64,000 nucleotides of DNA from Candidatus Scalindua sp. SCAELEC01 (GCA_004282745.1 SHMT01000005.1:62001-126000), one strand, 5' to 3'. Shown: positions 1 through 64,000, numbered from the stretch's first letter. Program-made: numbers and translations. The notes: generated from the letters alone by a model not told the origin.

Positions 1-475
1 CACGAAGGTTCGTTTTTGCAATCTTGTAGTCCTTCGTCAGTTCACCTTTTGAAAACTCTATCGACTTCATCTCACCGTCACGGATGGCCTGTACCTTGAA
101 ATAGTTGGAGAGGGCGTTCACGGCTTTTGTACCAACACCATTCAGACCAACCGATTTCTGGAATGCTTCCGAGTCGTATTTCCCCCCGGTGTTGATCTTA
201 GCGACGCAATCAAATACTTTCCCCAGGGGGATGCCGCGTCCGTAATCTCGTACCTGGACCTGGTGTTCGCTAATATCTATTTCGATTGTTTTCCCAAAGC
301 CCATTACGTGTTCATCGATAGAGTTGTCAACTATCTCCTTAACCAGGACATAGATACCGTCATCCATAGATGATCCGTCGCCGAGTTTGCCGATATACAT
401 CCCCGGCCGGAGGCGAATATGCTCCTTCCAGTCCAGAGACTTTATCTGCTCTTCGGTGTATGTTGACTTAATCAT
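1..475 (-). CDS. parE: DNA topoisomerase IV subunit B (ParE/GyrB type), 5' part only
   Basis: This is the ATPase subunit of a type IIA topoisomerase; the gene runs off the left edge, leaving about 158 N-terminal residues. Translating the minus strand from the ATG at 475 gives the GHKL ATPase signatures in order: RPGMYIG, VDNSIDE (with the Asn that binds Mg-ATP), DYGRGIP and [14 protein letters not shown]. The spacer [19 protein letters not shown] after RPGMYIG is typical of ParE from Bacteroidetes and Planctomycetes rather than of classical GyrB, so topoisomerase IV is the better name. GyrB cannot be fully excluded without the C-terminal half. No good ribosome-binding site lies upstream of the ATG. 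Confidence 0.85.
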
Positions 476-649
476 CTTAAATTCTTTAAAAATTCTAAAA
501 TTCAGATCTGTGCTCACTCGAATAATTTGCAGGTGAGCATAGAGATTCAAAAAATCTTTGTCAATGACTTTTTTTAAATCAGGGAAAGTTTGAAAACAGA
601 CTGTCAGCTCTGTTCGAAACAAGTAGATAGACTAATCCGAACGATCAGG

Positions 650-821
650 TATACTAAAACCGATTTGGTTTTCGGTTTTGCCCGTCCGAACGGCTGGCAG
701 TCCGGACGGGCTGAAAGCCAAATTTTGGTGAAGGTATCCCCAGACAAAACCAGGCGCCGAGGACTTTACTCGTTCCGTTTTTACTCGGATTTTATCCGAA
801 AACCATAATACGATGAGTATA
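650..821. repeat. Repeat family A, copy 1 (TATACTAAAACC ... GAGTATA)
   Basis: This intergenic repeat has imperfect inverted ends, TATACTAAAACCGATTTGG at the left and a TATACTC-type end (GAGTATA) at the right. Copies lie at 5938-6050, 7995-8125 and 47955-48118. Shared blocks include GGTATCCCC, GCCGAGGACTTTACTCG and GGATTTTATCCGAAAACCAT. The internal length varies between copies. It encodes no transposase, so it is a miniature or REP-like element. This copy cuts off the toxin gene next to it. Confidence 0.8.
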
Positions 822-822
822 A

Positions 823-903
823 CCATGGTATTGCCCTTTCATGTGTTGGTTGTCGCTCGACCAAAGCTGCAACCAATACTGATGTCTTAAATAATGTTCT
901 CAC
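823..903 (-). pseudogene. VapC-like PIN toxin, N-terminal remnant cut by a repeat
   Basis: A GTG start at 903 overlaps the antitoxin stop codon by four bases (GTGA), as in many toxin-antitoxin pairs. The 27 codons that follow read like a PIN-domain N-terminus: RTLFKTSVLVAALVERQP, then THERAIPW. Intact VapC proteins typically have an aspartate in the place of Lys6 (F-D-T-S), so the first catalytic acid is already lost. At 822 the frame runs into repeat A, and nothing beyond the repeat resembles the rest of a PIN domain. The call rests on motif similarity and gene arrangement; the toxin is certainly not functional. Confidence 0.65.
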
Positions 904-1157
904 GAAAAACCTTTAAGTCGTTGACCTCGTAGTTTACGGATAATATCTACTTGGATTTCAATATCTTCTGTTGGTACTCCCGTAAAAACTAATACACCGT
1001 CTTTTTCAACAAGCGTGGGTTCATCCTCAACAGGTGTCTCCACAATTTCTTCCTTTCCTTCTTCTATACGAATGGGACTTCCCTGTTTCAGGTTAAAATC
1101 TTCTCTGATTTTTTTAGGAATAACAATTCTTCCAATTTTATCAAGTGTGATTTTCAT
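900..1157 (-). CDS. AbrB/SpoVT-type antitoxin (VapB-like)
   Basis: This 85-residue protein begins MKITLDKIGRIVIPKKIRED, the swapped-hairpin AbrB DNA-binding domain found in VapB antitoxins and transition-state regulators. The start at 1157 is chosen because the domain begins there; the 25 residues that the frame extends upstream (to 1232) do not fit the family. The C-terminal half is acidic, as expected for a toxin-binding tail. It overlaps the remnant of its PIN toxin by four bases, so it is probably an orphan antitoxin that could still bind its own operator. Confidence 0.75.
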   Translation of the reverse strand: MKITLDKIGRIVIPKKIREDFNLKQGSPIRIEEGKEEIVETPVEDEPTLVEKDGVLVFTGVPTEDIEIQVDIIRKLRGQRLKGFS

Positions 1158-1359
1158 AATACGATCTTTTGAATCCGTAAATTGCCAATAGTCAAGCCCA
1201 AATCCAAGAAGAAAAACCATATAGTGAATCAAGTAGTGTAGTTAGCATACTTGCCAAGTGAAATGTATTGCATCTTACTGGACAAATAAATAAAATACTT
1301 AGGAGGCAGAAAGTAAAAGAGGAAAAGAGTAAAAAACTACTAAGAACAGCAGGAAACAT

Positions 1360-2418
1360 ATGATGGGTGTGGTAATGAATAATGATAACGAATCACATGC
1401 TAGGGAATTACTTCTAGCGGAACATAAATACTTAGGTGATTCATTCTGGAAGAATGAAGAGGGCGGGGAGACGAAGGTAAGGTTCTTTATCACCTTAGTG
1501 GCGGCAGTTCTTACTGCTATAGCCACTTTGTTCACAATAACGATTGATAATGAGGAAATAGATAATCTCATTATACCAATTATAATATTTGTATTATTCT
1601 CTTTGCTCATGTTTGGAATTATTACATTACTACGTATATTAAAAAGAAACAAAGTGGCAGATACCTATAAAAAAGGTATGGATGAGATTCGTGAGCGGTT
1701 TAGAATATATTTTGATGATGGTAGGGTGCTGTCAGGGTATGAACCTTTAGGTGCTCCAACAAAGCGTAAAAGAGTTAGGAAATTAGGTGGGCTTGCGCAT
1801 ATAGTAAGCGTACTTAACAGCCTTATATTAGCTGCATTATCATGTGCAATTGTCTTAGAAGTACTTTCAGTTTTTTCTGATATTAATCTAATAAGTGAAC
1901 ACAACAATTTTACAATTGCAATCCTCTTGTTTTTTTCAATTTGTATATTTTTTCTTGGATTTATAGTTCATTGCATTTGTATATATTTTGTGGAAAAGAA
2001 GAGTGACGATAGATATACACACGCAGGTGGTATTGTATGGAAAATGGTTAATAACGAACCACAGTTTCTGATTGTTACTGCCAAGAACAATTCGTCTGAT
2101 TGGGTATTACCAAAAGGCCACATTGAAAAGGATGAAATGATTGAGGAAACGTCTGTTCGGGAAGTAAAAGAGGAAACAGGTGTTGATGCTAGAGTCGTTG
2201 GAATTGTAGGATCTACAAAGTATAAAACTGATAAAGAATTTGTACATGTAAAGTTTTATTTAATGGAGTGTTTAAGAGAACACGAGCATGGAGAACACGA
2301 GGGGAGGGAAGCTGAATGGTATACTTTTCAAGAAGCGGAAGCTCTTTTAACGTTCAGTGATACAAAGCGGCTGCTTAGGTCAGCCATGTACCGTTTAGAA
2401 AAAATTACCAAGGGCTAA
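1360..2418 (+). CDS. Membrane-anchored Nudix hydrolase
   Basis: This 352-residue protein has two parts. Residues 1-210 hold four hydrophobic segments (about 41-62, 69-92, 146-170, 183-210) with a basic cytoplasmic stretch between the two pairs. Residues about 219-345 form a Nudix domain: WVLPKGHIEKDE followed by the Nudix box, with Gly253, Arg267-Glu268 and Glu271-Glu272. The WVLPKGH form resembles enzymes that cleave diadenosine or inositol polyphosphates, so a nucleotide-derived signal is a possible substrate. An AGGAAA lies just upstream of the tandem ATG codons at 1360 and 1363. The 4TM-plus-Nudix arrangement is unusual and recalls membrane effectors of nucleotide-signal defence systems, but no synthetase gene lies nearby. 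Confidence 0.75.
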   Translation: MMGVVMNNDNESHARELLLAEHKYLGDSFWKNEEGGETKVRFFITLVAAVLTAIATLFTITIDNEEIDNLIIPIIIFVLFSLLMFGIITLLRILKRNKVADTYKKGMDEIRERFRIYFDDGRVLSGYEPLGAPTKRKRVRKLGGLAHIVSVLNSLILAALSCAIVLEVLSVFSDINLISEHNNFTIAILLFFSICIFFLGFIVHCICIYFVEKKSDDRYTHAGGIVWKMVNNEPQFLIVTAKNNSSDWVLPKGHIEKDEMIEETSVREVKEETGVDARVVGIVGSTKYKTDKEFVHVKFYLMECLREHEHGEHEGREAEWYTFQEAEALLTFSDTKRLLRSAMYRLEKITKG

Positions 2419-2958
2419 CCTGAACAGTTGCCACTCGCAAAAATTCATATGCAAAAAAATGGGTCCTCGGTGTGCTACGAAAAAATAACCTTATTTGGAA
2501 ATACACGAAAGATGGAGGTAGGCTATCTACATACATTGGGGTCGGACCAAGCTGAGTGGTTGGTGAAAAAGAAGAATACTTTTAAAATGTGATCAATTAT
2601 GGTCTTAAACAGCACTTTTAATACAAAAAAGTCTCAGTTGCGAAAGGGGTGCAATTTGCAGCTTTCCGGGGGAAGGAAATATAGAGAATAAAGAATTCAG
2701 AACTAAGAGATAGTCGACAACTGATACCTTAATGTTTTATATTTTTCGTCTCTAAGCTTATCACAGTATGGTTATCTGAAAAGTTTTGAAGAAGGCCGTT
2801 CTTTGATAGTCAATTTATAGAAAAATCCTTATTTTGCATCTTTACTTAAATACAAACAATGAGATAATCGTGGTATCTGTAATTGACATGGGATAAGGAA
2901 TGTGTAAAAATGAGAGAAAAATATTCCCTATACATAGTAAGAAAAGGAGGTAAATCAA
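2419..2958. other. Gene-free stretch between the Nudix gene and the TA pair
   Basis: I see no convincing gene in this 540-base AT-rich stretch. A 47-codon frame from about 2450 has no ribosome-binding site or recognisable motif. The last bases (AAAAGGAGG at about 2942) are a strong ribosome-binding site for the antitoxin gene that follows. Confidence 0.5.
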
Positions 2959-3189
2959 ATGAAATATGCAAGGATCACTGTTAACCCTAATCAGATGGGA
3001 GGAGTGCCCTGTATCCGCGGATTGCGCATCCCGGTTGCAACCGTTGTGGGAATGGTTGCCGATGGTATGGCTGAGGAAGAGATCCTCAAGGCATTCCCCG
3101 ATCTGGAACGTGAGGACATACGCGAGGCGTTGCAATATGCGGCTGAGGCAGTGCGGGAACGTGAACTCCCACTGGTGAATATCACGTGA
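2959..3189 (+). CDS. DUF433 antitoxin
   Basis: This 76-residue protein is a typical DUF433 member: [18 protein letters not shown], then the turn-helix stretch that includes [19 protein letters not shown]. The family forms a winged-helix-like DNA-binding fold and acts as antitoxin to DUF5615 PIN-like proteins. An AGGAGG stands nine bases before the ATG. Its stop overlaps the start of the next gene by four bases, which implies translational coupling. The pair is probably autoregulated. Confidence 0.88.
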
Positions 3190-3557
3190 AGTTTCTGGTG
3201 GATAATGCATTGTCACCTTTGGTGGCTGACGGTCTAAGGGATGCAGGATATGATGCAATGCATGTACGTGAATATGGGATGCAAGCAGCAGATGATATCT
3301 CAATATTTATGTTTGCTACCCAAGAACAGCGAGTAATTGTCTCCGCGGATACTGATTTCGGTACTCTTCTCGCTCTGAGAGAGGAGACGAAACCATCCGT
3401 TATTCTTTTTCGAGGTATGATTCATCGTCGCACTGAAAAGCAAGTTGCGATCATGCTAGCCAATTTGCCCAGCTTAGTTGATGACTTGCTGCATGGCAGC
3501 ATTGTTGTATTTGAAGAAACGAGGATTCGTATCCGTCGGTTACCTATTGGGGGTTGA
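3186..3557 (+). CDS. DUF5615 PIN-like toxin
   Basis: The 123-residue product starts at a GTG that overlaps the antitoxin stop (GTGA). It begins [21 protein letters not shown] and contains [12 protein letters not shown], the acidic motifs of the DUF5615 (Mut7-C/PIN-like) nuclease family: Asp6, then the Asp pair of ADTDF. The length is normal and the acidic residues are intact, so unlike the pair at 823-1157 this toxin-antitoxin module looks complete. It is expected to cleave RNA; the target is unknown. Confidence 0.85.
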
Positions 3558-3563
3558 GGATAT

Positions 3564-3611
3564 GGGTCAGTCCGAAAGCGCCGATTAAAATCGGCGCTTT
3601 CGGACTGACCC
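3564..3611. terminator. Long perfect hairpin after the TA pair
   Basis: A 23-bp perfect inverted repeat (GGGTCAGTCCGAAAGCGCCG at its outer end) flanks a 2-base loop. It begins seven bases after the toxin stop codon. There is no T-tract, so it may be a transcript-end stabiliser or an insertion-derived palindrome rather than a classical terminator. Confidence 0.5.
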
Positions 3612-3649
3612 TCAAGGCTGACAGAAATAATGACTTAGACTTCATTGCG

Positions 3650-4057
3650 TCATGACCTGCTTTCTTTCTTCGAAGTATGGTTGACGTCAAGGCTAATATG
3701 ATATGACGCAAAGGGTGCAGATCCTGTACCAAACGGAATGGCCTCTACTCCACAGGTAACAATGCCGTTAATGCATTGTTCGCAAACATCATTGCCTTCA
3801 GGGCATTGGTAACCGGCTTCCCACTCAACGGTTATTCGGTACCGAGCAGTTTTTGTGCAGTGCGTACAATTGAACGCATTGCCATTAGAGGGAACTGACT
3901 CTACACCAATTACTCGAGCGAATCGAAAAAAATCTCCAAAATCTGGTTTAGGGATCTCAGGGTTTACGTAAACGTTTAGAACACTTCCAGCGAGATTTCG
4001 TAGAACGTTATCTGGAGGAGGCCCCACCCATCCTTTTAAAGTGATTTTCTTCGGCAT
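3650..4057 (-). CDS. Hypothetical cysteine-containing protein
   Basis: I do not recognise this 135-residue protein. It has a central CTHC motif at about residues 64-67 and more cysteines at about 84, 92, 95 and 102, which may form a small metal-binding site. It begins MPKKITLKGWVGPPPDNVLR and has no signal peptide or membrane segment. GAGG stands about ten bases before the ATG at 4057 on the minus strand, which supports the start. It faces the TA pair convergently and has no operon partner. Confidence 0.55.
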   Translation of the reverse strand: MPKKITLKGWVGPPPDNVLRNLAGSVLNVYVNPEIPKPDFGDFFRFARVIGVESVPSNGNAFNCTHCTKTARYRITVEWEAGYQCPEGNDVCEQCINGIVTCGVEAIPFGTGSAPFASYHISLDVNHTSKKESRS

Positions 4058-4216
4058 CTCTTTATACCTCTCACAAAGGGGTAAAAAACTAATCTATTGA
4101 CAAAAATGTATAATTTATTTCTAAAACAATTATACATTTAACACTTTTGATTATAAGAATTTGTTGGAATTTACTGATACTGAAGTATTTTTTGCATACT
4201 AATTACGCTGTCAATT

Positions 4217-5053
4217 TTGTTGTATTTTTTTCAAAGAGAAATTGTTTTAACTCAGGATACATTAGTCTGGGACCCACCAGGTAATGTGAAAAACATTGAA
4301 AATTATAGGGTATACTATGGAAAATCAAGCAGAAATTATCCTGAAAGTGAGGAGGCGAGTAACCAGACAAGCATACTCCTCGATTTTCTTCCAGTTAACA
4401 ACACCCATTATCTTGTGGTAGTAGCATATGATTCCAAAGGTAATGAGAGTACCTACTCTAACGAGGTTGTTTACACAAACTATCTCTCTGGGAATCCGCC
4501 ACCGATTGCGGTTGACGATTGGATAACGACAACAATGGATATCCAGAGTGATATTAATGTGATTGCCAATGATAGATCTCTTAATGGTACCGTTGTTCCT
4601 TCAAAGGTGTCTTTGGTAAGGTTTTCTTCGCATGGTACTACAACAAACAATTGGGACGGTACGTTAACGTATACACCAGACTTAGGATATAATGGTAAGG
4701 ATTCTTTTCCGTATACGGTGCAAGATGACTTTGGGGAAACCTCTAATAAGGCAACGGTGACAGTGACCATTGGGTAGTCAGATATGCCAAAGATGACAAG
4801 TCCGGCACCCAGCTCGACATTAACAACTTCGACTGTTACTTTCCAATGGAATGCAGGAAACCAGGAAGACCTCTACAGGCTCCATGTAGGAACAACAGGG
4901 TCGGGAAGTAAAAACATTAGAAAACAAAACGGTTTCACACAAACATCGCTTACCGTAACAGGGGTCCCCATAAATGTGAATACTGTTTATGTGCGATTAT
5001 GGTATAGAACCGGTGCAAATTGGTCCTTTATAGATTATGCTTACCAGACGTAA
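4217..5053 (+). pseudogene. Broken surface protein: Fn3 plus cadherin-like plus Ig-like domains
   Basis: One reading frame is interrupted by a single TAG at 4775-4777; the second part (from 4784) is in the same frame. The first part has a fibronectin type III domain (LVWDPPGNVKNIENYRVYYG ... LVVVAYDSKGNES) and then a cadherin/VCBS-like domain (VANDRSLNG, GTLTYTPDLGYNGKDSFPYTV). The second part (SPAPSSTLTTSTVTFQWNAG ... VYVRLWYRTGANWSF) is a repeat domain common in planctomycete secreted proteins. There is no signal peptide at the 5' end and no good ribosome-binding site. A shifted frame at 5058-5210 may hold more debris of the same gene. It looks like the decaying remains of a large exported protein. 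Confidence 0.65.
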
Positions 5054-5327
5054 AGTGATGACAATCAGGTGCCTACCTGCTGATGACGAGCCCACAATGA
5101 GACCTGTAGGCAAACAGGTTAATGTTGTTGTTACAGGTTTATACTTCCCTGATCGATTCGATGGCGATGCATTTGCTTCCATATTTGTCCCATCTATTGC
5201 CACTACTTGAAGGTTGACCTGCCCCAGCGTTTTTAAAATACTGTTTTTTCTTTCTTCACAATGATGTATAGTAAATGTGATTATGAAAGTCCAGAAAATC
5301 CCGATACCAATGAGCTGGCGGTAAGGT

Positions 5328-5453
5328 ATATAATCTTAACCATTCGAGAATCCGTATTTTACGGTAACCCTGTTCCAAGAGGCTTACATGAGAGTCTCAT
5401 GTATTTTCGCATGCTATTCCTGCGAGTGAATAAGGTTTAATATTTCCTTATTC
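5328..5453 (+). other. Leader with several hairpins upstream of the secreted Fn3 gene
   Basis: Several inverted repeats follow each other: CCGTA/TACGG at 5352-5364, TACATGAG/CTCATGTA at 5385-5403 and GAATAAGG/CCTTATTC at 5428-5453. They end about 50 bases before the start codon at 5503. The arrangement suggests a structured 5' leader, but I cannot match it to a known riboswitch class. Confidence 0.3.
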
Positions 5454-5502
5454 AGCTCCGTTCGTTACTTTAATTTAGACAATTTATATTAAAAGGGACC
5501 CC

Positions 5503-5931
5503 ATGGTAATATTTAATAAGATCTCTTTTCCTTCGGAGCAAAAGGTTTTTCTGGTAATTCTTTTGGCTTCATTCACCATTTTCTTTTCACCGTTGCTGGC
5601 TCTTTCTACGCGAACAGCTTACGCAGAGCAGAATATTACTTTCGGATGGGAACCGAACAAAGAAAAAAATCTGGCCGGTTACCGATTGTACAGATCGGAT
5701 TCACCTGGGAAGTACGCTTTCGGAGAGAAGAATGCAATTGCGACCATCAAGGCAGGTACTCATTCGGTCACTGTGAAAAGTGTAAAACCAGGTTATTTTG
5801 TCTTGACGGCATTTGATAAAGAGGGGAATGAGTCAGGACCATCAATTGAGCTTGAATCACTTTCACTGCCTAATCCTAAAGGAGGACCGATCAAGACTAT
5901 TCTAAAATTCTTTAATTTGGGTTCGGAATAG
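5503..5931 (+). CDS. Secreted protein with one fibronectin type III domain
   Basis: This 142-residue protein has a hydrophobic N-terminal segment (residues about 16-36, VFLVILLASFTIFFSPLLAL) followed by RTAYAEQ, a plausible signal-peptidase site (AYA-E). The mature part is a single Fn3-like domain: ITFGWEPNKEKNLAGYRLYR ... YFVLTAFDKEGNESGPS. The W-E-P-N ... L-A-G-Y-R-L-Y-R pattern matches the Fn3 domain of the broken gene upstream, so the two are probably related. An AAAAGGG lies about seven bases before the ATG. No catalytic motif is visible. Confidence 0.7.
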   Translation: MVIFNKISFPSEQKVFLVILLASFTIFFSPLLALSTRTAYAEQNITFGWEPNKEKNLAGYRLYRSDSPGKYAFGEKNAIATIKAGTHSVTVKSVKPGYFVLTAFDKEGNESGPSIELESLSLPNPKGGPIKTILKFFNLGSE

Positions 5932-5937
5932 CAATAC

Positions 5938-6050
5938 TATACTCATCTCATAATAGTTTTCGGATAATATCCGAGATAAAATTGAGCGAGTATAACTGCA
6001 ACCAAGCTTTGGTTTTTTTTAAACCCTAAAACCAAATCGGTTTTAGTATA
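5938..6050. repeat. Repeat family A, copy 2
   Basis: The copy runs in the opposite orientation to copy 1, from TATACTCATCTCATAATAG to CCAAATCGGTTTTAGTATA. It keeps CGGATAATATCCGAG but lacks the longer middle of copy 1. It begins seven bases after the Fn3 gene stop. Confidence 0.75.
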
Positions 6051-6165
6051 CTCTCAAACAGGAAAAATTATTTTTCTTTACAGGGAGTGAGTCCTGAAGG
6101 AGCGTAGGAGACTTTTTCTCTTTTGAGAAAGGACTGAGAAATACTCATTGAGAGATATACCCATT

Positions 6166-6337
6166 GCAAAATGGTTTTAGGAATTTCTGGGCCGGAGTTT
6201 ACTTGAAATTTTGATTTTTCGATTGAACAAAACCAGAGGCTTAGTAATACTAAGTCGAGGATTTTGTGATTGAGAAAAATCTAAATTTCATATGAAATCG
6301 GGTTCTGAAAACCGAAAACCAATTTGTGATGGGTATA
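6166..6337. repeat. Repeat family B, copy 1 (TATACCCATTGCAAAATGG ends)
   Basis: About 172 bases with inverted ends, TATACCCATTGCAAAATGG at the left and CCAATTTGTGATGGGTATA at the right. The middle includes AACAAAACCAGAGGCTTAGT and a CTAAG/CTTAG palindrome. Related copies are at 28161-28342 (inverted) and 31590-31771. No coding capacity is visible. Confidence 0.8.
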
Positions 6338-6595
6338 ATAAGTAACATTTTTGAATACCGTAACCTAATCAGGACAAGCTAGAATTAAACAGAGCGTTAT
6401 TAAATTTCAATTTACAAAGCCTAAACAAATATCAAATTACAATTTACGAAGTATCAAACATATCTGTTTAGAATTTTGGATTCGATAGTTATTTGGAACT
6501 TATTATTTAGTGCTTGTCAGATACCATGAAAAATGTTCTTAAAAAATATTTTGTCAAAGATTGTGGTATTATTCATTGTTCTATAGAATCCCCCA

Positions 6596-6719
6596 TGGTT
6601 GAGCTAAGATTGCTTAGATACAAGGCACGGAAAAATTTTGTAACCGGAGCGTACTCAAGTACGTGAGGAGTACGAAATTTTTACAGTAACGCAGTAGATG
6701 AGTAATCTTAGCTCAACCA
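6596..6719. repeat. 124-bp miniature element with perfect 16-bp inverted ends
   Basis: The ends TGGTTGAGCTAAGATT and AATCTTAGCTCAACCA are a perfect 16-bp inverted repeat. The core (ACAAGGCACGG ... TTTTGTAACCGGAGCGTAC ... AACGCAGTAGATGAGTA) is closely similar to the cores of the elements at 35448-35596 and 61829-61977, whose ends are different. It ends 13 bases before rpiB and so lies in its leader or promoter. Confidence 0.8.
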
Positions 6720-6732
6720 CTTTGGTGAGAGT

Positions 6733-7197
6733 ATGAAGATATACATAGGTACCGATCACGCAGGTTTTCAGTTGAAGGAGGAGCTCAAGACGTACCTTGT
6801 GGATCTGGGGTGCAAGGTAAAGGACATGGGTGCGTATGAGTTTAATGAGGCAGATGATTATCCTGACTTTATCTTCCCCGTTGTTAAGGCAGTCTCTGAA
6901 GAGATCGTGAACGGTGAAGATTCAAAAGGTATTGTTATCGGCGGTTCCGGTCAGGGTGAAGCTATCGTGGCGAATAAGGTAAAGGGCATTCGTGCCGCAG
7001 TCGTCTATGATGAGTATAGTGCTAAAATGTCGCGAGCACATAATGATGCCAATATCATATCCTTGGGGAATAGAACCTTAGATATTGATAAGGCAAAAGA
7101 GTTGGTAAAAATCTGGTTAGAGACCCCCTTTAGTAATGAAGAGAGGCACAAGAGGAGGATTGAGAAAATTAAGGCTATAGAAAATAAAAATTTCTAG
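6733..7197 (+). CDS. rpiB: Ribose-5-phosphate isomerase B family
   Basis: This 154-residue protein interconverts ribose 5-phosphate and ribulose 5-phosphate, linking to the glk-tkt-pgl-gnd-zwf genes further on. It begins MKIYIGTDHAGFQLKEELKT, with DYPDF, GGSGQGEAIVANKVKGIRAA and SRAHNDANIISLGNRT following, which define the RpiB/LacAB fold. The cysteine that serves as base in the E. coli enzyme (CGSG) is glycine here (GGSG), and a glutamate follows (GQGE), as in the actinobacterial type where Glu is the base. The length is normal for RpiB. A GGTGAGAG stands just before the ATG. A related aldose-ketose isomerase activity is possible. Confidence 0.88.
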   Translation: MKIYIGTDHAGFQLKEELKTYLVDLGCKVKDMGAYEFNEADDYPDFIFPVVKAVSEEIVNGEDSKGIVIGGSGQGEAIVANKVKGIRAAVVYDEYSAKMSRAHNDANIISLGNRTLDIDKAKELVKIWLETPFSNEERHKRRIEKIKAIENKNF

Positions 7198-7368
7198 ATG
7201 AGATGCCTAGTGGCTGATAGTCTGGGATATCTATATTTTTCTCTATTTCCGGTGTTAGAGAGACAAACATGGATCTTGAACGACACACCCTAAAGGGCGA
7301 CTCGCATTCAACTCGGTAAACTACGAGTACATTTAAGAAAAACTTGAAAAGTGATAAGGGGGTTAATA

Positions 7369-7923
7369 ATGAAAGATTATATAATAACGTTTTTTCAGAT
7401 AGTGGTCGTCTTATTGGTTTCTTTCCCTCTCTTCGCAGATAAGAAAGTTTTGCAGAAGGAGCCGTTAGTCAAGGAGGGTGGCAGATCACCGCTTAAGCTC
7501 ATCAATGAAAGGGTACCGTTTGATGATATCGTAACTGGTGGACAACCTACTTACGACCAGCTAAAAGTGGCCCATGAATCAGGTTTTAAGGTGGTCGTTA
7601 ATCTCCGAACGGATAAAGAGATTCCAAGCCCTGCACAGGAGTCGTTGTGGGTAGGGGAATTGGGGATGAGATATTATCCTATTCCCGTTAACGGTGCCAA
7701 AGGCATTAGCGTGGAGAATGCAAATCTATTGGAAGAGGTCTTGTCGAATCGGGAAAACTACCCACTCATTGTTCATTGTCAGAGTGGTAATCGAGTTGGG
7801 GCCCTTTTTGCGCTCAAGGCCTTTCATATCGATGGAAAGAGTGTAAGTGAGTCACTCACGATTGGGAAGAGGGCGGGATTAGGTACTCTGCAACCAGTTG
7901 TTCAAAAACTATTGAAACGTTAG
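7369..7923 (+). CDS. Exported phosphatase-like protein (DUF442/dual-specificity type)
   Basis: The ATG at 7369 follows a GGGGG ribosome-binding site by seven bases and gives 184 residues. Residues 1-24 form a signal peptide (IITFFQIVVVLLVSFPLFAD). The mature part contains VTGGQPTYDQL, VVNLRTDKEIPSP and IVHCQSGNRVGALFAL. HCQSGNR is the CX5R phosphatase signature with catalytic Cys and Arg, and the GGQP start is typical of the DUF442 branch. It probably acts in the periplasm, but the substrate cannot be told from sequence. It stands alone between rpiB and a repeat. Confidence 0.78.
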   Translation: MKDYIITFFQIVVVLLVSFPLFADKKVLQKEPLVKEGGRSPLKLINERVPFDDIVTGGQPTYDQLKVAHESGFKVVVNLRTDKEIPSPAQESLWVGELGMRYYPIPVNGAKGISVENANLLEEVLSNRENYPLIVHCQSGNRVGALFALKAFHIDGKSVSESLTIGKRAGLGTLQPVVQKLLKR

Positions 7924-7994
7924 ACGAAAGCAATTTTGAACGGAGGTAAGCACGCATACCCTTGTGTGCTTTTTATTTGAGATTTGTAATTTAT

Positions 7995-8125
7995 TATACT
8001 AAAACCGATTTGGTTTTCAGTTTTACCGGAAACCCAATCTTGGTGAAGGTATCCCCGGATGCCGAGGACTTTACTCGCTCAATTGATCTCGGATTTTATC
8101 CGAAAACCATTATGAGATGAGTATA
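7995..8125. repeat. Repeat family A, copy 3
   Basis: From TATACTAAAACCGATTTGG to GAGATGAGTATA, in the same orientation as copy 1. Shared internal blocks are TTGGTGAAGGTATCCCC and GCCGAGGACTTTACTCG. It lies downstream of both converging transcription units, between the phosphatase gene and the AAA+ nuclease gene. Confidence 0.78.
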
Positions 8126-8181
8126 ATTTCTGTTTTGTTCTGGATCAGCCAGGTTGGGGGGAGTTAGAATATATTTTCCTC

Positions 8182-10029
8182 TTACATCCACTCCGGTCTC
8201 TTTTTTAGTATCATTCGACCGTATTCAGTTATTGCACGTCCCCGTTTTGTCGATTTGGCTGCATTTATCTGCATCAGATATGGTTCGATGATGTTTCTGA
8301 TCTCTTCTATTTTGCATGGCAACAGATTGTTCAATACGAGAATGCCCCTGGGTTGCTCTTTAACACATTCAAGATACAAGAAGTCATTGGCCGTAAGGCC
8401 GTTTTCATCGACCTGCCAAACGTCCCTTAACATATTTTGAAGACCTTCCAATGAAAAAGGGTATGATCCGGCCTTGAATTCATTGTGTTCAAGAAAATCA
8501 CCCATTCGACTTATGGCAAGACGCGGTACAAGCCTCCCAACCTTTGCAATACCCTGGCATACGTCAGGAGTTATTACTATCTTTCTATTCTTGCATTCCT
8601 CGAAAATTATCATACCCACCTCTTCGATAGAGTAAGGGACCAGGTCTATCATCCTGAAACGAGTGAGAAATGCAGAGGGTAAGATACCCTTGTCGGTTGT
8701 CGCCAATAATAGTGTAGCATCAACGAAATCTCCCACAAACTCTTGTACAACGGCCCTTCGCTCTTTTGGTTCAAAAAAATTGAGAAACTCATCTGCCTTT
8801 CTCGAAAGTTTGTGCGCTTCATCGATAAAGAGTACAAGTGGGGGGTACTTCAGTCTGGGCTTTCCCGAATCGATGCCATTATCTTCTGTTTGTAAGTTAT
8901 GGGTCCTGATTGTCCGGTCGATTTCTGACACCAGCTGTTCTAAATTGCTAAAAGAGGTAGCAGGTATATTGATGAAAGGTAATTCCAGACACGAAGCAAC
9001 TCTTCTTGCCAACTCCGTCTTTCCCAAACCAGCGGGTCCGCAAAACATAATATTATCCGGCATCTTCCTCGGCTGTTTTTTTGTTGCCAGTGTAAGCTTC
9101 ACCTTTAGCTTTCTGACAGATAATTCATTTCCAATAAATCCGGCAAAGGCCTCCTCCACTTCTGCAGGGAATGGGGGTGTAGGCTCTTCAATCTTGATAT
9201 CTTCTCTTGCCTTCTGTGGTACAATCTCTTCACAGGGACTGAAAGACCATAAGATAGCGCGTTTACAGGTTACCCCTTTAACGGCTTCGATCAATGACAT
9301 GTAAAAGAGTACTTGTGCAATCTGCAGTTCATATTGACCTTGGTTTCCATACTTGTATTCCCATAGACAAATTTCCCCATTATCCTGGTTCAAGGTCACG
9401 GCATCCGGTCTGCTTCGTAAATGGATCTTCTTGTTACCAAACTTTATTACGGAATTAAGCTGAGTTTCCAGGTCCAGAAAATAGGTAGACGGTGAGAAAT
9501 TCTTCATGTTCAATTTTTTGAGATTAAGGCAAATCTCTTTTACCCACAATTTGATACACTCCATGAGGATATCACACTTCTCAATATCACTATCGTTTTT
9601 TAACAAACCGGATGATTGTGCTAATGAGATAAGCTTTCTATGAAAAAGAGAACTCCATACAAATTGGTATGTTTCATCCGGATTAGGTAGGCTCAATCCT
9701 TCCCGCAGACATTCAGCACCTTCTCTTCGGAAAAACAAGATTGCCTCTTTTAACCAATCGTGAAGTCGATTGCCAATGTCAAGGGCATCAACTCTATTAT
9801 TGCGAGGGGCAATCTCAAAATGTTGACTTATATCTTTTGCGTAAGTTGGGAGAAGGGCCTTTAGCCTCTCTTTGATTTCTGTTACCGTGAATGATGGGAT
9901 TCCCTCCCGTGTCCTATGGAGTGGAGGGAGTTCCTCAATATTATCAAACAGGGTACGAAAGACTTTCTCTTGCAATTTGGCTCTTAAATCGGCTGTTATT
10001 TCCAGTTTAAAAATTTCAGGTTTAAGCAT
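8182..10029 (-). CDS. PD-(D/E)XK nuclease fused to RuvB-like AAA+ ATPase
   Basis: The start at 10029 (MLKPEIFKLEI) is preferred because AGAGGGG stands six bases upstream. It overlaps the previous gene by eight bases and gives 615 residues. Residues 1-290 carry a Cas4/RecB-type nuclease signature: RPDAV (Asp209), WEYKYG (Glu224, Lys226) and QIAQ (Gln236). Residues about 300-615 are an AAA+ module: Walker A GPAGLGKTE at 331-339, Walker B LVLFIDEAH at about 399-406, LTRFR as sensor or arginine finger, and a RuvB-like winged helix (IEEIRNIIEPYLMQ ... RGRAITEYG). RuvB normally has no nuclease domain. As the last gene of a three-gene operon it likely acts on branched or invading DNA with the two upstream proteins; this role is inferred. 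Confidence 0.8.
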   Translation of the reverse strand: MLKPEIFKLEITADLRAKLQEKVFRTLFDNIEELPPLHRTREGIPSFTVTEIKERLKALLPTYAKDISQHFEIAPRNNRVDALDIGNRLHDWLKEAILFFRREGAECLREGLSLPNPDETYQFVWSSLFHRKLISLAQSSGLLKNDSDIEKCDILMECIKLWVKEICLNLKKLNMKNFSPSTYFLDLETQLNSVIKFGNKKIHLRSRPDAVTLNQDNGEICLWEYKYGNQGQYELQIAQVLFYMSLIEAVKGVTCKRAILWSFSPCEEIVPQKAREDIKIEEPTPPFPAEVEEAFAGFIGNELSVRKLKVKLTLATKKQPRKMPDNIMFCGPAGLGKTELARRVASCLELPFINIPATSFSNLEQLVSEIDRTIRTHNLQTEDNGIDSGKPRLKYPPLVLFIDEAHKLSRKADEFLNFFEPKERRAVVQEFVGDFVDATLLLATTDKGILPSAFLTRFRMIDLVPYSIEEVGMIIFEECKNRKIVITPDVCQGIAKVGRLVPRLAISRMGDFLEHNEFKAGSYPFSLEGLQNMLRDVWQVDENGLTANDFLYLECVKEQPRGILVLNNLLPCKIEEIRNIIEPYLMQINAAKSTKRGRAITEYGRMILKKRPEWM

Positions 10030-12130
10030 TGAGCCCCTCTTCTTTCCAGACAACTATTTTTCTCTGTATTGGGAAATGGGGATCGGTCGGGTAAATATCT
10101 AAAAGTCCTCGCAAATCGTCTGAGTGTAACCAACTGATAAGTTGACCTTGATCAATGTCATTTACGCCACTTTGATACATAAGATAGAGTAATCGTTCAA
10201 AGCAGATCCATCTCTCTCGGCTCATTATAGTCCGAATCTGATCTGTTAAGGTATTTAACACATCTGCTACCTCTTCTGCAGGCCAGTTTTGTGGAGGAGA
10301 TGGTTTCCTTTGAGGACTGATATCATTCCCCCACTCTTTTGCTCGGTTTTCTACCATGCGCATAAACTCATGAACAATCTCTTTGCCTGTTAAGGCCGGC
10401 ATTTTAGAAAGACAATGCATGATATTTGTGTGGGTAGGATCTGGGTCGGTCTTGCAGTCATTGAAATCTCCCTGCCGCATCTTTGCCAGCAATCTTCCCA
10501 GGGTATAAAGATCGCGAATGTCATTACTGTCCAACAAGATAAAGGTTTTATCTTGTTGGAATTCTGCCAAGAGATCTTGGGTGACTTTCCCGGTTGTGGG
10601 TATTTTGGCGTCTCTCAATAAGATTGTGTTTGGGGGGGCATCTGCTAATTTTCTGAGAACATTCGGGAATTTGTTTCCTTGTTGAACGTCATATCCAATC
10701 ACACGGATTTTGTTCTCCCCCAAGGTGTATACTCTGTCTGATCCGATAAAATTTGTCACAATATTGTCAGTTACGAAAGGACCATCTTCGTAGGTCACCG
10801 TTATTTCACCCTGTCCGGACAAGATTATTTCAAATAGTTCGGAAAGCCTATCGGCAATAAACGTCGTATTCGTAATGAGCTCAAGTGCATCAACCGCTTC
10901 TCTGATTTCCGAGAAATTTTCCTCAATCATTGCCAGGAGATCTTCCTTTTTGGATATGGCACCGGTAATGACGCTTCTATAGTGGAATTGAGCTTCGTTT
11001 AATAAGATTCTCGGGAAGAGAGGCTCTTCTCCCAGTACGGTTTCTAAAATATCTTCAGTAAAGGGGAAGATGGGGTCTTCTTTCTTATCTTTGCGCCGCA
11101 GTTCAATGAGCTCTTCAGTGGAGAGTCGCTGGAATATAAGCGCTCTCTTATTTCTGAGGTTATGGATTGCTCTCACGTGGACAATTGGTAATGTTAATGC
11201 CCCCTCGGATGACGGGGTTCCAATTCGCTGCTTTAATGGAACAGTGAGATGTGTCGACCAGGTATCAAATGCGTCTTCAAGCAGACTGATTACGACATAA
11301 AAATTCGTGCTGTCGAACAGATCAAACAAGATTGTCTCAAATATTTCTATATGTTCATTTTTCATTCTGTCAAGCTGGTCTAGGACTATTAAGATCGGTC
11401 CGATATCTTTTGTGAGGTATCCAAGAGCTGTCAGAAGGAGTTTTATTTCGGAATTGCTCATCGGTTCGCCAGCGTCAATTATTTCAAGATCTTTGTTGCT
11501 CATAGAGCTGGAACCTGAAAGCCATTCGAGGGCGAGGTTCTCTTTTTCGTGATCAAGAACACTCAATAGGACTTTGGTAATTTGATTTGTTAATTTAAGG
11601 TCACTACTCTGTCCTGCAAATACCATTAATTCATTGAAAATTTTTGGATAGTGTTTCTTCTTAACCTTCTTCCATTTTTTATGTACCTTGTCAAACGGCT
11701 TTTTTGAAAACTTCTTTGTTTTCTGCAAAAGCCCATAGACGATTTGACGCATATGTGAATACTCTAATACCGTATCATTTTCTTTTACTGGTTGCCCTAA
11801 CGCCCATATGATTTTTTGAAGCATGTGCCTACTGATTTCATAATGCTGGAGAGGGGGGTTTGAAACATAGGTGAAATATGCATGTTGACTATGGTACCGC
11901 CTGAGGCATGAAATAATGTGAGATTTTCCAGAACCGGAGCTTCCCACAAGAAATCTTACCCTCGTATGCAGTTGGTTTCTCACCTCTTCTATGTCTTGAC
12001 AGAGAATATCTAAAACTTCCTTATTAATCGAGCTTACCGTTTGGAAATTATCGTCATTTCCCCAGATATCATCTTCATTAACATATGATTTAATAAAGGG
12101 GTTAAGGTGTAGGTATTTTTCTAACGACAT
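10022..12130 (-). CDS. P-loop ATPase (Orc/STAND-like) of the three-gene system
   Basis: This 702-residue protein has a Walker A GSSGSGKSH at residues 63-71 and a Walker B ILIVLDQLD at 247-254, giving an AAA/STAND-like ATPase of the kind that loads or senses other proteins on DNA. Residues 140-165 are very lysine-rich (KKPFDKVHKKWKKVKKKH), a possible nucleic-acid-binding loop. The C-terminal half, with several charged helices, matches no family I know. AGGAGAG stands about nine bases before the ATG. It starts three bases after the upstream gene and overlaps the nuclease-ATPase gene by eight bases, so the three are surely co-transcribed. Confidence 0.75.
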   Translation of the reverse strand: MSLEKYLHLNPFIKSYVNEDDIWGNDDNFQTVSSINKEVLDILCQDIEEVRNQLHTRVRFLVGSSGSGKSHIISCLRRYHSQHAYFTYVSNPPLQHYEISRHMLQKIIWALGQPVKENDTVLEYSHMRQIVYGLLQKTKKFSKKPFDKVHKKWKKVKKKHYPKIFNELMVFAGQSSDLKLTNQITKVLLSVLDHEKENLALEWLSGSSSMSNKDLEIIDAGEPMSNSEIKLLLTALGYLTKDIGPILIVLDQLDRMKNEHIEIFETILFDLFDSTNFYVVISLLEDAFDTWSTHLTVPLKQRIGTPSSEGALTLPIVHVRAIHNLRNKRALIFQRLSTEELIELRRKDKKEDPIFPFTEDILETVLGEEPLFPRILLNEAQFHYRSVITGAISKKEDLLAMIEENFSEIREAVDALELITNTTFIADRLSELFEIILSGQGEITVTYEDGPFVTDNIVTNFIGSDRVYTLGENKIRVIGYDVQQGNKFPNVLRKLADAPPNTILLRDAKIPTTGKVTQDLLAEFQQDKTFILLDSNDIRDLYTLGRLLAKMRQGDFNDCKTDPDPTHTNIMHCLSKMPALTGKEIVHEFMRMVENRAKEWGNDISPQRKPSPPQNWPAEEVADVLNTLTDQIRTIMSRERWICFERLLYLMYQSGVNDIDQGQLISWLHSDDLRGLLDIYPTDPHFPIQRKIVVWKEEGLNA

Positions 12131-12133
12131 TGT

Positions 12134-12976
12134 TCAACTCTCCTCGACATATCTCCAGTAATATGCAATAGTACCATGACGTATTTCAAAAAGGTATTTT
12201 CTTTCATCTTCCGGTATTTGATCGGGCGTGGAATGGTGCGTCAATTCAACCTTACCCTCTTTGGAAAGGATTTTAAGGCGGTTGTTAAATACTTCAATGT
12301 CAGCCTCATATCCATTTTCGTTGCACCAAGTGAGGTAACGGCAGCCTGTCCACTTTATTGGAATAGTCTCTAGTCCGTATCTTTTGTGTCGGTCTTCTTG
12401 GTACCATTTCCTTATCGGCAGGTCCTCTAACGAGGCCTTGGGCTTTTTTGGTGCTGCTGCAATTTCCGGCACCTTTTCTTCCTTAAGAAAAGCTTCCCAC
12501 TCCGAAGGTGTTAGTTTTCTTACTCGTACGGGATTGAACCACTCCGATAATTCTGTGGTTATTTTTTGTATTCCCTTTAAGTACCGTGTTCTCCCATATT
12601 TAACCTCAAAAATATCTCTTTCTCTAAATAGTTGAGCTAAGGCGTCATCAAAAAATTCAAGTTCCCATTTGCAGAATAGACTTTTAACACTTTTGAATGT
12701 GCGATCTTTACAATCTTTTTCAAACAGGTGGTAAATCTTATTTTTTACGTATTGTTGAGGAGCGATATGCCAGTATCGTTCTTTTGAATTTTTGCGAAGA
12801 GAAGGATAGGGAAAAATTTTTTCTTCGTCCAGAAGAATCTGTATGCTTTGTGTACAACATTCTCGGTTACCTTCTGATTTAAATACTCCTTTACAGATCT
12901 GTTGTGATGTTAACGGTGATTTTGCTTCAGTTAAAAAAGTTTCAATCCTTTTACAATTATTTAATTGCTCATTCAT
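12134..12976 (-). CDS. Winged-helix protein, first gene of the three-gene system
   Basis: This 280-residue protein is not assigned to a family. Residues about 8-70 (CKRIETFLTEAKSPLTSQQI ... LLDEEKIFPYP ... RYWHI) have the pattern of a winged helix-turn-helix, and two similar modules seem to follow (KNKIYHLFEKDCKD ... RYLKG, and 215-275 ending LFEIRHGTIAYYW). Each ends in an aromatic beta strand. This suggests a DNA-binding specificity or adaptor subunit. AAGGA stands about nine bases before the ATG at 12976. No methyltransferase or modification gene is present in the operon. Confidence 0.65.
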   Translation of the reverse strand: MNEQLNNCKRIETFLTEAKSPLTSQQICKGVFKSEGNRECCTQSIQILLDEEKIFPYPSLRKNSKERYWHIAPQQYVKNKIYHLFEKDCKDRTFKSVKSLFCKWELEFFDDALAQLFRERDIFEVKYGRTRYLKGIQKITTELSEWFNPVRVRKLTPSEWEAFLKEEKVPEIAAAPKKPKASLEDLPIRKWYQEDRHKRYGLETIPIKWTGCRYLTWCNENGYEADIEVFNNRLKILSKEGKVELTHHSTPDQIPEDERKYLFEIRHGTIAYYWRYVEES

Positions 12977-13036
12977 TACGAGTCCTTACAGTTAATCGCA
13001 GGGCGGCACGAGGGAAAAAAGGGGAAAAGCCATAGT

Positions 13037-13081
13037 CTTAGGGCCCAGGAAAGAATAACGTGTTCTTTCCTAGGCCCTAAG
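13037..13081. repeat. Short palindromic copy of the CTTAG element (family C)
   Basis: CTTAGGGCCCAGGAAAGAA and TTCTTTCCTAGGCCCTAAG form a 19-bp inverted repeat with one mismatch and a 7-base loop. The two ends match the termini of the 179-bp elements at 15850-16028 and 18410-18588, so this is an internally deleted copy. It lies about 60 bases upstream of the three-gene operon and could affect its transcription. Confidence 0.8.
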
Positions 13082-13629
13082 TTTGGTTGAGACGGTTAAA
13101 CATTGTTATCACATACCATCAGTCTTTTTCTTAATGTAATTGGTTCAACGCAACAGAGACCCTTATGGTAACAAATGTATCCATCGTGTCAAGTCCTATG
13201 TTTTCAATACTCTAGTGGAAAGGAATCAAATAAATTGACGTGTACCCAAGTAAAGTTTGTAGTGTTTTTAATGCTTCTGTCATGTTACGAAAATGGGGAA
13301 AACAGTAACCGATTATCTGAGTATTATTTTATCAACTCTGAGCCTCTCACGGTGAACGGTTACTTAACTATTTCAATACTATAAAAAAATAGTTATTAAA
13401 CAATCTCAGAGCATCAAATTCTGCAACAGAATCGACACTGATCCGTAGAATAATTAGTCCTCATCTCATAGCTAAAATGTTGTGGGTAATAATATTGGTG
13501 GAACTTTGTCATATTGACAAGCACTTTCCATTGTAGTATAGTCGCTTTAAATTGATAGTTAATTATGATGTCTTAACGGTTACACGTTTAAGGCAATTAT
13601 TTACATAATTACTGCATTTTATAGTACAT
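13082..13629. other. Divergent intergenic region before the riboswitch
   Basis: This is about 550 bases of AT-rich DNA between the minus-strand operon and the plus-strand riboswitch. A 69-codon frame at 13175-13384 contains a short hydrophobic run ending in LLSC, but it has no clear ribosome-binding site and low-complexity AT-driven composition; I do not call it. Promoters for both directions must lie here, and I cannot place them with confidence. Confidence 0.4.
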
Positions 13630-13710
13630 TTTCGAAAATGGCAAACTTGGGGTGATCCAGGGACGCAAAGTAACGGATCTTAAACAGAATACACGGATGT
13701 ATCTCTAAAG
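13630..13710 (+). promoter_or_regulatory. Cyclic di-GMP-I riboswitch aptamer (GEMM-I)
   Basis: The sequence has the conserved blocks of the class I c-di-GMP aptamer in order: GGCAAACTTGG (13639 on), CCAGGGACGCAAAG, a TTAAAC tetraloop-receptor-like segment, and the hairpin ATACA-CGGA-TGTAT. GGGACGCAAAG is the most diagnostic part. A terminator follows at once, and the next gene encodes a c-di-GMP turnover protein, so the context agrees with the motif. Confidence 0.85.
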
Positions 13711-13767
13711 AAAGCCTTACTACCGAATATGACTTGCGGGTATATATTTGGTGGTAGGGCTTTTTTT
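13711..13767 (+). terminator. Riboswitch expression platform: intrinsic terminator
   Basis: AGCCTTACTACC pairs with GGTGGTAGGGCT (with G-U pairs), followed by TTTTTTT. It begins directly after the aptamer and about 140 bases before the start codon of the gene below, so ligand binding probably controls read-through. The direction of control cannot be told from the sequence. Confidence 0.8.
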
Positions 13768-13910
13768 GTCTACGGTCTCTACAAAAAAACTGGGTTGTGA
13801 TATGGACTTAAATCAGGCGGATACCACAAACTATTCATGTTCGAAGCTGCCGTGCAATTTAATTAAGATATTGAGAGGCAAACATTTTTGACAATTCTAC
13901 TCTTTTTGCA

Positions 13911-15626
13911 ATGAAAATGAAGACTATTCACATTTTGCTTGTTATAAATGATGTTATACACATTGAATTGCTGGGTCAAGCCTTTGAAAACCGGTCTTCA
14001 CTCATGACTCAGACAACGGTTACTAATCTCATCGATGCCCGTGCCTGCCTGGCAAAGTATTCGCCTGATCTTGTGGTTGTCGATTATGATCTAATGGATG
14101 GAAAAGGTACCACCCTTATCGGAGCGGACAGCGCCCAAGTAAGCATACCCGTGTTGGTTTTGACTAATTACGAAGACGAAAAGGTGGCGAGGGAAGTGAT
14201 AAAATTTGGGGCTTCAGATTGTCTGGTAAAGTCTGAGGCAACTCTGGTAAACATGCCGTACATCTGTGAAAGAGCCCTGCGCGTGTGGCGTTATATCCGT
14301 GAACAGAAAAAGACAGGAGAGGTAGACCCCATATTAACCTACTATGATTCTTTAACAGGATTGCCAAACAGAGTTCTTTTTAAAGATCGTCTTATGTTGG
14401 AAATTGCTCATGCAGAGCGCAATAACACCATACTTGCGGTTATGTTTCTCGACCTTGATGGATTTGAGGAGATCTGTGATACCCTTGGAAAATGTATAGG
14501 TGAACAGTTACTGATAGAGGTTGCCAAACGATTTGTGAATACCGTGAGGAAAAACGATACGGTTACACGACATGGGGAGTATGAATTTACGTTGTTACTA
14601 CCAGGAATTACTCACGCAGAAGATGCGGCTGAAATGGCCAACAAGATCAATGAAACCGTGAGACAACCAATAACGTTAGAGTCACACGAACTCCATATTA
14701 CTACGAGTATTGGAATTGCTCTTTATCCCGTTGATAGTAACGATGCTGATATATTATTAAAGAACGCCGATATCGCTATGTATCATGCCAAGGATCAAGG
14801 TAGAGACAACTTTCAGTTTTACAAAACACCTCTTCAGAGTAATGCTTATGCAAGGATGGCCATGGTTGACGATTTGCGGAAAGCCATAAAGCAAGAAGAA
14901 TTTATGGTCTATTATCAACCACAGATGGACATTAAGAGTGGTAGGATTGTTGGTATGGAAGCCCTCGCAAGATGGAGACACCCTGATAAAGGGATAGTCT
15001 ACCCTGCAGAGTTTATGAATATTGCTGAGCGAACAAGAATGATAGTACCCTTGGGAGAGATGATACTCAAGACCGCGTGTGCCCAAAACAAGGCATGGAG
15101 GGATGCTGGCTTCACTCCATTGCGTGTGGCGGTCAACCTTTCAGATCTCCAGTTTAATCAGCAAAACCTTATTGAAATGGTTGTACAGGTCTTAAAGGAG
15201 ACAGGTATGGAACCAAATCTGCTGGAACTAGAGGTTACCGAAAACACCTCAATGAGGAACGCGGATGCATCTTCCTACAAAATGAGGGAGTTGGTTGACG
15301 TTGGTGTTCGTATAACTATTGACGATTTGGGTACGGGACTCTGTTCCTTAAGCTATCTTAAAAAGTTCCCCCTTAGTACACTCAAGATCGATCGATCTTT
15401 TGTGAATGAAGTAATATTCGACGTCAATGATTCGGTCATCATTATTGCCCTTATCGCTATGGCGAAAAACCTCAACCTAAAGATAGTTGCAGAGGGAGTT
15501 GAGACAGAAGAGCAGCTAAACTTTCTGAAACAACAAGATTGCGACGAGATACAGGGTTTTCTGTTTAGTAAGCCGGTAACAGCCGACGAATTTGAAAAAT
15601 TACTGGTACAGGATAAACTTTTGTAA
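13911..15626 (+). CDS. REC-GGDEF(degenerate)-EAL c-di-GMP phosphodiesterase
   Basis: This 571-residue cytoplasmic protein has a receiver domain (residues 5-120; LVVVDYDLMDGKG holds the phospho-acceptor Asp), a GGDEF domain (about 140-305) and an EAL domain (about 320-565). The GGDEF signature reads GEYEF at 222-226, so diguanylate cyclase activity is unlikely. The EAL domain keeps its catalytic residues: EAL at 350-352, NLS, LEVTEN, DDLGTG, KIDRSFV and EGVET. It should hydrolyse c-di-GMP, perhaps controlled by phosphorylation and by GTP bound to the dead GGDEF domain. A c-di-GMP riboswitch lies in its leader, which suggests a feedback loop. No obvious ribosome-binding site precedes the ATG, and the next ATG (13917) is equally possible. 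Confidence 0.9.
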   Translation: MKMKTIHILLVINDVIHIELLGQAFENRSSLMTQTTVTNLIDARACLAKYSPDLVVVDYDLMDGKGTTLIGADSAQVSIPVLVLTNYEDEKVAREVIKFGASDCLVKSEATLVNMPYICERALRVWRYIREQKKTGEVDPILTYYDSLTGLPNRVLFKDRLMLEIAHAERNNTILAVMFLDLDGFEEICDTLGKCIGEQLLIEVAKRFVNTVRKNDTVTRHGEYEFTLLLPGITHAEDAAEMANKINETVRQPITLESHELHITTSIGIALYPVDSNDADILLKNADIAMYHAKDQGRDNFQFYKTPLQSNAYARMAMVDDLRKAIKQEEFMVYYQPQMDIKSGRIVGMEALARWRHPDKGIVYPAEFMNIAERTRMIVPLGEMILKTACAQNKAWRDAGFTPLRVAVNLSDLQFNQQNLIEMVVQVLKETGMEPNLLELEVTENTSMRNADASSYKMRELVDVGVRITIDDLGTGLCSLSYLKKFPLSTLKIDRSFVNEVIFDVNDSVIIIALIAMAKNLNLKIVAEGVETEEQLNFLKQQDCDEIQGFLFSKPVTADEFEKLLVQDKLL

Positions 15627-15844
15627 AAGCCCATTTTTTTATAAAGACAAATCTGAAGATGACGATAATAGGGTTACTTACTTCGATAGAAAATTGAGTG
15701 ATTACTATTGGTGAGAATGATAACCAAAATTACGAAGAAGGAAACAAAAAATATTCAACCCTTTGGGTTACTCTGTTCCTCCCCGCCCACTGGGTTGGTT
15801 CGTCCCCCCTCGTCCGTTTTGAGGGGGGACTAGATTCTCTTCCG

Positions 15845-16033
15845 CTTAGGGTTCAGGAAAAAATAACTTGTTGTTTTATAGCGCTCAGTTTTAGATCAGA
15901 TTTGGTCGATCTGATCGAGCAGGACCGCAGGCGTAGCCTGAGCTACAGCGAGGATACTGCGAGTGAAGAGCGGCCGAAGTTGGCCTGAAAATGAGATGCA
16001 AGAACGACAAGTTATTCTTTCCTGAACCCTTAG
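15845..16033. repeat. CTTAG element (family C), 179-bp copy
   Basis: Two direct CTTAG sites (15845-15849 and 16029-16033) flank 179 bases with inverted ends: GGTTCAGGAAAAAATAACTT and AAGTTATTCTTTCCTGAACC. The inside holds GACCGCAGGCGTAGCC and TGAGCTACAGCGAGGATACT and is strongly folded. It matches the copy at 18405-18593 in inverse orientation and has the same length. The 96-codon frame that crosses it is an artefact. Confidence 0.85.
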
Positions 16034-16147
16034 AGTTCAATCGGTATAGTATTCATATCCTGTCATCACTATTATTTACCCAATATCCCAAGACTTAGGA
16101 CAATCGTATTCTAAACATCTCTTGACATACCAGCTCATTTATTGTAA

Positions 16148-16306
16148 TTAGTGCGTGAACGAAAACCCAGTGTTTGAACCAAAACTGCTCAGAGACAAGA
16201 CGCGTGGTGATTCAGTACCCGAAATGTACATAAGTTGCCTAGGTACTGGTGGGTTACCCCGCGATTACTTTAACGCAATTGGTGGGTAGTTTTCATGCAA
16301 CGACTA
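16148..16306. repeat. Degenerate copy of the TAGTGTTTGAACGAAAAC element
   Basis: It begins TAGTGCGTGAACGAAAACCC, then AGTGTTTGAACCAAAACTGC, the right end of the element at 61829-61977 read backwards. It ends GGGTAGTTTTCATGCAACGACTA, a worn version of the other end. The core has diverged strongly, but a CCTAGGTAC block remains. Confidence 0.65.
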
Positions 16307-16372
16307 CCTTGCTTCCGGGTACGGTAATGAACTGATACGTATTACATCCAGAAATAGAAAAAGGGGGGAGAT

Positions 16373-17062
16373 ATGACAAAATATAGAAACATGAGATGTA
16401 GGAAAACCTTGACACTGTTGGTTGGTATTGTCTCCCTAATTGGGTGTGGGAGTACAACAATAAAGGAATCACACAGGAGAGAATCTGAAATAGAAGTTTT
16501 AAATGCGAGAGAAGTTAAAAGAGTTACGGCCGACATGCAAGTCGTTGAAGCGGAAAAGAGAAGCAGGGCACAGACTCCCGAGGAAGAGAGGGATAGGGAG
16601 GTGTTCTATTTAGACGAAGTTACCAGGAAAAGAGTTGACAAGGAGGAGACAAACCGGGGGGAAAACGAGATGGATGAAACGGTGTTGAGAGAATTTCAAC
16701 GTTTAGAAACCCGCAGTGAAGGTGTGGATAGGAAAAAAGAGAGTAAAAGTCAATCTGAACCATACGATGAAACAGGTATTGCCGCATTCATTTCAGATGA
16801 ATATGATGGTGCAATGACTGCAAGTGGTGGGAGATACGACAGAAACGAAATGACTGCGGCCCATCCGTCTCTGCCATTTGATACGAAAATAGTGGTAACG
16901 AATTTAAGGAATAAAAGAAGTGTGGAAGTCGTTATCATTGATCGTTTTTATCCTTCAACCGACAGGATTCTCAATGTCTCTCACCGGGCTGCTGAAGAGT
17001 TGGATCTAATAGAGAGCGGGGTTGCAAAAGTGGGCATACGCATAATTGGAGATCCGGAATGA
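16373..17062 (+). CDS. RlpA-like lipoprotein (double-psi beta-barrel)
   Basis: This 229-residue protein begins with a lipoprotein signal peptide ending LIG-Cys25, so it should be lipid-anchored outside the cytoplasm. Residues 26-130 are a charged linker rich in Glu, Arg and Lys. Residues about 134-226 are an RlpA-type double-psi beta-barrel: GIAAFISDEYDGAMTASGGR, NEMTAAHPSLPFDTKIVVTN, VIIDRFYP, ILNVSHRAAEELDLI. In RlpA this domain binds or cleaves peptidoglycan glycan strands. The usual WYG is replaced by FIS, and the linker is long. AGGGGGGAGAT stands just before the ATG. Confidence 0.82.
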   Translation: MTKYRNMRCRKTLTLLVGIVSLIGCGSTTIKESHRRESEIEVLNAREVKRVTADMQVVEAEKRSRAQTPEEERDREVFYLDEVTRKRVDKEETNRGENEMDETVLREFQRLETRSEGVDRKKESKSQSEPYDETGIAAFISDEYDGAMTASGGRYDRNEMTAAHPSLPFDTKIVVTNLRNKRSVEVVIIDRFYPSTDRILNVSHRAAEELDLIESGVAKVGIRIIGDPE

Positions 17063-17182
17063 ATTGTCCCTCTCTACCATTTCATCCTCGATTCTCTTCA
17101 ATCGGAGTAAATTTATTTTATCATCGTCTAATAAAGGTAAAATACTATTTCACATTAAGCCGTTCTATGATATCTTAGTTCT

Positions 17183-18082
17183 ATGATTGAGAAAAAAAGT
17201 GAAAAACGAGAGATTCCTGAAAATATGGTGCTTATCCCAGAGGGTTCTTTCCTGATGGGGAGCACAAGGAGCGATATTGAAAGATTGTTGGACCTTGATC
17301 AGAATGTTGAGGGGGGGCGGTTCGACAATGAGATCCCGCAAAGAGAGGTTTCGGTTCGTGCATACCTTATCGACAAATATCCTGTTACCAATGCGGAATA
17401 TAAGAAATTTATTGAGTCAGGTGGTTATGTGAAGAGGGAGTATTGGTCAGATAGCGGGTGGGAATATATTTCACAAACAAAACCCCATGAGAATAGCGGC
17501 CTGGATAGTATTGTAAACGGAGAGCCCGACTGCCCCGTAGTCAATGTCTCATGGTATGAGGCTGAGGCGTTTGCCCAATGGACGGGGAAGAGACTCCCTA
17601 CCGAGGCGGAGTGGGAGAAGGCGGCCCGTGGTAGTGATGGCAGGATGTATCCCTGGGGCAACGAATTTGATAAGGAGATGTTAAACTCTGCTGAGGCCAG
17701 GGTTGAAAGACCAACTTCTGTTACGAAGTACCCCAACGGAAAGAGTGTGCATGGCTGTTTTGATATGGCGGGTAATGTGTGGGAGTGGACGGCTGATTGG
17801 TATGATAGTGAATATTATAGCAATGCCCCCGACACCGATCCACAAGGACCAACTGTAGCAGAAGAGAATCCCTACTTTGGAGAACCGGAGGATGTTGGTG
17901 TTTCCATTTATGAAGAGAATCCATCAGCGGGGTCTAAGCTGTTGAGTGGGTGTAAAGTGTTACGGGGTGGTTCCTGGAACGGATCTGGTCTTATTCATAT
18001 CCGTTGTGCAAACCGAGATTACGATGAACCTGCATACAAGAATGATACAATTGGATTTCGTTGTGCCCGGTCTGTTGATTGA
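17183..18082 (+). CDS. FGE/SUMF1-fold protein without the catalytic cysteines
   Basis: This 299-residue protein spans the formylglycine-generating-enzyme fold: MVLIPEGSFLMGS, YLIDKYPVTNAEYKKFIESG, CPVVNVSWYEAEAFAQWTGK, RLPTEAEWEKAARG, YPWGN, GNVWEWTADWY and VLRGGSWNGSG ... GFRCA. True sulfatase-activating enzymes have a cysteine pair after GGS(Y/W); here that place reads NGSGLIHIRC, so sulfatase activation is unlikely. Such proteins are often regulators, lectin-like domains or partners of kinases. There is no signal peptide. No sulfatase gene lies nearby. Confidence 0.82.
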   Translation: MIEKKSEKREIPENMVLIPEGSFLMGSTRSDIERLLDLDQNVEGGRFDNEIPQREVSVRAYLIDKYPVTNAEYKKFIESGGYVKREYWSDSGWEYISQTKPHENSGLDSIVNGEPDCPVVNVSWYEAEAFAQWTGKRLPTEAEWEKAARGSDGRMYPWGNEFDKEMLNSAEARVERPTSVTKYPNGKSVHGCFDMAGNVWEWTADWYDSEYYSNAPDTDPQGPTVAEENPYFGEPEDVGVSIYEENPSAGSKLLSGCKVLRGGSWNGSGLIHIRCANRDYDEPAYKNDTIGFRCARSVD

Positions 18083-18350
18083 GTGCATATGAGGAATTGT
18101 CATTTTAGAAAAAGGTAAGCGTTCGCGGGTTCATCATTCAAAGGTTCAGGGTTCACTGTTGGATTTCGGATTTAGTCCTTCCATAGGATAGGAGGATTGG
18201 TGAATATTTTCTTATTGTGGTTTGATAGAATAAATTCGAAGCACGAAATGCGAAGCAATTTTCAAATCACCTGTTCACAGGCGGTTCTACCACGTTAAAA
18301 CCGAAACTTAGCTTTAATCAGCGAGGTTCTGCTAGAGAGTTTTCTTTTTC

Positions 18351-18612
18351 CTCACGCCAAGGCGCTAAGAACGCAAAGGGGATTTGCTTTGGGACCATGT
18401 TTTTCTTAGGGCCCAGGAAAGAATAACTTGTTGTTCTCGTATCTCATTTTCAGGTCACCTTCGGCCGTTCTTCACTCGCAGCATCCTCGCTGTAGCTTAG
18501 GCTACACCTGCGGTCCTGGTCGGTCAGATCGACCACATCTGACATAAAACTGAGCGCTTTAAAACAGCAAGTTATTTTTTCTAGCACCCTTAGCGAACTT
18601 TGCAGCTCTGTG
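18351..18612. repeat. CACGCCAAGGCGCTAAGAAC repeat interrupted by a CTTAG element
   Basis: CACGCCAAGGCGCTAAGAAC and TTTTTCTTAG are followed, after a 179-bp insertion, by CGAACTTTGCAGC. The same sequence without an insertion is at 21211-21281. The upstream TTCACAGGCGGTT blocks at about 18274 and 21168 also correspond, so the repeat unit is longer than the part shown. Confidence 0.75.
18405..18593. repeat. CTTAG element (family C), 179-bp copy inserted in another repeat
   Basis: Direct CTTAG copies at 18405-18409 and 18589-18593 enclose 179 bases with ends GGCCCAGGAAAGAATAACTT and AAGTTATTTTTTCTAGCACC. Comparison with the uninterrupted site at 21264-21268 (TTTTTCTTAGCAAACTTT) shows a 5-bp target duplication. 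It is in inverse orientation to the copy at 15845-16033. Confidence 0.88.
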
Positions 18613-19061
18613 TGAGAAGTAGTAATTTAATCGGTAATCTCATGCTCTATGATAGTAGGCGGGCTTTTGCTTAACCCTTGAAGCCTTGTGAACGGGGGGG
18701 AACAGGTTACAGTATGTATGAATATTCGTTGATAAACAGGATGAGAAAGAGAAATAGACCAAGAGTGTTCAACCGTTTTGAACATTTGATATTTGAATTT
18801 GCGATTTGCCAGCCTTGTTAGATAATTATGATATTAGTTTCTGGGTTTTACAAAAATGTAAAACAGTAATAATTTTTTAAGTGTTAAGAACAAAGCATAT
18901 CTAACAGGGTAAATATTTAGATATTCTTATTTAGGATTTTAACTATTTAAAATTCAACAACTTGCAAAACAATTACAACGTGTTTATCACTTGGGCATAG
19001 TAAGTACCTAAACGGTGAACCCTGAACCTATGAACAGTTGAACCCTTCCACCCTGTAACCC

Positions 19062-19241
19062 TCATATGTCCATAAAGCCATTATGGTTTTCCGGTTTCAG
19101 GTCGATCTTTGAGATGGTATTGAACTCTTCGATCTGCCATGGTTCATTACCCCTACACATAATCTTGATAGTGTGCCTTATACTCGTATCCAGACCATTG
19201 ATAAATTCAATAAGTTTCTGTTGTATCTCTGTTATTTTCAT
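19062..19241 (-). CDS. Possible small protein or gene remnant (59 aa)
   Basis: The minus-strand frame from the ATG at 19241 reads MKITEIQQKLIEFINGLDTS ... CRGNEPWQIEEFNTISKIDL, with protein-like composition but no family I recognise. There is no ribosome-binding site at the proper distance, and the gene is alone in a repeat-rich stretch, so it may be debris of a longer gene. Confidence 0.3.
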   Translation of the reverse strand: MKITEIQQKLIEFINGLDTSIRHTIKIMCRGNEPWQIEEFNTISKIDLKPENHNGFMDI

Positions 19242-19539
19242 TGATTTGTGGTATCAAAGAAGATCGTCCTCTTCCTTTAGGTTTAAAGGTTTAAAGGTTC
19301 AGCGTTGATTGTTCTGGGTTACCTCTATTTCTCATCCGAATACCGAAATTTATGGTGATGGCTATGGTGAATAGCAGAATCTCCCTTATGTTCATGTATA
19401 GGAAATTCAATATGACCTGAAATTGTCGTTGGGTAAAAACCACATACACAAACACTTGAAAAGTTAAAAATGTCTAAAGTTTAAAGTGAGCTAAAGTTGA
19501 GGAAATATATTTTTTTAACTTTAGGTACTTTGCATCATT

Positions 19540-19693
19540 GTCCGGTTAGGTTTTTGCTTAGGCGGCTTTCGTCATACCCGAACGCCTTTATCGGGTATCC
19601 AGAGACTCGTTTCATCATAGATTCCCGCTAAAAACATGCGGGAATGACAAGTTTTGGGGCAAACAAATTAAATACGCAAAAACCTAACCGGAC
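19540..19693. repeat. 154-bp miniature element with perfect 18-bp inverted ends
   Basis: The termini GTCCGGTTAGGTTTTTGC (19540-19557) and its exact reverse complement (19676-19693) enclose a second palindrome, CGTCATACCCGAACGCC ... GATTCCCGCTAAAAACATGCG, of the widespread kind with ends like CGTCATTCCCGC. There is no coding capacity. The inner repeat may have inserted into an older element. Confidence 0.75.
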
Positions 19694-20114
19694 GTTACTG
19701 GGTACTTTGGCAATTAAAATAATTGCACGTTTACTTCAGACACTTCAAACTTGGTTTCTTACCCTGCATTTCTTATCAGATATTTTAAAAAGCAAAGATT
19801 TTGCTGAAAGCGGCACTTCTTAAATTCTTTTGAGCCTCGTTCGGGTTAGGATATTCTAAGTGAAATACTTGCAATTTTGAGAAATTTTATTATGCTGTTT
19901 CACGTAGTGAAAGAAATATTATATTGGAGCATTGGATTTTTGCTTTTCCGATAGAGGTTGCTGTAAGTGTCAGCATGTTAATATTTTAGCCTCTGCGTTA
20001 AGGTAAAGTTTAGGTATACTCATATTTGTTACACTTCGGATTCCAGAAATAGTTGTAAATTATCAATATAAACTTATTTAGATGATTTTACAGCGTTAGC
20101 TTAAGGGGAGATCG

Positions 20115-21149
20115 ATGTTTCTTGTTGGTGATGTTGGTGGTACGAAAGTTCGCTTGGCGCTCTATGAGTTGGTCGATGGAAGGTTAGTGCGTCGACAGAC
20201 GGAGAAGTTTATGAGTAGTGATTACGGCGGCCTCGACGAAGTGGTACGAATCTTTCTTGATAAAAACCGGACATCTGTGACGAAATCGTGCTTTGGTGTT
20301 CCCGGACCCATTATCAATGGTGAGGCACACGCAACCAATCTTCCCTGGACACTCCGGGAGGAAGGGCTTCGTTGCGCACTTGGCATACGTGAAGTCACGC
20401 TGGTGAATGATCTTGTTGCAACGGCGGCTGCAGTACCGCATCTTAAGACTGAAGAGCTGTTTACGCTATATCCGGGTAAAGGGAGTAAGCAACAGGAGCG
20501 TTATAGGCAACCTGAACAGAGCAGTGGAGCAAACGAAGAAGATGCGGTGTTTGGTGTCCTGGCCCCCGGAACAGGGCTCGGTCAGGCATTTCTCTCTGTC
20601 AGTCAGGGTAAACGGTCACTATGGGCCTCAGAGGGTGGCCATGTGGATTTCGCACCGACCTCTAACATTGAGATTGAGCTCTTTACCTATCTGCAATCAC
20701 GCTATGGTCACGTTAGTTATGAACGTCTCCTCTCCGGACCGGGTCTGGTAAATATTTACCAATTCTTGAAAGATAAGGGGCATGGGACGGAGCCTCCTGA
20801 GTTGCAAAGGCGTCTTCAAGAAGAGGATGCGTCATTCGTCATCTCAAGTTCCGGATCCAGAGGTCAATATAAACTTTGCGTTCAGGCCCTTGAGATTTTT
20901 GCCTCGATATTGGGTGCACAGGCTGGTAATATGGTGCTTACGATGCTGGCTACCGGGGGTATTTATATTGGTGGCGGTATTGTCGTAAACGTGTATGAAA
21001 AGCTGGCAGAGGGTATTACGGTTTCCGCTTATTTACGGAAGGGGAGATTAGCGCATCTGGTGGAGCATACGCCCCTGCATATTATCCTGGACGATCATGC
21101 AGCCCTATTGGGGGCTGCCTCTTTGGCATCCAGGGACATATATTCATAA
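20115..21149 (+). CDS. glk: Glucokinase
   Basis: This 344-residue protein phosphorylates glucose to glucose 6-phosphate, the substrate of zwf downstream. It has the bacterial glucokinase signatures: phosphate loop LVGDVGGTKVRLALYE at the N-terminus, SCFGVPGPI, ATNLPW, LVNDLVATAAAVP (catalytic Asp), LAPGTGLGQAFL, SEGGHVDFAP and GGIYIGGGIV. The length fits the family (about 320-350). A short polar insert at about 125-143 separates two conserved blocks. AAGGGGAG lies six to seven bases before the ATG. About 420 bases of repeats separate it from tkt, so it may be transcribed separately. Confidence 0.92.
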   Translation: MFLVGDVGGTKVRLALYELVDGRLVRRQTEKFMSSDYGGLDEVVRIFLDKNRTSVTKSCFGVPGPIINGEAHATNLPWTLREEGLRCALGIREVTLVNDLVATAAAVPHLKTEELFTLYPGKGSKQQERYRQPEQSSGANEEDAVFGVLAPGTGLGQAFLSVSQGKRSLWASEGGHVDFAPTSNIEIELFTYLQSRYGHVSYERLLSGPGLVNIYQFLKDKGHGTEPPELQRRLQEEDASFVISSSGSRGQYKLCVQALEIFASILGAQAGNMVLTMLATGGIYIGGGIVVNVYEKLAEGITVSAYLRKGRLAHLVEHTPLHIILDDHAALLGAASLASRDIYS

Positions 21150-21210
21150 AAGGCATTTACTGGGTAGTCAATTTCACAGGCGGTTTTACTACGGCAAAAC
21201 TGAGCTTTTT

Positions 21211-21281
21211 TCACGCCAAGGCGCTAAGAACGCAAAGGGAATTTGCTTTTGGATCAGGTTTTTCTTAGCAAACTTTACGCC
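21211..21281. repeat. Uninterrupted copy of the CACGCCAAGGCGCTAAGAAC repeat
   Basis: TCACGCCAAGGCGCTAAGAA ... TTTTTCTTAGCAAACTTTAC is the empty-site counterpart of the interrupted copy at 18351-18612. Between here and tkt come more GGAACGGTGAAGGTTGAACC-type short repeats (about 21395-21510) and no gene. Confidence 0.7.
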
Positions 21282-21567
21282 TGCTCCGTTGAACCAATTA
21301 TTCAACTGGGGGCTTTGCATAAGAGTGAGTACTTTAATCTGAAATTCTCAGTTTAAGCACAACAAAAACAACAACTTACCTGCCCTTATAGGTACCTATC
21401 CGAACGGTGAAGCTGGGCGGACAAAACAACGACAACATGTTAGTAACTTTGGCACTTTAAGCGCCTAAAAAGGTAACCTGGAACGGTGAAGGTTGAACCC
21501 GTGAACGGTTACAATCTTTTACTATTTCTTATCTGTTAACAAATATGAATATCAGAAGGAGTCTGAA

Positions 21568-23595
21568 TTGGATAAAAAAATGAGTGAGACTGAGAAACGT
21601 GAATGGTTGTGCATAAATACTCTCCGCACATTATCTATGGATGCGGTGCAAAAGGCCAATTCCGGCCATCCAGGTGCCCCTATGGGTCTAGCGCCCGTTG
21701 CCTTTACCCTTTGGGACAAATGCATGCGACACACACCTCACCAACCTGAGTGGCCGAATAGAGACCGCTTTATCCTTTCAGCGGGCCATGCATCTATGCT
21801 GCTCTACAGCTTACTGCATATCTCAGGATACGGCGTAAGCTTGGATGACATTAAGGATTTTCGGCAACTCCATGGGAAGTGTGCCGGGCATCCCGAATAT
21901 GGGTTAGTGCCGGGCATTGAAGCAACCACCGGTCCCCTGGGTCAGGGGGTCGCTACCAGTGTTGGAATGGCTATTGCCGAAAGATGGATGGCAAACTATT
22001 TTAACCGTCCTGGTCATGAGATTATTAACCATAATGTCTTTGCCCTTGCAAGTGATGGGTGTATGATGGAGGGAATTTCGGGTGAAGCGGCATCGCTGGC
22101 AGGTCACCTGGGATTGAGTAATTTGATTTGGATTTATGACAATAATAATATCACTATTGAAGGAGAAACATCACTGGCATTCAGCGAAGACGTAGCCGCC
22201 CGTTTTACGGCATATGGCTGGAACGTCCAACACGTTGGAGATGCGAATGATTTAGGGTTACTGGAAGAGGCGTATGGGTCTGCCATATCGGAGACCGGGC
22301 GACCGACACTGGTTATCGTAGATAGCCACATTGCCTTTGGCAGCCCGAATAAGCAGGATTCTGCCAGCGCACATGGCGCGCCGCTGGGTGATGACGAGGT
22401 GAAGGCAACAAAGAGCAATTATGGGTGGAACCCGGAGAGGTCATTTTATGTTCCCGATGAGGTCAAAGAGTATCGGGAGCAGGTAGTGGCAAGAGGTCTC
22501 AAATTAGAAGAGGAGTGGAAGAGAGGGTTTTCTGCCTATGCGGACGCGCATCCGGAGTTGGCAAGAGAGTTTGAGATGATGCAGGCGCGTGAATTGCCCG
22601 ATAATTGGGAGAAAGGGCTCTCTCTTTTTCCAGCAGACCCGAAAGGTCTCGCCACTCGTGAATCAAATAACAAGCTCTTAAATGCACTAGCCGACCAAAT
22701 CCCTTGGTTTATGGGTGGTTCTGCCGATTTGGGACCTTCGACAAAGACCTATATTAAAGAGACAACCAGTTTTAGTAAGAGTAAATTTGGGGGAAGGAAC
22801 TTCCATTTCGGAATTCGCGAACACGCTATGGGTGCGGTGGTGAACGGTATGTCGTTAAGTAAACTCCGGCCTTATGGAGCTACATTTTTTGTCTTTTCAG
22901 ATTATGCAAGACCTGCCATTCGGTTATCTGCATTAATGAAACTGCCCGTTGTCTATCTCTTTACCCATGATAGTATTGGGGTCGGTGAGGATGGGCCAAC
23001 TCATCAGCCTGTGGAACATCTCGCATCACTCCGAGCGATGCCTGATTTGGATGTAATACGACCGGCTGATGCGAATGAGTTGTCCGTAATGTGGAAGTAC
23101 ATCATGGGGCTCAAGGACCGTCCTGTTGCCTTAGTCTTGAGTCGTCAATCGTTGCCGACCATCGATCGATCACAGTATGCATCGGCTGATGGTGCCTTGA
23201 AGGGGGCATACATCCTCGTTGATGGTGATGGCACCCCCGACGTCATCTTGATAGGGACGGGCTCTGAACTACCGATCTGTCTCAAGGCGTATGAACTTTT
23301 ATCCCGTGATGGAGTTAAAGCGAGGGTGGTGAGCATGCCGTGTACGACTCTTTTTCTCAACCAGGACAAGGAGTATCGGGAAGAGGTCTTGCCACGTTCA
23401 GTACCGACGCGGATAGTAGTTGAGGCGGGGTCTACTTACGGTTGGCATAGATTTACGATGAGGAGTGACGATTGTGGTATTATCGGGATGAAGGGTTTTG
23501 GCGCTTCCGCCCCTCTCAACGATTTATTAAAGGAATTTAATTTTACGCCTGAGAGAGTGGCCGAGATGGCAAAAAAGATGATAAAAAAATTATGA
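21568..23595 (+). CDS. tkt: Transketolase
   Basis: This 675-residue thiamine-diphosphate enzyme moves two-carbon units between sugar phosphates. The TTG at 21568 is chosen as start because AGAAGGAG stands seven bases before it; the ATG at 21580 is too far away. Motifs include [26 protein letters not shown], the ThDP-binding [20 protein letters not shown] ... [21 protein letters not shown] with the catalytic Glu, [20 protein letters not shown] and VRPADANEL-like IRPADANEL. The length is normal. The stop overlaps the next gene by four bases. Confidence 0.95.
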
Positions 23596-24329
23596 ATAGG
23601 AATATCCGTATATTTCCCGATAAAAGAGAGCTTGTCCTTGCCACTGCTGAGAAGATTGTTGACTCCATTCCAGAGGCGATTCGAAAGAGGGGGGTCTGTA
23701 ATATTGCATTGGCTGGTGGGAGTACGCCGCGCGATCTCTATGCCCTTTTGGCTACTGAACCGTACAAAAATCGAATATGTTGGGCGGATGTCTCTCTTTT
23801 TTGGGGAGATGAGCGAACGGTTTCACCCGATGATCCTGAGAGCAACTACAGAATGGTGAGGCAAACGCTCCTTGACCATATTGACATACCGGAGAAAAAT
23901 GTTCATAGGATACGGGGAGAAGCTGAGCCGAGAGAAGCGGCTTCTGAATATGAAAAATTGTTATGCAGACACTTCAATGAGGAGCTACCCCGTTTTGATT
24001 TTGTGTTGCTCGGTTTAGGGGATGATGGCCATACCGCCTCCCTCTTTCCCGGTACGGAGGTGATCGATGAGTATGATCAGTTGGTTGCGGCGGTCTTTGT
24101 GCCAAAATTTGCTACTTGGCGGGTGACCTTGACGTTGCCGGTACTCAATGGAGCTCGAGAGATCATCTTCCTCGTTTCCGGAGAGTCTAAGTCTGATATG
24201 GTGAAGAGAATAATGGGTAGTCATAAACCAGACAAGGAACTTCCCGCCACCCTCGTTATCCCACAATCTGGAAAGACTTCGTGGATGTTTGATGCCGAGG
24301 CAGCCTCACTGCTTGATGAGGGAGTGTGA
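23592..24329 (+). CDS. pgl: 6-Phosphogluconolactonase (DevB type)
   Basis: This 245-residue protein hydrolyses 6-phosphogluconolactone, the product of zwf. It has [35 protein letters not shown] and [16 protein letters not shown], all diagnostic for the DevB/NagB fold family. It overlaps tkt by four bases (ATGA), so translation is probably coupled. The length matches the family. Confidence 0.94.
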
Positions 24330-24359
24330 ACAGATAAAAGAATTTTGAAAGGAATTTTC

Positions 24360-25778
24360 ATGAATAAACAGGCTTTTGGTCTGATTGGTCTGGGTGTTAT
24401 GGGCCAGAATTTTGTATTAAATGTTGAACGAAACGGTTTTGGAGTTTCTGTGTACAACCGGACTGCTCAAGCAACGAAAGAGTATGTACAAGGTGTGGCT
24501 GCGGGTAAGAACATTACGCCAACGTTTTCGCTGGAAGAATTTGTCGGTTCGTTGGAAAGGCCGCGCAAGATAATGTTGCTCGTGAAGGCTGGTGCACCTG
24601 TCGACGAAAACATCAAGCAGCTTAAGCCTTTATTGGAAAAAGGGGACTTAATCATAGACGGTGGGAACTCCTATTTTCTGGATACGGAACGACGTGCCGG
24701 GGAACTTGAGGGTGCTGGGTTGAATTTTTTTGGCATGGGTGTCTCAGGAGGGGAAGAGGGGGCGTTATGGGGGCCAAGTTTAATGCCCGGTGGATCTCTT
24801 CATGCCTACAAGGAGGTTGAAGCGATAATGAATGCGGTGGCTGCCAAGGCGGAAGAGGATGGGGAACCGTGTGTTGCATACATTGGACCGGGTGGATCAG
24901 GACACTTTGTAAAGATGGTCCATAATGGTATTGAATATGGTGATATGCAGCTTATTGCCGAGGCTTATGATCTTCTGAAGAGTGCTTTAAGGTTAACGGC
25001 CCAAGAGTTTCATGATATCTTTTCTGAGTGGAACAGAGGGGAGCTCTCCTCGTTCCTCATTGAAGTAACCGCGAATGTTTTTAAGAAGATAGATGAGGAG
25101 ACGGGAAAGCCTCTAGTGGATTGCATTTTAGACAAGGCAGGGCAAAAGGGGACGGGGAAATGGATGAGCATAAACGCCCTGGATCTCGGGGTAGCCATCC
25201 CAACGATAACGGCTGCAGTTGATGGAAGGGTTCTCTCCTCACAAAAGGATGAACGGACGGATGCTGCAAAATTATTATCAGGGCCCACAGAGGGGCTTGA
25301 AAAACAATCTCCACAAAAGTTGATAGATGCAGTGCGAGACGCACTGTATGCGTCAAAAATATGTTCGTATGCGCAAGGTATGAGTCTGTTAAAGAGAGCT
25401 TCAGATGAGTACCGTTATAATTTAGACCTGGGGAGAATTGCCAAGATCTGGCGGGCGGGGTGTATAATCAGGGCTCGATTCCTGAACGATATAACCAATG
25501 CCTATGATAGGAATCCTGATCTGCCGAACCTGCTCGTAGATGAGGAGTTTCGAAAAGCCCTGCACAACCGTCAAGGCGCATGGCGCTCTGTCATACAGTG
25601 TGCAATCCAGTTGGGTGTTCCTATGCCGGCAATGGGCGCCTCTCTTTCATATTTTGATACTTACCGCAGCGAACGGTTGCCGGCCAATCTGATCCAGGCT
25701 CAAAGAGATTTCTTTGGCGCACATACATTTGAGCGTACTGATAAAGCTGGAATTTTTCATGCTGACTGGGAAGTGTAA
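24360..25778 (+). CDS. gnd: 6-Phosphogluconate dehydrogenase, decarboxylating
   Basis: This 472-residue protein oxidises and decarboxylates 6-phosphogluconate to ribulose 5-phosphate, giving NADPH. The ATG at 24360 follows AAAGGA by six bases; a TTG fifteen bases earlier lies too close to that site. It has GLIGLGVMGQNFVLNVERNG (Rossmann), MGVSGGEEGALWGPSLMPGG, the catalytic GPGGSGHFVKMVHNGIEYGD and KGTGKWMSINALDLGVAIP. The length and C-terminal tail fit the long bacterial type. It follows pgl after 30 bases. Confidence 0.95.
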   Translation: MNKQAFGLIGLGVMGQNFVLNVERNGFGVSVYNRTAQATKEYVQGVAAGKNITPTFSLEEFVGSLERPRKIMLLVKAGAPVDENIKQLKPLLEKGDLIIDGGNSYFLDTERRAGELEGAGLNFFGMGVSGGEEGALWGPSLMPGGSLHAYKEVEAIMNAVAAKAEEDGEPCVAYIGPGGSGHFVKMVHNGIEYGDMQLIAEAYDLLKSALRLTAQEFHDIFSEWNRGELSSFLIEVTANVFKKIDEETGKPLVDCILDKAGQKGTGKWMSINALDLGVAIPTITAAVDGRVLSSQKDERTDAAKLLSGPTEGLEKQSPQKLIDAVRDALYASKICSYAQGMSLLKRASDEYRYNLDLGRIAKIWRAGCIIRARFLNDITNAYDRNPDLPNLLVDEEFRKALHNRQGAWRSVIQCAIQLGVPMPAMGASLSYFDTYRSERLPANLIQAQRDFFGAHTFERTDKAGIFHADWEV

Positions 25779-26165
25779 CCCCAAACAGGTGTAAAATCTT
25801 CAGTTAAAAAACAGTGGTTTACCATAAAAAGAGTGACCGTTCACAAGTTCCCGGTTCACAGGTTCAGAGTTTGCCGAAAAACCGACTGCTATCCGTTGGG
25901 CATGATTACCAACTCAATGCAAATTTGGTCATTTAATATTGGTAGTTAGCAAAATAAAAAGGAGTGCGGTGATCTAAGTCATAAACAGGTTTTAGAATGC
26001 TCGATAGCTAATTGTTAATTTTGCATTGAGTTAAAAGGTAACCCAGAACGGTGAACTCTGAACCTGTGAACCTTAAAAAATATGTTGCAATGCTATTTAT
26101 AAGATGACGTAACGATTTTTCGTCTCTCAGAAAAAGAGATTGGCAGACATTAAAAAGGAGTAAAA
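25779..26165. other. Intergenic stretch with GTTCACAGGTTC short repeats
   Basis: It contains two runs of the GAACGGTGAACTCTGAACCTG type (about 25837-25870 inverted, 26039-26075 direct) like those at 18.1, 19.0 and 21.4 kb, which may form a large hairpin. No gene is visible. AAAAAGGAG before the zwf start is a good ribosome-binding site. Confidence 0.5.
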
Positions 26166-27695
26166 ATGGAGATATCTGAATCTACCATAATAGTTATTTT
26201 CGGTGCATCCGGTGACTTGGCAAAACGGAAGTTGATGCCAGCCCTTTTCCAACTTACGCAAGATGCCTTACTTCCAAATAAGACTCGGATTGTCGGGTTT
26301 GCTAGGAGAGCTAAAACTCATGAAGAGTTTCGTAGTGAAATCCAAGAGGCATTGGTGAAATTTGCCAGATCTAAACCGCGTGAAGGTATCGCTGAATTGA
26401 AGGAGTTTACTTCCCGTTTGTATTATCAAGTCGGAAACTATGATGATAAAGAGAGCTTTGACGAGCTGAAGATTCTGCTGGATGATATTGATGGAGAGTG
26501 TGGCATACCTCCAGGGAGAGGAAACCGGTTGTTTTACATCTCGACACCTCCGGACGTCTTTACTGATATCGTAACGGTACTCGGACAAGCCGATCACATT
26601 GCAAATCCGGAAGATGAAGACCGTTGGACACGAGTCATAATCGAAAAACCATTCGGACGAGATCTAGAGACGGCGCGAGCATTAAATAAGAAGGTTTTAG
26701 CGATGTTTGATGAGAGCCAGGTGTACCGTATTGACCACTATCTCGGTAAAGAGACTGTGCAAAACATTATGGCCTTTCGCTTTGGTAATAGCATATTCGA
26801 ACCCCTGTGGAATCGCGGCTTTGTAAGTCATATTCATATCAATGTGGCAGAAGCCGTAAGTGTGGAGGGGCGTGGTGGCTATTATGACCATTCGGGAGCC
26901 CTTCGGGATATGGTCCAAAACCATATGTTGCAACTTCTGGCACTTGTTGCAATGGAGCCACCCGCATCTTTCGCTCCTAATTCTGTGCGAGATGAAAAAT
27001 TAAAGGTCCTCAGCGCCATTCCTCCAATTGGAGGAATGGACGTGGGTCACTCAACTGTTCGCGGGCAGTATGCGGCAGGGACGATAGATGGGAGGGCCAT
27101 TACCGATTATTTAAACGAACCAGGTGTGAGTGATGATTCAGTGACAGAGACCTTCGTTGCCTTAAAGCTCTATGTGGACAACTGGCGATGGGCGGGAGTG
27201 CCCTTTTATCTCCGTACGGGGAAGGCCCTTAGCTCTCGTTTTACGGAAATAAACATTGAATTTCGTCAACCACCTCTGGCTCTCTTTAGCCATTCAGTGA
27301 ATAATGTTCTCAAGGGTGCGGGTAAAATGCAACCCAATATACTTTCTCTCCGTGTCCAGCCAAATGAGGGTATTCGATTGTCCATTGGTATGAAGGTCCC
27401 CGGACCAAAGATGGTATTACAACCTACGGATATGGAGTTTTGTTATGATGAGGTCTTTGATACTGAACCGCCTGCTGCATATGAACGCTTAATCTTGGAT
27501 GCAATGTCTGGAGACAGTACTCTCTTCATCCGACAGGATGAGGTTGATGCCGCATGGACGCTTATCGATGGGATACTTGATGGATGGAGGAATGAAGAGA
27601 CCCCCCATATTCATCTTTATCGGGCCGGTACGTGGGGGCCTTATGCCGCTGATGAGTTTATTGCCCAGGATATAAAAAAAATGGGAGCAGTGTGA
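26166..27695 (+). CDS. zwf: Glucose-6-phosphate 1-dehydrogenase
   Basis: This 509-residue enzyme oxidises glucose 6-phosphate to the lactone, the entry step of the oxidative pentose phosphate pathway. It has IFGASGDLAKRKLMPALF (nucleotide binding), VIIEKPFGRDLETA, the catalytic RIDHYLGKETVQNIMAFRF and LRTGKALSSR. The length is typical. AAAAAGGAG stands six to seven bases before the ATG. Together with pgl, gnd, tkt, glk and rpiB, nearly the whole oxidative branch lies in this window; transaldolase and ribulose-phosphate epimerase are not seen. Confidence 0.96.
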   Translation: MEISESTIIVIFGASGDLAKRKLMPALFQLTQDALLPNKTRIVGFARRAKTHEEFRSEIQEALVKFARSKPREGIAELKEFTSRLYYQVGNYDDKESFDELKILLDDIDGECGIPPGRGNRLFYISTPPDVFTDIVTVLGQADHIANPEDEDRWTRVIIEKPFGRDLETARALNKKVLAMFDESQVYRIDHYLGKETVQNIMAFRFGNSIFEPLWNRGFVSHIHINVAEAVSVEGRGGYYDHSGALRDMVQNHMLQLLALVAMEPPASFAPNSVRDEKLKVLSAIPPIGGMDVGHSTVRGQYAAGTIDGRAITDYLNEPGVSDDSVTETFVALKLYVDNWRWAGVPFYLRTGKALSSRFTEINIEFRQPPLALFSHSVNNVLKGAGKMQPNILSLRVQPNEGIRLSIGMKVPGPKMVLQPTDMEFCYDEVFDTEPPAAYERLILDAMSGDSTLFIRQDEVDAAWTLIDGILDGWRNEETPHIHLYRAGTWGPYAADEFIAQDIKKMGAV

Positions 27696-28160
27696 GTGCT
27701 GCAGGAGTGTAAAGAGCAGGTCGTTGTTGATAATCTCGGATACTTTTCCGACTCGCTTGGTCACGGTGTATTGTCACGAATTTGAGTGATGGTTAAAAAG
27801 TAAAGGCTCTACCTTGTGCCGTGAGAAGATCTATCTTGTGACCCTCTATTCAAGGGGGGCACCGATTGTTAACCGCGCTTTACTTTTACATAAAGACGAC
27901 AGAGAACAAATCTAGGTTCCCAGATAACACTTCTAGGTTACAAAGATATCAACTCCTAACACGAACACCGCAGAGCCTTCGATATTTTTATATCAGATGA
28001 GAATAGGGAATTCAAGTGAAATTTTTTGGGAGCAGTGCAATTGAGAATGGGGAGAAATTTTTTCTTTCTTAGCCGTAAGAAGGCTGATGAAATCATAAGA
28101 ATTGAGAAGGAAAAGCTACTGGCTGGCATATCTTCAAGCATTACGTGGATTAGTGTTAAA

Positions 28161-28342
28161 TATACCCGTTGCAAATTGGTTTTCGGTTTTCAGAACCAGA
28201 TTTCACCCGAACTTTAGATTCTTCTCAATCACAAAATCCTCGACTTAGCATTACTAAGCCTCTGGTTTTGTTCAATCGAAAAATTAAAATTTCAGGCAAA
28301 CTCTGGCCCAGAAATTCCGAAAACCAATTTGCAACGGGTATA
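28161..28342. repeat. Repeat family B, copy 2 (inverted)
   Basis: From TATACCCGTTGCAAATTGG to CCAATTTGCAACGGGTATA, a perfect 19-bp terminal inverted repeat. The interior is the reverse complement of copy 1, with TTAGCATTACTAA and CCTCTGGTTTTGTTCAATCG. Confidence 0.82.
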
Positions 28343-28444
28343 TCAAGTTGTTTTTTTCTAACCCCCCATAATTCCCAAATCTCCGATCATCATTTTCTCA
28401 TTGTTTTTGTCCTCTTAACGCTTATAATCAACTTATATGAAGAG

Positions 28445-28471
28445 AAACACTGGGTTTTCGTTCACGCACTA
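28445..28471. repeat. Solo end of the TAGTGTTTGAACGAAAAC element
   Basis: These 27 bases (including TGGGTTTTCGTTCACGCACT) are identical to 61951-61977, the right end of that element. No left end or core is seen, so it is a fragment. It lies 68 bases before the next gene. Confidence 0.65.
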
Positions 28472-28538
28472 ATTAATAGGGAGGTGTTTCCGTTCAGGCC
28501 AACGACTGTTTCAGTAAGGTGAAAGGACATCGATTGTA

Positions 28539-29558
28539 ATGAAACTTGGAGCAAGCTATTTTGGGAACAGGATATTACGTCATGTGAAGGAAGACATGGG
28601 AAAGATGGTCCGTGATGGGTGTAACTTTGTTGTTCATACGATGAGTGAACATGATGTTGCCTATCACTCTCGAAATATGGTTGATATTGTAACGGTAAGT
28701 AGAGAGTTAGGTCTGGAGGTGTTTCTTGATCCCTGGGGCGTTGGGAGGGTATTTGGTGGAGAATCATTTTCCACCTTTGTGAAACAGTTTCCTGATTCGA
28801 GGCAGAGGTTAAGTTTTACCGAAGGAGATATAAAGGTAAATAAGGCCTGTTTGAACGCAAAACCGTTTAGGGATGCTATGCTGAAGTGGATAGAGCTTGC
28901 CGCTCATACAGGGGCAGAGGGGGTCTTTTGGGATGAACCGCATCTCTATTATGGAGAATTGTCAGACCTGTTTGGTAAAAAAAAGATTGTATGGGGCTGC
29001 ACGTGCCGTACCTGTGAAGCTCTTTTTAGAGATTGTTATGGCTATGAAATGCCCAGGGAATTCACAGAAGAGGTTAAAGCGTTTAGACAGAATACGATAG
29101 TGGACTTTATAGGATTTTTATCAGAGGCTTCTGCAAAACAGGGATTAAGGAATTCCATCTGTGTGCTTCCCATGCCGGAGCCAAAATATGGGCTTTATCA
29201 GTGGGAAAAGATTGCACAGATAGAGAACATCGATATATTTGGGAGCGACCCATATTGGTTCTGTTACGAGAAAGAGGTGGAGGATTTTGTCGGGAGGATT
29301 TCACAGGAGGTCGTACGGCTTTGTGAGAGGTACCAAAAGGAGCCTCAAATTTGGATACAGGCTTTCCGTGTTCCTCAAGGGAGAGAGTCAGAAGTTTCAA
29401 CTGCTATTGGGACAGCCTTTGATTCGGGGGTAAAAAATATGGCAACCTGGTGTTTTGATGCCGGTGCGTGTATGTCTTATATTAGTTCTGATCGGCCCGA
29501 GATCGTCTGGGACACTGTTAGTAAGAAATACCAAGCGCTACAGACGGGGAGTGCGTAG
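28539..29558 (+). CDS. TIM-barrel-like protein of unknown function
   Basis: I do not recognise the family of this 339-residue soluble protein. The pattern of strands (GCNFVVHTMSEHD, LEVFLDPWGVGRVFGG, GAEGVFWDEPHLYYG, NIDIFGSDPYWF, IWIQAFRVPQG, NMATWCFDAGACMSY) looks like a (beta/alpha)8 barrel of the glycoside hydrolase kind, with WDEPH and GSDPYW as likely active-site segments. Three cysteines in CTCRTC at about residue 156 could bind metal. It precedes bioB and a PfkB kinase on the same strand, with gaps of about 100 and 23 bases, so a shared sugar-related pathway is possible but unproven. Confidence 0.6.
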   Translation: MKLGASYFGNRILRHVKEDMGKMVRDGCNFVVHTMSEHDVAYHSRNMVDIVTVSRELGLEVFLDPWGVGRVFGGESFSTFVKQFPDSRQRLSFTEGDIKVNKACLNAKPFRDAMLKWIELAAHTGAEGVFWDEPHLYYGELSDLFGKKKIVWGCTCRTCEALFRDCYGYEMPREFTEEVKAFRQNTIVDFIGFLSEASAKQGLRNSICVLPMPEPKYGLYQWEKIAQIENIDIFGSDPYWFCYEKEVEDFVGRISQEVVRLCERYQKEPQIWIQAFRVPQGRESEVSTAIGTAFDSGVKNMATWCFDAGACMSYISSDRPEIVWDTVSKKYQALQTGSA

Positions 29559-29655
29559 TGAATCCGCTCGAAAGAGCTAATCTGCTTCGTGAGCAGAAGT
29601 TGAGAGCAATTTATTTATTGTGATACACTTTTTTAATCTCAGTATTAGTAAAACT

Positions 29656-30654
29656 ATGAATGGTAAGATACAAGAAATTGCGGAGAGGTCAATGCGGAAG
29701 GAAGAAATTTCTCATGATGATGCCTTTTTTTTGATGACGCTGGAAGGGAACGATATTTACGATCTCTTTTATTGGGCAAACCGTATTCGCTACCATTCGT
29801 TTAAGGATGTCATCAACTATTGTTCGATAATAAGTGTTAAACAGGGGAGGTGTACCGAGGACTGTACATTCTGTTCGCAGTCAAATCGATATAAGACAGA
29901 TATCTCAAGCTTCCCTTTAATGCAAGAGGAAGAATTTGCCGATGCAGTTGAAGTTGGAAAAAGATTGAAGGCAGACAGCATCGGGGCTGTGACAAGCGGT
30001 TATGGTCTGGAAGGTAGTAAGGACTTTGATACGATGTGCGGCTATATTACTGAGATGTCTAAGGGGAATGAGGTACCCATACATACCTCTGTTGGCGTCC
30101 TTACTGTTGAGATGGCTGAAAAACTTGCAGATAGCGGGGTTGAAATGGTGAACCATAATTTGGAAACGTCAGAAAACTTTTATCCAAAAATATGTACGAC
30201 ACACTCCTATAAAGATCGGGTAGAGACAATAAAGATTGCTAAGCAGGCCGGGATGGCCATATGCAGTGGTGGGATCTTTGGGGTAGGAGAGGGTCTAGAA
30301 GATAGGTTGGCTTTGGCTTTTGCATTAAAGACGCTTGATGTTGACGCGATACCACTCAATTTTCTTAATCCGGTTTCCGGTACACCATTGTCTCTGGAGA
30401 AATCAATAGCTCCCATGGATATTCTCAAGACCATCGCTGTCTTTCGCTTCATATTTCCCGACAAGGAGGTAAAGGTTGCGGGGGGGAGGGAGAAAAATTT
30501 GCGAGATTTGCAGAGTTGGATCTTTTATGCCGGTGCTAATAGCACCATGATCGGTAATTACCTGACTACGAAAGGGAAAACAGCTGAAGATGATTTTCAA
30601 ATGATAGAGGATCTGGGTCTGGTATTAAAAAGGAACAGGACCATTGCAAAATAA
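29656..30654 (+). CDS. bioB: Biotin synthase
   Basis: This radical SAM enzyme inserts sulfur into dethiobiotin. From the ATG at 29656 it has 332 residues; an in-frame GTG at 29620 would add 12 residues that do not fit the family, and neither start has a clear ribosome-binding site. It has the iron-sulfur motif CTEDCTFC (Cys66, 70, 73), YCSIISVKQG, CSGGIFGVGE, IPLNFLNPVSGTPL, AGGREKNLRDLQ and GANSTMIGNYLTTKG, which bind the second cluster, SAM and dethiobiotin in BioB. No other bio genes are nearby. A related thiazole or desulfo-type radical SAM role is less likely. Confidence 0.85.
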   Translation: MNGKIQEIAERSMRKEEISHDDAFFLMTLEGNDIYDLFYWANRIRYHSFKDVINYCSIISVKQGRCTEDCTFCSQSNRYKTDISSFPLMQEEEFADAVEVGKRLKADSIGAVTSGYGLEGSKDFDTMCGYITEMSKGNEVPIHTSVGVLTVEMAEKLADSGVEMVNHNLETSENFYPKICTTHSYKDRVETIKIAKQAGMAICSGGIFGVGEGLEDRLALAFALKTLDVDAIPLNFLNPVSGTPLSLEKSIAPMDILKTIAVFRFIFPDKEVKVAGGREKNLRDLQSWIFYAGANSTMIGNYLTTKGKTAEDDFQMIEDLGLVLKRNRTIAK

Positions 30655-30677
30655 TGTTTGGAATTTTTCTGTAATGT

Positions 30678-31628
30678 ATGAGATACGAAGTTGTTGGATT
30701 TGGGCAGTGTTGTGTTGATTACCTTGGAAGAGTCGAAGGGTATCCAGGCATCAATATGAAGAGAGAGGTGAGCGGCCTTACGATGCAGGGAGGAGGACCG
30801 GTTGCTACTGCGCTTGTTGCCCTTTCGAGGTTAGGGATCACCACTTCATTCATTGGGAAAATCTCTGACGACTACTTTGGTAATTTTATTACGAAAGGCC
30901 TTCGTGAAGAGGGAGTAAATACCGATCACATTGTTATAGAAAAGGGGAAGAGGTCTCAGTTTGCATTTATTCCCATAGAAAAGAGAAGTGGTGAGAGGAC
31001 GATCTTCTGGTCAAGGGCCACGGTCTCTCCATTTAATCCGGAAGAGGTAAATAAAGATTTGATCAGTAGCGCTCGATTGCTTCATTTGGATGAACTTATG
31101 ATTGAAGGTTCTCTCGAAGCCGCTCAGTGTGCTCGATGTGCGGGAGTATCTGTGGTTGTAGATGCAGGCAGCTACCGGGAGGGTTCCCTTCAAGTTGTTG
31201 CATTGGCAGACTACTATATCACCTCTGAAGACTTTGTGTCTCAATATTCCCAAACAGATGTGACTGAAGAGGTGGTTAGGAATGTGGCGAGAGAGTTGCT
31301 GCGGCTTGGGCCCAAGGTTGTTATTGTAACACTTGGCGCTCAGGGTAGTCTCACGGTTACCAAAAATGAGTGTTTTTTTCTGCCGGCGTTTCAGGTTGAT
31401 GTTGTTGATACAACGGGATGCGGAGATGTCTTTCATGGGGCCTTTATCTATGGAATACTACAAAACTGGGAGTTGAAGAGGTCGGTACAGTTTGCTTCGG
31501 CTACTGCAGCCCTGAAGTGCAGGAGCGTTGGCGGCAGAACGGCAATACCAACACTTCAGGAGGTGAACAAGTTTTTGGAGAGTGGTGAATATACTCATTG
31601 CAAAATGATATTTGGGATTTCAGGGTAG
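30678..31628 (+). CDS. PfkB-family carbohydrate kinase with a repeat-derived tail
   Basis: This 316-residue protein is a ribokinase-family sugar kinase: VVGFGQCCVDYLGRVEGYPG at the N-terminus, GGGPVATALVALSRLG, and the C-terminal signature VDTTGCGDVFHGAFIYGI with the catalytic Asp. The sugar substrate is unknown. The last 12 residues (YTHCKMIFGISG) and the stop codon are read from repeat B, which begins at 31590, so the original C-terminus has been replaced. The core domain ends before that point, so activity may be kept. It follows bioB by 23 bases. Confidence 0.85.
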   Translation: MRYEVVGFGQCCVDYLGRVEGYPGINMKREVSGLTMQGGGPVATALVALSRLGITTSFIGKISDDYFGNFITKGLREEGVNTDHIVIEKGKRSQFAFIPIEKRSGERTIFWSRATVSPFNPEEVNKDLISSARLLHLDELMIEGSLEAAQCARCAGVSVVVDAGSYREGSLQVVALADYYITSEDFVSQYSQTDVTEEVVRNVARELLRLGPKVVIVTLGAQGSLTVTKNECFFLPAFQVDVVDTTGCGDVFHGAFIYGILQNWELKRSVQFASATAALKCRSVGGRTAIPTLQEVNKFLESGEYTHCKMIFGISG

Positions 31629-31771
31629 GAGTTTGCGTGAAATTTTGATTATTCGATTGAACAAAACCAGAGGCTTAGTAGTGCTAAGTCGAGGATTTTG
31701 TGATTGAGAAAAATCTAAAGTTCATGTGGAATCAGGTTCTGAAAACCGAAAATCAATTTGTGATGGGTATA
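31590..31771. repeat. Repeat family B, copy 3, overlapping a gene end
   Basis: From TATACTCATTGCAAAATGA to CAATTTGTGATGGGTATA, in the same orientation as copy 1. It shares AACAAAACCAGAGGCTTAGT and AAGTCGAGGATTTTGTGATT with the other copies. The first 39 bases are translated as the tail of the PfkB kinase. Confidence 0.82.
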
Positions 31772-31870
31772 TATACTGCGGACCAGTTAGGCCCTCGGTG
31801 AAATTATTTCTGTTTGTGAGTCCAATAATCTTGCCTGTGAACGTAAAAAATTGTAAACAAAGAGAGAGTA

Positions 31871-32995
31871 ATGCTAAAGAGCGAAAAAGAACAGACTCTT
31901 CACCTGTCTAAAAAATACTCAGTACAAAAACAGATATCAACATTCTCAGGTGTCTGTATTACGCTTTTGTACCTGGTATTTATGATACTGTTAGGTTCGA
32001 ACCTCATCAAGTACTACCTCTTGTTTGTTACGACTAATCAGTATCTGCTTATCGCCCTCTATCTCTTTACCTTTATTCTTTTGCTTGAGCTGTTTACACT
32101 ACCCCTTCACTTCTATGGAGGCTTTATCCTTGAGCATCTCTTCAAGTTGTCTAATCAGACATTTCTCGGGTGGATTTGGGACGAACTTAAGAAATTTTCT
32201 CTTTCCGTCATACTCCTCATTTTTTTGGGAGAGGTAATGTACCTGTTCCTAAGAAATTTTCCCGATTTTTGGTGGGTATACGTCGCAATTGTGTGGATTT
32301 TTTTCTCGATCATTATGGCAAAACTTGCACCCGTACTTATTTTTCCTCTCTTTTTCAAGATTGAGCCTATCGAGAGGGAAGAGCTGAGAGAGGGGTTTCT
32401 CAAGCTTGCTGAAGGAACCGGTATAACTATTGAGGGTGTGTACAAAATTAACCTGAGTAAGAACACAAAGAAGGCGAATGCCGCGCTTGCCGGTCTTGGG
32501 AGTACGAGGAGGGTTCTTTTAAGTGATACTCTTTTGGATTCTTATTCGCCCGTTGAGATACATTCTGTATTTGCACACGAACTAGGCCACCATGTCTATC
32601 ATCACATTTGGAAACTTTTAGCCATTGGCGTCATAACGAGTTTCGGAGGATTTGCCTTGTGTCATTATGTGGTGATAAATGTACTGACGTTTTTTGGATT
32701 CCAATTTATCTACGATATAGCGGTATTTCCTCTTCTCTGTATCGTTTTTGCAGTTTTTGGTTTTATTTTGTTGCCGATACAGAATGCCTGCAGTAGGAGG
32801 TGGGAGAGAGAGTGTGACAAATATGCGATTAAAAAGACCAATAATCCTCAGGCCTTTATTTCTACGATGGATAAGCTGGCTGATCAAAACCTTGCGGATC
32901 GATCTCCAAACAGAATTATTGAACTGCTTTTTTATGGTCACCCACCAATAGCAAAACGAATTGAGATGGCACGGGGTTTTCTCTCGTGTGTATGA
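31871..32995 (+). CDS. M48-family membrane zinc protease (STE24/HtpX type)
   Basis: This 374-residue protein has several transmembrane segments at about residues 25-45, 57-78, 108-128, 134-155, 242-262 and 275-297. The zinc motif HELGHH lies at about residues 236-241, and the third ligand is in RRWERECDKYA. The order of segments and the length fit the STE24 CAAX-protease branch, which cleaves prenylated or misfolded membrane proteins; in bacteria such enzymes act in membrane quality control. It begins 100 bases after repeat B, and GAGAG stands seven to eight bases before the ATG. Confidence 0.88.
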   Translation: MLKSEKEQTLHLSKKYSVQKQISTFSGVCITLLYLVFMILLGSNLIKYYLLFVTTNQYLLIALYLFTFILLLELFTLPLHFYGGFILEHLFKLSNQTFLGWIWDELKKFSLSVILLIFLGEVMYLFLRNFPDFWWVYVAIVWIFFSIIMAKLAPVLIFPLFFKIEPIEREELREGFLKLAEGTGITIEGVYKINLSKNTKKANAALAGLGSTRRVLLSDTLLDSYSPVEIHSVFAHELGHHVYHHIWKLLAIGVITSFGGFALCHYVVINVLTFFGFQFIYDIAVFPLLCIVFAVFGFILLPIQNACSRRWERECDKYAIKKTNNPQAFISTMDKLADQNLADRSPNRIIELLFYGHPPIAKRIEMARGFLSCV

Positions 32996-33161
32996 GTTTG
33001 TTAATTCGTAACGGTGCATTAGCTTACCGTTTGGTCCGGTTTGAACCAACGTGCACATTCAAACGGGAAAAGTATGTTGACTGGGAATCTGTTTTGCTAT
33101 AAGATTTTGCTGCGGGAGGTCGACTCTAATTTTATTATTTTTGAGAGGAGATATGCTACAA

Positions 33162-33602
33162 ATGAAAAAAGAAAAATATGGTGTGAGGCGAACAGATGAC
33201 GGTGGATTTACCTTGATTGAGCTCTTGATCGTTATGGTCATTATCGGATTGCTGGCAGCATTTATTGTTCCAAAATTAATTGGCAAGGTGGGGACATCAA
33301 AACAGACCGCAGCAAAGGCGCAGATCGAACTGTTTTCAACTGCCTTGGACATGTACCGGTTGGATACGGGAAAATATCCCTCACAAGATATGGGACTGAA
33401 CGCCTTGCTTTCAAAGTCTGATGGGGCGAAGAACTGGAACGGCCCTTATTTGAAGAAAAGCGTTATACCGAAAGACCCCTGGGGTGCAGACTACGTGTAT
33501 AAACATCCTGGTGAACATGGTGATTACGATTTACTCTCTTACGGTGCCGATAATAGCGACGGTGGATCAGGCGAGGGTGCTGATATTGTAAGTTGGGAGT
33601 AA
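33162..33602 (+). CDS. gspG: Type II secretion major pseudopilin GspG
   Basis: This protein is the main subunit of the type II secretion pseudopilus. It has the prepilin cleavage site GG-FTLIELLIVMVIIGLLAA, and then the GspG body: QIELFSTALDMYRLDTGKYP, GLNALL, WNGPYLKK, IPKDPWGADYVY and LLSYGADNSDGGSGEGADI. The calcium-binding C-terminal loop is present. AGGAG ends at 33150; the ATG at 33162 is preferred to that at 33153, which is too close, although either start gives the same mature protein after prepilin cleavage. gspE follows after 153 bases; no other gsp genes are in the window. Confidence 0.92.
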   Translation: MKKEKYGVRRTDDGGFTLIELLIVMVIIGLLAAFIVPKLIGKVGTSKQTAAKAQIELFSTALDMYRLDTGKYPSQDMGLNALLSKSDGAKNWNGPYLKKSVIPKDPWGADYVYKHPGEHGDYDLLSYGADNSDGGSGEGADIVSWE

Positions 33603-33755
33603 GGATGAGTTGTTTCTTCTCTCCCGTTGTCGGTGTGGCTGGCACCGTATGGGAGTGGTGCAGTTTTTATCATAATACTTGGTATTGTTAAGCCGGTGCA
33701 TATTCTGTTTGTCTCTACAGATCGGTAAAACACTCTTTACCCTGGTAACAGAACA

Positions 33756-35408
33756 ATGGTAGGATTAGAAGACAAATTGCTTAACGTCATTTTGGAGACA
33801 GAAAAAATATCAGAGGCAGATGTTGAAAAAGTGAGACATCTTCAGAAGGAGACCCATGAGCGGGTGGACAGGATCTTGCTGAATCTTGGCATTATATCTG
33901 AGGAGGATTTGCGGGATTCATTCGGGGAGCTGTTTAACTTGCCTGTTTGGGAGATGAAGAGGGGTGAGAAGTTTGAAGCTATTGAATTCCTACCAATTAC
34001 GTTCCTTTCATCTAATAGGATATTACCTCTAAAGCAATATAACGGATCTGTAGATATTGTGCTTGCTGATCCTACAGACCGTTCACTGATAGAGCTTATC
34101 GAGACGTCGACCGAGAAACGATTGAAAATTTTTGTTGGTTGTGAAAAAGACATTATTACCGCTATTGAGGAGGTTTATAGTGCAGAAGTGGGAGAAGAAG
34201 TTGCGTACGGCCTAGACTCGGAAGTTGCAGATGATCTGGAAAAATTAAAAGACCTCGCACTAGAAGCTCCGGTGGTCAGGTTGGTGAATAATATCCTCAA
34301 TAAAGCTCTGGAAATTGGTTCTAGTGATATCCATATTGAGATGTTTGAAAATCAGCCGAGGCTGAGATATCGGTTAGATGGTGTCCTGAGAGATTATGCA
34401 CCCCCCACCCGTGACTTGTATTTTGCAACGGTTAATCGTATTAAGATAATGTCAAACTTGAATATCGCAGAGAAGAGACTTCCTCAAGATGGAAGGATAC
34501 GATTAAAGGTTGGCGGGAGGGAAATAGATGTCAGGGTATCCGTAATTCCAATGCTGTATGGAGAGGGCATCGTACTTCGTATTTTGGACAAGTCAAATGT
34601 GTCTCTTGATTTGGTAAAGCTCGGTTTTGAAGGCGTTATTCTGAAAAATCTGAGAAACCTTATAAAGAAACCGGAAGGGATGATACTGGTTACGGGTCCG
34701 ACGGGTAGCGGAAAGACAACGACACTCTACGCTTCTCTCAAGGAGATAATATCACCAGAATTAAAAGTTGTCACTATTGAGGATCCTGTTGAGTATAGTA
34801 TTGAGGGTGTCAATCAGATACAGGTTAACCATAAGATCAACCTGAGTTTTGCTGCGGGTCTCCGTTCTATCTTAAGGCATGATCCTGATGTGATCCTTGT
34901 TGGTGAAATTAGGGACAAAGATACGGCAAGTATCTCAATACAATCCGCTTTGACTGGTCACCTTGTGCTCTCGACACTTCATACCAACGATTGTGCGTCT
35001 ACTTTTGGGAGATTACTTGATATGGGTGTCGAAGACTATTTAATTTCTACTTGTGTTATAGCGGTTCTTGCTCAAAGGCTGTTAAGAAAACTATGTGACT
35101 GTAAAATTGAGCATCCTATGGATAGTGATACCAAGATGAGAATAGGTGTATCTGAAGAGTGTACAATCTACAAAGCAAATGGGTGTGACGAATGCGGTAA
35201 TACCGGTTACTCAGGGAGGGTTGCTGTTTCGGAGTTACTCGTTGTAAATGATGCTATCCGGAAGTTGATCATTAACCATGAGAGTTCGAATATTATTGAG
35301 CAGGAAGCGATTAAACACGGTATGCGAACCTTTTGGGATGATGGGGTGAGTAAAATGGCAAAGGGAGTTACTACCTTAAGTGAGTTGGAGAGGGTAATTG
35401 AAAAATAA
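33756..35408 (+). CDS. gspE: Type II secretion ATPase GspE
   Basis: This 550-residue hexameric ATPase drives pseudopilus assembly. It has an N-terminal MshEN-like region (residues about 4-75), a linker, and the ATPase: Walker A GPTGSGKTTT, the Asp box, Walker B ILVGEIRD, the His box TGHLVLSTLHTND, and a zinc-binding insert with CDC ... CDEC. The N-terminal region lacks the RLG residues that bind c-di-GMP in MshE, so it is probably not a c-di-GMP sensor. It lies on the same strand as gspG. Confidence 0.92.
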   Translation: MVGLEDKLLNVILETEKISEADVEKVRHLQKETHERVDRILLNLGIISEEDLRDSFGELFNLPVWEMKRGEKFEAIEFLPITFLSSNRILPLKQYNGSVDIVLADPTDRSLIELIETSTEKRLKIFVGCEKDIITAIEEVYSAEVGEEVAYGLDSEVADDLEKLKDLALEAPVVRLVNNILNKALEIGSSDIHIEMFENQPRLRYRLDGVLRDYAPPTRDLYFATVNRIKIMSNLNIAEKRLPQDGRIRLKVGGREIDVRVSVIPMLYGEGIVLRILDKSNVSLDLVKLGFEGVILKNLRNLIKKPEGMILVTGPTGSGKTTTLYASLKEIISPELKVVTIEDPVEYSIEGVNQIQVNHKINLSFAAGLRSILRHDPDVILVGEIRDKDTASISIQSALTGHLVLSTLHTNDCASTFGRLLDMGVEDYLISTCVIAVLAQRLLRKLCDCKIEHPMDSDTKMRIGVSEECTIYKANGCDECGNTGYSGRVAVSELLVVNDAIRKLIINHESSNIIEQEAIKHGMRTFWDDGVSKMAKGVTTLSELERVIEK

Positions 35409-35447
35409 TTTTGATAGATATCTTTGTGGCTACGAGTTAGGCATAGT

Positions 35448-35596
35448 TAGTGTTTGAACGAAAACTACCCATCTACTGCGTTGCTGCAATAATTTCGCAA
35501 TCCTCAAGTACAATTGTACGTTCCGGTTACGAAATTATTACGCGCCTTGTACCTAGGCACTTTTCATTCAAACACAGGGTTTTCGTTCAGACACTA
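35448..35596. repeat. TAGTGTTTGAACGAAAAC element, 149-bp copy
   Basis: The ends TAGTGTTTGAACGAAAAC and GTTTTCGTTCAGACACTA are an 18-bp inverted repeat with one mismatch. The core (ACTGCGTTGCTGCAATAATT ... TCCGGTTACGAAATTATTAC ... GCGCCTTGTACCTAGG) has a central AGTACAATTGTAC palindrome. Its counterpart is at 61829-61977, and the core also occurs at 6596-6719 with different ends. Confidence 0.85.
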
Positions 35597-36098
35597 GTTA
35601 ACGGTGTTAAGTACCCAGCTTAATCCGCGTGTATGTCATTCCAAAACCTAAACGTAAGGCAATCCGGGAAATTGTGGGGGGCATGCAGTTTTTAACTAGT
35701 TTTTTTGTGGGAACGACAAATTGTCATACGGTTTTCCCTATAACGCCAGCAATCAGACAATATGTCATTACTTGGTTTTTTGTCTTTCGGTTAATACGGG
35801 TCTGGATGTGTGTGGAGAAGTACCCTTAGTATTTGGCAAATTAAAGGTTAAGGTTCAAAGCTTAAGTGTGGAAATTTTGTTTGTGGATTGTGGCATATTA
35901 ATTGCTCTTTTTTGGTCAGGTTTAGTTAACATCTATGGAACAAAAAAGCCGAACCTATTCTTGCGAAAAAATTAATAAAAAGTTTGTTTTTATGTTTGCG
36001 TTATCTGTAATTATTTGGTAGTTTCATTAGTCGCGGGTGATCGGCTTTTTTTTGAATTATTATTATTGAAAGTATATGGGGGGAGGGGTATATTGATT
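35597..36098. other. Upstream region of the NXR operon
   Basis: About 500 bases without a convincing gene; two overlapping short frames (35629-35829, 35721-35975) lack ribosome-binding sites and protein-like composition. The promoter of the NXR operon should lie here. A GGGGGGAGGGG at 36078-36088 is a strong ribosome-binding site for nxrC. Confidence 0.5.
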
Positions 36099-37064
36099 AT
36101 GTTGAACAAACTGTTGTTTAAATCTGTCCTATTTATGTGCGCTGGCGTAATGCTGCTTTTGGCTTCAAATGATAAAGTTTTTTCACAAGGTGTAGGTCTT
36201 GGTGCAGAAGCAGAAGCAACTGTGGAAGAGAACATCCCTAGAGAGAAAGCACTCGTTGTTAAGTATATCAATGCTGATCTCGATACTATTGATAAGGCAT
36301 TCAGTCAAGCAGCACCTCTTAAGCTTGAGCTTCAGATGCAAGACAGGGCGTTTCCCAATGGCGGAGGTTCTGTGAGTGCTCTGGAAGTGAGGGGGGTTCA
36401 CAATGGAAGCAGGATATTTTTTAATTTTAAGTGGAGTGATAAGACAAAGAATGATCGGGTTATTGCCGATCATCTATTTCGAGATGCTGTTGGCTTGATG
36501 TTCCCTCTTGATATAGTTACTATCTCTCCGGAAACACCGTTTAGTCCAAGAATGGGTGACAGGGGGAAGCCGGTAAACATCTGGCATTGGAAAGCTGATT
36601 GGGAGAGAGAAATGGACTCAGAGTGTGGATTTGAGCATATGGAGGATCAGTATCCAGATATGTTTACCGATTTTGATTTTCACACTCACCCTTTGCATTT
36701 TCATGATCAAGAGCTTCACAGTATACCTCTTATATCAGGTGGGAGGGCTGCGGGAAACATGCTCTCTCAGCCAAATAAAGGGACTACTGTGGAAGATCTG
36801 AATGCAATTGGTTTCAGTACACTGACGACACAAGACCATCAGGATGTGCAGGGAAAAGGCAAATGGGAAAATAGTGGGTGGAATGTGACAATGTATAGGG
36901 ATTTGATCACTGCCGATACGAATGATGTTCAGTTTATACCGGGAGTGGAGACGTTTTTTAATGTTGCGGTTTGGAACGGTGAAGAGGGCGACAGGAACGG
37001 TCAAAAGTCAATCAGCACAAGATGGAGTCCTGTAAAGCTTGAAACGGTAAAATATGACCAATAG
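36099..37064 (+). CDS. nxrC: Nitrite oxidoreductase gamma subunit (NxrC-like)
   Basis: This 321-residue protein is an ethylbenzene-dehydrogenase-type heme-binding subunit that would pass electrons out of NXR. The ATG at 36099 starts a signal peptide (KSVLFMCAGVMLLLASNDKVFSQ), so export by Sec is expected. The mature part contains VSALEVRGVHNGSRIFFNFK, DAVGLMFPLD and VNIWHWKADWERE, the beta-sandwich pattern of the family. CGFEH (residues 176-180) looks like a CxxCH heme c motif whose second cysteine has become Glu. It is the first gene of the NXR operon, 57 bases before nxrB. Confidence 0.88.
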   Translation: MLNKLLFKSVLFMCAGVMLLLASNDKVFSQGVGLGAEAEATVEENIPREKALVVKYINADLDTIDKAFSQAAPLKLELQMQDRAFPNGGGSVSALEVRGVHNGSRIFFNFKWSDKTKNDRVIADHLFRDAVGLMFPLDIVTISPETPFSPRMGDRGKPVNIWHWKADWEREMDSECGFEHMEDQYPDMFTDFDFHTHPLHFHDQELHSIPLISGGRAAGNMLSQPNKGTTVEDLNAIGFSTLTTQDHQDVQGKGKWENSGWNVTMYRDLITADTNDVQFIPGVETFFNVAVWNGEEGDRNGQKSISTRWSPVKLETVKYDQ

Positions 37065-37121
37065 GGATAAAATATTAAGGTATAAGATAGATGTAAATTA
37101 TAGATTTTAAGGAGGGGAATA

Positions 37122-38384
37122 ATGACACTTGTTCACAATTGGCATCTTGGGAGAAAGATGGAGTATCCATATTTTGAGTCAAGACCAAAACAGCAATTTG
37201 CTGCTGTCTTTAACATTAATAGGTGTATAGCCTGTCAGACCTGTACTATGGCCCATAAGAGCACCTGGACTTACAGTAAGGGGCAGGAGTATATGTGGTG
37301 GAACAATGTGGAAACAAAACCGTATGGGGGTTATCCACAATTTTGGGACCATAAAATATTGCAGTTGCTCTGGGATAACGGAAATAATCCGATGGAGTGG
37401 TATACGTCTGATGATGACAAGGATGCTACCTCGGCTCCTTATGGTCTCTACAATAGTGATACTATCTTCGAGTTGGCCCAAACAAAAGGTCTCAATCAGC
37501 AGGCGGTTGGGTATATACCGGATGACAAAGAGTGGCGGTTCCCAAATATTTATGAAGATACCGCAGCAAGTGAGAAGACAAACTATGAGACGGGTCCTGC
37601 AGCTGAGTCATCCGAGCTTCCGGAGCACAAGAGATGGTTTTTCTATCTCCAGAGGATCTGTAACCACTGTACATATCCTGCTTGTCTTGCTGCTTGCCCG
37701 AGGAAGGCGATCTATAAGCGTAAAGAGGACGGAATTGTCTTGATTGACCAGAAACGGTGTAGGGGTTACAGGAAGTGTGTAGAGCAGTGCCCTTACAAAA
37801 AGCCGATGTATAGAGGTGAGACTCGCATTTCAGAGAAGTGTATTGCCTGCTATCCTCGAGTTGAGGGTAAAGACCCTATCACGAAAGGGAGAAGGATGGA
37901 GGCGAGATGTATGGCTGCCTGTGTCGGGAAGATTCGGTTAAATGGGCTTTTGTCGGGTGACTACACAAAGCCGGATCCGAAGAATCCACTTGACTGGATG
38001 ATACACATTCACCGAGTAGCTTTGCCACTCTATCCTCAATTTGGCACGGAGCCAAATGTCTATTACATACCGCCAAGGTGGGCTCCAAGGAGCTATTTGC
38101 GGCAGATGTTTGGTCCTGGGGTAGATGAGGCGCTTGAAAAGTATGCAACGCCTTCAAGGGAACTAATGGCAGTGTTGCAGTTGTTTAGGACAACGCAGAC
38201 CATGTTTGCAAGATTTGAAATTGAGGATGGGAAGAAGATTTATGAAACTGAGGTTGATGGCAGGAAGTTTGAAGTGTACAATGACACGGTTATCGGTTTT
38301 GCATCAGACGGCACCGAGATGGTGAGGGTTCAGGTTGAGGAGCCTACCTGGGAGAGCGATGAGAAGAGGATGGTTACATACTAA
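37122..38384 (+). CDS. nxrB: Nitrite oxidoreductase beta subunit, iron-sulfur
   Basis: This 420-residue protein carries electrons between the molybdenum and heme subunits through four clusters. It has the NarH-type cysteine groups: CIACQTC (Cys35, 38, 41), CNHCTYPACLAACP, CRGYRKCVEQCP, and CIAC ... ARCMAAC. In the first group the usual fourth cysteine is His45 (TMAHKSTW). The stretch WTYSKGQEYMWWNNVETKPY is characteristic of anammox and Nitrospira-type NxrB. It has no signal peptide and should be exported with NxrA through the Tat pathway. AAGGAGGGG stands six to seven bases before the ATG. Confidence 0.95.
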   Translation: MTLVHNWHLGRKMEYPYFESRPKQQFAAVFNINRCIACQTCTMAHKSTWTYSKGQEYMWWNNVETKPYGGYPQFWDHKILQLLWDNGNNPMEWYTSDDDKDATSAPYGLYNSDTIFELAQTKGLNQQAVGYIPDDKEWRFPNIYEDTAASEKTNYETGPAAESSELPEHKRWFFYLQRICNHCTYPACLAACPRKAIYKRKEDGIVLIDQKRCRGYRKCVEQCPYKKPMYRGETRISEKCIACYPRVEGKDPITKGRRMEARCMAACVGKIRLNGLLSGDYTKPDPKNPLDWMIHIHRVALPLYPQFGTEPNVYYIPPRWAPRSYLRQMFGPGVDEALEKYATPSRELMAVLQLFRTTQTMFARFEIEDGKKIYETEVDGRKFEVYNDTVIGFASDGTEMVRVQVEEPTWESDEKRMVTY

Positions 38385-38451
38385 AGATTTAGTAATAAAA
38401 CTGATATTTTGAATTTAAGTGATAATGTCTGAGTTATATGGAGGATTATAT

Positions 38452-39054
38452 ATGAAGCACCCGAAACATGTTGGATTGTTTATTGCGCTCGCTTTTTTGG
38501 GCATAAGCATTGTCGGTTTCTGTTCCAGGAGTTATGCGGCAGAGGAGTGGGAACCCGGGTTTGAGGCGTTTAAACCTTGGAACGACCCTGGTTATCATCA
38601 GAGAAATACGGGAAATATTGATTGGAACTCCTTTGAGGAGTTGCCTGCTGAAGAGACGAAACACGGTGCACCAAAGCATACTGATATTTACTGGATTGAG
38701 GGGGAAAAAGGGTGGATTAACCGTATGCGGGAGGCTGAGGGGCGATCGAGGCTGAAGTACCAGACACCGGCGAATTTGAGCGCTGATAAATACCATAGTG
38801 CCTGTCCTTTGTGTGGCTTTGCAACCTATTTTTGGCTTGATAATGGTGATATGGACAGCGAAACGATAAAGACCATTCAAGCCGATTATCCTAGCTGGAA
38901 ACAAGCTGATGGCGCTTGTCGTTATTGTTTTGAGACTTACGCGGTAAGGTCTGGGGCATGGTATGACGGCAAGCTCGCTTCCTCTACCGATGAGTACGTG
39001 ATTGGTTACAACAAGTCAAAGGGTGTGCAGGATTATTTTAAACAGGTGAAGTGA
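38452..39054 (+). CDS. Exported two-CxxC protein in the NXR operon
   Basis: This 200-residue protein has a signal peptide ending SYA-A (residues 1-29) and follows GGAGG by seven bases. The mature N-terminal half is Trp- and Glu-rich. Residues 118-170 hold CPLCGF, a DYPSW segment and CRYC, with 35 residues between Cys121 and Cys156. The same domain with the same spacing closes the metallopeptidase-like protein at 39844-40821. It is probably a zinc- or heme-linked accessory subunit or folding factor of NXR outside the cytoplasm. I know no assigned function. Confidence 0.75.
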   Translation: MKHPKHVGLFIALAFLGISIVGFCSRSYAAEEWEPGFEAFKPWNDPGYHQRNTGNIDWNSFEELPAEETKHGAPKHTDIYWIEGEKGWINRMREAEGRSRLKYQTPANLSADKYHSACPLCGFATYFWLDNGDMDSETIKTIQADYPSWKQADGACRYCFETYAVRSGAWYDGKLASSTDEYVIGYNKSKGVQDYFKQVK

Positions 39055-39074
39055 TGGAGAGATTGGGTGTCTAA

Positions 39075-39851
39075 ATGGAAAATGATAAAAAAAATGAAGT
39101 AGACGGTTTGCTGGCGGCGAGCCAGGTGTATCAATTTCTCTCTACCTGTCTGTTTGAACTTGATAAAGAGACGTTCGACTTGGTCACTAATGAAGAGTAT
39201 TTGGGCGAGGTCGAAAGTTGTCTGAGCAAGAGTGGTGATGGTGAGTTGTCTGAAACCTTCAGGATGCTGAGGGAGAATTTGCAAAACACCGATTGTGAAA
39301 CATTGGCCCAGGGTTTTCGGTCTACGTTTGGGAGCTCTACTGTTGCCATGGACTGTCCACCCTTTGAGATGTATTTCAGTGGTTCACACATATGGCAGCA
39401 AACACAGGACCTTGCCGATATCTCTGGTTTTTATAAGGCGTATGGGCTGGAAATTGCCGAGGGAGATTCAACGAGTAGGTGGGACCATATTGCTGTGGAG
39501 TTGGAGTTTATGCACTTTATAACGTATAAACTCGCCTATGCCATAGAAAATGATCATGGAAAAGATGATTTTGATCTGTGTCTGGCTGGTAAAAAAAAGT
39601 TTTTAATGGCCCACATTGGTCGATGGATAAATGCCTTTTCGATAACAACGAGTAAGAAATCTCCGGTAGAGTTTTACCGTCATGTTGCAAAATTGGCAAA
39701 TACTTTTATTCATATTGAAATGGAGAAGCTTGAGATTGATACCGAAGAGGTAGATGCCTCCCATGGAAATGAGCCTGACTATATGCAGAGGCTTGAAGGT
39801 AAGAGCGCGTCGGCGTGTGACTCTTGTATGGAAGAGGAAGAGTATGCTTAA
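39075..39851 (+). CDS. TorD/NarJ-family NXR chaperone
   Basis: This 258-residue all-helical cytoplasmic protein binds the immature molybdoenzyme and its Tat signal until cofactor insertion is complete. It has the family core: LLAASQVYQFLSTCLFELD, CPPFEMYFSGSHIWQQTQDL, ADISGFYKAYGLEI and RWDHIAVELEFMHFITYKLA. A C-terminal extension (SACDSCMEEEEYA) adds a CxxC. Its client is almost surely NxrA, encoded two genes downstream. The end overlaps the next gene by eight bases. Confidence 0.88.
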   Translation: MENDKKNEVDGLLAASQVYQFLSTCLFELDKETFDLVTNEEYLGEVESCLSKSGDGELSETFRMLRENLQNTDCETLAQGFRSTFGSSTVAMDCPPFEMYFSGSHIWQQTQDLADISGFYKAYGLEIAEGDSTSRWDHIAVELEFMHFITYKLAYAIENDHGKDDFDLCLAGKKKFLMAHIGRWINAFSITTSKKSPVEFYRHVAKLANTFIHIEMEKLEIDTEEVDASHGNEPDYMQRLEGKSASACDSCMEEEEYA

Positions 39852-40821
39852 GACGGAAGAGAAAGAGTCGAGAGAGCTTGATATCAAGTATGACCCGCAA
39901 TTGGTTGACGATATTGTTTACAAAGGCTTGGCAGATAGGGAAAAAAGTGGAGATTATGATCTCTATGTCGCTTATCATAAAAAAAGGGACGCAATCTACG
40001 AGCTAGAGCCGGAAATGAGGCCGAAGAAATTCAGGGAGCTTGATAATGAGTTCTTTAAGCTGTTAGGGTATGATGGTTTTGTTTCTGAAGTGTTTGGTGA
40101 GTTTCCTGACATCAAAGAGATTGTTGAGGAGGTACATGTTAGGAGGGCTACAACACGGCAAAATGAAGGGTCAAATGTGGTTGATGAAGGGAAAAAAGTG
40201 ATTGTACGGCTATACCCAGAGCTTTTTCTTACCGGTGAAGAGATCTCCAAGGTGATGCGTCACGAGCTCATGCATGTCTCTGATATCATGGACAAGGATT
40301 TCGGCTATAGGGTAGAGGATTTTGACCCTTCACCTATGGAAGACCGTATCATTCGGGATAGGTATCGTCTTTTTTGGGATATTTACGTCGACGGACGGTT
40401 GGAAAAGATGGGGAAAGAGACTTATGGCACCAGGGAGAGCTGGAAGAGAGAATTTGATAACTTCTTTAAAAAAATTCCAGATGACACCAGGGCGCAGATT
40501 TTTACCAGACTCTGGGGTGTTGATGAGCCTTTAACTCATGACAAAATTGTTGAGTTGTCGAGAGAGATAAATAATGTGTTGTCATTGGCTGAGGTTGAAA
40601 ATAATCTCGATGAGAGTGGAGAAGAGTTGGAGAAGGTAGGTCCGCTGCCCGGAACAACATGCCCTCTCTGTGGTTTTCCATCGTTTGAATGGCTCGAGGA
40701 GGTGGCTAATGATGAAGAGATGGTTAAAGTGTTAAAAGAGGATTTTCCGGACTGGGAACCGCATCATGGTGTTTGTGCCAGGTGCACCGAATACTATAAA
40801 ATCAAGGCAGGTAAGTGGTAG
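39844..40821 (+). CDS. HExxH metallopeptidase-like protein with a two-CxxC domain
   Basis: This 325-residue protein has no signal peptide, so it acts in the cytoplasm. The ATG at 39844 overlaps the chaperone gene by eight bases and is served by GGAAGAGGAAG. Residues 139-150 (RHELMHVSDIMD) hold a zincin motif HELMH, with a possible third ligand in the acidic stretch near 165-180. Residues 273-325 (CPLCGF ... DFPDW ... CARC ... KAGKW) match the domain of the exported protein at 38452-39054. A role as protease or zinc-dependent maturation factor for NxrA is inferred from position; no known NXR or NarG operon gene of this kind comes to mind. Confidence 0.78.
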   Translation: MLKTEEKESRELDIKYDPQLVDDIVYKGLADREKSGDYDLYVAYHKKRDAIYELEPEMRPKKFRELDNEFFKLLGYDGFVSEVFGEFPDIKEIVEEVHVRRATTRQNEGSNVVDEGKKVIVRLYPELFLTGEEISKVMRHELMHVSDIMDKDFGYRVEDFDPSPMEDRIIRDRYRLFWDIYVDGRLEKMGKETYGTRESWKREFDNFFKKIPDDTRAQIFTRLWGVDEPLTHDKIVELSREINNVLSLAEVENNLDESGEELEKVGPLPGTTCPLCGFPSFEWLEEVANDEEMVKVLKEDFPDWEPHHGVCARCTEYYKIKAGKW

Positions 40822-40868
40822 TTTGAAGTGCAAAAATATTATTATATATATGAGAAGGAGGGGAGTTT

Positions 40869-43800
40869 ATGAATCTTACACGTAGGACGTTTATTAAGAT
40901 TGCTGGAGGGGTGACTGCGGCTGTTTCAATACCAACGAGGAGGGCTTTGGCCTTTAAATCGCTGAAGCCTGCGGTCGAGGCGAACAACCCTCTCGATGCT
41001 TACCCTGAAAGGGGTTGGGAAGATGTATACCGTGATCAATACCGTTATGATCGCAGCTTTGCGTTTTGTTGTTCCCCGAACGATACCCATCAATGCAGGG
41101 TGAGGGCCTTTGTCAGGAATGGCGTGGTAATTCGTGTAGAACAAGATTACGAACATCAGGACTATGGAGACTTAGAGGGGAGGAAACCTCAAAGGACCTG
41201 GAACCCCAGGATGTGTTTAAAGGGGTATACCTTTTTTAGAAGGGTATACGGTCCGCACAGATTGAGACACCCCCTTCTGAGAAAAGGGTGGAAGGAGTGG
41301 GCGGATGATGGTTTCCCTGAGCTTGACTGGGATAATAGAGAGAAATATAGGTTTACCACTCGGGGGTCAGATGAACTGTTAAAGACGTCATGGGATGATA
41401 TCGTGGATTATGTCGCGAGAGGTATGATCCACATTGCCAAGACCTATAGCGGTGAGGCGGGGAAGAAAAGACTGCTGGAGAGGGACAAATATGCTCCGGA
41501 GACTCTCACTCACTGGAACGGTGCCGGTACGAGATGCTTTAAAAACCGAGGTGGGATGGGGTTATTGGGCGTGATTGGGAAATACATGGGGATGTATCGT
41601 TTCTCCAATATGCTTGCCCTCCTTGATGCCAATGTAAGAGGTGTTGGTCCAGATAAGGCGATGGGTGGCAGGAGATTTTCAAATTACACGTGGCATGGTG
41701 ATCAGGCGCCAGGGCATCCTTTTGTTCATGGATTGCAGGCATCGGACGTTGATTTTGCGGATCTTAGATATACCAAGCTACTCATACAGGTTGGTAAAAA
41801 TCTGATTGAAAACAAGATGCCTGAGGCCCACTGGTTGACAGAGATCATGGAGAGGGGTGGAAAGTTGGTATGTATCACTCCAGAATACAGCCCCTCAGCA
41901 ACAAAGGTCGATTATTGGATACCTTGCAGAACAGGGATTTCAGACACGACGATTTTTCTCTGTTTGACCAAGATATTAATTGATAACAAATGGTATGACG
42001 CAGACTTTGTCAAGAAGTTTACCGATTTCCCACTCCTTATCAGGACTGATACCTTGAAGAGGTTGAAGGCTGAAGAGGTAATTGCCGGCTATAAAGCACC
42101 AGCGCTTGACTATAGCCACACGGTGCAGGGGTTGTCACAGGAACAGCGTGATTCAATTGGAGACTTCGTTGTTTATGATTCAAAGACAAAGGGAGTTAAG
42201 GCCATAACCAGGGAAGATGTTGGTAAGAAGATGGTGTCGAAAGGTATAGATCCTGCACTGGAAGGTACTTTTAAAGTGAAAACAGTGGATGGTAAAGAGA
42301 TTGAGGTTATGACACTGTTTGATATGTATAAGATACATCTGAAAGACTTTGATGTAAAGACCACTGCTGAGATAACCGGTTCACCACCTCATCTGATCGA
42401 GAGGTTGGCCAAGGATCTTGCTACGATAAAACCTGCAGCCATCCACTATGGAGAGGGTATAAACCACTATTTCCATGCTACGCTCCATAATAGGGCAACC
42501 TATCTGCCGTTAATGCTAACCGGAAATATTGGCTATCATGGTTCAGGATCCCATACTTGGGCGGGTAACTATAAGGCCGGAAACTTTCAGGCTTCGAAGT
42601 GGTCGGGTCCCGGTTTTAAGGGCATTATCGCTGAGGATCCGTTTGACATGAACCTTGATCCTCGTGCTGATGGTAAGAATATCCATGCACATAGTTATGC
42701 TATGGATGAAGAGGTGGCTTATTGGAACCATGGTGATACTCCTTTAATCGTCAATACCCCTAAGTTCGGGAGAAAGAGTTTTACCGGTGTGACCCACTAT
42801 AACACTCCTACCAAGGTTCTGTGGTTCAATAACGTAAATCTGCTTAACAATGCTAAATGGGTTTATGAGATGTTCAAAAATGTAAATCCGCGGATCGATC
42901 TGATCATGTCAAGTGATATTATGATGACATCGTCAATTCAATATGCTGACGTTGGATTTCCAGTCAACTCCTGGATGGAATTTGAACATTATGAGGTTAC
43001 CTGCTCGTGTTCAAATCCATTCTTGCAGGTGTGGAAGGGGGGTATTAAACCGCTTCACGATACGAAGGATGATGTTATGGTCCCTGCCTTGATTGGAAAA
43101 AGGATGGGTGAGATCCTTGGGGATGGCAGATTTGCAGACTACTGGAAATTTGCCCTTGAGGGGAGACCGGAGATCTATATGCAACGGCTCTTTGACGGGA
43201 GTGTTCCGACCAGAGGTTACAATGTGAATCAGATGATTGCCGGTAAATATGGAGTTCCCGGTGGAGCACTCTTGAATTTCGGTACCTATCCAAGGACACC
43301 GATGTATGAGCAGGTGGTCTATGATCGTCCATTTGCAACTGATGATGGAAGGTTACATTCTTACTGTGACATACCTGAAGCAATTGAATACGGAGAGAAC
43401 TTTGTTTGCCACAGGGAGGCTGTTGAGGCTACGCCTTATCTTCCAAATGTAATTGTGAGCTCAAACCCTTATATAAGGCCAGAGGATTACGGTATCCCTC
43501 AGAGTCATATGGGGGCTGATGAGCGTCATGTGAGGAATATCAAGATGCCGTGGAGCGAGGTGAAGAAGACGAAGAATCCTCTCTGGGAGAGGGGCTATCG
43601 ATTCTATTGTGTTACTCCAAAGACGAGGCACAGGGTCCATTCACAGTGGAGTACGGTAGATTGGAACCTTATCTGGAATAACAACTTTGGCGATCCATAT
43701 AGAATGGATAAGAGAAGTCCTGGCGCAGGTGAGCATCAGCTCCATATAAATCCTGAAGCAGCCAAGGACCTTGCTATCAACGATGGTGATTACATCTATG

Positions 43801-44315
43801 TTGACGCAAATCCCGTAGATAGACCGTACCGAGGTTGGAAACCGAACGATCCGTTTTATAAGGTTGCACGGTTGATGGTGAGGGCTAAATACAATCCAGC
43901 TTATCCGTATCATACCACGATGATGAAACATTCTACAAATGTTTCAACTGAGAAAAGTGTTAAGGCACACGAGACCAGGAAAGACGGAATGGCAATGTCT
44001 TCTGACGGTTATCTCGCAAACTTTAGATATGGATCACAGCAGTCTATCACAAGGTCTTGGTTGATGCCGATGCATCAGACAGATACGCTTTTCCATAAGA
44101 AGAAGGTTGCAATGGGGTATATGCATGGTGGTGAGGCAGATAACCACGTTGTGAATACGGTACCGAAGGAAACCTTGGTGAGGATCACGAAGGCTGAAGA
44201 TGGAGGCCTCGGTGCTAAAGGTGTCTGGGAACCGGCAAGAACAGGATTTACTCCTGCAAATGAGAGTAAGTTTATGAAACTCTATCTTGGAGGAGGAACT
44301 ACTACCGTAGAGTAG
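40869..44315 (+). CDS. nxrA: Nitrite oxidoreductase alpha subunit, molybdopterin
   Basis: This 1148-residue catalytic subunit oxidises nitrite to nitrate at a molybdenum bis-MGD centre. The N-terminus NLTRRTFIKIAGG is a Tat signal, so the folded enzyme is exported. Cys67/68, Asp72, His74, Cys76 and Cys116 (RSFAFCCSPNDTHQC, NPRMC) are candidates for the proximal iron-sulfur cluster. Asp278 in WHGDQAPGHP sits where NarG has its molybdenum-binding aspartate. HYGEGINHY, GSGSHTWAG and YRMDKRSPGAGEHQLHINPE are typical of the NXR branch. The length equals that of known anammox NxrA. AAGGAGGGGAG lies before the ATG. It is the last gene of the operon. Confidence 0.96.
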   Translation: MNLTRRTFIKIAGGVTAAVSIPTRRALAFKSLKPAVEANNPLDAYPERGWEDVYRDQYRYDRSFAFCCSPNDTHQCRVRAFVRNGVVIRVEQDYEHQDYGDLEGRKPQRTWNPRMCLKGYTFFRRVYGPHRLRHPLLRKGWKEWADDGFPELDWDNREKYRFTTRGSDELLKTSWDDIVDYVARGMIHIAKTYSGEAGKKRLLERDKYAPETLTHWNGAGTRCFKNRGGMGLLGVIGKYMGMYRFSNMLALLDANVRGVGPDKAMGGRRFSNYTWHGDQAPGHPFVHGLQASDVDFADLRYTKLLIQVGKNLIENKMPEAHWLTEIMERGGKLVCITPEYSPSATKVDYWIPCRTGISDTTIFLCLTKILIDNKWYDADFVKKFTDFPLLIRTDTLKRLKAEEVIAGYKAPALDYSHTVQGLSQEQRDSIGDFVVYDSKTKGVKAITREDVGKKMVSKGIDPALEGTFKVKTVDGKEIEVMTLFDMYKIHLKDFDVKTTAEITGSPPHLIERLAKDLATIKPAAIHYGEGINHYFHATLHNRATYLPLMLTGNIGYHGSGSHTWAGNYKAGNFQASKWSGPGFKGIIAEDPFDMNLDPRADGKNIHAHSYAMDEEVAYWNHGDTPLIVNTPKFGRKSFTGVTHYNTPTKVLWFNNVNLLNNAKWVYEMFKNVNPRIDLIMSSDIMMTSSIQYADVGFPVNSWMEFEHYEVTCSCSNPFLQVWKGGIKPLHDTKDDVMVPALIGKRMGEILGDGRFADYWKFALEGRPEIYMQRLFDGSVPTRGYNVNQMIAGKYGVPGGALLNFGTYPRTPMYEQVVYDRPFATDDGRLHSYCDIPEAIEYGENFVCHREAVEATPYLPNVIVSSNPYIRPEDYGIPQSHMGADERHVRNIKMPWSEVKKTKNPLWERGYRFYCVTPKTRHRVHSQWSTVDWNLIWNNNFGDPYRMDKRSPGAGEHQLHINPEAAKDLAINDGDYIYVDANPVDRPYRGWKPNDPFYKVARLMVRAKYNPAYPYHTTMMKHSTNVSTEKSVKAHETRKDGMAMSSDGYLANFRYGSQQSITRSWLMPMHQTDTLFHKKKVAMGYMHGGEADNHVVNTVPKETLVRITKAEDGGLGAKGVWEPARTGFTPANESKFMKLYLGGGTTTVE

Positions 44316-44343
44316 TTTTTACGTTTTTTACTATTGTTATACT

Positions 44344-44378
44344 AAAAAAGCCCCTAACTAAAAACTAGGGGCTTTTTT
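44344..44378 (+). terminator. Intrinsic terminator after nxrA
   Basis: AAAAAAGCCCCTA pairs with TAGGGGCTTTTTT across a 9-base loop, 28 bases after the nxrA stop. The T-run follows the stem on the plus strand, and the symmetric A-run makes it bidirectional. Confidence 0.92.
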
Positions 44379-44464
44379 CTTATACATCAAGCAGTCGTTT
44401 TGTATATCTATAGTGATTTCACTACCATTAAGTTTATAACCATGCTGTTTTTAAGGATTATGTA

Positions 44465-46240
44465 TTGCAGGTACTATTGCTTTTTCCACCGTCTTGGATC
44501 CCATCTCAGCCGTTTTTGAGCCTCCCCTCTTTACAGGCATTTCTAAAGAAAGAGGGGGTAGAGAATATCTCTATTCGTGATATTAATATTGAGATAATGG
44601 ACCTGTTGCTCTCCTCAACCAAAGTCAAAACCACTCATACAAAAATTATTGATAGACTAAATAATGGTATTCCACCTTCTGGGTCAGGACACGATGATGC
44701 TGAATTTGCTTCAAGGCTAGGATGGGCAAAAGATGTGATAGAAAATGAGAATATGGTTCAAAATGTAGAATGGGCAAAGCAGACGTTAAGATCGGAAGGT
44801 TTTTATGATATAGTTGATTATGTTGAGAGCTGGAAGATAATTGACCGGTGGCTGCAAGTATTCGGGATGTTGTACTATCCGTCTGAAATTTCAATTTCTG
44901 ATAATTCTATGAGATACAGCGTATACTCTACGGAAGAGGTTTTAATGGCGGTGAATAATGAACAAGAGAATCCTTATTGTGATCTCTTTAGGATTCATGT
45001 CCTTGATTCACTTCAAATAGAAGAACAGTGTCTGGTGGGTATTTCAGTTACTGCAACTTCACAGGTAATGCCGGCGTTTACGATGGCTAGGTTACTGAAG
45101 GAGAAGTATAAAAATATTCATATAACTATGGGTGGGAGCGTCTTTACGAAACTTATTGACAACCTTAAGGTAAATCGGAAACTCTTTGAATTTGTGGATA
45201 GTTTTATTGTGTTTGAAGGTGAACATGCACTTCTTGAATTAATTGAACAGCTTGATGGAAAGAGAGATTTTCGAAAAGTATCAAATCTTGTCTTTAAAGA
45301 TGGTGATACAATTAGAGTAAATGAGCCATTTTATATAGAGGATATAAATTCTCTCCCTACCCCTGATTACGATGGTTTCCATTTGGACAAATATCTCTCC
45401 CCGGTGAGAGTATTACCATTGCAGGGTTCAAGAGGATGCTACTGGCGGAAGTGTACGTTTTGTAATTTGCATGTAGACAATTTGCGCTTCAGGTCGAGAA
45501 ATTTAGATCTGTTACTTCAAGACGTAGTGAGGTTGAAAGAAAAATATGATACTGAGTATCTGTTTTTTAGTGATGAGTGCATGCCAGTAAAACAGTTGCA
45601 TAATCTGAGTTTACGATTGATTGAAGAGAAATGTAATATCAAATGGATGGCAGGGGTCCGTTTTGATAAGGGACTTACACAAGAGATATTAGAGAAGGTA
45701 AGAAAGGCTGGTTGTCTTAAATTGGTGTATGGTCTCGAATCTTCTAACAAAAGGGTTCTTTCTTTGATGGACAAGGGAACTGAAACAGCAGTTACCAAGG
45801 GTATTATTGATTCATGCCTGGCATCAGGCATTGCCATACATATGTATGTTATTGTTGGGTTCCCGTCTGAGACCCGAGAAGAGGCGCTTGAAACGCTTGA
45901 TTTCGTCCTCTCTCATGAGAGGTTTATGCGGTCAAAAGGTGCTTCATGCTTGGTGTGTCTCTTTGAACTGGAAAAGCATGCCCCTATTCTGCGAGATCCG
46001 GCTAAGTACGGTTTGTCCAGAATAGGACATCCGAAACGTGACGATTTGAGTCTTGGCTATTTTTATGAAACAAGCAGGGGTATGAAGCCAGAGGAGTCAA
46101 GTAATGTTTACGAGTATATAAAATCGGAAATTGATAAGCGATTACCGATTTTTCCATACAATTTCTCAATGTCAGACGGTTTGCTCTATTTAGATCATTT
46201 TTCTGATAGATCTGGGGTAAGGCTGAGCGGAATATTTTGA
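44465..46240 (+). CDS. B12-binding-type radical SAM protein
   Basis: This 591-residue protein starts at TTG 44465, seven bases after AAGGA. The N-terminus (QVLLLFPPSWIPSQPFLSLP) and LVGISVTATSQVMPAFTMAR ... MGGSVFTKL are cobalamin-domain-like. The radical SAM core begins LQGSRGCYWRKCTFCNLHVD, with the C-x4-C-x2-C spacing seen in many members of this branch, and goes on with YLFFSDECMP, GLESSNKRVLSLMDKG and IVGFPSETREEALETLDFV. A long insert at about 55-170 is unusual. The substrate is unknown. It is the first gene after the NXR terminator. Confidence 0.85.
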   Translation: MQVLLLFPPSWIPSQPFLSLPSLQAFLKKEGVENISIRDINIEIMDLLLSSTKVKTTHTKIIDRLNNGIPPSGSGHDDAEFASRLGWAKDVIENENMVQNVEWAKQTLRSEGFYDIVDYVESWKIIDRWLQVFGMLYYPSEISISDNSMRYSVYSTEEVLMAVNNEQENPYCDLFRIHVLDSLQIEEQCLVGISVTATSQVMPAFTMARLLKEKYKNIHITMGGSVFTKLIDNLKVNRKLFEFVDSFIVFEGEHALLELIEQLDGKRDFRKVSNLVFKDGDTIRVNEPFYIEDINSLPTPDYDGFHLDKYLSPVRVLPLQGSRGCYWRKCTFCNLHVDNLRFRSRNLDLLLQDVVRLKEKYDTEYLFFSDECMPVKQLHNLSLRLIEEKCNIKWMAGVRFDKGLTQEILEKVRKAGCLKLVYGLESSNKRVLSLMDKGTETAVTKGIIDSCLASGIAIHMYVIVGFPSETREEALETLDFVLSHERFMRSKGASCLVCLFELEKHAPILRDPAKYGLSRIGHPKRDDLSLGYFYETSRGMKPEESSNVYEYIKSEIDKRLPIFPYNFSMSDGLLYLDHFSDRSGVRLSGIF

Positions 46241-46386
46241 AAAATTGTACTCCCCCGTATCAACCAAGATGGTTTTCGAACTGGCTAATGGACACGTCCC
46301 GGAGGGTGAAGAGTGTTTTGGAGATCTGGATCGGTTTTAACACAGTAAGAAAGTTTTTGAATTAGATCGTTACTAGGTAGTATAAT

Positions 46387-46995
46387 ATGAAGGATGAGAA
46401 TATAGACCAAGGGAGGAGGCAATTTTTTAAAGAGACCTTCTCTTTTATGGGTAATAAGATCCATGAGGTGGTAAAAAACAAGATCGATTTGACTACGCAG
46501 GAGAAACCCGCTACCGTCTTTAAGACTACGCGTTTTATACGCCCCCCTGGAGCTGTACCTGAAGATGAATTTCTCTCTTTGTGCACGAAATGTGATGAAT
46601 GCATAAAGGTCTGTCCGCACCAGAGTATCCGAAGGGTAAATGATGAATTAGATGTATCAGACGGTACACCCATGATACTACCGGAAGAGACGCCGTGCTA
46701 TCTTTGTGAGGGATTTCCCTGTATAGGGGTTTGTAAGGAAGGTGCGCTGGTAGGGGTTCAGGATAAAGATGATGTTACGATGGGAGTAGCAGAGATTAAT
46801 GAAGAACACTGTATGGCCTGGGGCGCACAATTTTGTGAGCATTGCATCAGAAATTGTCCCATACCAGGTGCGATATATCAAGATGAGAACAGACCATTAG
46901 TTGATAAGGATAAATGTGTGGGGTGTGGTATTTGTGAGAACGTTTGCAAGACAGTTAATCAGCCGATTGCCATCAAGGTAGTTCTGAAACAGTAA
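46387..46995 (+). CDS. Four-cluster ferredoxin, NapF/NapG-like
   Basis: This 202-residue protein carries four [4Fe-4S] cysteine groups: CTKCDECIKVCP, CYLCEGFPCIGVCKEG, CMAW ... CEHCIRNCP and CVGCGICENVC. The N-terminus (RRQFFKETFSFMGNKI) resembles a Tat-like RRxFFK segment without a clear hydrophobic core, so it may be a relic and the protein cytoplasmic. NapF and MauM/NapG proteins help mature or donate electrons to molybdoenzymes; position between the NXR operon and mrp/moa genes suggests such a role. A clear ribosome-binding site is not seen. Confidence 0.85.
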   Translation: MKDENIDQGRRQFFKETFSFMGNKIHEVVKNKIDLTTQEKPATVFKTTRFIRPPGAVPEDEFLSLCTKCDECIKVCPHQSIRRVNDELDVSDGTPMILPEETPCYLCEGFPCIGVCKEGALVGVQDKDDVTMGVAEINEEHCMAWGAQFCEHCIRNCPIPGAIYQDENRPLVDKDKCVGCGICENVCKTVNQPIAIKVVLKQ

Positions 46996-47037
46996 GAAGT
47001 GCTACGAAAACGGTTATTGAGAAGGAGTTTTTTTTGT

Positions 47038-47901
47038 ATGGGTGAATGTAAGAAGCTATCTACGTGTGAGTTTTGTCGCGATTTTGATATCTGTAAAAAG
47101 ACTGAAAAAGGTTTAAAGCATAACGAGTGGGCATTGAGTAACAGGATGTCCATGATAAAGAAAAAAATTATGGTTATGTCTAATAAGGGTGGTGTTGGAA
47201 AGAGTACGGTGACAGTTAATCTGGGAGTGGCTTTAGCCGAAATGGGTTATAAGGTAGGCATTGCAGATGTTGATATACATGGACCCAATATCCCCAAGAT
47301 GCTAGGTGTTGAAGGGGCAAGGCTTAAGGATGATGAGAATGGAATTATTCCGTTATCTATTGGTGACAATCTTAAGGTGGTTTCAATGGCTTTTCTTATT
47401 GAAAGCCCTGAGCAACCTGTTGCCTGGAGGGATACTGCGAAGTATGATTATCTCCGTGAATTGGTGGGAAGTATCAACTGGGGTAAGCTCGATTTTTTAT
47501 TGGCCGACTTGCCTCCGGGTACAGGTCATGAGCCAATTACCATGATTGAGTTAATGGGAAATGTTGATGGAACTATTATCGTAACAACTCCTCAGGATGT
47601 TGCTCTGTTGGATGCACAAAAAGCTATCCTGTTTGCAAAAGACAACAACGTTCCAATAGTTGGGATTGTTGAAAACATGAGTATCCTGACCTGTCCTCAT
47701 TGCAATGAGGAGATAGAGGTCTTCAAGTCAGGGGGTGGAGAAAAGACGGCGACAAAGATGGATGTTCCTTTTCTTGGTAGGATTCCTCTTGATCCTGATA
47801 TTACTAATAAGTGTGATGAGGGGAAGGCTTTTGTCGCGAACGATTCGAAAAATTCTTTGATTTTTAAAGAGATAGTAAAGAAGGCTTTTCATCTGGAATA
47901 G
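47038..47901 (+). CDS. Mrp/NBP35-type iron-sulfur carrier ATPase with N-terminal Cys motif
   Basis: The ATG at 47038 follows GAAGGAG by ten bases and gives 287 residues. Residues 1-22 hold four cysteines (4, 10, 13, 19), like the N-terminal cluster of eukaryotic NBP35. The ATPase follows: deviant Walker A MSNKGGVGKST at about 47-57, DVDIHGPNIPKMLG, DLPPGTGHEP and ILTCPHC, whose CxxC binds the bridging cluster. Such proteins load [4Fe-4S] clusters onto target enzymes. It lies 42 bases after the ferredoxin gene and near moaA, so delivery of clusters to NXR is plausible. Confidence 0.9.
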   Translation: MGECKKLSTCEFCRDFDICKKTEKGLKHNEWALSNRMSMIKKKIMVMSNKGGVGKSTVTVNLGVALAEMGYKVGIADVDIHGPNIPKMLGVEGARLKDDENGIIPLSIGDNLKVVSMAFLIESPEQPVAWRDTAKYDYLRELVGSINWGKLDFLLADLPPGTGHEPITMIELMGNVDGTIIVTTPQDVALLDAQKAILFAKDNNVPIVGIVENMSILTCPHCNEEIEVFKSGGGEKTATKMDVPFLGRIPLDPDITNKCDEGKAFVANDSKNSLIFKEIVKKAFHLE

Positions 47902-47954
47902 TGTGATAATATGTTATCACAAATATGTTTACTGTATTACGAAATAAGGTTGGA

Positions 47955-48118
47955 TATACTCATTTTATAATGCTTTTCGGATAAAATTCGAGAAAAAACG
48001 GAGCTAGTAAAGTCCTCGGCTTTTGCCCGGGGATAACGGCCCGCCTGAACGACATGTCGGACAGGCAACCAAGACTTGGTTTTCAACAAAACCTGAAAAC
48101 CAAATCAGTTTTAGTATA
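47955..48118. repeat. Repeat family A, copy 4 (inverted)
   Basis: From TATACTCATTTTATAATGC to CCAAATCAGTTTTAGTATA, inverse to copy 1. It shares AGTAAAGTCCTCGGC, CGGATAAAATTCGAG and the CCGCCTGAACG/CGGACAGGC region. It ends 30 bases before moaA and so lies in its leader. Confidence 0.8.
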
Positions 48119-48148
48119 AATAGATGATCAAAGGAGTACTGAGTTAAG

Positions 48149-49126
48149 ATGATTGATAAAAATTTAAGAAATATAAATTATATGAGAATTTCTGTTACCG
48201 ACTTGTGCAATTTAAGATGTACCTATTGTATGCCTGTGCAGGGAGCAAATCTACTCAGGAAAGATGAAATTCTTAGTTTTGAAGAAATACTTAAAGTGGT
48301 GAAGCATGGTGTTGGTCTTGGCATTAATAAGATTCGGCTTACGGGTGGTGAACCCTTGGTAAGAAAGGGTATTGAGACCTTAACCAAACGGATAGCAGAA
48401 CTTGACGGGGTTAATGACATTGCGATGACGACAAACGGAACTTTTTTGAAGAAATTTGCCAGGACGTTAAAAGAGAACGGTTTGTCCAGGTTTAATGTAA
48501 GTTTAGATACATTACGGCCGGATAGATTTGACGAGATAACTCGGGGTGGTAGTTTACGTCATGTCCTCGATGGGATAGAAGAAGTATTAGATGCGGGTTT
48601 TCAGGGGACGAAGATCAATGTGGTCGTGATCCGTGGAAAGAATGATGATGAAATTCACGATTTTGTTCGTTACATATTTGAGAGAAGAATTGAGTTACGG
48701 TTTATTGAACTTATGGCTTCCGGCTGGAAGAACATGGTTGATGAAGAGAGGTTTGTACCAGCCTCTGAGATTAAACAACAAGTTGAGAAAATTGGTGAAC
48801 TTACTCCCGTGAAACAGCGAATAGGTGGAGGACCAGCAACCATATACAAAATTAAGGGGGCCTTAGGCTCTTTGGGCTTTATATCTGCGGTCTCTCAACC
48901 TTTTTGTGATAAGTGTAATCGGGTGAGGCTTACATCCGATGGAATGTTGCGGTCATGCTTGTTGAGTGGCGGGGAGGTTAACGTTAAAGAAATCCTACGT
49001 TCCGATATTCTTGATAGAACCGATTTAGCAGAACAGTTGACTAATGCATTTGTACAAGTGACAATGATGAAGCCCGTTATTCATTCTGGCAGAAATAGTG
49101 CTGTGATGCATCAAATTGGAGGGTGA
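48149..49126 (+). CDS. moaA: GTP 3',8-cyclase MoaA
   Basis: This 325-residue radical SAM enzyme performs the first step of molybdopterin synthesis. It has VTDLCNLRCTYCMP (Cys20, 24, 27), IRLTGGEPLVRKGIE, MTTNGTFL, RFNVSLDTLRPDRF, and the second cluster motif CDKCNRVRLTSDGMLRSCL. It ends in Gly-Gly, which is needed for catalysis in MoaA. AAAGGAG stands upstream. The product feeds cofactor synthesis for NxrA; moaC follows after 87 bases. Confidence 0.95.
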   Translation: MIDKNLRNINYMRISVTDLCNLRCTYCMPVQGANLLRKDEILSFEEILKVVKHGVGLGINKIRLTGGEPLVRKGIETLTKRIAELDGVNDIAMTTNGTFLKKFARTLKENGLSRFNVSLDTLRPDRFDEITRGGSLRHVLDGIEEVLDAGFQGTKINVVVIRGKNDDEIHDFVRYIFERRIELRFIELMASGWKNMVDEERFVPASEIKQQVEKIGELTPVKQRIGGGPATIYKIKGALGSLGFISAVSQPFCDKCNRVRLTSDGMLRSCLLSGGEVNVKEILRSDILDRTDLAEQLTNAFVQVTMMKPVIHSGRNSAVMHQIGG

Positions 49127-49213
49127 TATTTAAATGGAAGGATGATTTATTTTTGATGAGTATTTTCTGCCAAAATTATTTCTTAATACTTGGTTGCTAT
49201 TGTAAAACAATTC

Positions 49214-49693
49214 ATGGATAAGATAAAATTAACACATATAGATGAAAGCGGCGCTTCAAGGATGGTGGACGTTGGTGAGAAAGGAATCACGGAACGGATT
49301 GCGACTGCGCACGCCACGATTACGATGAATCGTCAAACATTTTCTCTCATTATGGACAAGAAAATAGCGAAAGGAGATGTTCTCGAAGTAGCACGCGTGG
49401 CTGGTATAATGGCGGCAAAGAGAACATCGGATCTTGTTCCGATGTGTCACCCCCTTAATATAAGTTCTGTTAAGATTGATTTTAAAAATAATAAACTCAA
49501 TTCTATTGAAATACTATCAGAGGTCAAGGTATCCGGTAAAACTGGTGTTGAGATGGAAGCGCTCACGGCTGTTACAATTTGTGCTTTGACCATTTATGAT
49601 ATGTGTAAATCTGCCGATCGATCGATGACCATAAGTGAAGTATATTTGGAGAAAAAATCGGGAGGAAAAAGTGGTTTATATAGAAGAGAGTGA
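49214..49693 (+). CDS. moaC: Cyclic pyranopterin monophosphate synthase MoaC
   Basis: This protein converts the MoaA product to cyclic pyranopterin monophosphate. The ATG at 49214 gives 159 residues beginning KIKLTHIDESGASRMVDVGE, as in other MoaC; a TTG 24 bases earlier is possible but does not fit the family start, and neither has a good ribosome-binding site. It has AGIMAAKRTSDLVPMCHPL and GVEMEALTAVTICALTIYDM, with the conserved His, Lys and acidic residues. The length is typical. It completes the small cofactor group after the NXR operon. Confidence 0.94.
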   Translation: MDKIKLTHIDESGASRMVDVGEKGITERIATAHATITMNRQTFSLIMDKKIAKGDVLEVARVAGIMAAKRTSDLVPMCHPLNISSVKIDFKNNKLNSIEILSEVKVSGKTGVEMEALTAVTICALTIYDMCKSADRSMTISEVYLEKKSGGKSGLYRRE

Positions 49694-50503
49694 ATTAGTT
49701 GCAAAAATATTTGCTCTAAAGGCTGTGTTAGCTGTAAATTATTTATTATAATGGCTTTATAATATTTTTCACTCGGTACTGACTCTCTCCCAATTCTTTT
49801 GTGAAGAGACATTCTCACATGTTGAAAAATTAAACACTTGGCAAATTCAAAAAATCTGATACACTATTTACACTTTACTACAATATGACTGCTATATATT
49901 GTTTTAAGGCCTTTCAGCAAACCCCTACTTAGGTTCCGTGATATATAGTACGATACACTAGGAAATAAGATTAAGATCTATTTTTATCTTATGGCTCTGG
50001 GCAAGCATTCGTTAAATATACATGCGAGCTATCAAGGACTAGCACTCTTTTTGGTATGCTAATTTAATCACTCTATTGACGGAAGAAATATAGTTCGTAA
50101 CCATTTTAATAGCATACTCAGATTCGAAATAAGAAAAACGCTTTGTTATTTTGTAGATTTTTGTCTACGTTTGTTCATTAAAACCAAAAGAGTGTTCCCT
50201 ACTGCTAAGAGTATCATTTATAGTTATAAATATTTAGTTGAAAAATTGCGGCTTTGGTGAAAAATTTGCACTGATTTCCGTTCGTGAATTTAATAGAGGC
50301 ACTCAGAATATATAAAAAAGGCTATAATTTTCGATTAACATTTCGATAATAATTTTAACATGAAGGTGTCAGGAAGGTATTTTTGATGAAAACGAGAGGG
50401 CGGAGCTGTGTCTGAATGTCAGATTAAACTTGGAACATAGTTTAATGTATGTGGCGTTATGTTTTTTGATTTCCTATTAAGACGAGTTTCTGCTTTATAA
50501 AGG
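49694..50503. other. Gene-free stretch before the polysaccharide cluster
   Basis: About 810 bases of AT-rich DNA with no protein-coding signal that I can support and no repeat of the families listed here. It marks the boundary between the NXR/Moco genes and the surface polysaccharide genes and must contain the promoter of the latter. Confidence 0.5.
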
Positions 50504-52591
50504 ATGAATATAATTAACAATCAACTAATCGAGGCGTTTAAAGATTTTTTCATTAAGAATAGACGGGTTGTAGTGACGACCATTCATATCCTGCAGGTCG
50601 TGCTGGCAAATTATCTGGCCTTTCTCCTGAGGTTTGAGATAGCACTTTCCTCTTCGTATGTTAACCAGTTGGTCCATTCACTCCCGATCCTTCTGGTTAT
50701 CCGCTTTGTACTCTACCTCCAGGCGGGTATGTACAAAGATCTCTGGCGCTATTCAAGCATCAGCGATATGATCAGCATTATCCGGACCGTTTCAATCGGC
50801 AGTGTCATATTCTTTATCATAAACAGATATTTTGTGGGGAATGTACTTTACCCTCCTTCGGTGTACGTGCTTGAATGGATACTGCTCCTTTTTATCTCTT
50901 GCGGGACCAGGCTTTTCATCAGGGTCTGTTTCAAAAAGTATCGGAACTTTCGATCGTCAACCAAAAAGATTTTGATTATCGGTACGATCGCAGGAGAAGC
51001 AATTGTCCGTGAGATGAAGAACAATCCGAAATCATCGTATATTCCGATTGGATTTATGGATGAAGACCCCTATAAAAAAGGGCTTGAGATACACGGTGTC
51101 CCCATCTTTGGTCAAATAGATACCTTGGCGAGCGTGATAAAGAAGCAGAAGCCGGATGAGATATTGATTTCAATGGTTTCAACGGACAGTAAAACGATCA
51201 AGAGTATCTATGACCAATGTAAGCCCTTTAACATTCCGATTAAGAAACTTCCCGGGATAAATGACTTCCTGGTTGGCAATATTTCTGTCGAAGCGAGACT
51301 GGGACAGCGTTTAATTGACGCTAATTTGGTATCACAAACCCAGATCCAGGAGGCCCTGACCCTACAGAAGAAGGAGGGGGGGATGCTGGGTTCGATATTG
51401 GTCAAGAGCGGGTATATTAAAGAGGATGAGCTGTTTTCTTACCTTACCGAGCAGAGCGGTATCTCCCGTATGAAGCCGATATCGCTTGAAGACCTTATCC
51501 AGAGAGAGCAGGTGAGGTATGACATACAATCCGTACGGGAATTTATCGAGGGGAAAACGGTGATGGTGACGGGGGCGGGGGGGTCGATAGGGTCAGAGCT
51601 GTGTCGTCAGTTGATTAAGTACAACCCAGCCCATTTGCTGCTCTATGAAAGATATGAGAACAGCCTGTTCCATATAGACCATGAATTAACCCGTTTTGCA
51701 GAGAATAGGGAAAAGAAGAACTTTACGCCAGTGATAGGAGACATGCTGGATAAGAGGAATTTGGAATATGTCTTCTCTACCCACCGGCCACAGATAGTGT
51801 TTCATGCGGCGGCACACAAGCATGTCCCCCTGTTAGAGCAGAATCCGTTGGAGGCGGTAAAGAACAATGTCTTTGGCACAAAAAATGTGATTGAAGCGGC
51901 GGTGAAGTACAATGCGGAGAGTTTTGTTCTGATCTCATCGGATAAGGCGGTAAATCCGACAAGTACCATGGGTGCGACGAAACGTATAGCGGAGTTTTTA
52001 ACGATAGCGATGAATGCCTTTTCAACCACAAAATTTTCAACCGTACGGTTTGGAAATGTGCTGGGGAGTAATGGGAGCGTTATCAAGATCTTCGAGGAGC
52101 AGCTACAGCGGGGAGGTCCCTTAACGGTTACGCATCCGGAGATAAAGAGGTTTTTTATGTTGATACCGGAGGCGATACAGCTCGTCCTGATGGCGGCGGC
52201 GCTGAAGAAGGGAGGAGAGATCCTTGTGCTTGATATGGGAGAGCAGATAAAGATTGTAGAGCTGGCAGAGAATCTGATAAGGCTTTCGGGGTTTATTCCT
52301 CACAAGGAGATTAATGTGGAGTTTACGGGGCTTCGTCCTGGAGAGAAGTTGTATGAGGAGCTGTTTGACAAATCGGAACAGGTGATTAGCACGCTTCATG
52401 AGAAGTTTTGGCTGACGATCCCTGACACTCCCTCGTTAAGAGAGTTTAACAACCACATAGCGGAACTTGAGCGCATTGTTCGTGACAATGCAATAGACGA
52501 AGTGGTCTCAGCAATTAAGGATATCGTGCCAAGTTTTAAGTGTGATAGCGACGGTGTAAATGATCAGTCACCATCACAAAATACTAGATAA
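50504..52591 (+). CDS. WbpM/CapD-type NDP-sugar 4,6-dehydratase with inserted MshEN-like domain
   Basis: This 695-residue membrane protein has four N-terminal transmembrane segments (about 18-140), a CoA-binding-like Rossmann domain (KKILIIGTIAGEAIV; about 150-255), then at 265-317 two 24-residue repeats joined by five residues (RLGQRLIDANLVSQTQIQEA ... and MLGSILVKSGYIKEDELFSY ...) as in c-di-GMP-binding MshEN. The catalytic SDR domain follows: VMVTGAGGSIGSELCRQ, VFHAAAHKHVPLLEQNP and SSDKAVNPTSTMGATKR, where Met replaces the usual Tyr as is normal for WbpM. Typical family members are about 600-650 residues and lack the insert. It makes UDP-4-keto-6-deoxy sugars for surface glycans. Confidence 0.9.
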   Translation: MNIINNQLIEAFKDFFIKNRRVVVTTIHILQVVLANYLAFLLRFEIALSSSYVNQLVHSLPILLVIRFVLYLQAGMYKDLWRYSSISDMISIIRTVSIGSVIFFIINRYFVGNVLYPPSVYVLEWILLLFISCGTRLFIRVCFKKYRNFRSSTKKILIIGTIAGEAIVREMKNNPKSSYIPIGFMDEDPYKKGLEIHGVPIFGQIDTLASVIKKQKPDEILISMVSTDSKTIKSIYDQCKPFNIPIKKLPGINDFLVGNISVEARLGQRLIDANLVSQTQIQEALTLQKKEGGMLGSILVKSGYIKEDELFSYLTEQSGISRMKPISLEDLIQREQVRYDIQSVREFIEGKTVMVTGAGGSIGSELCRQLIKYNPAHLLLYERYENSLFHIDHELTRFAENREKKNFTPVIGDMLDKRNLEYVFSTHRPQIVFHAAAHKHVPLLEQNPLEAVKNNVFGTKNVIEAAVKYNAESFVLISSDKAVNPTSTMGATKRIAEFLTIAMNAFSTTKFSTVRFGNVLGSNGSVIKIFEEQLQRGGPLTVTHPEIKRFFMLIPEAIQLVLMAAALKKGGEILVLDMGEQIKIVELAENLIRLSGFIPHKEINVEFTGLRPGEKLYEELFDKSEQVISTLHEKFWLTIPDTPSLREFNNHIAELERIVRDNAIDEVVSAIKDIVPSFKCDSDGVNDQSPSQNTR

Positions 52592-52742
52592 TCTTGTAAC
52601 GGAGGCCGAGGTTCAGTTTTTGTGTTGAAATTGATCATTAAGGGAGGCGAATTGTATTGTCCGGTATAAAAAGTATGTTTAATTGTAATAGTAAATTTGT
52701 TTAGATAAGCATCATAGTAAATAAAGGATTGGAGATGATTTT

Positions 52743-53519
52743 ATGAAGGCCGTAATCTTAGCAGGAGGCTATGGAACACGACTGTCGGAAGAGACGGCAG
52801 TTCGCCCAAAACCAATGGTAGAAATTGGAGGAAAACCCATTCTGTGGCATATCATGAAAACGTATTCATCATATGGTATCGATGATTTCATTATTTGCCT
52901 GGGTTACAAAGGATACTACATTAAAGAATACTTTTCTACTTATTCCTTACATATGACAGATGTAACTTTTGATATGAAAAACAATAAAACGGAAATCCAT
53001 CAAAACGGTACTGAAGAATGGAGAGTTACACTAATCGATACTGGTGAAAAGACAATGACCGGCGGACGACTTAAAAGGGTCAGAGATTATATTGGAGATG
53101 AATCGTTTTGCTTTACTTATGGTGACGGGGTATGTGATGTAAATATAATGGAATTAATACGTTTCCATAAAGAACAAAAAACCTTAGCTACCGTAACAGC
53201 GGTCCAACCACCTGAACGGTTTGGAGTATTGAGCATAAATGATAACCTAAACAAAATCGTAAGCTTTAAAGAAAAACCGCAAGGGGAAGGCACTTGGGTT
53301 AATGGTGGGTTTTTTGTGTTAGAGCCAGAAGTAATTGATTATATTGCAGATGATATGACAGTTTGGGAACATGAACCGTTACAAGAGTTGGCTCAGGAAG
53401 GGATGTTATCTGCTTTTAAACACAATGGTTTTTGGCAACCTATGGATACGTTACGTGATAAAGTCTGTTTGGGAGAACTATGGGATGCGGGCAAGGCTCC
53501 TTGGAAGGTTTGGCAATGA
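52743..53519 (+). CDS. rfbF: Glucose-1-phosphate cytidylyltransferase
   Basis: This 258-residue enzyme makes CDP-glucose from CTP and glucose 1-phosphate. It has [46 protein letters not shown] and [16 protein letters not shown], all typical of RfbF. The length is standard. The stop overlaps the rfbG start by four bases (ATGA), so the two steps are coupled. Confidence 0.95.
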
Positions 53520-54604
53520 ACAAGGAGTTTTGGAAAAATAAAAAAGTACTGATTACAGGCCAAACAGGATTTAAGGGAAGTTGGTTATCTTTATGGTTGC
53601 AAAGTGCCGGAACAACCGTTGTGGGTTATTCATCTCCTCCACCAACAAAGCCGAGTTTGTATGAAGTTGCTAATGTAGAAGACGGATTGTGTTCGGTTAA
53701 TGGAGATGTTCGCGACCTAGAGCACCTTAAAGCGACAATCGATAAACATCAACCTGAGATAATAATTCATATGGCGGCACAATCTTTGGTTCGCCATTCT
53801 TATTCTGATCCGGTAGAAACATATACTACTAATGTTGTAGGTACCGTTAACGTTTTGGAAGCGGTTCGTCAAATTAATGGCCCACGTATTGTGCTCATAA
53901 TTACCAGTGATAAATGCTATCAAAATAATGAGTGGTTGTGGGGGTACAGAGAAAATGATCCTATGGGTGGGGATGACCCTTACTCAAGTAGTAAAGGGTG
54001 TGCAGAATTAATAACCTCAGCCTATAGAAACTCTTTTTTCCCAATAAATAAATACCCTGATCATAGGGTGGCTGTAGCAAGTGTAAGGGCTGGTAATGTA
54101 ATTGGGGGCGGTGATTGGTCACATGACAGGCTTATCCCGGATATTGTAAAAGCAATAATAAATCGTCATCCAATAAAAATTCGAAATCCACATTCGGTCC
54201 GACCATGGCAGTATGTGCTTGAACCTCTTTCTGGTTACCTACGCTTAATAGAATATTTATCGGAGAATGGCCCTAAGTATATTGGTGGCTGGAACTTTGG
54301 TCCTAATGAAGATGATACAAAACCCGTCTCTTGGATTGTTGAGAAGATAACAAAACTATGGGGCGGTAGTATTCACTGGGAGTTGGATAATAATGGCAAA
54401 CACCCGCATGAAGCAGGCTATTTAAAATTGGATTGTTCTAAGGCAAAGACATTGTTAAATTGGATGCCAAGGTTAAATTTAGAAGAAGCTCTTGAGCGAA
54501 CAGTTAAATGGTACTATAATCACCATTTGGGAAAAGATATGAGTAATTATACAGAATTGGAATTAACCAGTTATGAAGATTGTCAAGATAATCAGGTAAA
54601 TTAG
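53516..54604 (+). CDS. rfbG: CDP-glucose 4,6-dehydratase
   Basis: This 362-residue SDR enzyme converts CDP-glucose to CDP-4-keto-6-deoxyglucose. It has [18 protein letters not shown] (NAD binding), [34 protein letters not shown] and [11 protein letters not shown] with the catalytic Tyr and Lys. It starts inside the rfbF stop codon. No rfbH dehydrase follows, so the pathway does not lead to the usual 3,6-dideoxyhexoses. Confidence 0.94.
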
Positions 54605-54699
54605 TTTCCCGTTAATATTTTAAAGCTGGGAAGTTAAAGGGCACCTCTATAATTGAATCAGCAAAGATAAAGAGTTACCGTATAAAAAGGAGATAGTAC

Positions 54700-56007
54700 G
54701 TGGAGTTTACAAAGTCTAATTTACTCAACAAGAAATTTAACACAATAATTCCGGGTGGGGCACACACTTATGCCAAGGGGGACGATCAATATCCTGAATA
54801 TTCTCTACCATACATCATGAGAGGAGAAGGTTGCCATGTCTGGGATTTAGATGGAAACGAATTTGTTGAGTATGGAATGGGACTACGTTCCGTAACCCTG
54901 GGGCATGCCCATAAGCCGGTAATCGATGCGGCACAGAAACAAATGCTTAAGGGGAGCAATTTTGTGCGACCAGCTGCAATCGAGCTTGAGTGTGCCGATG
55001 AATTGTTAAGTATGATTGTCGGGGCAGAAATGGTGAAATTCGCAAAAAATGGATCTGATGCGACTAATGGGGCGATAAGGCTTTCGAGGGCGTATACGGG
55101 ACGAGACATGGTCGCTATTTGTGCAGATCATCCTTTCTTCTCTATTGACGATTGGTTTATGGGAACAACCCCAATGTCTGCAGGAATTCCTAACGCAATG
55201 AGGGATCTGACTGTCCAATTTCATTATAATGATATAGAAAGCGTTAAAGCGCTCTTTAAGCAGTTTCCTAATAAAATTGCCTGTGTTATTCTTGAGCCTG
55301 AAAAAGAGCAGGAGCCTGTTGATAAGTTTTTGCATGAGTTACAGAAAATATGTAGGGAAAATGGTACTGTTTTTGTTCTGGATGAAATGATAACTGGATT
55401 TAGGTGGCATAATGGCGGTGCGCAAAGATTTTATGATATAACTCCGGATTTATCAACTTTTGGAAAAGGTATGGGTAATGGTTTTTCTGTCTCTGCGTTG
55501 GCAGGAAAGAAAGACATAATGCGATTGGGAGGTCTTGAGCACGACAAGGAACGTGTGTTCTTGCTCTCTTTAACACAGGGTGCGGAAACTCATTGTCTCG
55601 CTGCGGCTATGGAAACAATGAGGATCTATAAACGAGAACCTGTTATCGATTTTCTCTGGCGCCAAGGTGAACGACTGAAAAAAGGAATCGATACGTCTAT
55701 TGATGAGAACAAACTTAATGGGTATGTCCAGATTTTGGGGAAGCCGTGTAATCTTGTTTGCACAACGAGTGATTTAGATAAAAAGCCATCCCAGCCATTT
55801 AGGACGTTGTTAATGCAAGAAACTATTAAACGTGGTATCCTGGCCCCAAGTTTAGTGGTAAGTTATTCTCATACTGATTCCGACATAGATAGAACAATTG
55901 AGGTGTTTCACGAAGCTTTAGGTATTTATCGAAAAGCCCTGGATGATGGTGTTGAGAAATACCTCATCGGAAGACCTGTAAAGCCGGTATGGAGGAAATT
56001 TAACTAA
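54700..56007 (+). CDS. Class III PLP aminotransferase (glutamate-1-semialdehyde mutase-like)
   Basis: This 435-residue protein starts at GTG 54700 after AAGGAGATA. It has PGGAHTYAKGDDQYP, VWDLDGNEFVEYGMGLRSVT, VKFAKNGSDATNGAIRLSRA, ILEPEKEQEP, LDEMITGFRWH and STFGKGMGNGFSV, whose Lys should bind PLP. It resembles HemL but stands in a sugar cluster, where such enzymes are thought to aminate keto sugars or modify a side chain. A true heme role is unlikely. Confidence 0.85.
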   Translation: MEFTKSNLLNKKFNTIIPGGAHTYAKGDDQYPEYSLPYIMRGEGCHVWDLDGNEFVEYGMGLRSVTLGHAHKPVIDAAQKQMLKGSNFVRPAAIELECADELLSMIVGAEMVKFAKNGSDATNGAIRLSRAYTGRDMVAICADHPFFSIDDWFMGTTPMSAGIPNAMRDLTVQFHYNDIESVKALFKQFPNKIACVILEPEKEQEPVDKFLHELQKICRENGTVFVLDEMITGFRWHNGGAQRFYDITPDLSTFGKGMGNGFSVSALAGKKDIMRLGGLEHDKERVFLLSLTQGAETHCLAAAMETMRIYKREPVIDFLWRQGERLKKGIDTSIDENKLNGYVQILGKPCNLVCTTSDLDKKPSQPFRTLLMQETIKRGILAPSLVVSYSHTDSDIDRTIEVFHEALGIYRKALDDGVEKYLIGRPVKPVWRKFN

Positions 56008-56066
56008 AAACCACTTTGTTTGGTCGTTTAAATTAATCAATAACCTCAGCAAATGAATGGGAAATT

Positions 56067-57302
56067 ATGAGTGCTTATAATAACTGTCGGTTTTGTGGTA
56101 ACCGTTTAAAGTACACCTTTGTAGATTTAGGAACATCACCACTGGCAAATTCGTATCTAAAGGTAGATCAACTCCAACAGATGGAACCCTTTTATTCACT
56201 ACATGTGTATGTTTGTGAAATCTGTTTTCTTGTTCAATTGCCTGAGTTGCAATCTGCCAAAGAAATTTTTAACGATTATGCCTATTTTTCGTCTTATTCA
56301 GAATCTTGGCTTAAACATGCAAAGACATATTCCTCATTAATGATTGAACGTTTTGGTTTTGATCATCATAGCCTAGTTGTTGAGATTGCCAGTAACGATG
56401 GTTATCTCCTTCAGTATTTCAAAGAGAATGGTATACCTGTGTTAGGGGTAGAACCTGCAAAGAATGTAGCCAAAGTAGCTCTTGAAGCTGAGATACCTAC
56501 TATCACTAAATTTTTTGGAACCAAGACGGCCCAAGAACTTGCAAATGAGGGTAAGCAAGCGGACCTTCTGTTAGGAAACAATGTTCTTGCCCATGTGCCT
56601 GATCTCAATGATTTTGTGGCAGGGTTGAAGTGCCTCCTTAAAACAGGGGGTCTCATTACCATGGAGTTTCCTCATTTACTGTGTTTAATAGATCAAAACC
56701 AATTTGATACTATCTATCATGAACATTTTTCATATTTTTCCTTTATTACGGTGGAGAAAGTCTTTCAAAAGCACGGTTTGACCATATTCGATGTTGATGA
56801 GTTACCGACACATGGTGGCTCACTTAGAGTATACGCCCGACACAACGAGGATGTTTCAAAGCCCATTGGTGAGAGGGTTTCGCAACTGAGAAAGAGAGAG
56901 GAAAATGCGGGATTTACTAATTTGGATCACTATTTATCCTTTACTGAAAAAGTGAAGGAAACCAAGAGAAATATCCTTGATTTTATGATCACGTCCAAAA
57001 GAGAAGGCAAAACAATTGCCGGTTATGGAGCACCAGCTAAAGGGAATACTTCACTGAATTTCTGTGGCATTAGAACAGACTTCATCGACTATACTGTTGA
57101 TCGTAGCCCTCATAAACAGGGACATTTTTTACCTGGAACACATATTCCAATATATAGTCCTGATAAAATAAAAGAGACGAGACCAGATTATTTGGTGATT
57201 CTTCCCTGGAATATTAAAGACGAGATAATGGAACAAATGACCCATATACGTGATTGGGAGGGGAAGTTTGTAGTGATGATACCAGAGGTGAGGGTATTAT
57301 GA
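56067..57302 (+). CDS. NDP-sugar C-methyltransferase (TylC3-like)
   Basis: This 411-residue protein has the three parts of sugar C-methyltransferases: an N-terminal zinc-binding domain (CRFCG ... VCEICF), a SAM-binding Rossmann domain (LVVEIASNDGYLLQYFKENG) and a C-terminal domain with IAGYGAPAKGNTSLNFCGI. TylC3-type enzymes methylate C3 of 4-keto-6-deoxy sugars, so the CDP-4-keto-6-deoxyglucose made by rfbF and rfbG is the natural substrate candidate, which would give a branched sugar. Confidence 0.88.
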   Translation: MSAYNNCRFCGNRLKYTFVDLGTSPLANSYLKVDQLQQMEPFYSLHVYVCEICFLVQLPELQSAKEIFNDYAYFSSYSESWLKHAKTYSSLMIERFGFDHHSLVVEIASNDGYLLQYFKENGIPVLGVEPAKNVAKVALEAEIPTITKFFGTKTAQELANEGKQADLLLGNNVLAHVPDLNDFVAGLKCLLKTGGLITMEFPHLLCLIDQNQFDTIYHEHFSYFSFITVEKVFQKHGLTIFDVDELPTHGGSLRVYARHNEDVSKPIGERVSQLRKREENAGFTNLDHYLSFTEKVKETKRNILDFMITSKREGKTIAGYGAPAKGNTSLNFCGIRTDFIDYTVDRSPHKQGHFLPGTHIPIYSPDKIKETRPDYLVILPWNIKDEIMEQMTHIRDWEGKFVVMIPEVRVL

Positions 57303-57463
57303 GCGGTGAGTAGAGTGACGATTGTAGTTAATGCCCACAGGAGTTTTATCTCATGGGAAACATAAAAAATATTTGGAATTGAGAAAATATCTGAGAATTC
57401 AAATAAGATGGAAATCGGCGGTTAAATATTTTCCGCTCCCGGATCGTAGCGTACCGTGTAAGA

Positions 57464-57994
57464 ATGATCTTTACCGAAACAAAACTAAAAGGTGCATTTG
57501 TCATTGAACCAGAGAAGGTGGAAGACAAGCGTGGTTTTTTTGCCAGGACTTGGTGTAAGCGCGAGTTTGAGGCGCACTGTTTAAATCCAAATTTGGTTCA
57601 GTGTAATATTTCATTCAACAAAAAGAGAGGTATTTTACGTGGAATGCATTATCAGGAAGCACCTCATGAAGAGGTGAGGTTGGTCCGCTGCACAATGGGT
57701 GCAGTTTGTGATGTGATTGTTGATTTGCGCCCTGGTTCTCAGACTTTTAAACAGTGGATTTCTGTAGAGCTGACGGCTAAAGGGAGAAAAATGCTTTATG
57801 TTCCGGAGGGATTTGCCCATGGTTTTCTTACTTTGGAAAACGATACCGAGGTTTTTTATCAAATGTCTGAGTTTTATGCACCTCAAAGTGCCCGCGGTGT
57901 CCGATGGAACGATCCCGCATTTGACATCAAGTGGCCAGCAGATGTTGTCGTGATTTCAGAAAAGGATGAGCGGTATCCAGATTACACTATGTAG
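57464..57994 (+). CDS. rfbC: dTDP-4-dehydrorhamnose 3,5-epimerase-family enzyme
   Basis: This 176-residue cupin has EDKRGFFARTW, RGILRGMHYQEAP (active-site His), VRCTMGAVCDVIVDLRPGS and VPEGFAHGFLTLENDTEVFY. It is an RmlC-family epimerase; in this cluster it may act on the CDP-4-keto sugar, before or after C-methylation, instead of on dTDP-4-keto-rhamnose. No rmlABD genes are seen. The length is normal. Confidence 0.88.
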   Translation: MIFTETKLKGAFVIEPEKVEDKRGFFARTWCKREFEAHCLNPNLVQCNISFNKKRGILRGMHYQEAPHEEVRLVRCTMGAVCDVIVDLRPGSQTFKQWISVELTAKGRKMLYVPEGFAHGFLTLENDTEVFYQMSEFYAPQSARGVRWNDPAFDIKWPADVVVISEKDERYPDYTM

Positions 57995-58015
57995 GAATAT
58001 TTTTCATGTAAGATT

Positions 58016-59329
58016 ATGAAAAAATCTTTTATTGAAACAATTGATAATGATAAAGTTGGTGATGATATGTTCCAGTTAATGTCTGAGCTATATCCCATCT
58101 GTCGGAGCATTACGGGGAATGGTGTTGTTGAATCACTGAACATACTGAATAGGCACCTGCCATTAACGATTCATGAAATACCGAGTGGAACGAAAGTATT
58201 TGATTGGACGGTACCCAAGGAATGGAACATACGGGATGCGTATATAAAGAATTCTAAGGGGGAAAAGATCGTAGATTTTAAAAAATTTAGCCTACATGTT
58301 CTGAATTACAGCGTACCCGTTAAGAAAAAAGTATCTTTGGATGAATTAAAGGAACATCTTTTTACCTTACCGGAATACCCGGAATGGATACCGTATCGAA
58401 CTTCTTATTTCAAGGAAAATTGGGGGTTTTGTTTAAGTCACAACCAATTATTAGAGATGAATGATAAAGAGTATGAAGTGTGCATCGATTCATCCCTTGA
58501 GGATGGCAATCTAACTTATGGAGAGTGCTTTATTGAAGGTGAAGAACCAGATGAAGTGCTCTTATCTTGTCATGCGTGTCACCCGTCTCTTTGTAATGAT
58601 AATCTCTCAGGAGTATCGCTCGTTACATTCTTGGGTAAATACCTGAGTACCCTTTCACTGCGTTACTCGTATCGCATAATCTTTATTCCCGGAACAATTG
58701 GGTCGATTACGTGGCTTTCCAGGAACGAGACTAATATTTCCAGGATTAAACACGGTCTAGTTGTTGCCTGTGTGGGTGATCCGGGCATGTCCACTTATAA
58801 AAGAAGCCGAATTGGCAACGCCGAAATTGACAAGGCGGTTGAACATGTGCTAAAGAATTCCGGAAAGCCTTATGAGATTGTTGATTTCTCTCCGTATGGT
58901 TACGATGAAAGGCAATACTGTTCACCAGGTTTTAATCTGCCTGTTGGTTGTTTATTTAGAACTCCACACGGTCAATATCCAGAATATCATACATCTGCTG
59001 ATAATTTTGATTTTGTTCGACCTGAGTATCTATCTGATTCATTCTCAAAATATATTTCAGTGTTGAAAATACTTGAGAATAACAAAAGGTACAGTAATAC
59101 AAATCCAAAATGTGAACCACAATTGGGTAAGAGGGGACTATATACAGCAATAGGTGGGAAAAGTGACACCAATGCTGATCAAATGGCTTTGTTGTGGGTG
59201 CTAAACTTGTCAGATGGGCAACATTCCTTACTAGATATCTCAGAAAGATCGGGGATAGATTTTGATCGAATAAAAGACGTAGCCGATATCTTGCAACAGA
59301 AAGTTTTACTTCAAGAGTTACAGAAATGA
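58016..59329 (+). CDS. DUF4910 aminopeptidase-like protein
   Basis: This 437-residue protein has the usual DUF4910 order: ELYPICRSITGNGVVESLNI, IHEIPSGTKVFDWTVPKEWN, a peptidase-like core with SCHACHPSLCNDNLSGVSLV holding M28-type metal ligands (His, Asp), ARFPYGQYPEYHTSADN-like TPHGQYPEYHTSADN, and a C-terminal winged helix (HSLLDISERSGIDFDRIKDV). Members often occur in polysaccharide clusters, where a deacetylase or amidase role has been suggested; no role is proven. It begins 21 bases after the epimerase gene. Confidence 0.8.
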   Translation: MKKSFIETIDNDKVGDDMFQLMSELYPICRSITGNGVVESLNILNRHLPLTIHEIPSGTKVFDWTVPKEWNIRDAYIKNSKGEKIVDFKKFSLHVLNYSVPVKKKVSLDELKEHLFTLPEYPEWIPYRTSYFKENWGFCLSHNQLLEMNDKEYEVCIDSSLEDGNLTYGECFIEGEEPDEVLLSCHACHPSLCNDNLSGVSLVTFLGKYLSTLSLRYSYRIIFIPGTIGSITWLSRNETNISRIKHGLVVACVGDPGMSTYKRSRIGNAEIDKAVEHVLKNSGKPYEIVDFSPYGYDERQYCSPGFNLPVGCLFRTPHGQYPEYHTSADNFDFVRPEYLSDSFSKYISVLKILENNKRYSNTNPKCEPQLGKRGLYTAIGGKSDTNADQMALLWVLNLSDGQHSLLDISERSGIDFDRIKDVADILQQKVLLQELQK

Positions 59330-59472
59330 TTTGGAAATAGAGAATTAATGAAACGTTCAAAAAAGTAGTTAATGTATTACCGGGAGAAGGTGGAAGAGTA
59401 TTTAGCATTTCTCTTCCCTGCTGGTGGTAATGTAGGATACTATATCAGTTTTCAACCAATTGGTAACGATTT

Positions 59473-60021
59473 ATGGCAGTTAGGCTTGCAATGCACTATA
59501 GGACAGCGGTTTCAGGAGACTACAAAGATATTAGGGCATTTCTTACCGCACAAGGATGGATAAAACATATCGATGAACAGAGTTTTTGTCAGATGCTTGA
59601 AAATTCTGATAGGACCGTTGTTGCCCTTGACGGTTCACGCATTGTAGGTTTTGGACGAGCATTGTGTGATAATGTATCAATTGGATATTTATCTGCAATC
59701 CTTGTTTCAGATGATAAACGAGGCCATGGGATCGGTAGGAAAATGGTGAAAATATTAATGGGTAGTGATCCTCATATTAAGTGGGTTATAACGTGTGGGA
59801 AAAAAAGTTTTACCTTTTGGGAGAAGCTTGGATTCAGACATACAGAGCACTTAATGGAAAGATCAAGAACCATTGATAGAACAAGAACGATTGATAAAAC
59901 GATCCGTAAAAATATCGCCCCTCCTACAATGAAAAAGAGAATCAAAAAATTCATTAAATATGTAGTAGTGAAACCGAAGGATCTTGTAATGCGAAAACTG
60001 TATAGTTTTTTTAATGAATAA
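59473..60021 (+). CDS. GNAT-family N-acetyltransferase
   Basis: This 182-residue protein has an N-terminal GNAT domain (residues about 8-125): YRTAVSGDYKDIRAFLTAQG, VVALDGSRIVGFGRAL, YLSAILVSDDKRGHGIGRKM (acetyl-CoA binding) and FWEKLGFRHTE. The basic tail (RSRTIDRTRTIDKTIRKN and on) contains three repeats of a R-T-I-D kind and may bind membranes or glycans. It may acetylate an amino sugar made by the aminotransferase. The ATG at 59491 is an equally good start because AGG stands six bases before it. It overlaps the next gene by eight bases. Confidence 0.8.
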   Translation: MAVRLAMHYRTAVSGDYKDIRAFLTAQGWIKHIDEQSFCQMLENSDRTVVALDGSRIVGFGRALCDNVSIGYLSAILVSDDKRGHGIGRKMVKILMGSDPHIKWVITCGKKSFTFWEKLGFRHTEHLMERSRTIDRTRTIDKTIRKNIAPPTMKKRIKKFIKYVVVKPKDLVMRKLYSFFNE

Positions 60022-60838
60022 ACATAGGTATTCTAAAGAAAATTACCGAGAAGTAATTGGGCTGATACCCGCAGGAGGGAGGGCCTCTCGGATTGCACCT
60101 TTACCGTGTAGCAAAGAACTGTTTCCTGTAGGCTTCCATTCAATTGTCCCTAACAACGGTTTGCGTCCTAAAGTGGTAAGCCATTATCTATTGGAAAAAA
60201 TGCGGTTAGCCAATATTAACAAGGCATACTTTATATTGCGTGAAGGGAAATGGGATATTCCTGCCTATTATGGTGATGGTAAAACGTTGGATATGCATTT
60301 AGCATATTTGATGATGGATTTGCCCTTTGGTGTTCCTTACACGTTAGATCAAGCATTTCCTTTCGTAGGCGATTCAATTGTAGCTTTGGGTTTTCCTGAT
60401 ATGATTTTTCAACCAGATGACGTTTTTGTACAATTACTAGCCAAACAGGAGAAATCAAATGCTGATATAGTTCTTGGTCTTTTTCCTGCCCTTAAACCAC
60501 ATAAAACCGATATGGTGGAAATAGATGACATTGGCCGGATACGTGCAATTAAGATAAAGCCTGATCAAACTAAGCTTTTATATGCCTGGGAAACAGCTGT
60601 CTGGACCCCTGTTTTTACACGATTTATGCATGACTATGTCTTGTCCAGGCAGGTAGTATGTGATGAGAGCAAGGGTAACAATAATCCTGATAAACAGAAG
60701 GAATTACATGTAGGTGATATCATTCAGGCTGCAATTGAAGATAATATTAAAATAGATTCAGTACTTTTTAAGAATGGAAGTTGTCTGGATATTGGAACTC
60801 CTGATGATTTACTAAAAGCCGTTCAACTAACAAGTTAA
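60014..60838 (+). CDS. Sugar-phosphate nucleotidyltransferase
   Basis: This 274-residue protein is a nucleotidyltransferase of the RmlA/GalU fold: LIPAGGRASRIAPLPCSKEL with the catalytic Lys, GDSIVALGFPDMIFQPDD, and DIGTPDDLLKAVQ at the end. The usual GxGTR is GGRASR, so nucleotide and sugar specificity are uncertain. It overlaps the GNAT gene, and the two probably work on the same sugar. Confidence 0.82.
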   Translation: MNKHRYSKENYREVIGLIPAGGRASRIAPLPCSKELFPVGFHSIVPNNGLRPKVVSHYLLEKMRLANINKAYFILREGKWDIPAYYGDGKTLDMHLAYLMMDLPFGVPYTLDQAFPFVGDSIVALGFPDMIFQPDDVFVQLLAKQEKSNADIVLGLFPALKPHKTDMVEIDDIGRIRAIKIKPDQTKLLYAWETAVWTPVFTRFMHDYVLSRQVVCDESKGNNNPDKQKELHVGDIIQAAIEDNIKIDSVLFKNGSCLDIGTPDDLLKAVQLTS

Positions 60839-60870
60839 ATTTTACAGAAGGAGCGGTAACAATCTTTCTC

Positions 60871-61827
60871 ATGAGAAATAATATTAGACCCTATTTCTGG
60901 AAAGTTCTTGAACGATTGACGGGAGTAAATTATTATACCGCCAAGGCTTACTATATGTTTCGACAACATCGATTTTGTCGAAACCATGTGGAAACACCTT
61001 TAATAATTTATCAAATGGGTAAGGTTGGTTCTCGGACAATATTTAATTCATTGCAGCGATTACAATTAGATATGCCGATATATCATACTCACGGTCTAAC
61101 ACAAAATTATATTGATGAGAAAGAAATAAGGAGTAAGAGATATTTTGGCACAGATGAGTCGGATTTTATCCATCTTACCGTTCCTTGGAAAAGTCAATAT
61201 CTGCGGAATCTGATAAAAAGAGGTTTTGACGGTAAAAAGTGTAAGGTGGTGACTGTCGTAAGGGATCCAATTGCCGTTAATATTTCCAGTTTCTTCGAAA
61301 GAATTGATAAAGTAGATTTTACAGAGTCTTGGCGTACGTATACAATCAAGTCGACAAAAGATGAATATGAGTATAAGGGTAGGATCGATGATATGGAGTC
61401 ACTAAAGAGCCTTTTCTTTGAAAAATGTGCTCATAATGAGTCTTTAACATTCTTGGATAATGAATTGAAAAGTGTGTTTGGAGTTGATGTCTTTGAAAGC
61501 GAGTTTCCAAAATCAGAAGGATATCGTATATATGAGGGGGAACAGGTCGATGTTTTGTTGATAAGATTAGAAAGTCTTAACGACTGTGCGAAAAAAGCAT
61601 TTAATGAGTTCTTAAATATTGAAGATTTTACCTTGGTAAATATAAACATAGGAAGTGAAAAAGATTACGCCTATCTTTACCAAAAGTTTAAAGAATTGGT
61701 TGTCCTACCCGATACTTACATAGATAAAATGTACCGTTCAAAGTATGCTCAACATTTTTACAGCAAGGAAGAAATTGACCGGTTTATAACAAAATGGCGG
61801 CGTCTCAATAAACCCTTAGTGACTTAA
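60871..61827 (+). CDS. Sulfotransferase-like capsular polysaccharide protein
   Basis: This 318-residue protein has a PAPS-binding-like loop QMGKVGSRTIFNSLQ (residues about 48-62) and a second segment VVTVVRDPIAVNISSFFERI (about 127-146), which match the 5' and 3' phosphosulfate-binding motifs. It belongs to the putative capsular polysaccharide synthesis family often found next to sulfotransferases. It may add sulfate to the glycan. There is no signal peptide. Confidence 0.75.
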   Translation: MRNNIRPYFWKVLERLTGVNYYTAKAYYMFRQHRFCRNHVETPLIIYQMGKVGSRTIFNSLQRLQLDMPIYHTHGLTQNYIDEKEIRSKRYFGTDESDFIHLTVPWKSQYLRNLIKRGFDGKKCKVVTVVRDPIAVNISSFFERIDKVDFTESWRTYTIKSTKDEYEYKGRIDDMESLKSLFFEKCAHNESLTFLDNELKSVFGVDVFESEFPKSEGYRIYEGEQVDVLLIRLESLNDCAKKAFNEFLNIEDFTLVNINIGSEKDYAYLYQKFKELVVLPDTYIDKMYRSKYAQHFYSKEEIDRFITKWRRLNKPLVT

Positions 61828-61828
61828 A

Positions 61829-61977
61829 TAGTGTTTGAACGAAAACTACCCATCTACGGCGTTGCTGCAACAATGACGTAATCCTCACGTACTTGAGTAC
61901 GCTCCGGTTACGTAATTATTTCGCGCCTTGTACCTGGGCAGTTTTGGTTGAAACACTGGGTTTTCGTTCACGCACTA
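61829..61977. repeat. TAGTGTTTGAACGAAAAC element, 149-bp copy
   Basis: The ends TAGTGTTTGAACGAAAAC and GTTTTCGTTCACGCACTA are an imperfect 18-bp inverted repeat. The core (GCAACAATGACGTAATCCTC, AGTACGCTCCGGTTACG, GCGCCTTGTACCTGGG) parallels that at 35448-35596; the length, 149 bases, is the same. It ends 25 bases before the radical SAM gene start. Confidence 0.87.
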
Positions 61978-62001
61978 AATAGTGGAGATAAAGAGAAACA
62001 G

Positions 62002-63246
62002 ATGAATTCATTGAAAACATATATAAGGAATAATGATCCCGAGTTATTGCGGTCCCTAAGGAATTTTAAAAAGAAAATCATCAATCCGATTGTTGTGTTT
62101 TTCTCAGATATTAACCTGAATATCCGTTTCTTTTTTAGGGGAAGAAAAGGGTTCTCATCGGTGCCGTGTCTGGTTCCATTTATGCGATTGGAATTCCAAA
62201 AATTTGGAAACGTTTCTGCCTGCTGTACTGCCTTTACAAAGGTTAAATCTGTGGGGAACATGAAATCGCAAACAATTGAGCAGATTTGGAATGGGAAAAA
62301 GCTAAGGAGGTTTCGGAAGCAGCTATTGCTGGGTCAAACATGCAAAGTGTGTATGCCAAATTGTGGATATTTAAAGATAGGACCAATATTTCTAAAAGAT
62401 ATCTGTACTGACACACCAGAAGGTGAATCGCTTTATAATGATGTTTCTCATGGACGGGTAAAACTCAATTCACACCCTCTCAGGTTTAACTTGGCAAATT
62501 TTACTGTATGTAACCTTACATGCGTTATGTGTCAATCAAGAGCTGTCGAAGCTCAAAATAATTCTATTCCCGAGCATGTTACAAAGACCCTTAAAAATCT
62601 CAGTAACTATTTCGACAAGAAGATTACGTTATATTTATCCGGCAATGGTGAAGTTTTGGCCAGAAAAGATACACGGGAACTTCTCCAGAATTTTGACAGT
62701 AAAAAAAACAGTAAAGTGGATTTTCAGATTATAACGAATGGATTACTCTTCCAACCACGTATGTGGGAGACAATCAAACATAATAATTTTACCTACGTTA
62801 ATATTTCTATAGACGCGGCAACGAAGGAAACATATAAGAAAGTTAGGCGCGGTGGGAACTGGGAACAATTGATGAAAGCTTTGGAAGTATTTAAAAAAGC
62901 AAGAGAGGAGGGTAAATTCAGCAGCGTCAACATAAATATGACCGTTATGAAGAGTAATTTCAAAGAAATTCCTCAGTTTGTTGAGATGGCGCGAGCAAAT
63001 GGATTTAATTCTCTATTTACCAGGATCCGGGGCCCATTTGAAGATGAGAATATATTTGAATCAAATAATGAGAAAGATATACAAGAATTAAAGAAGGTTC
63101 TCTCTAATCCGAATCTTTATGGCGAGGATGTTGATATGAACGATATACGTGATTATGTCCCTAAAGAATTCCATAAGATAATGGGTAATCACCTAACTTC
63201 CATTTGGTACCCTTCCTTTTTGTTGAAAATGCCTGAAAAAGGGTAG
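62002..63246 (+). CDS. Radical SAM protein with an N-terminal SPASM-like segment
   Basis: The ATG at 62002 gives 414 residues; a frame open further upstream runs into the repeat and is not used. The radical SAM core has NFTVCNLTCVMCQSRA (C-x3-C-x2-C), YLSGNGEVLARKDT, DFQIITNGLLF and VNISIDAATKETYKKVRRGG. A segment that looks like a SPASM cluster domain (SACCTAF ... SQTIEQIWNGKKLRRFR ... CKVCMPNCGY) stands before the core rather than after it. The substrate is unknown; a glycan or peptide modification is possible. Confidence 0.82.
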   Translation: MNSLKTYIRNNDPELLRSLRNFKKKIINPIVVFFSDINLNIRFFFRGRKGFSSVPCLVPFMRLEFQKFGNVSACCTAFTKVKSVGNMKSQTIEQIWNGKKLRRFRKQLLLGQTCKVCMPNCGYLKIGPIFLKDICTDTPEGESLYNDVSHGRVKLNSHPLRFNLANFTVCNLTCVMCQSRAVEAQNNSIPEHVTKTLKNLSNYFDKKITLYLSGNGEVLARKDTRELLQNFDSKKNSKVDFQIITNGLLFQPRMWETIKHNNFTYVNISIDAATKETYKKVRRGGNWEQLMKALEVFKKAREEGKFSSVNINMTVMKSNFKEIPQFVEMARANGFNSLFTRIRGPFEDENIFESNNEKDIQELKKVLSNPNLYGEDVDMNDIRDYVPKEFHKIMGNHLTSIWYPSFLLKMPEKG

Positions 63247-63390
63247 TGTATAATTTTCAATAAACTCGGAGTCGTGATGTGCTTGATTTATTTCGAAAAT
63301 AGATTTTCTTCTTTTGAGTAATTTGAGTTTGAGGATATCATATGCGAATATTTTATTACTATTGAATTAAAATGAAGGTGTAAAAATAAG

Positions 63391-64000
63391 ATGAAAATAA
63401 ATAAAGATTCTTTGACCGTTATTAAGAAACGATCAGGATGGCAAATAATAGATTTTCAGGAGTTGATAGAATATCGAGATCTGTTTTTCTTTCTTGTCTG
63501 GCGTGATATTAAGGCCCTATATGCCCAAACAATAATGGGATTTTCCTGGGCCATAATTCAACCACTCATTCAGATTCTCATGTTCTCCATTATTTTTGGA
63601 AAAGTTGCAAAAATATCCACAGATGGTATCCCTTATATTCTATTTTCAAGTGTTGCGATTATACCATGGACCTACATGTCTCAGTCTATGACGGTGTCTA
63701 GCCAAAGCCTTGTTCAGGGGTCAGCTTTGCTTGGGAAGATATATTTTCCAAGACTAATATTCCCAATAGCGCCGATTTTATCGAAACTGGTTGATTTCGG
63801 GTTTTCAATTGCTATAATTTTGGGCTTAATGCTTTACTACCGTATTTTACCCACATGGAACCTACTCTGTTTTCCACTATTTTTTATTATGATGGTATCC
63901 ATTCCTGCTGGTGTCGGTCTCTGGTTATCTTCCCTTGCCATTAGGTTTCGTGATGTAAAACATGCAATGCCTTTTTTTGTCAGAATGCTAATATACACAG
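63391..64000 (+). CDS. wzm: Polysaccharide ABC exporter permease (Wzm type), 5' part
   Basis: This gene runs off the right edge after about 203 codons. The N-terminus has DFQELIEYRDLFFFLVWRDI, KALYAQTIMGFSWAIIQPLI and several transmembrane segments (about 49-75, 85-105, 125-150, 160-190), typical of ABC-2 permeases for O-antigen or capsule export. The ATPase gene wzt is expected just outside the window. It shows that the cluster makes an ABC-exported polysaccharide. Confidence 0.9.
   Translation, partial: MKINKDSLTVIKKRSGWQIIDFQELIEYRDLFFFLVWRDIKALYAQTIMGFSWAIIQPLIQILMFSIIFGKVAKISTDGIPYILFSSVAIIPWTYMSQSMTVSSQSLVQGSALLGKIYFPRLIFPIAPILSKLVDFGFSIAIILGLMLYYRILPTWNLLCFPLFFIMMVSIPAGVGLWLSSLAIRFRDVKHAMPFFVRMLIYT

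Follow-up and report, generated by a model that had tools for sequence, protein, structure and literature searches.

Three genes on the minus strand of the window, the 64,000-nt stretch of anammox-type bacterial DNA analyzed here, probably encode a stand-alone module for restriction of invading DNA, built on the plan of the predicted HerA/FtsK capture systems with a RuvB ring motor in place of HerA/FtsK. The genes, G1-G2-G3, run from 12976 to 8182; G1 and G2 are separated by 3 bases (12131 to 12133), and G2 and G3 overlap by 8 bases (10022 to 10029), in agreement with the arrangement given in the original prediction. The operon has the following features.

12134 to 12976, minus strand: G1, 280 aa, putative DNA recognizer, probably with about three winged-helix domains
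10022 to 12130, minus strand: G2, 702 aa, AAA+/STAND-like ATPase (Orc/Cdc6-like), the family-defining subunit; AAA_16 match at 1e-8
11918 to 11944, minus strand: Walker A motif of G2, GSSGSGKSH, read from sequence, with GxxGxGK..H invariant in 11 family members
10472 to 10855, minus strand: α/β domain of G2 (residues ∼426 to 553), candidate inactive restriction-endonuclease fold, predicted as H-E-E-E-H-E-H-E-H at very low confidence
10025 to 10453, minus strand: C-terminal helical region of G2 (residues ∼560 to 702), predicted helices only, at very low confidence
8182 to 10029, minus strand: G3, 615 aa, nuclease-RuvB fusion, with its ATG at 10029
9160 to 10029, minus strand: PD-(D/E)XK (RecB/Cas4-like) nuclease of G3, with H90, D209, E224-x-K226, and Q239xxxY243 present
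8407 to 9150, minus strand: RuvB-like AAA+ motor of G3, with the Walker A, Walker B DE, sensor-1 TT, arginine-finger, and sensor-2 PR positions kept
8206 to 8406, minus strand: RuvB C-terminal winged helix of G3 (EPYLMQ...TKRGR..T), from a RuvB_C match at 1.8e-11 and alignment with RuvB structures

The original prediction took this gene set to be undescribed, but it follows the plan of HerA/FtsK capture systems, which have been predicted to act against invaders and in which the motor is coupled with an Orc/CDC6 ATPase (Rakesh, Aravind and Krishnan 2024, PMC10853773). Capture systems combine an Orc/CDC6 ATPase, which has an inactive nuclease domain ahead of a C-terminal wHTH, with an active nuclease and HerA/FtsK, and a subset has a separate protein with 2 to 4 wHTH domains (PMC10853773). 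The operon shares with them an Orc/CDC6-like ATPase (G2, by its AAA_16 match and its homologues beside HerA/FtsK elsewhere), a PD-(D/E)XK nuclease that is active as judged by sequence (G3, with a PDDEXK_1 match and the H, D, E-x-K, and QxxxY motifs), a ring motor, and probably a separate multi-wHTH-type protein. The difference lies in the motor, which is HerA/FtsK in capture systems and a RuvB-family AAA+ protein in G3. Because the name-giving HerA/FtsK motor is missing, we regard the operon as a variant of a capture system and not as a member. Motor domains of capture systems have been exchanged repeatedly between sources (PMC10853773), and the word RuvB occurs neither in that paper nor in a 2026 study of BREX in which the capture idea is extended (PMC12839542). 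On sequence comparison, the swap to a RuvB motor appears to be all that is new, the rest of the plan having been predicted already.

We infer an anti-invader or anti-phage role in which loading, pumping, and cleavage are divided among the three proteins. G1 would recognize some feature of the invading DNA; G2 would serve as an ATP-dependent switch and loader, placing the ring of G3 on the recognized DNA; the RuvB motor of G3 would then translocate duplex DNA with no need of RuvA, and the nuclease carried by each G3 subunit would cut or nick while the DNA is pumped. The same division of labor between recognizer, switch or loader, and translocating nuclease had been put forward in the original prediction, and it matches the published capture proposal (PMC10853773).

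In Pfam searches, G3 matched AAA (7.3e-12) and RuvB_N (1e-9) as well as RuvB_C, and no FtsK/HerA domain; the RuvB part matched the NCBIfam RuvB model at 2.6e-30, far under that model's cut-off. Alignment of G3 with RuvB crystal structures brought together the Walker A, Walker B DE, sensor-1 TT, arginine-finger, and sensor-2 positions and the T.RGR wing. The hairpin before sensor 1, which we take to be the RuvA-binding element of RuvB, is shortened relative to four canonical RuvB proteins, and there is an insert before Walker B. Because this hairpin has been lost, RuvA is not expected to be the loader of G3, and G2 is the obvious substitute. A canonical, adjacent ruvA-ruvB pair is found elsewhere in the same genome, so G3 would be an extra, diverged copy of RuvB. 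G3 has the AAA+ core and C-terminal winged helix of the RuvB of RuvABC; unlike that protein, it has a fused nuclease, lacks the RuvA-binding hairpin, and does not lie beside ruvA or ruvC. A motor genuinely related to RuvB, winged helix included, and joined to a RecB-like nuclease might instead belong to a resident DNA repair or recombination machine, in which RuvB moves junctions, the nuclease trims ends, and G1 and G2 target G3 to branched or broken chromosomal DNA. The ordinary ruvA-ruvB pair and the lost hairpin both argue against this alternative, to which we return with the distribution of the operon.

The nuclease domain of G3 matched PDDEXK_1 at 2.9e-4, just below the Pfam cut-off, and the homologous domain in FtsK/HerA-type versions matched it at 3e-16, 3.2e-11, and 8e-12. 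Profiles of the nuclease and of G1 were built without any RuvB-type member and run over 587 ORFs. With the FtsK-type-only nuclease profile, the two RuvB-type G3 proteins ranked directly after the known members (E values of 0.0016 and 0.0026); the window G3 had the value of 0.0026, and the unrelated ORF that ranked next had 0.8. The good scores of the homologues, together with the recovery of G3 by this profile, secure the nuclease assignment, and the PD-(D/E)XK fold originally proposed for G3 is backed accordingly. In a motif alignment made by eye, H90, D209, E224-x-K226, and Q239xxxY243 line up with the FtsK/HerA-type nucleases; we take this set to be the motifs of RecB-like nucleases. A nuclease-plus-Walker A profile was uninformative and returned mostly HslU/RuvB noise.

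G2 has a Walker B motif, LIVLDQLD, in addition to its Walker A, and the domain reading first given for G2 and G3 is supported by these motifs and by the matches to AAA_16, PDDEXK_1, and RuvB. The Walker B reads as D-Q-h-[DE]-like at codons 251 to 254 of the window G2, with the D and Q invariant in 11 of 11 aligned members; in this family, a glutamine stands where the catalytic glutamate usually does. Given the D-Q in every member, G2 is possibly an ATP-bound switch and not a fast hydrolase. Residues ∼426 to 553 lack the ExK motif, and their order of predicted secondary structure fits an inactive restriction endonuclease (model pLDDT 36), which makes this α/β domain a candidate for that fold. 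The C-terminal helical region occupies the place where capture systems carry a wHTH.

Other operons have ATPases to which G2 is homologous by blastp (1e-13), and a PDB profile search gave only P-loop-level matches and a weak match to a KAP NTPase (E 7e-4). G2 would belong to the published Orc/CDC6 family as that family is described. In an ATPase tree, the RuvB-type branch is long and unplaced, and the idea that it is nested among the FtsK types was dropped. Placement of G2 in BREX, Dnd, or MADS by profile was rejected, as its matches there are at the Walker A level only. For BREX, BrxC_BrxD gave an E value of 0.0057, under the cut-off, and neither PglX nor PglZ was found among the scanned neighbors; for MADS, what mad8 matches in relatives is simply the HerA motor. 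With the PADLOC models, the window proteins gave only short or weak matches, none of them full length.

An STAND-like ATPase with an invariant Walker B "DQ" suggests a signal switch more than a steady hydrolase, and it would also suit abortive infection, in which a sensor ATPase activates G3 as a suicidal nuclease and the cell's own DNA is degraded. SspFGH, a three-gene module with a Walker A protein and an FtsK-like subunit, has been shown experimentally to act against phage, and when unrestrained it damages unmodified self DNA (PMC8092258); the window operon contains no modification gene, and DndC was not found in this genome. However, a processive ring motor fused to a nuclease fits tracking of an invader better than indiscriminate degradation, and no trigger is in evidence. 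We consider abortive infection very unlikely.

The preferred reading, a restriction module of the capture plan, can also be set against SspFGH and DndFGH as whole systems. Both resemble the operon in having three genes for a P-loop ATPase, a DNA-binding protein, and a motor protein, which is FtsK/HerA there; their H subunits, unlike G3, are much larger and have no RuvB. An FtsK/HerA H subunit with a phosphorothioation partner, the hallmark of those systems, has no counterpart here, neither as an FtsK/HerA domain in G3 nor as DndC in the genome. At another site in the same genome (G000:C46:8138-8311), an 1,861-aa frame interrupted by one internal stop matches FtsK/SpoIIIE weakly and may be what is left of a DndH-like gene.

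A G2-family profile of 11 members, used at an E threshold of 1e-6, matched 26 of 392 Planctomycetota genomes, and the family is also present on plasmids of cyanobacteria, alphaproteobacteria, and actinobacteria. The usual context is an upstream winged-helix-type gene, a nuclease, and a HerA/FtsK motor. Three genomes of the same order (loci L089, L091, and L092) have a gene of 242 to 256 aa, G2, and a PDDEXK-FtsK fusion in identical order, with overlapping G2/G3 ends; in L039, the upstream gene encodes 321 aa and is followed, in the same order, by a G2 homologue and PDDEXK-HerA, and the Pseudanabaena PCC 7367 plasmid (L044) has a 266-aa gene, G2, and a PDDEXK-FtsK fusion whose FtsK part matched SspH at 8.5e-68. 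The L089, L091, L092, and L044 operons share with that of the window the gene order, a homologous G2, a homologous nuclease, and similar gene sizes, but their motor is FtsK, with an FtsK-alpha domain in L044, L089, and L091. Several Planctomycetota loci encode a DUF559 nuclease, a wHTH-type gene, and a G2-HerA fusion; a Tsukamurella plasmid has a DUF559 nuclease, a small protein, and a G2-HerA fusion, and Xanthobacter has a truncated copy. Plasmid-borne members adjoin a methyltransferase, helicases, and further nucleases. The recurrence of wHTH-type gene, ATPase, and nuclease/motor, and the retention of all three genes in a second Scalindua genome, bear out the view that they form one unit.

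Other forms of the family were also seen. On two cyanobacterial plasmids (L043 1791-4241 and L045 7506-9911), a DnaQ/RNase-T-like exonuclease is fused to a G2-type ATPase; its neighbors are a DNA methyltransferase, a helicase, and a GIY-YIG nuclease in L043 and DUF262/HNH genes in L045. A single chain of 1,708 aa (L095 5152-10278, genome G100) joins a G2-type ATPase to a HerA motor, with a weaker match to the PDDEXK-set profile. One genome, G001, holds three types: PDDEXK-FtsK (L092, C14), DUF559 with a G2-HerA fusion (L093, C30), and a decayed RuvB type, of which a remnant lies close to an IS end (L011, C79).

G1 takes the position in the gene order of the wHTH-type gene in related systems. 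The original prediction saw several winged helices in it; a low-confidence model (pLDDT 52) points, by its secondary structure, to about three winged-helix-like units, and no Pfam family matched. The structure predictions proposed as a check gave models of G1 (pLDDT 52) and G2 (pLDDT 36) that were too poor for a fold search. A profile of the C-terminal part of G1 from the other systems placed the genes directly upstream of G2 at its top ranks and the RuvB-type G1 copies at ranks 22, 23, and 25 of the 587 ORFs (E values of 0.045, 0.079, and 0.27), the window G1 being the weak match at 0.27; profile-profile comparison of G1 with the other G1 groups was not significant. G1 is likely homologous to the G1 genes of the FtsK/HerA-type systems, a relationship that is weak and unproven. 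Taken gene by gene, the sequence homology to those systems is strong for G2, moderate for the nuclease, and weak for G1, with the motor replaced in the same slot.

The closest relative of the operon is in a MAG of the same genus, Candidatus Scalindua sp. RBC_AMX3 (G045, JALDRB010000014.1), with identities of 67% for G1, 73% for G2, and 77% for G3 and with the same GGDEF/EAL neighbor. Between the two genomes, dN/dS was 0.114 for G1, 0.076 for G2, 0.102 for G3, and 0.083 for the GGDEF/EAL neighbor, values that are rough given nearly saturated synonymous sites. G1, G2, and G3 are thus all under purifying selection. In G001 (another genus of the same order), the third copy is reduced to a G1 with a frameshift (51% identity) and residues 1 to 50 of G2; close by is the end of an apparent ISL3-type transposase that was read by eye. 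The operon is thus present in 2 of 75 class genomes, plus this one remnant, and the RuvB type accompanied by G1 and G2 is known only from one genus and the remnant; the genomes concerned are all drafts or MAGs, and phyla outside Planctomycetota were sampled through plasmid and viral records. The matches listed from a genome contig scan with a loose motif were the Scalindua copy already known and a single HerA fusion. Steady purifying selection at a level like that of the neighboring gene, and the sharing of that neighbor by both Scalindua genomes, would be expected of a resident repair machine; its absence from nearly all relatives, and the use of FtsK/HerA by homologous operons that occur on plasmids, would not, and we regard the repair reading as unlikely. 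The patchy distribution and the decayed copy beside an IS remnant suit a defense gene.

Two features of the neighborhood speak against an anti-invader role: no recognized defense gene lies near the operon in the window, where the Pfam-scanned neighbors are metabolic, signaling, or structural, and the GGDEF/EAL neighbor is kept in both genomes, as it might be beside a resident gene. That neighbor (13911-15626) is a GGDEF/EAL-type response regulator, divergent from the operon and 75% identical between the two Scalindua genomes. Beside the downstream end of the operon lies a gene for an exported-looking dual-specificity-type phosphatase (7351-7923; PTP-NADK, 3e-9). The original prediction also described an island bounded by repeats, which did not stand: the conserved block continues through the GGDEF/EAL gene to ∼15625, and the supposed bounding repeat (7991-8136) is a dispersed element. 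Copies of this element, roughly 100 to 150 bases long, were also seen in the window at ∼650-824, 5938-6050, and 47952-48124 and in a 40-kb segment of the related genome; it adjoins the operon and bounds no conserved block.

The adjoining repeats and the plasmid-borne relatives of G2 could point to machinery by which a mobile element replicates or transfers itself; G2 would then be an Orc/Cdc6-like initiator or loader and G3 a replicative or transfer motor-nuclease. Capture-system neighborhoods do show features of mobile elements as well as of defense (PMC10853773). Against this, the operon is flanked by chromosomal-type genes, with no transposase, integrase, relaxase, or replication gene adjoining it in the window; no phage record matched G2 or the nuclease, and scans of viral contigs with G2 and with the full-length fusion gave no homologue. 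Such an origin is, in our judgment, highly improbable.

The RuvB domain of G3 has relatives of its own. A search with a whole-G3 profile found a 477-aa protein in another planctomycete class, with residues 297 to 608 matched at 1.5e-55, and no canonical RuvB of any genome came within the 1e-18 limit. The N terminus of this protein is DndE (TIGR03184, 3.3e-6, below the model cut-off), and the gene (L104 1477-2910; G304:C405; L105 1792-3225) lies in a dnd cluster with DndD, split over several frames, DndC (TIGR03183, 7.8e-121, above the cut-off), and a cysteine desulfurase identified by eye. The cluster also holds an HNH-type gene, and its RuvB domain is the closest to that of the window G3. The two proteins share the RuvB subgroup (35% identity), the insert before Walker B, and the loss of the hairpin; they differ in that the RuvB of L104 is fused to DndE and accompanied by DndA, DndD, and DndC, whereas that of G3 is fused to a nuclease. 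The DndE-RuvB fusion parallels the HerA/FtsK-DndE fusions already described (PMC10853773). A 391-aa RuvB-like AAA+ protein is also encoded on two viral contigs (L111 4332-5507 and L112 1380-2555), and it matched the window/DndE RuvB subgroup at 3e-39, compared with 5e-11 for canonical RuvB. In a tree of small sample and long branches, the RuvB of G3, DndE-RuvB, and these viral proteins stand apart (group support 85/91) from canonical RuvB, which groups with one viral RuvB (96/94).

Within Planctomycetota at least, the subgroup is rare, since, of 347 genomes of the phylum, its profile at 1e-30 matched just two, the window genome and G304, and whole G3 at 1e-18 had no match in 368 genomes of another class. 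RuvB appears, from these comparisons, to replace HerA/FtsK in two defense contexts, a nuclease fusion and a DndE fusion in a phosphorothioation cluster. More tentatively, and at somewhat less than even odds, we propose a "RuvB-capture" immune class, in which a RuvA-independent RuvB subgroup, possibly of viral source, was recruited at least two times as a motor on invader DNA and may act on branched intermediates of replication or recombination in preference to linear duplex.

These observations would mean that, in immune systems of the capture type, a ring motor can give way to an unrelated one, as HerA/FtsK does here to RuvB. If an unrelated ring motor fits the slot, the core feature would be a nuclease carried by a translocase that encircles DNA and is loaded by an Orc/Cdc6-like switch, and no particular ATPase. 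Capture systems have so far been defined by their HerA/FtsK pump, and searches based on the motor miss the RuvB type. Whether the type of motor decides which DNA is attacked becomes testable, and a RuvB that is active without RuvA would provide a clean test of how another partner can load RuvB rings.
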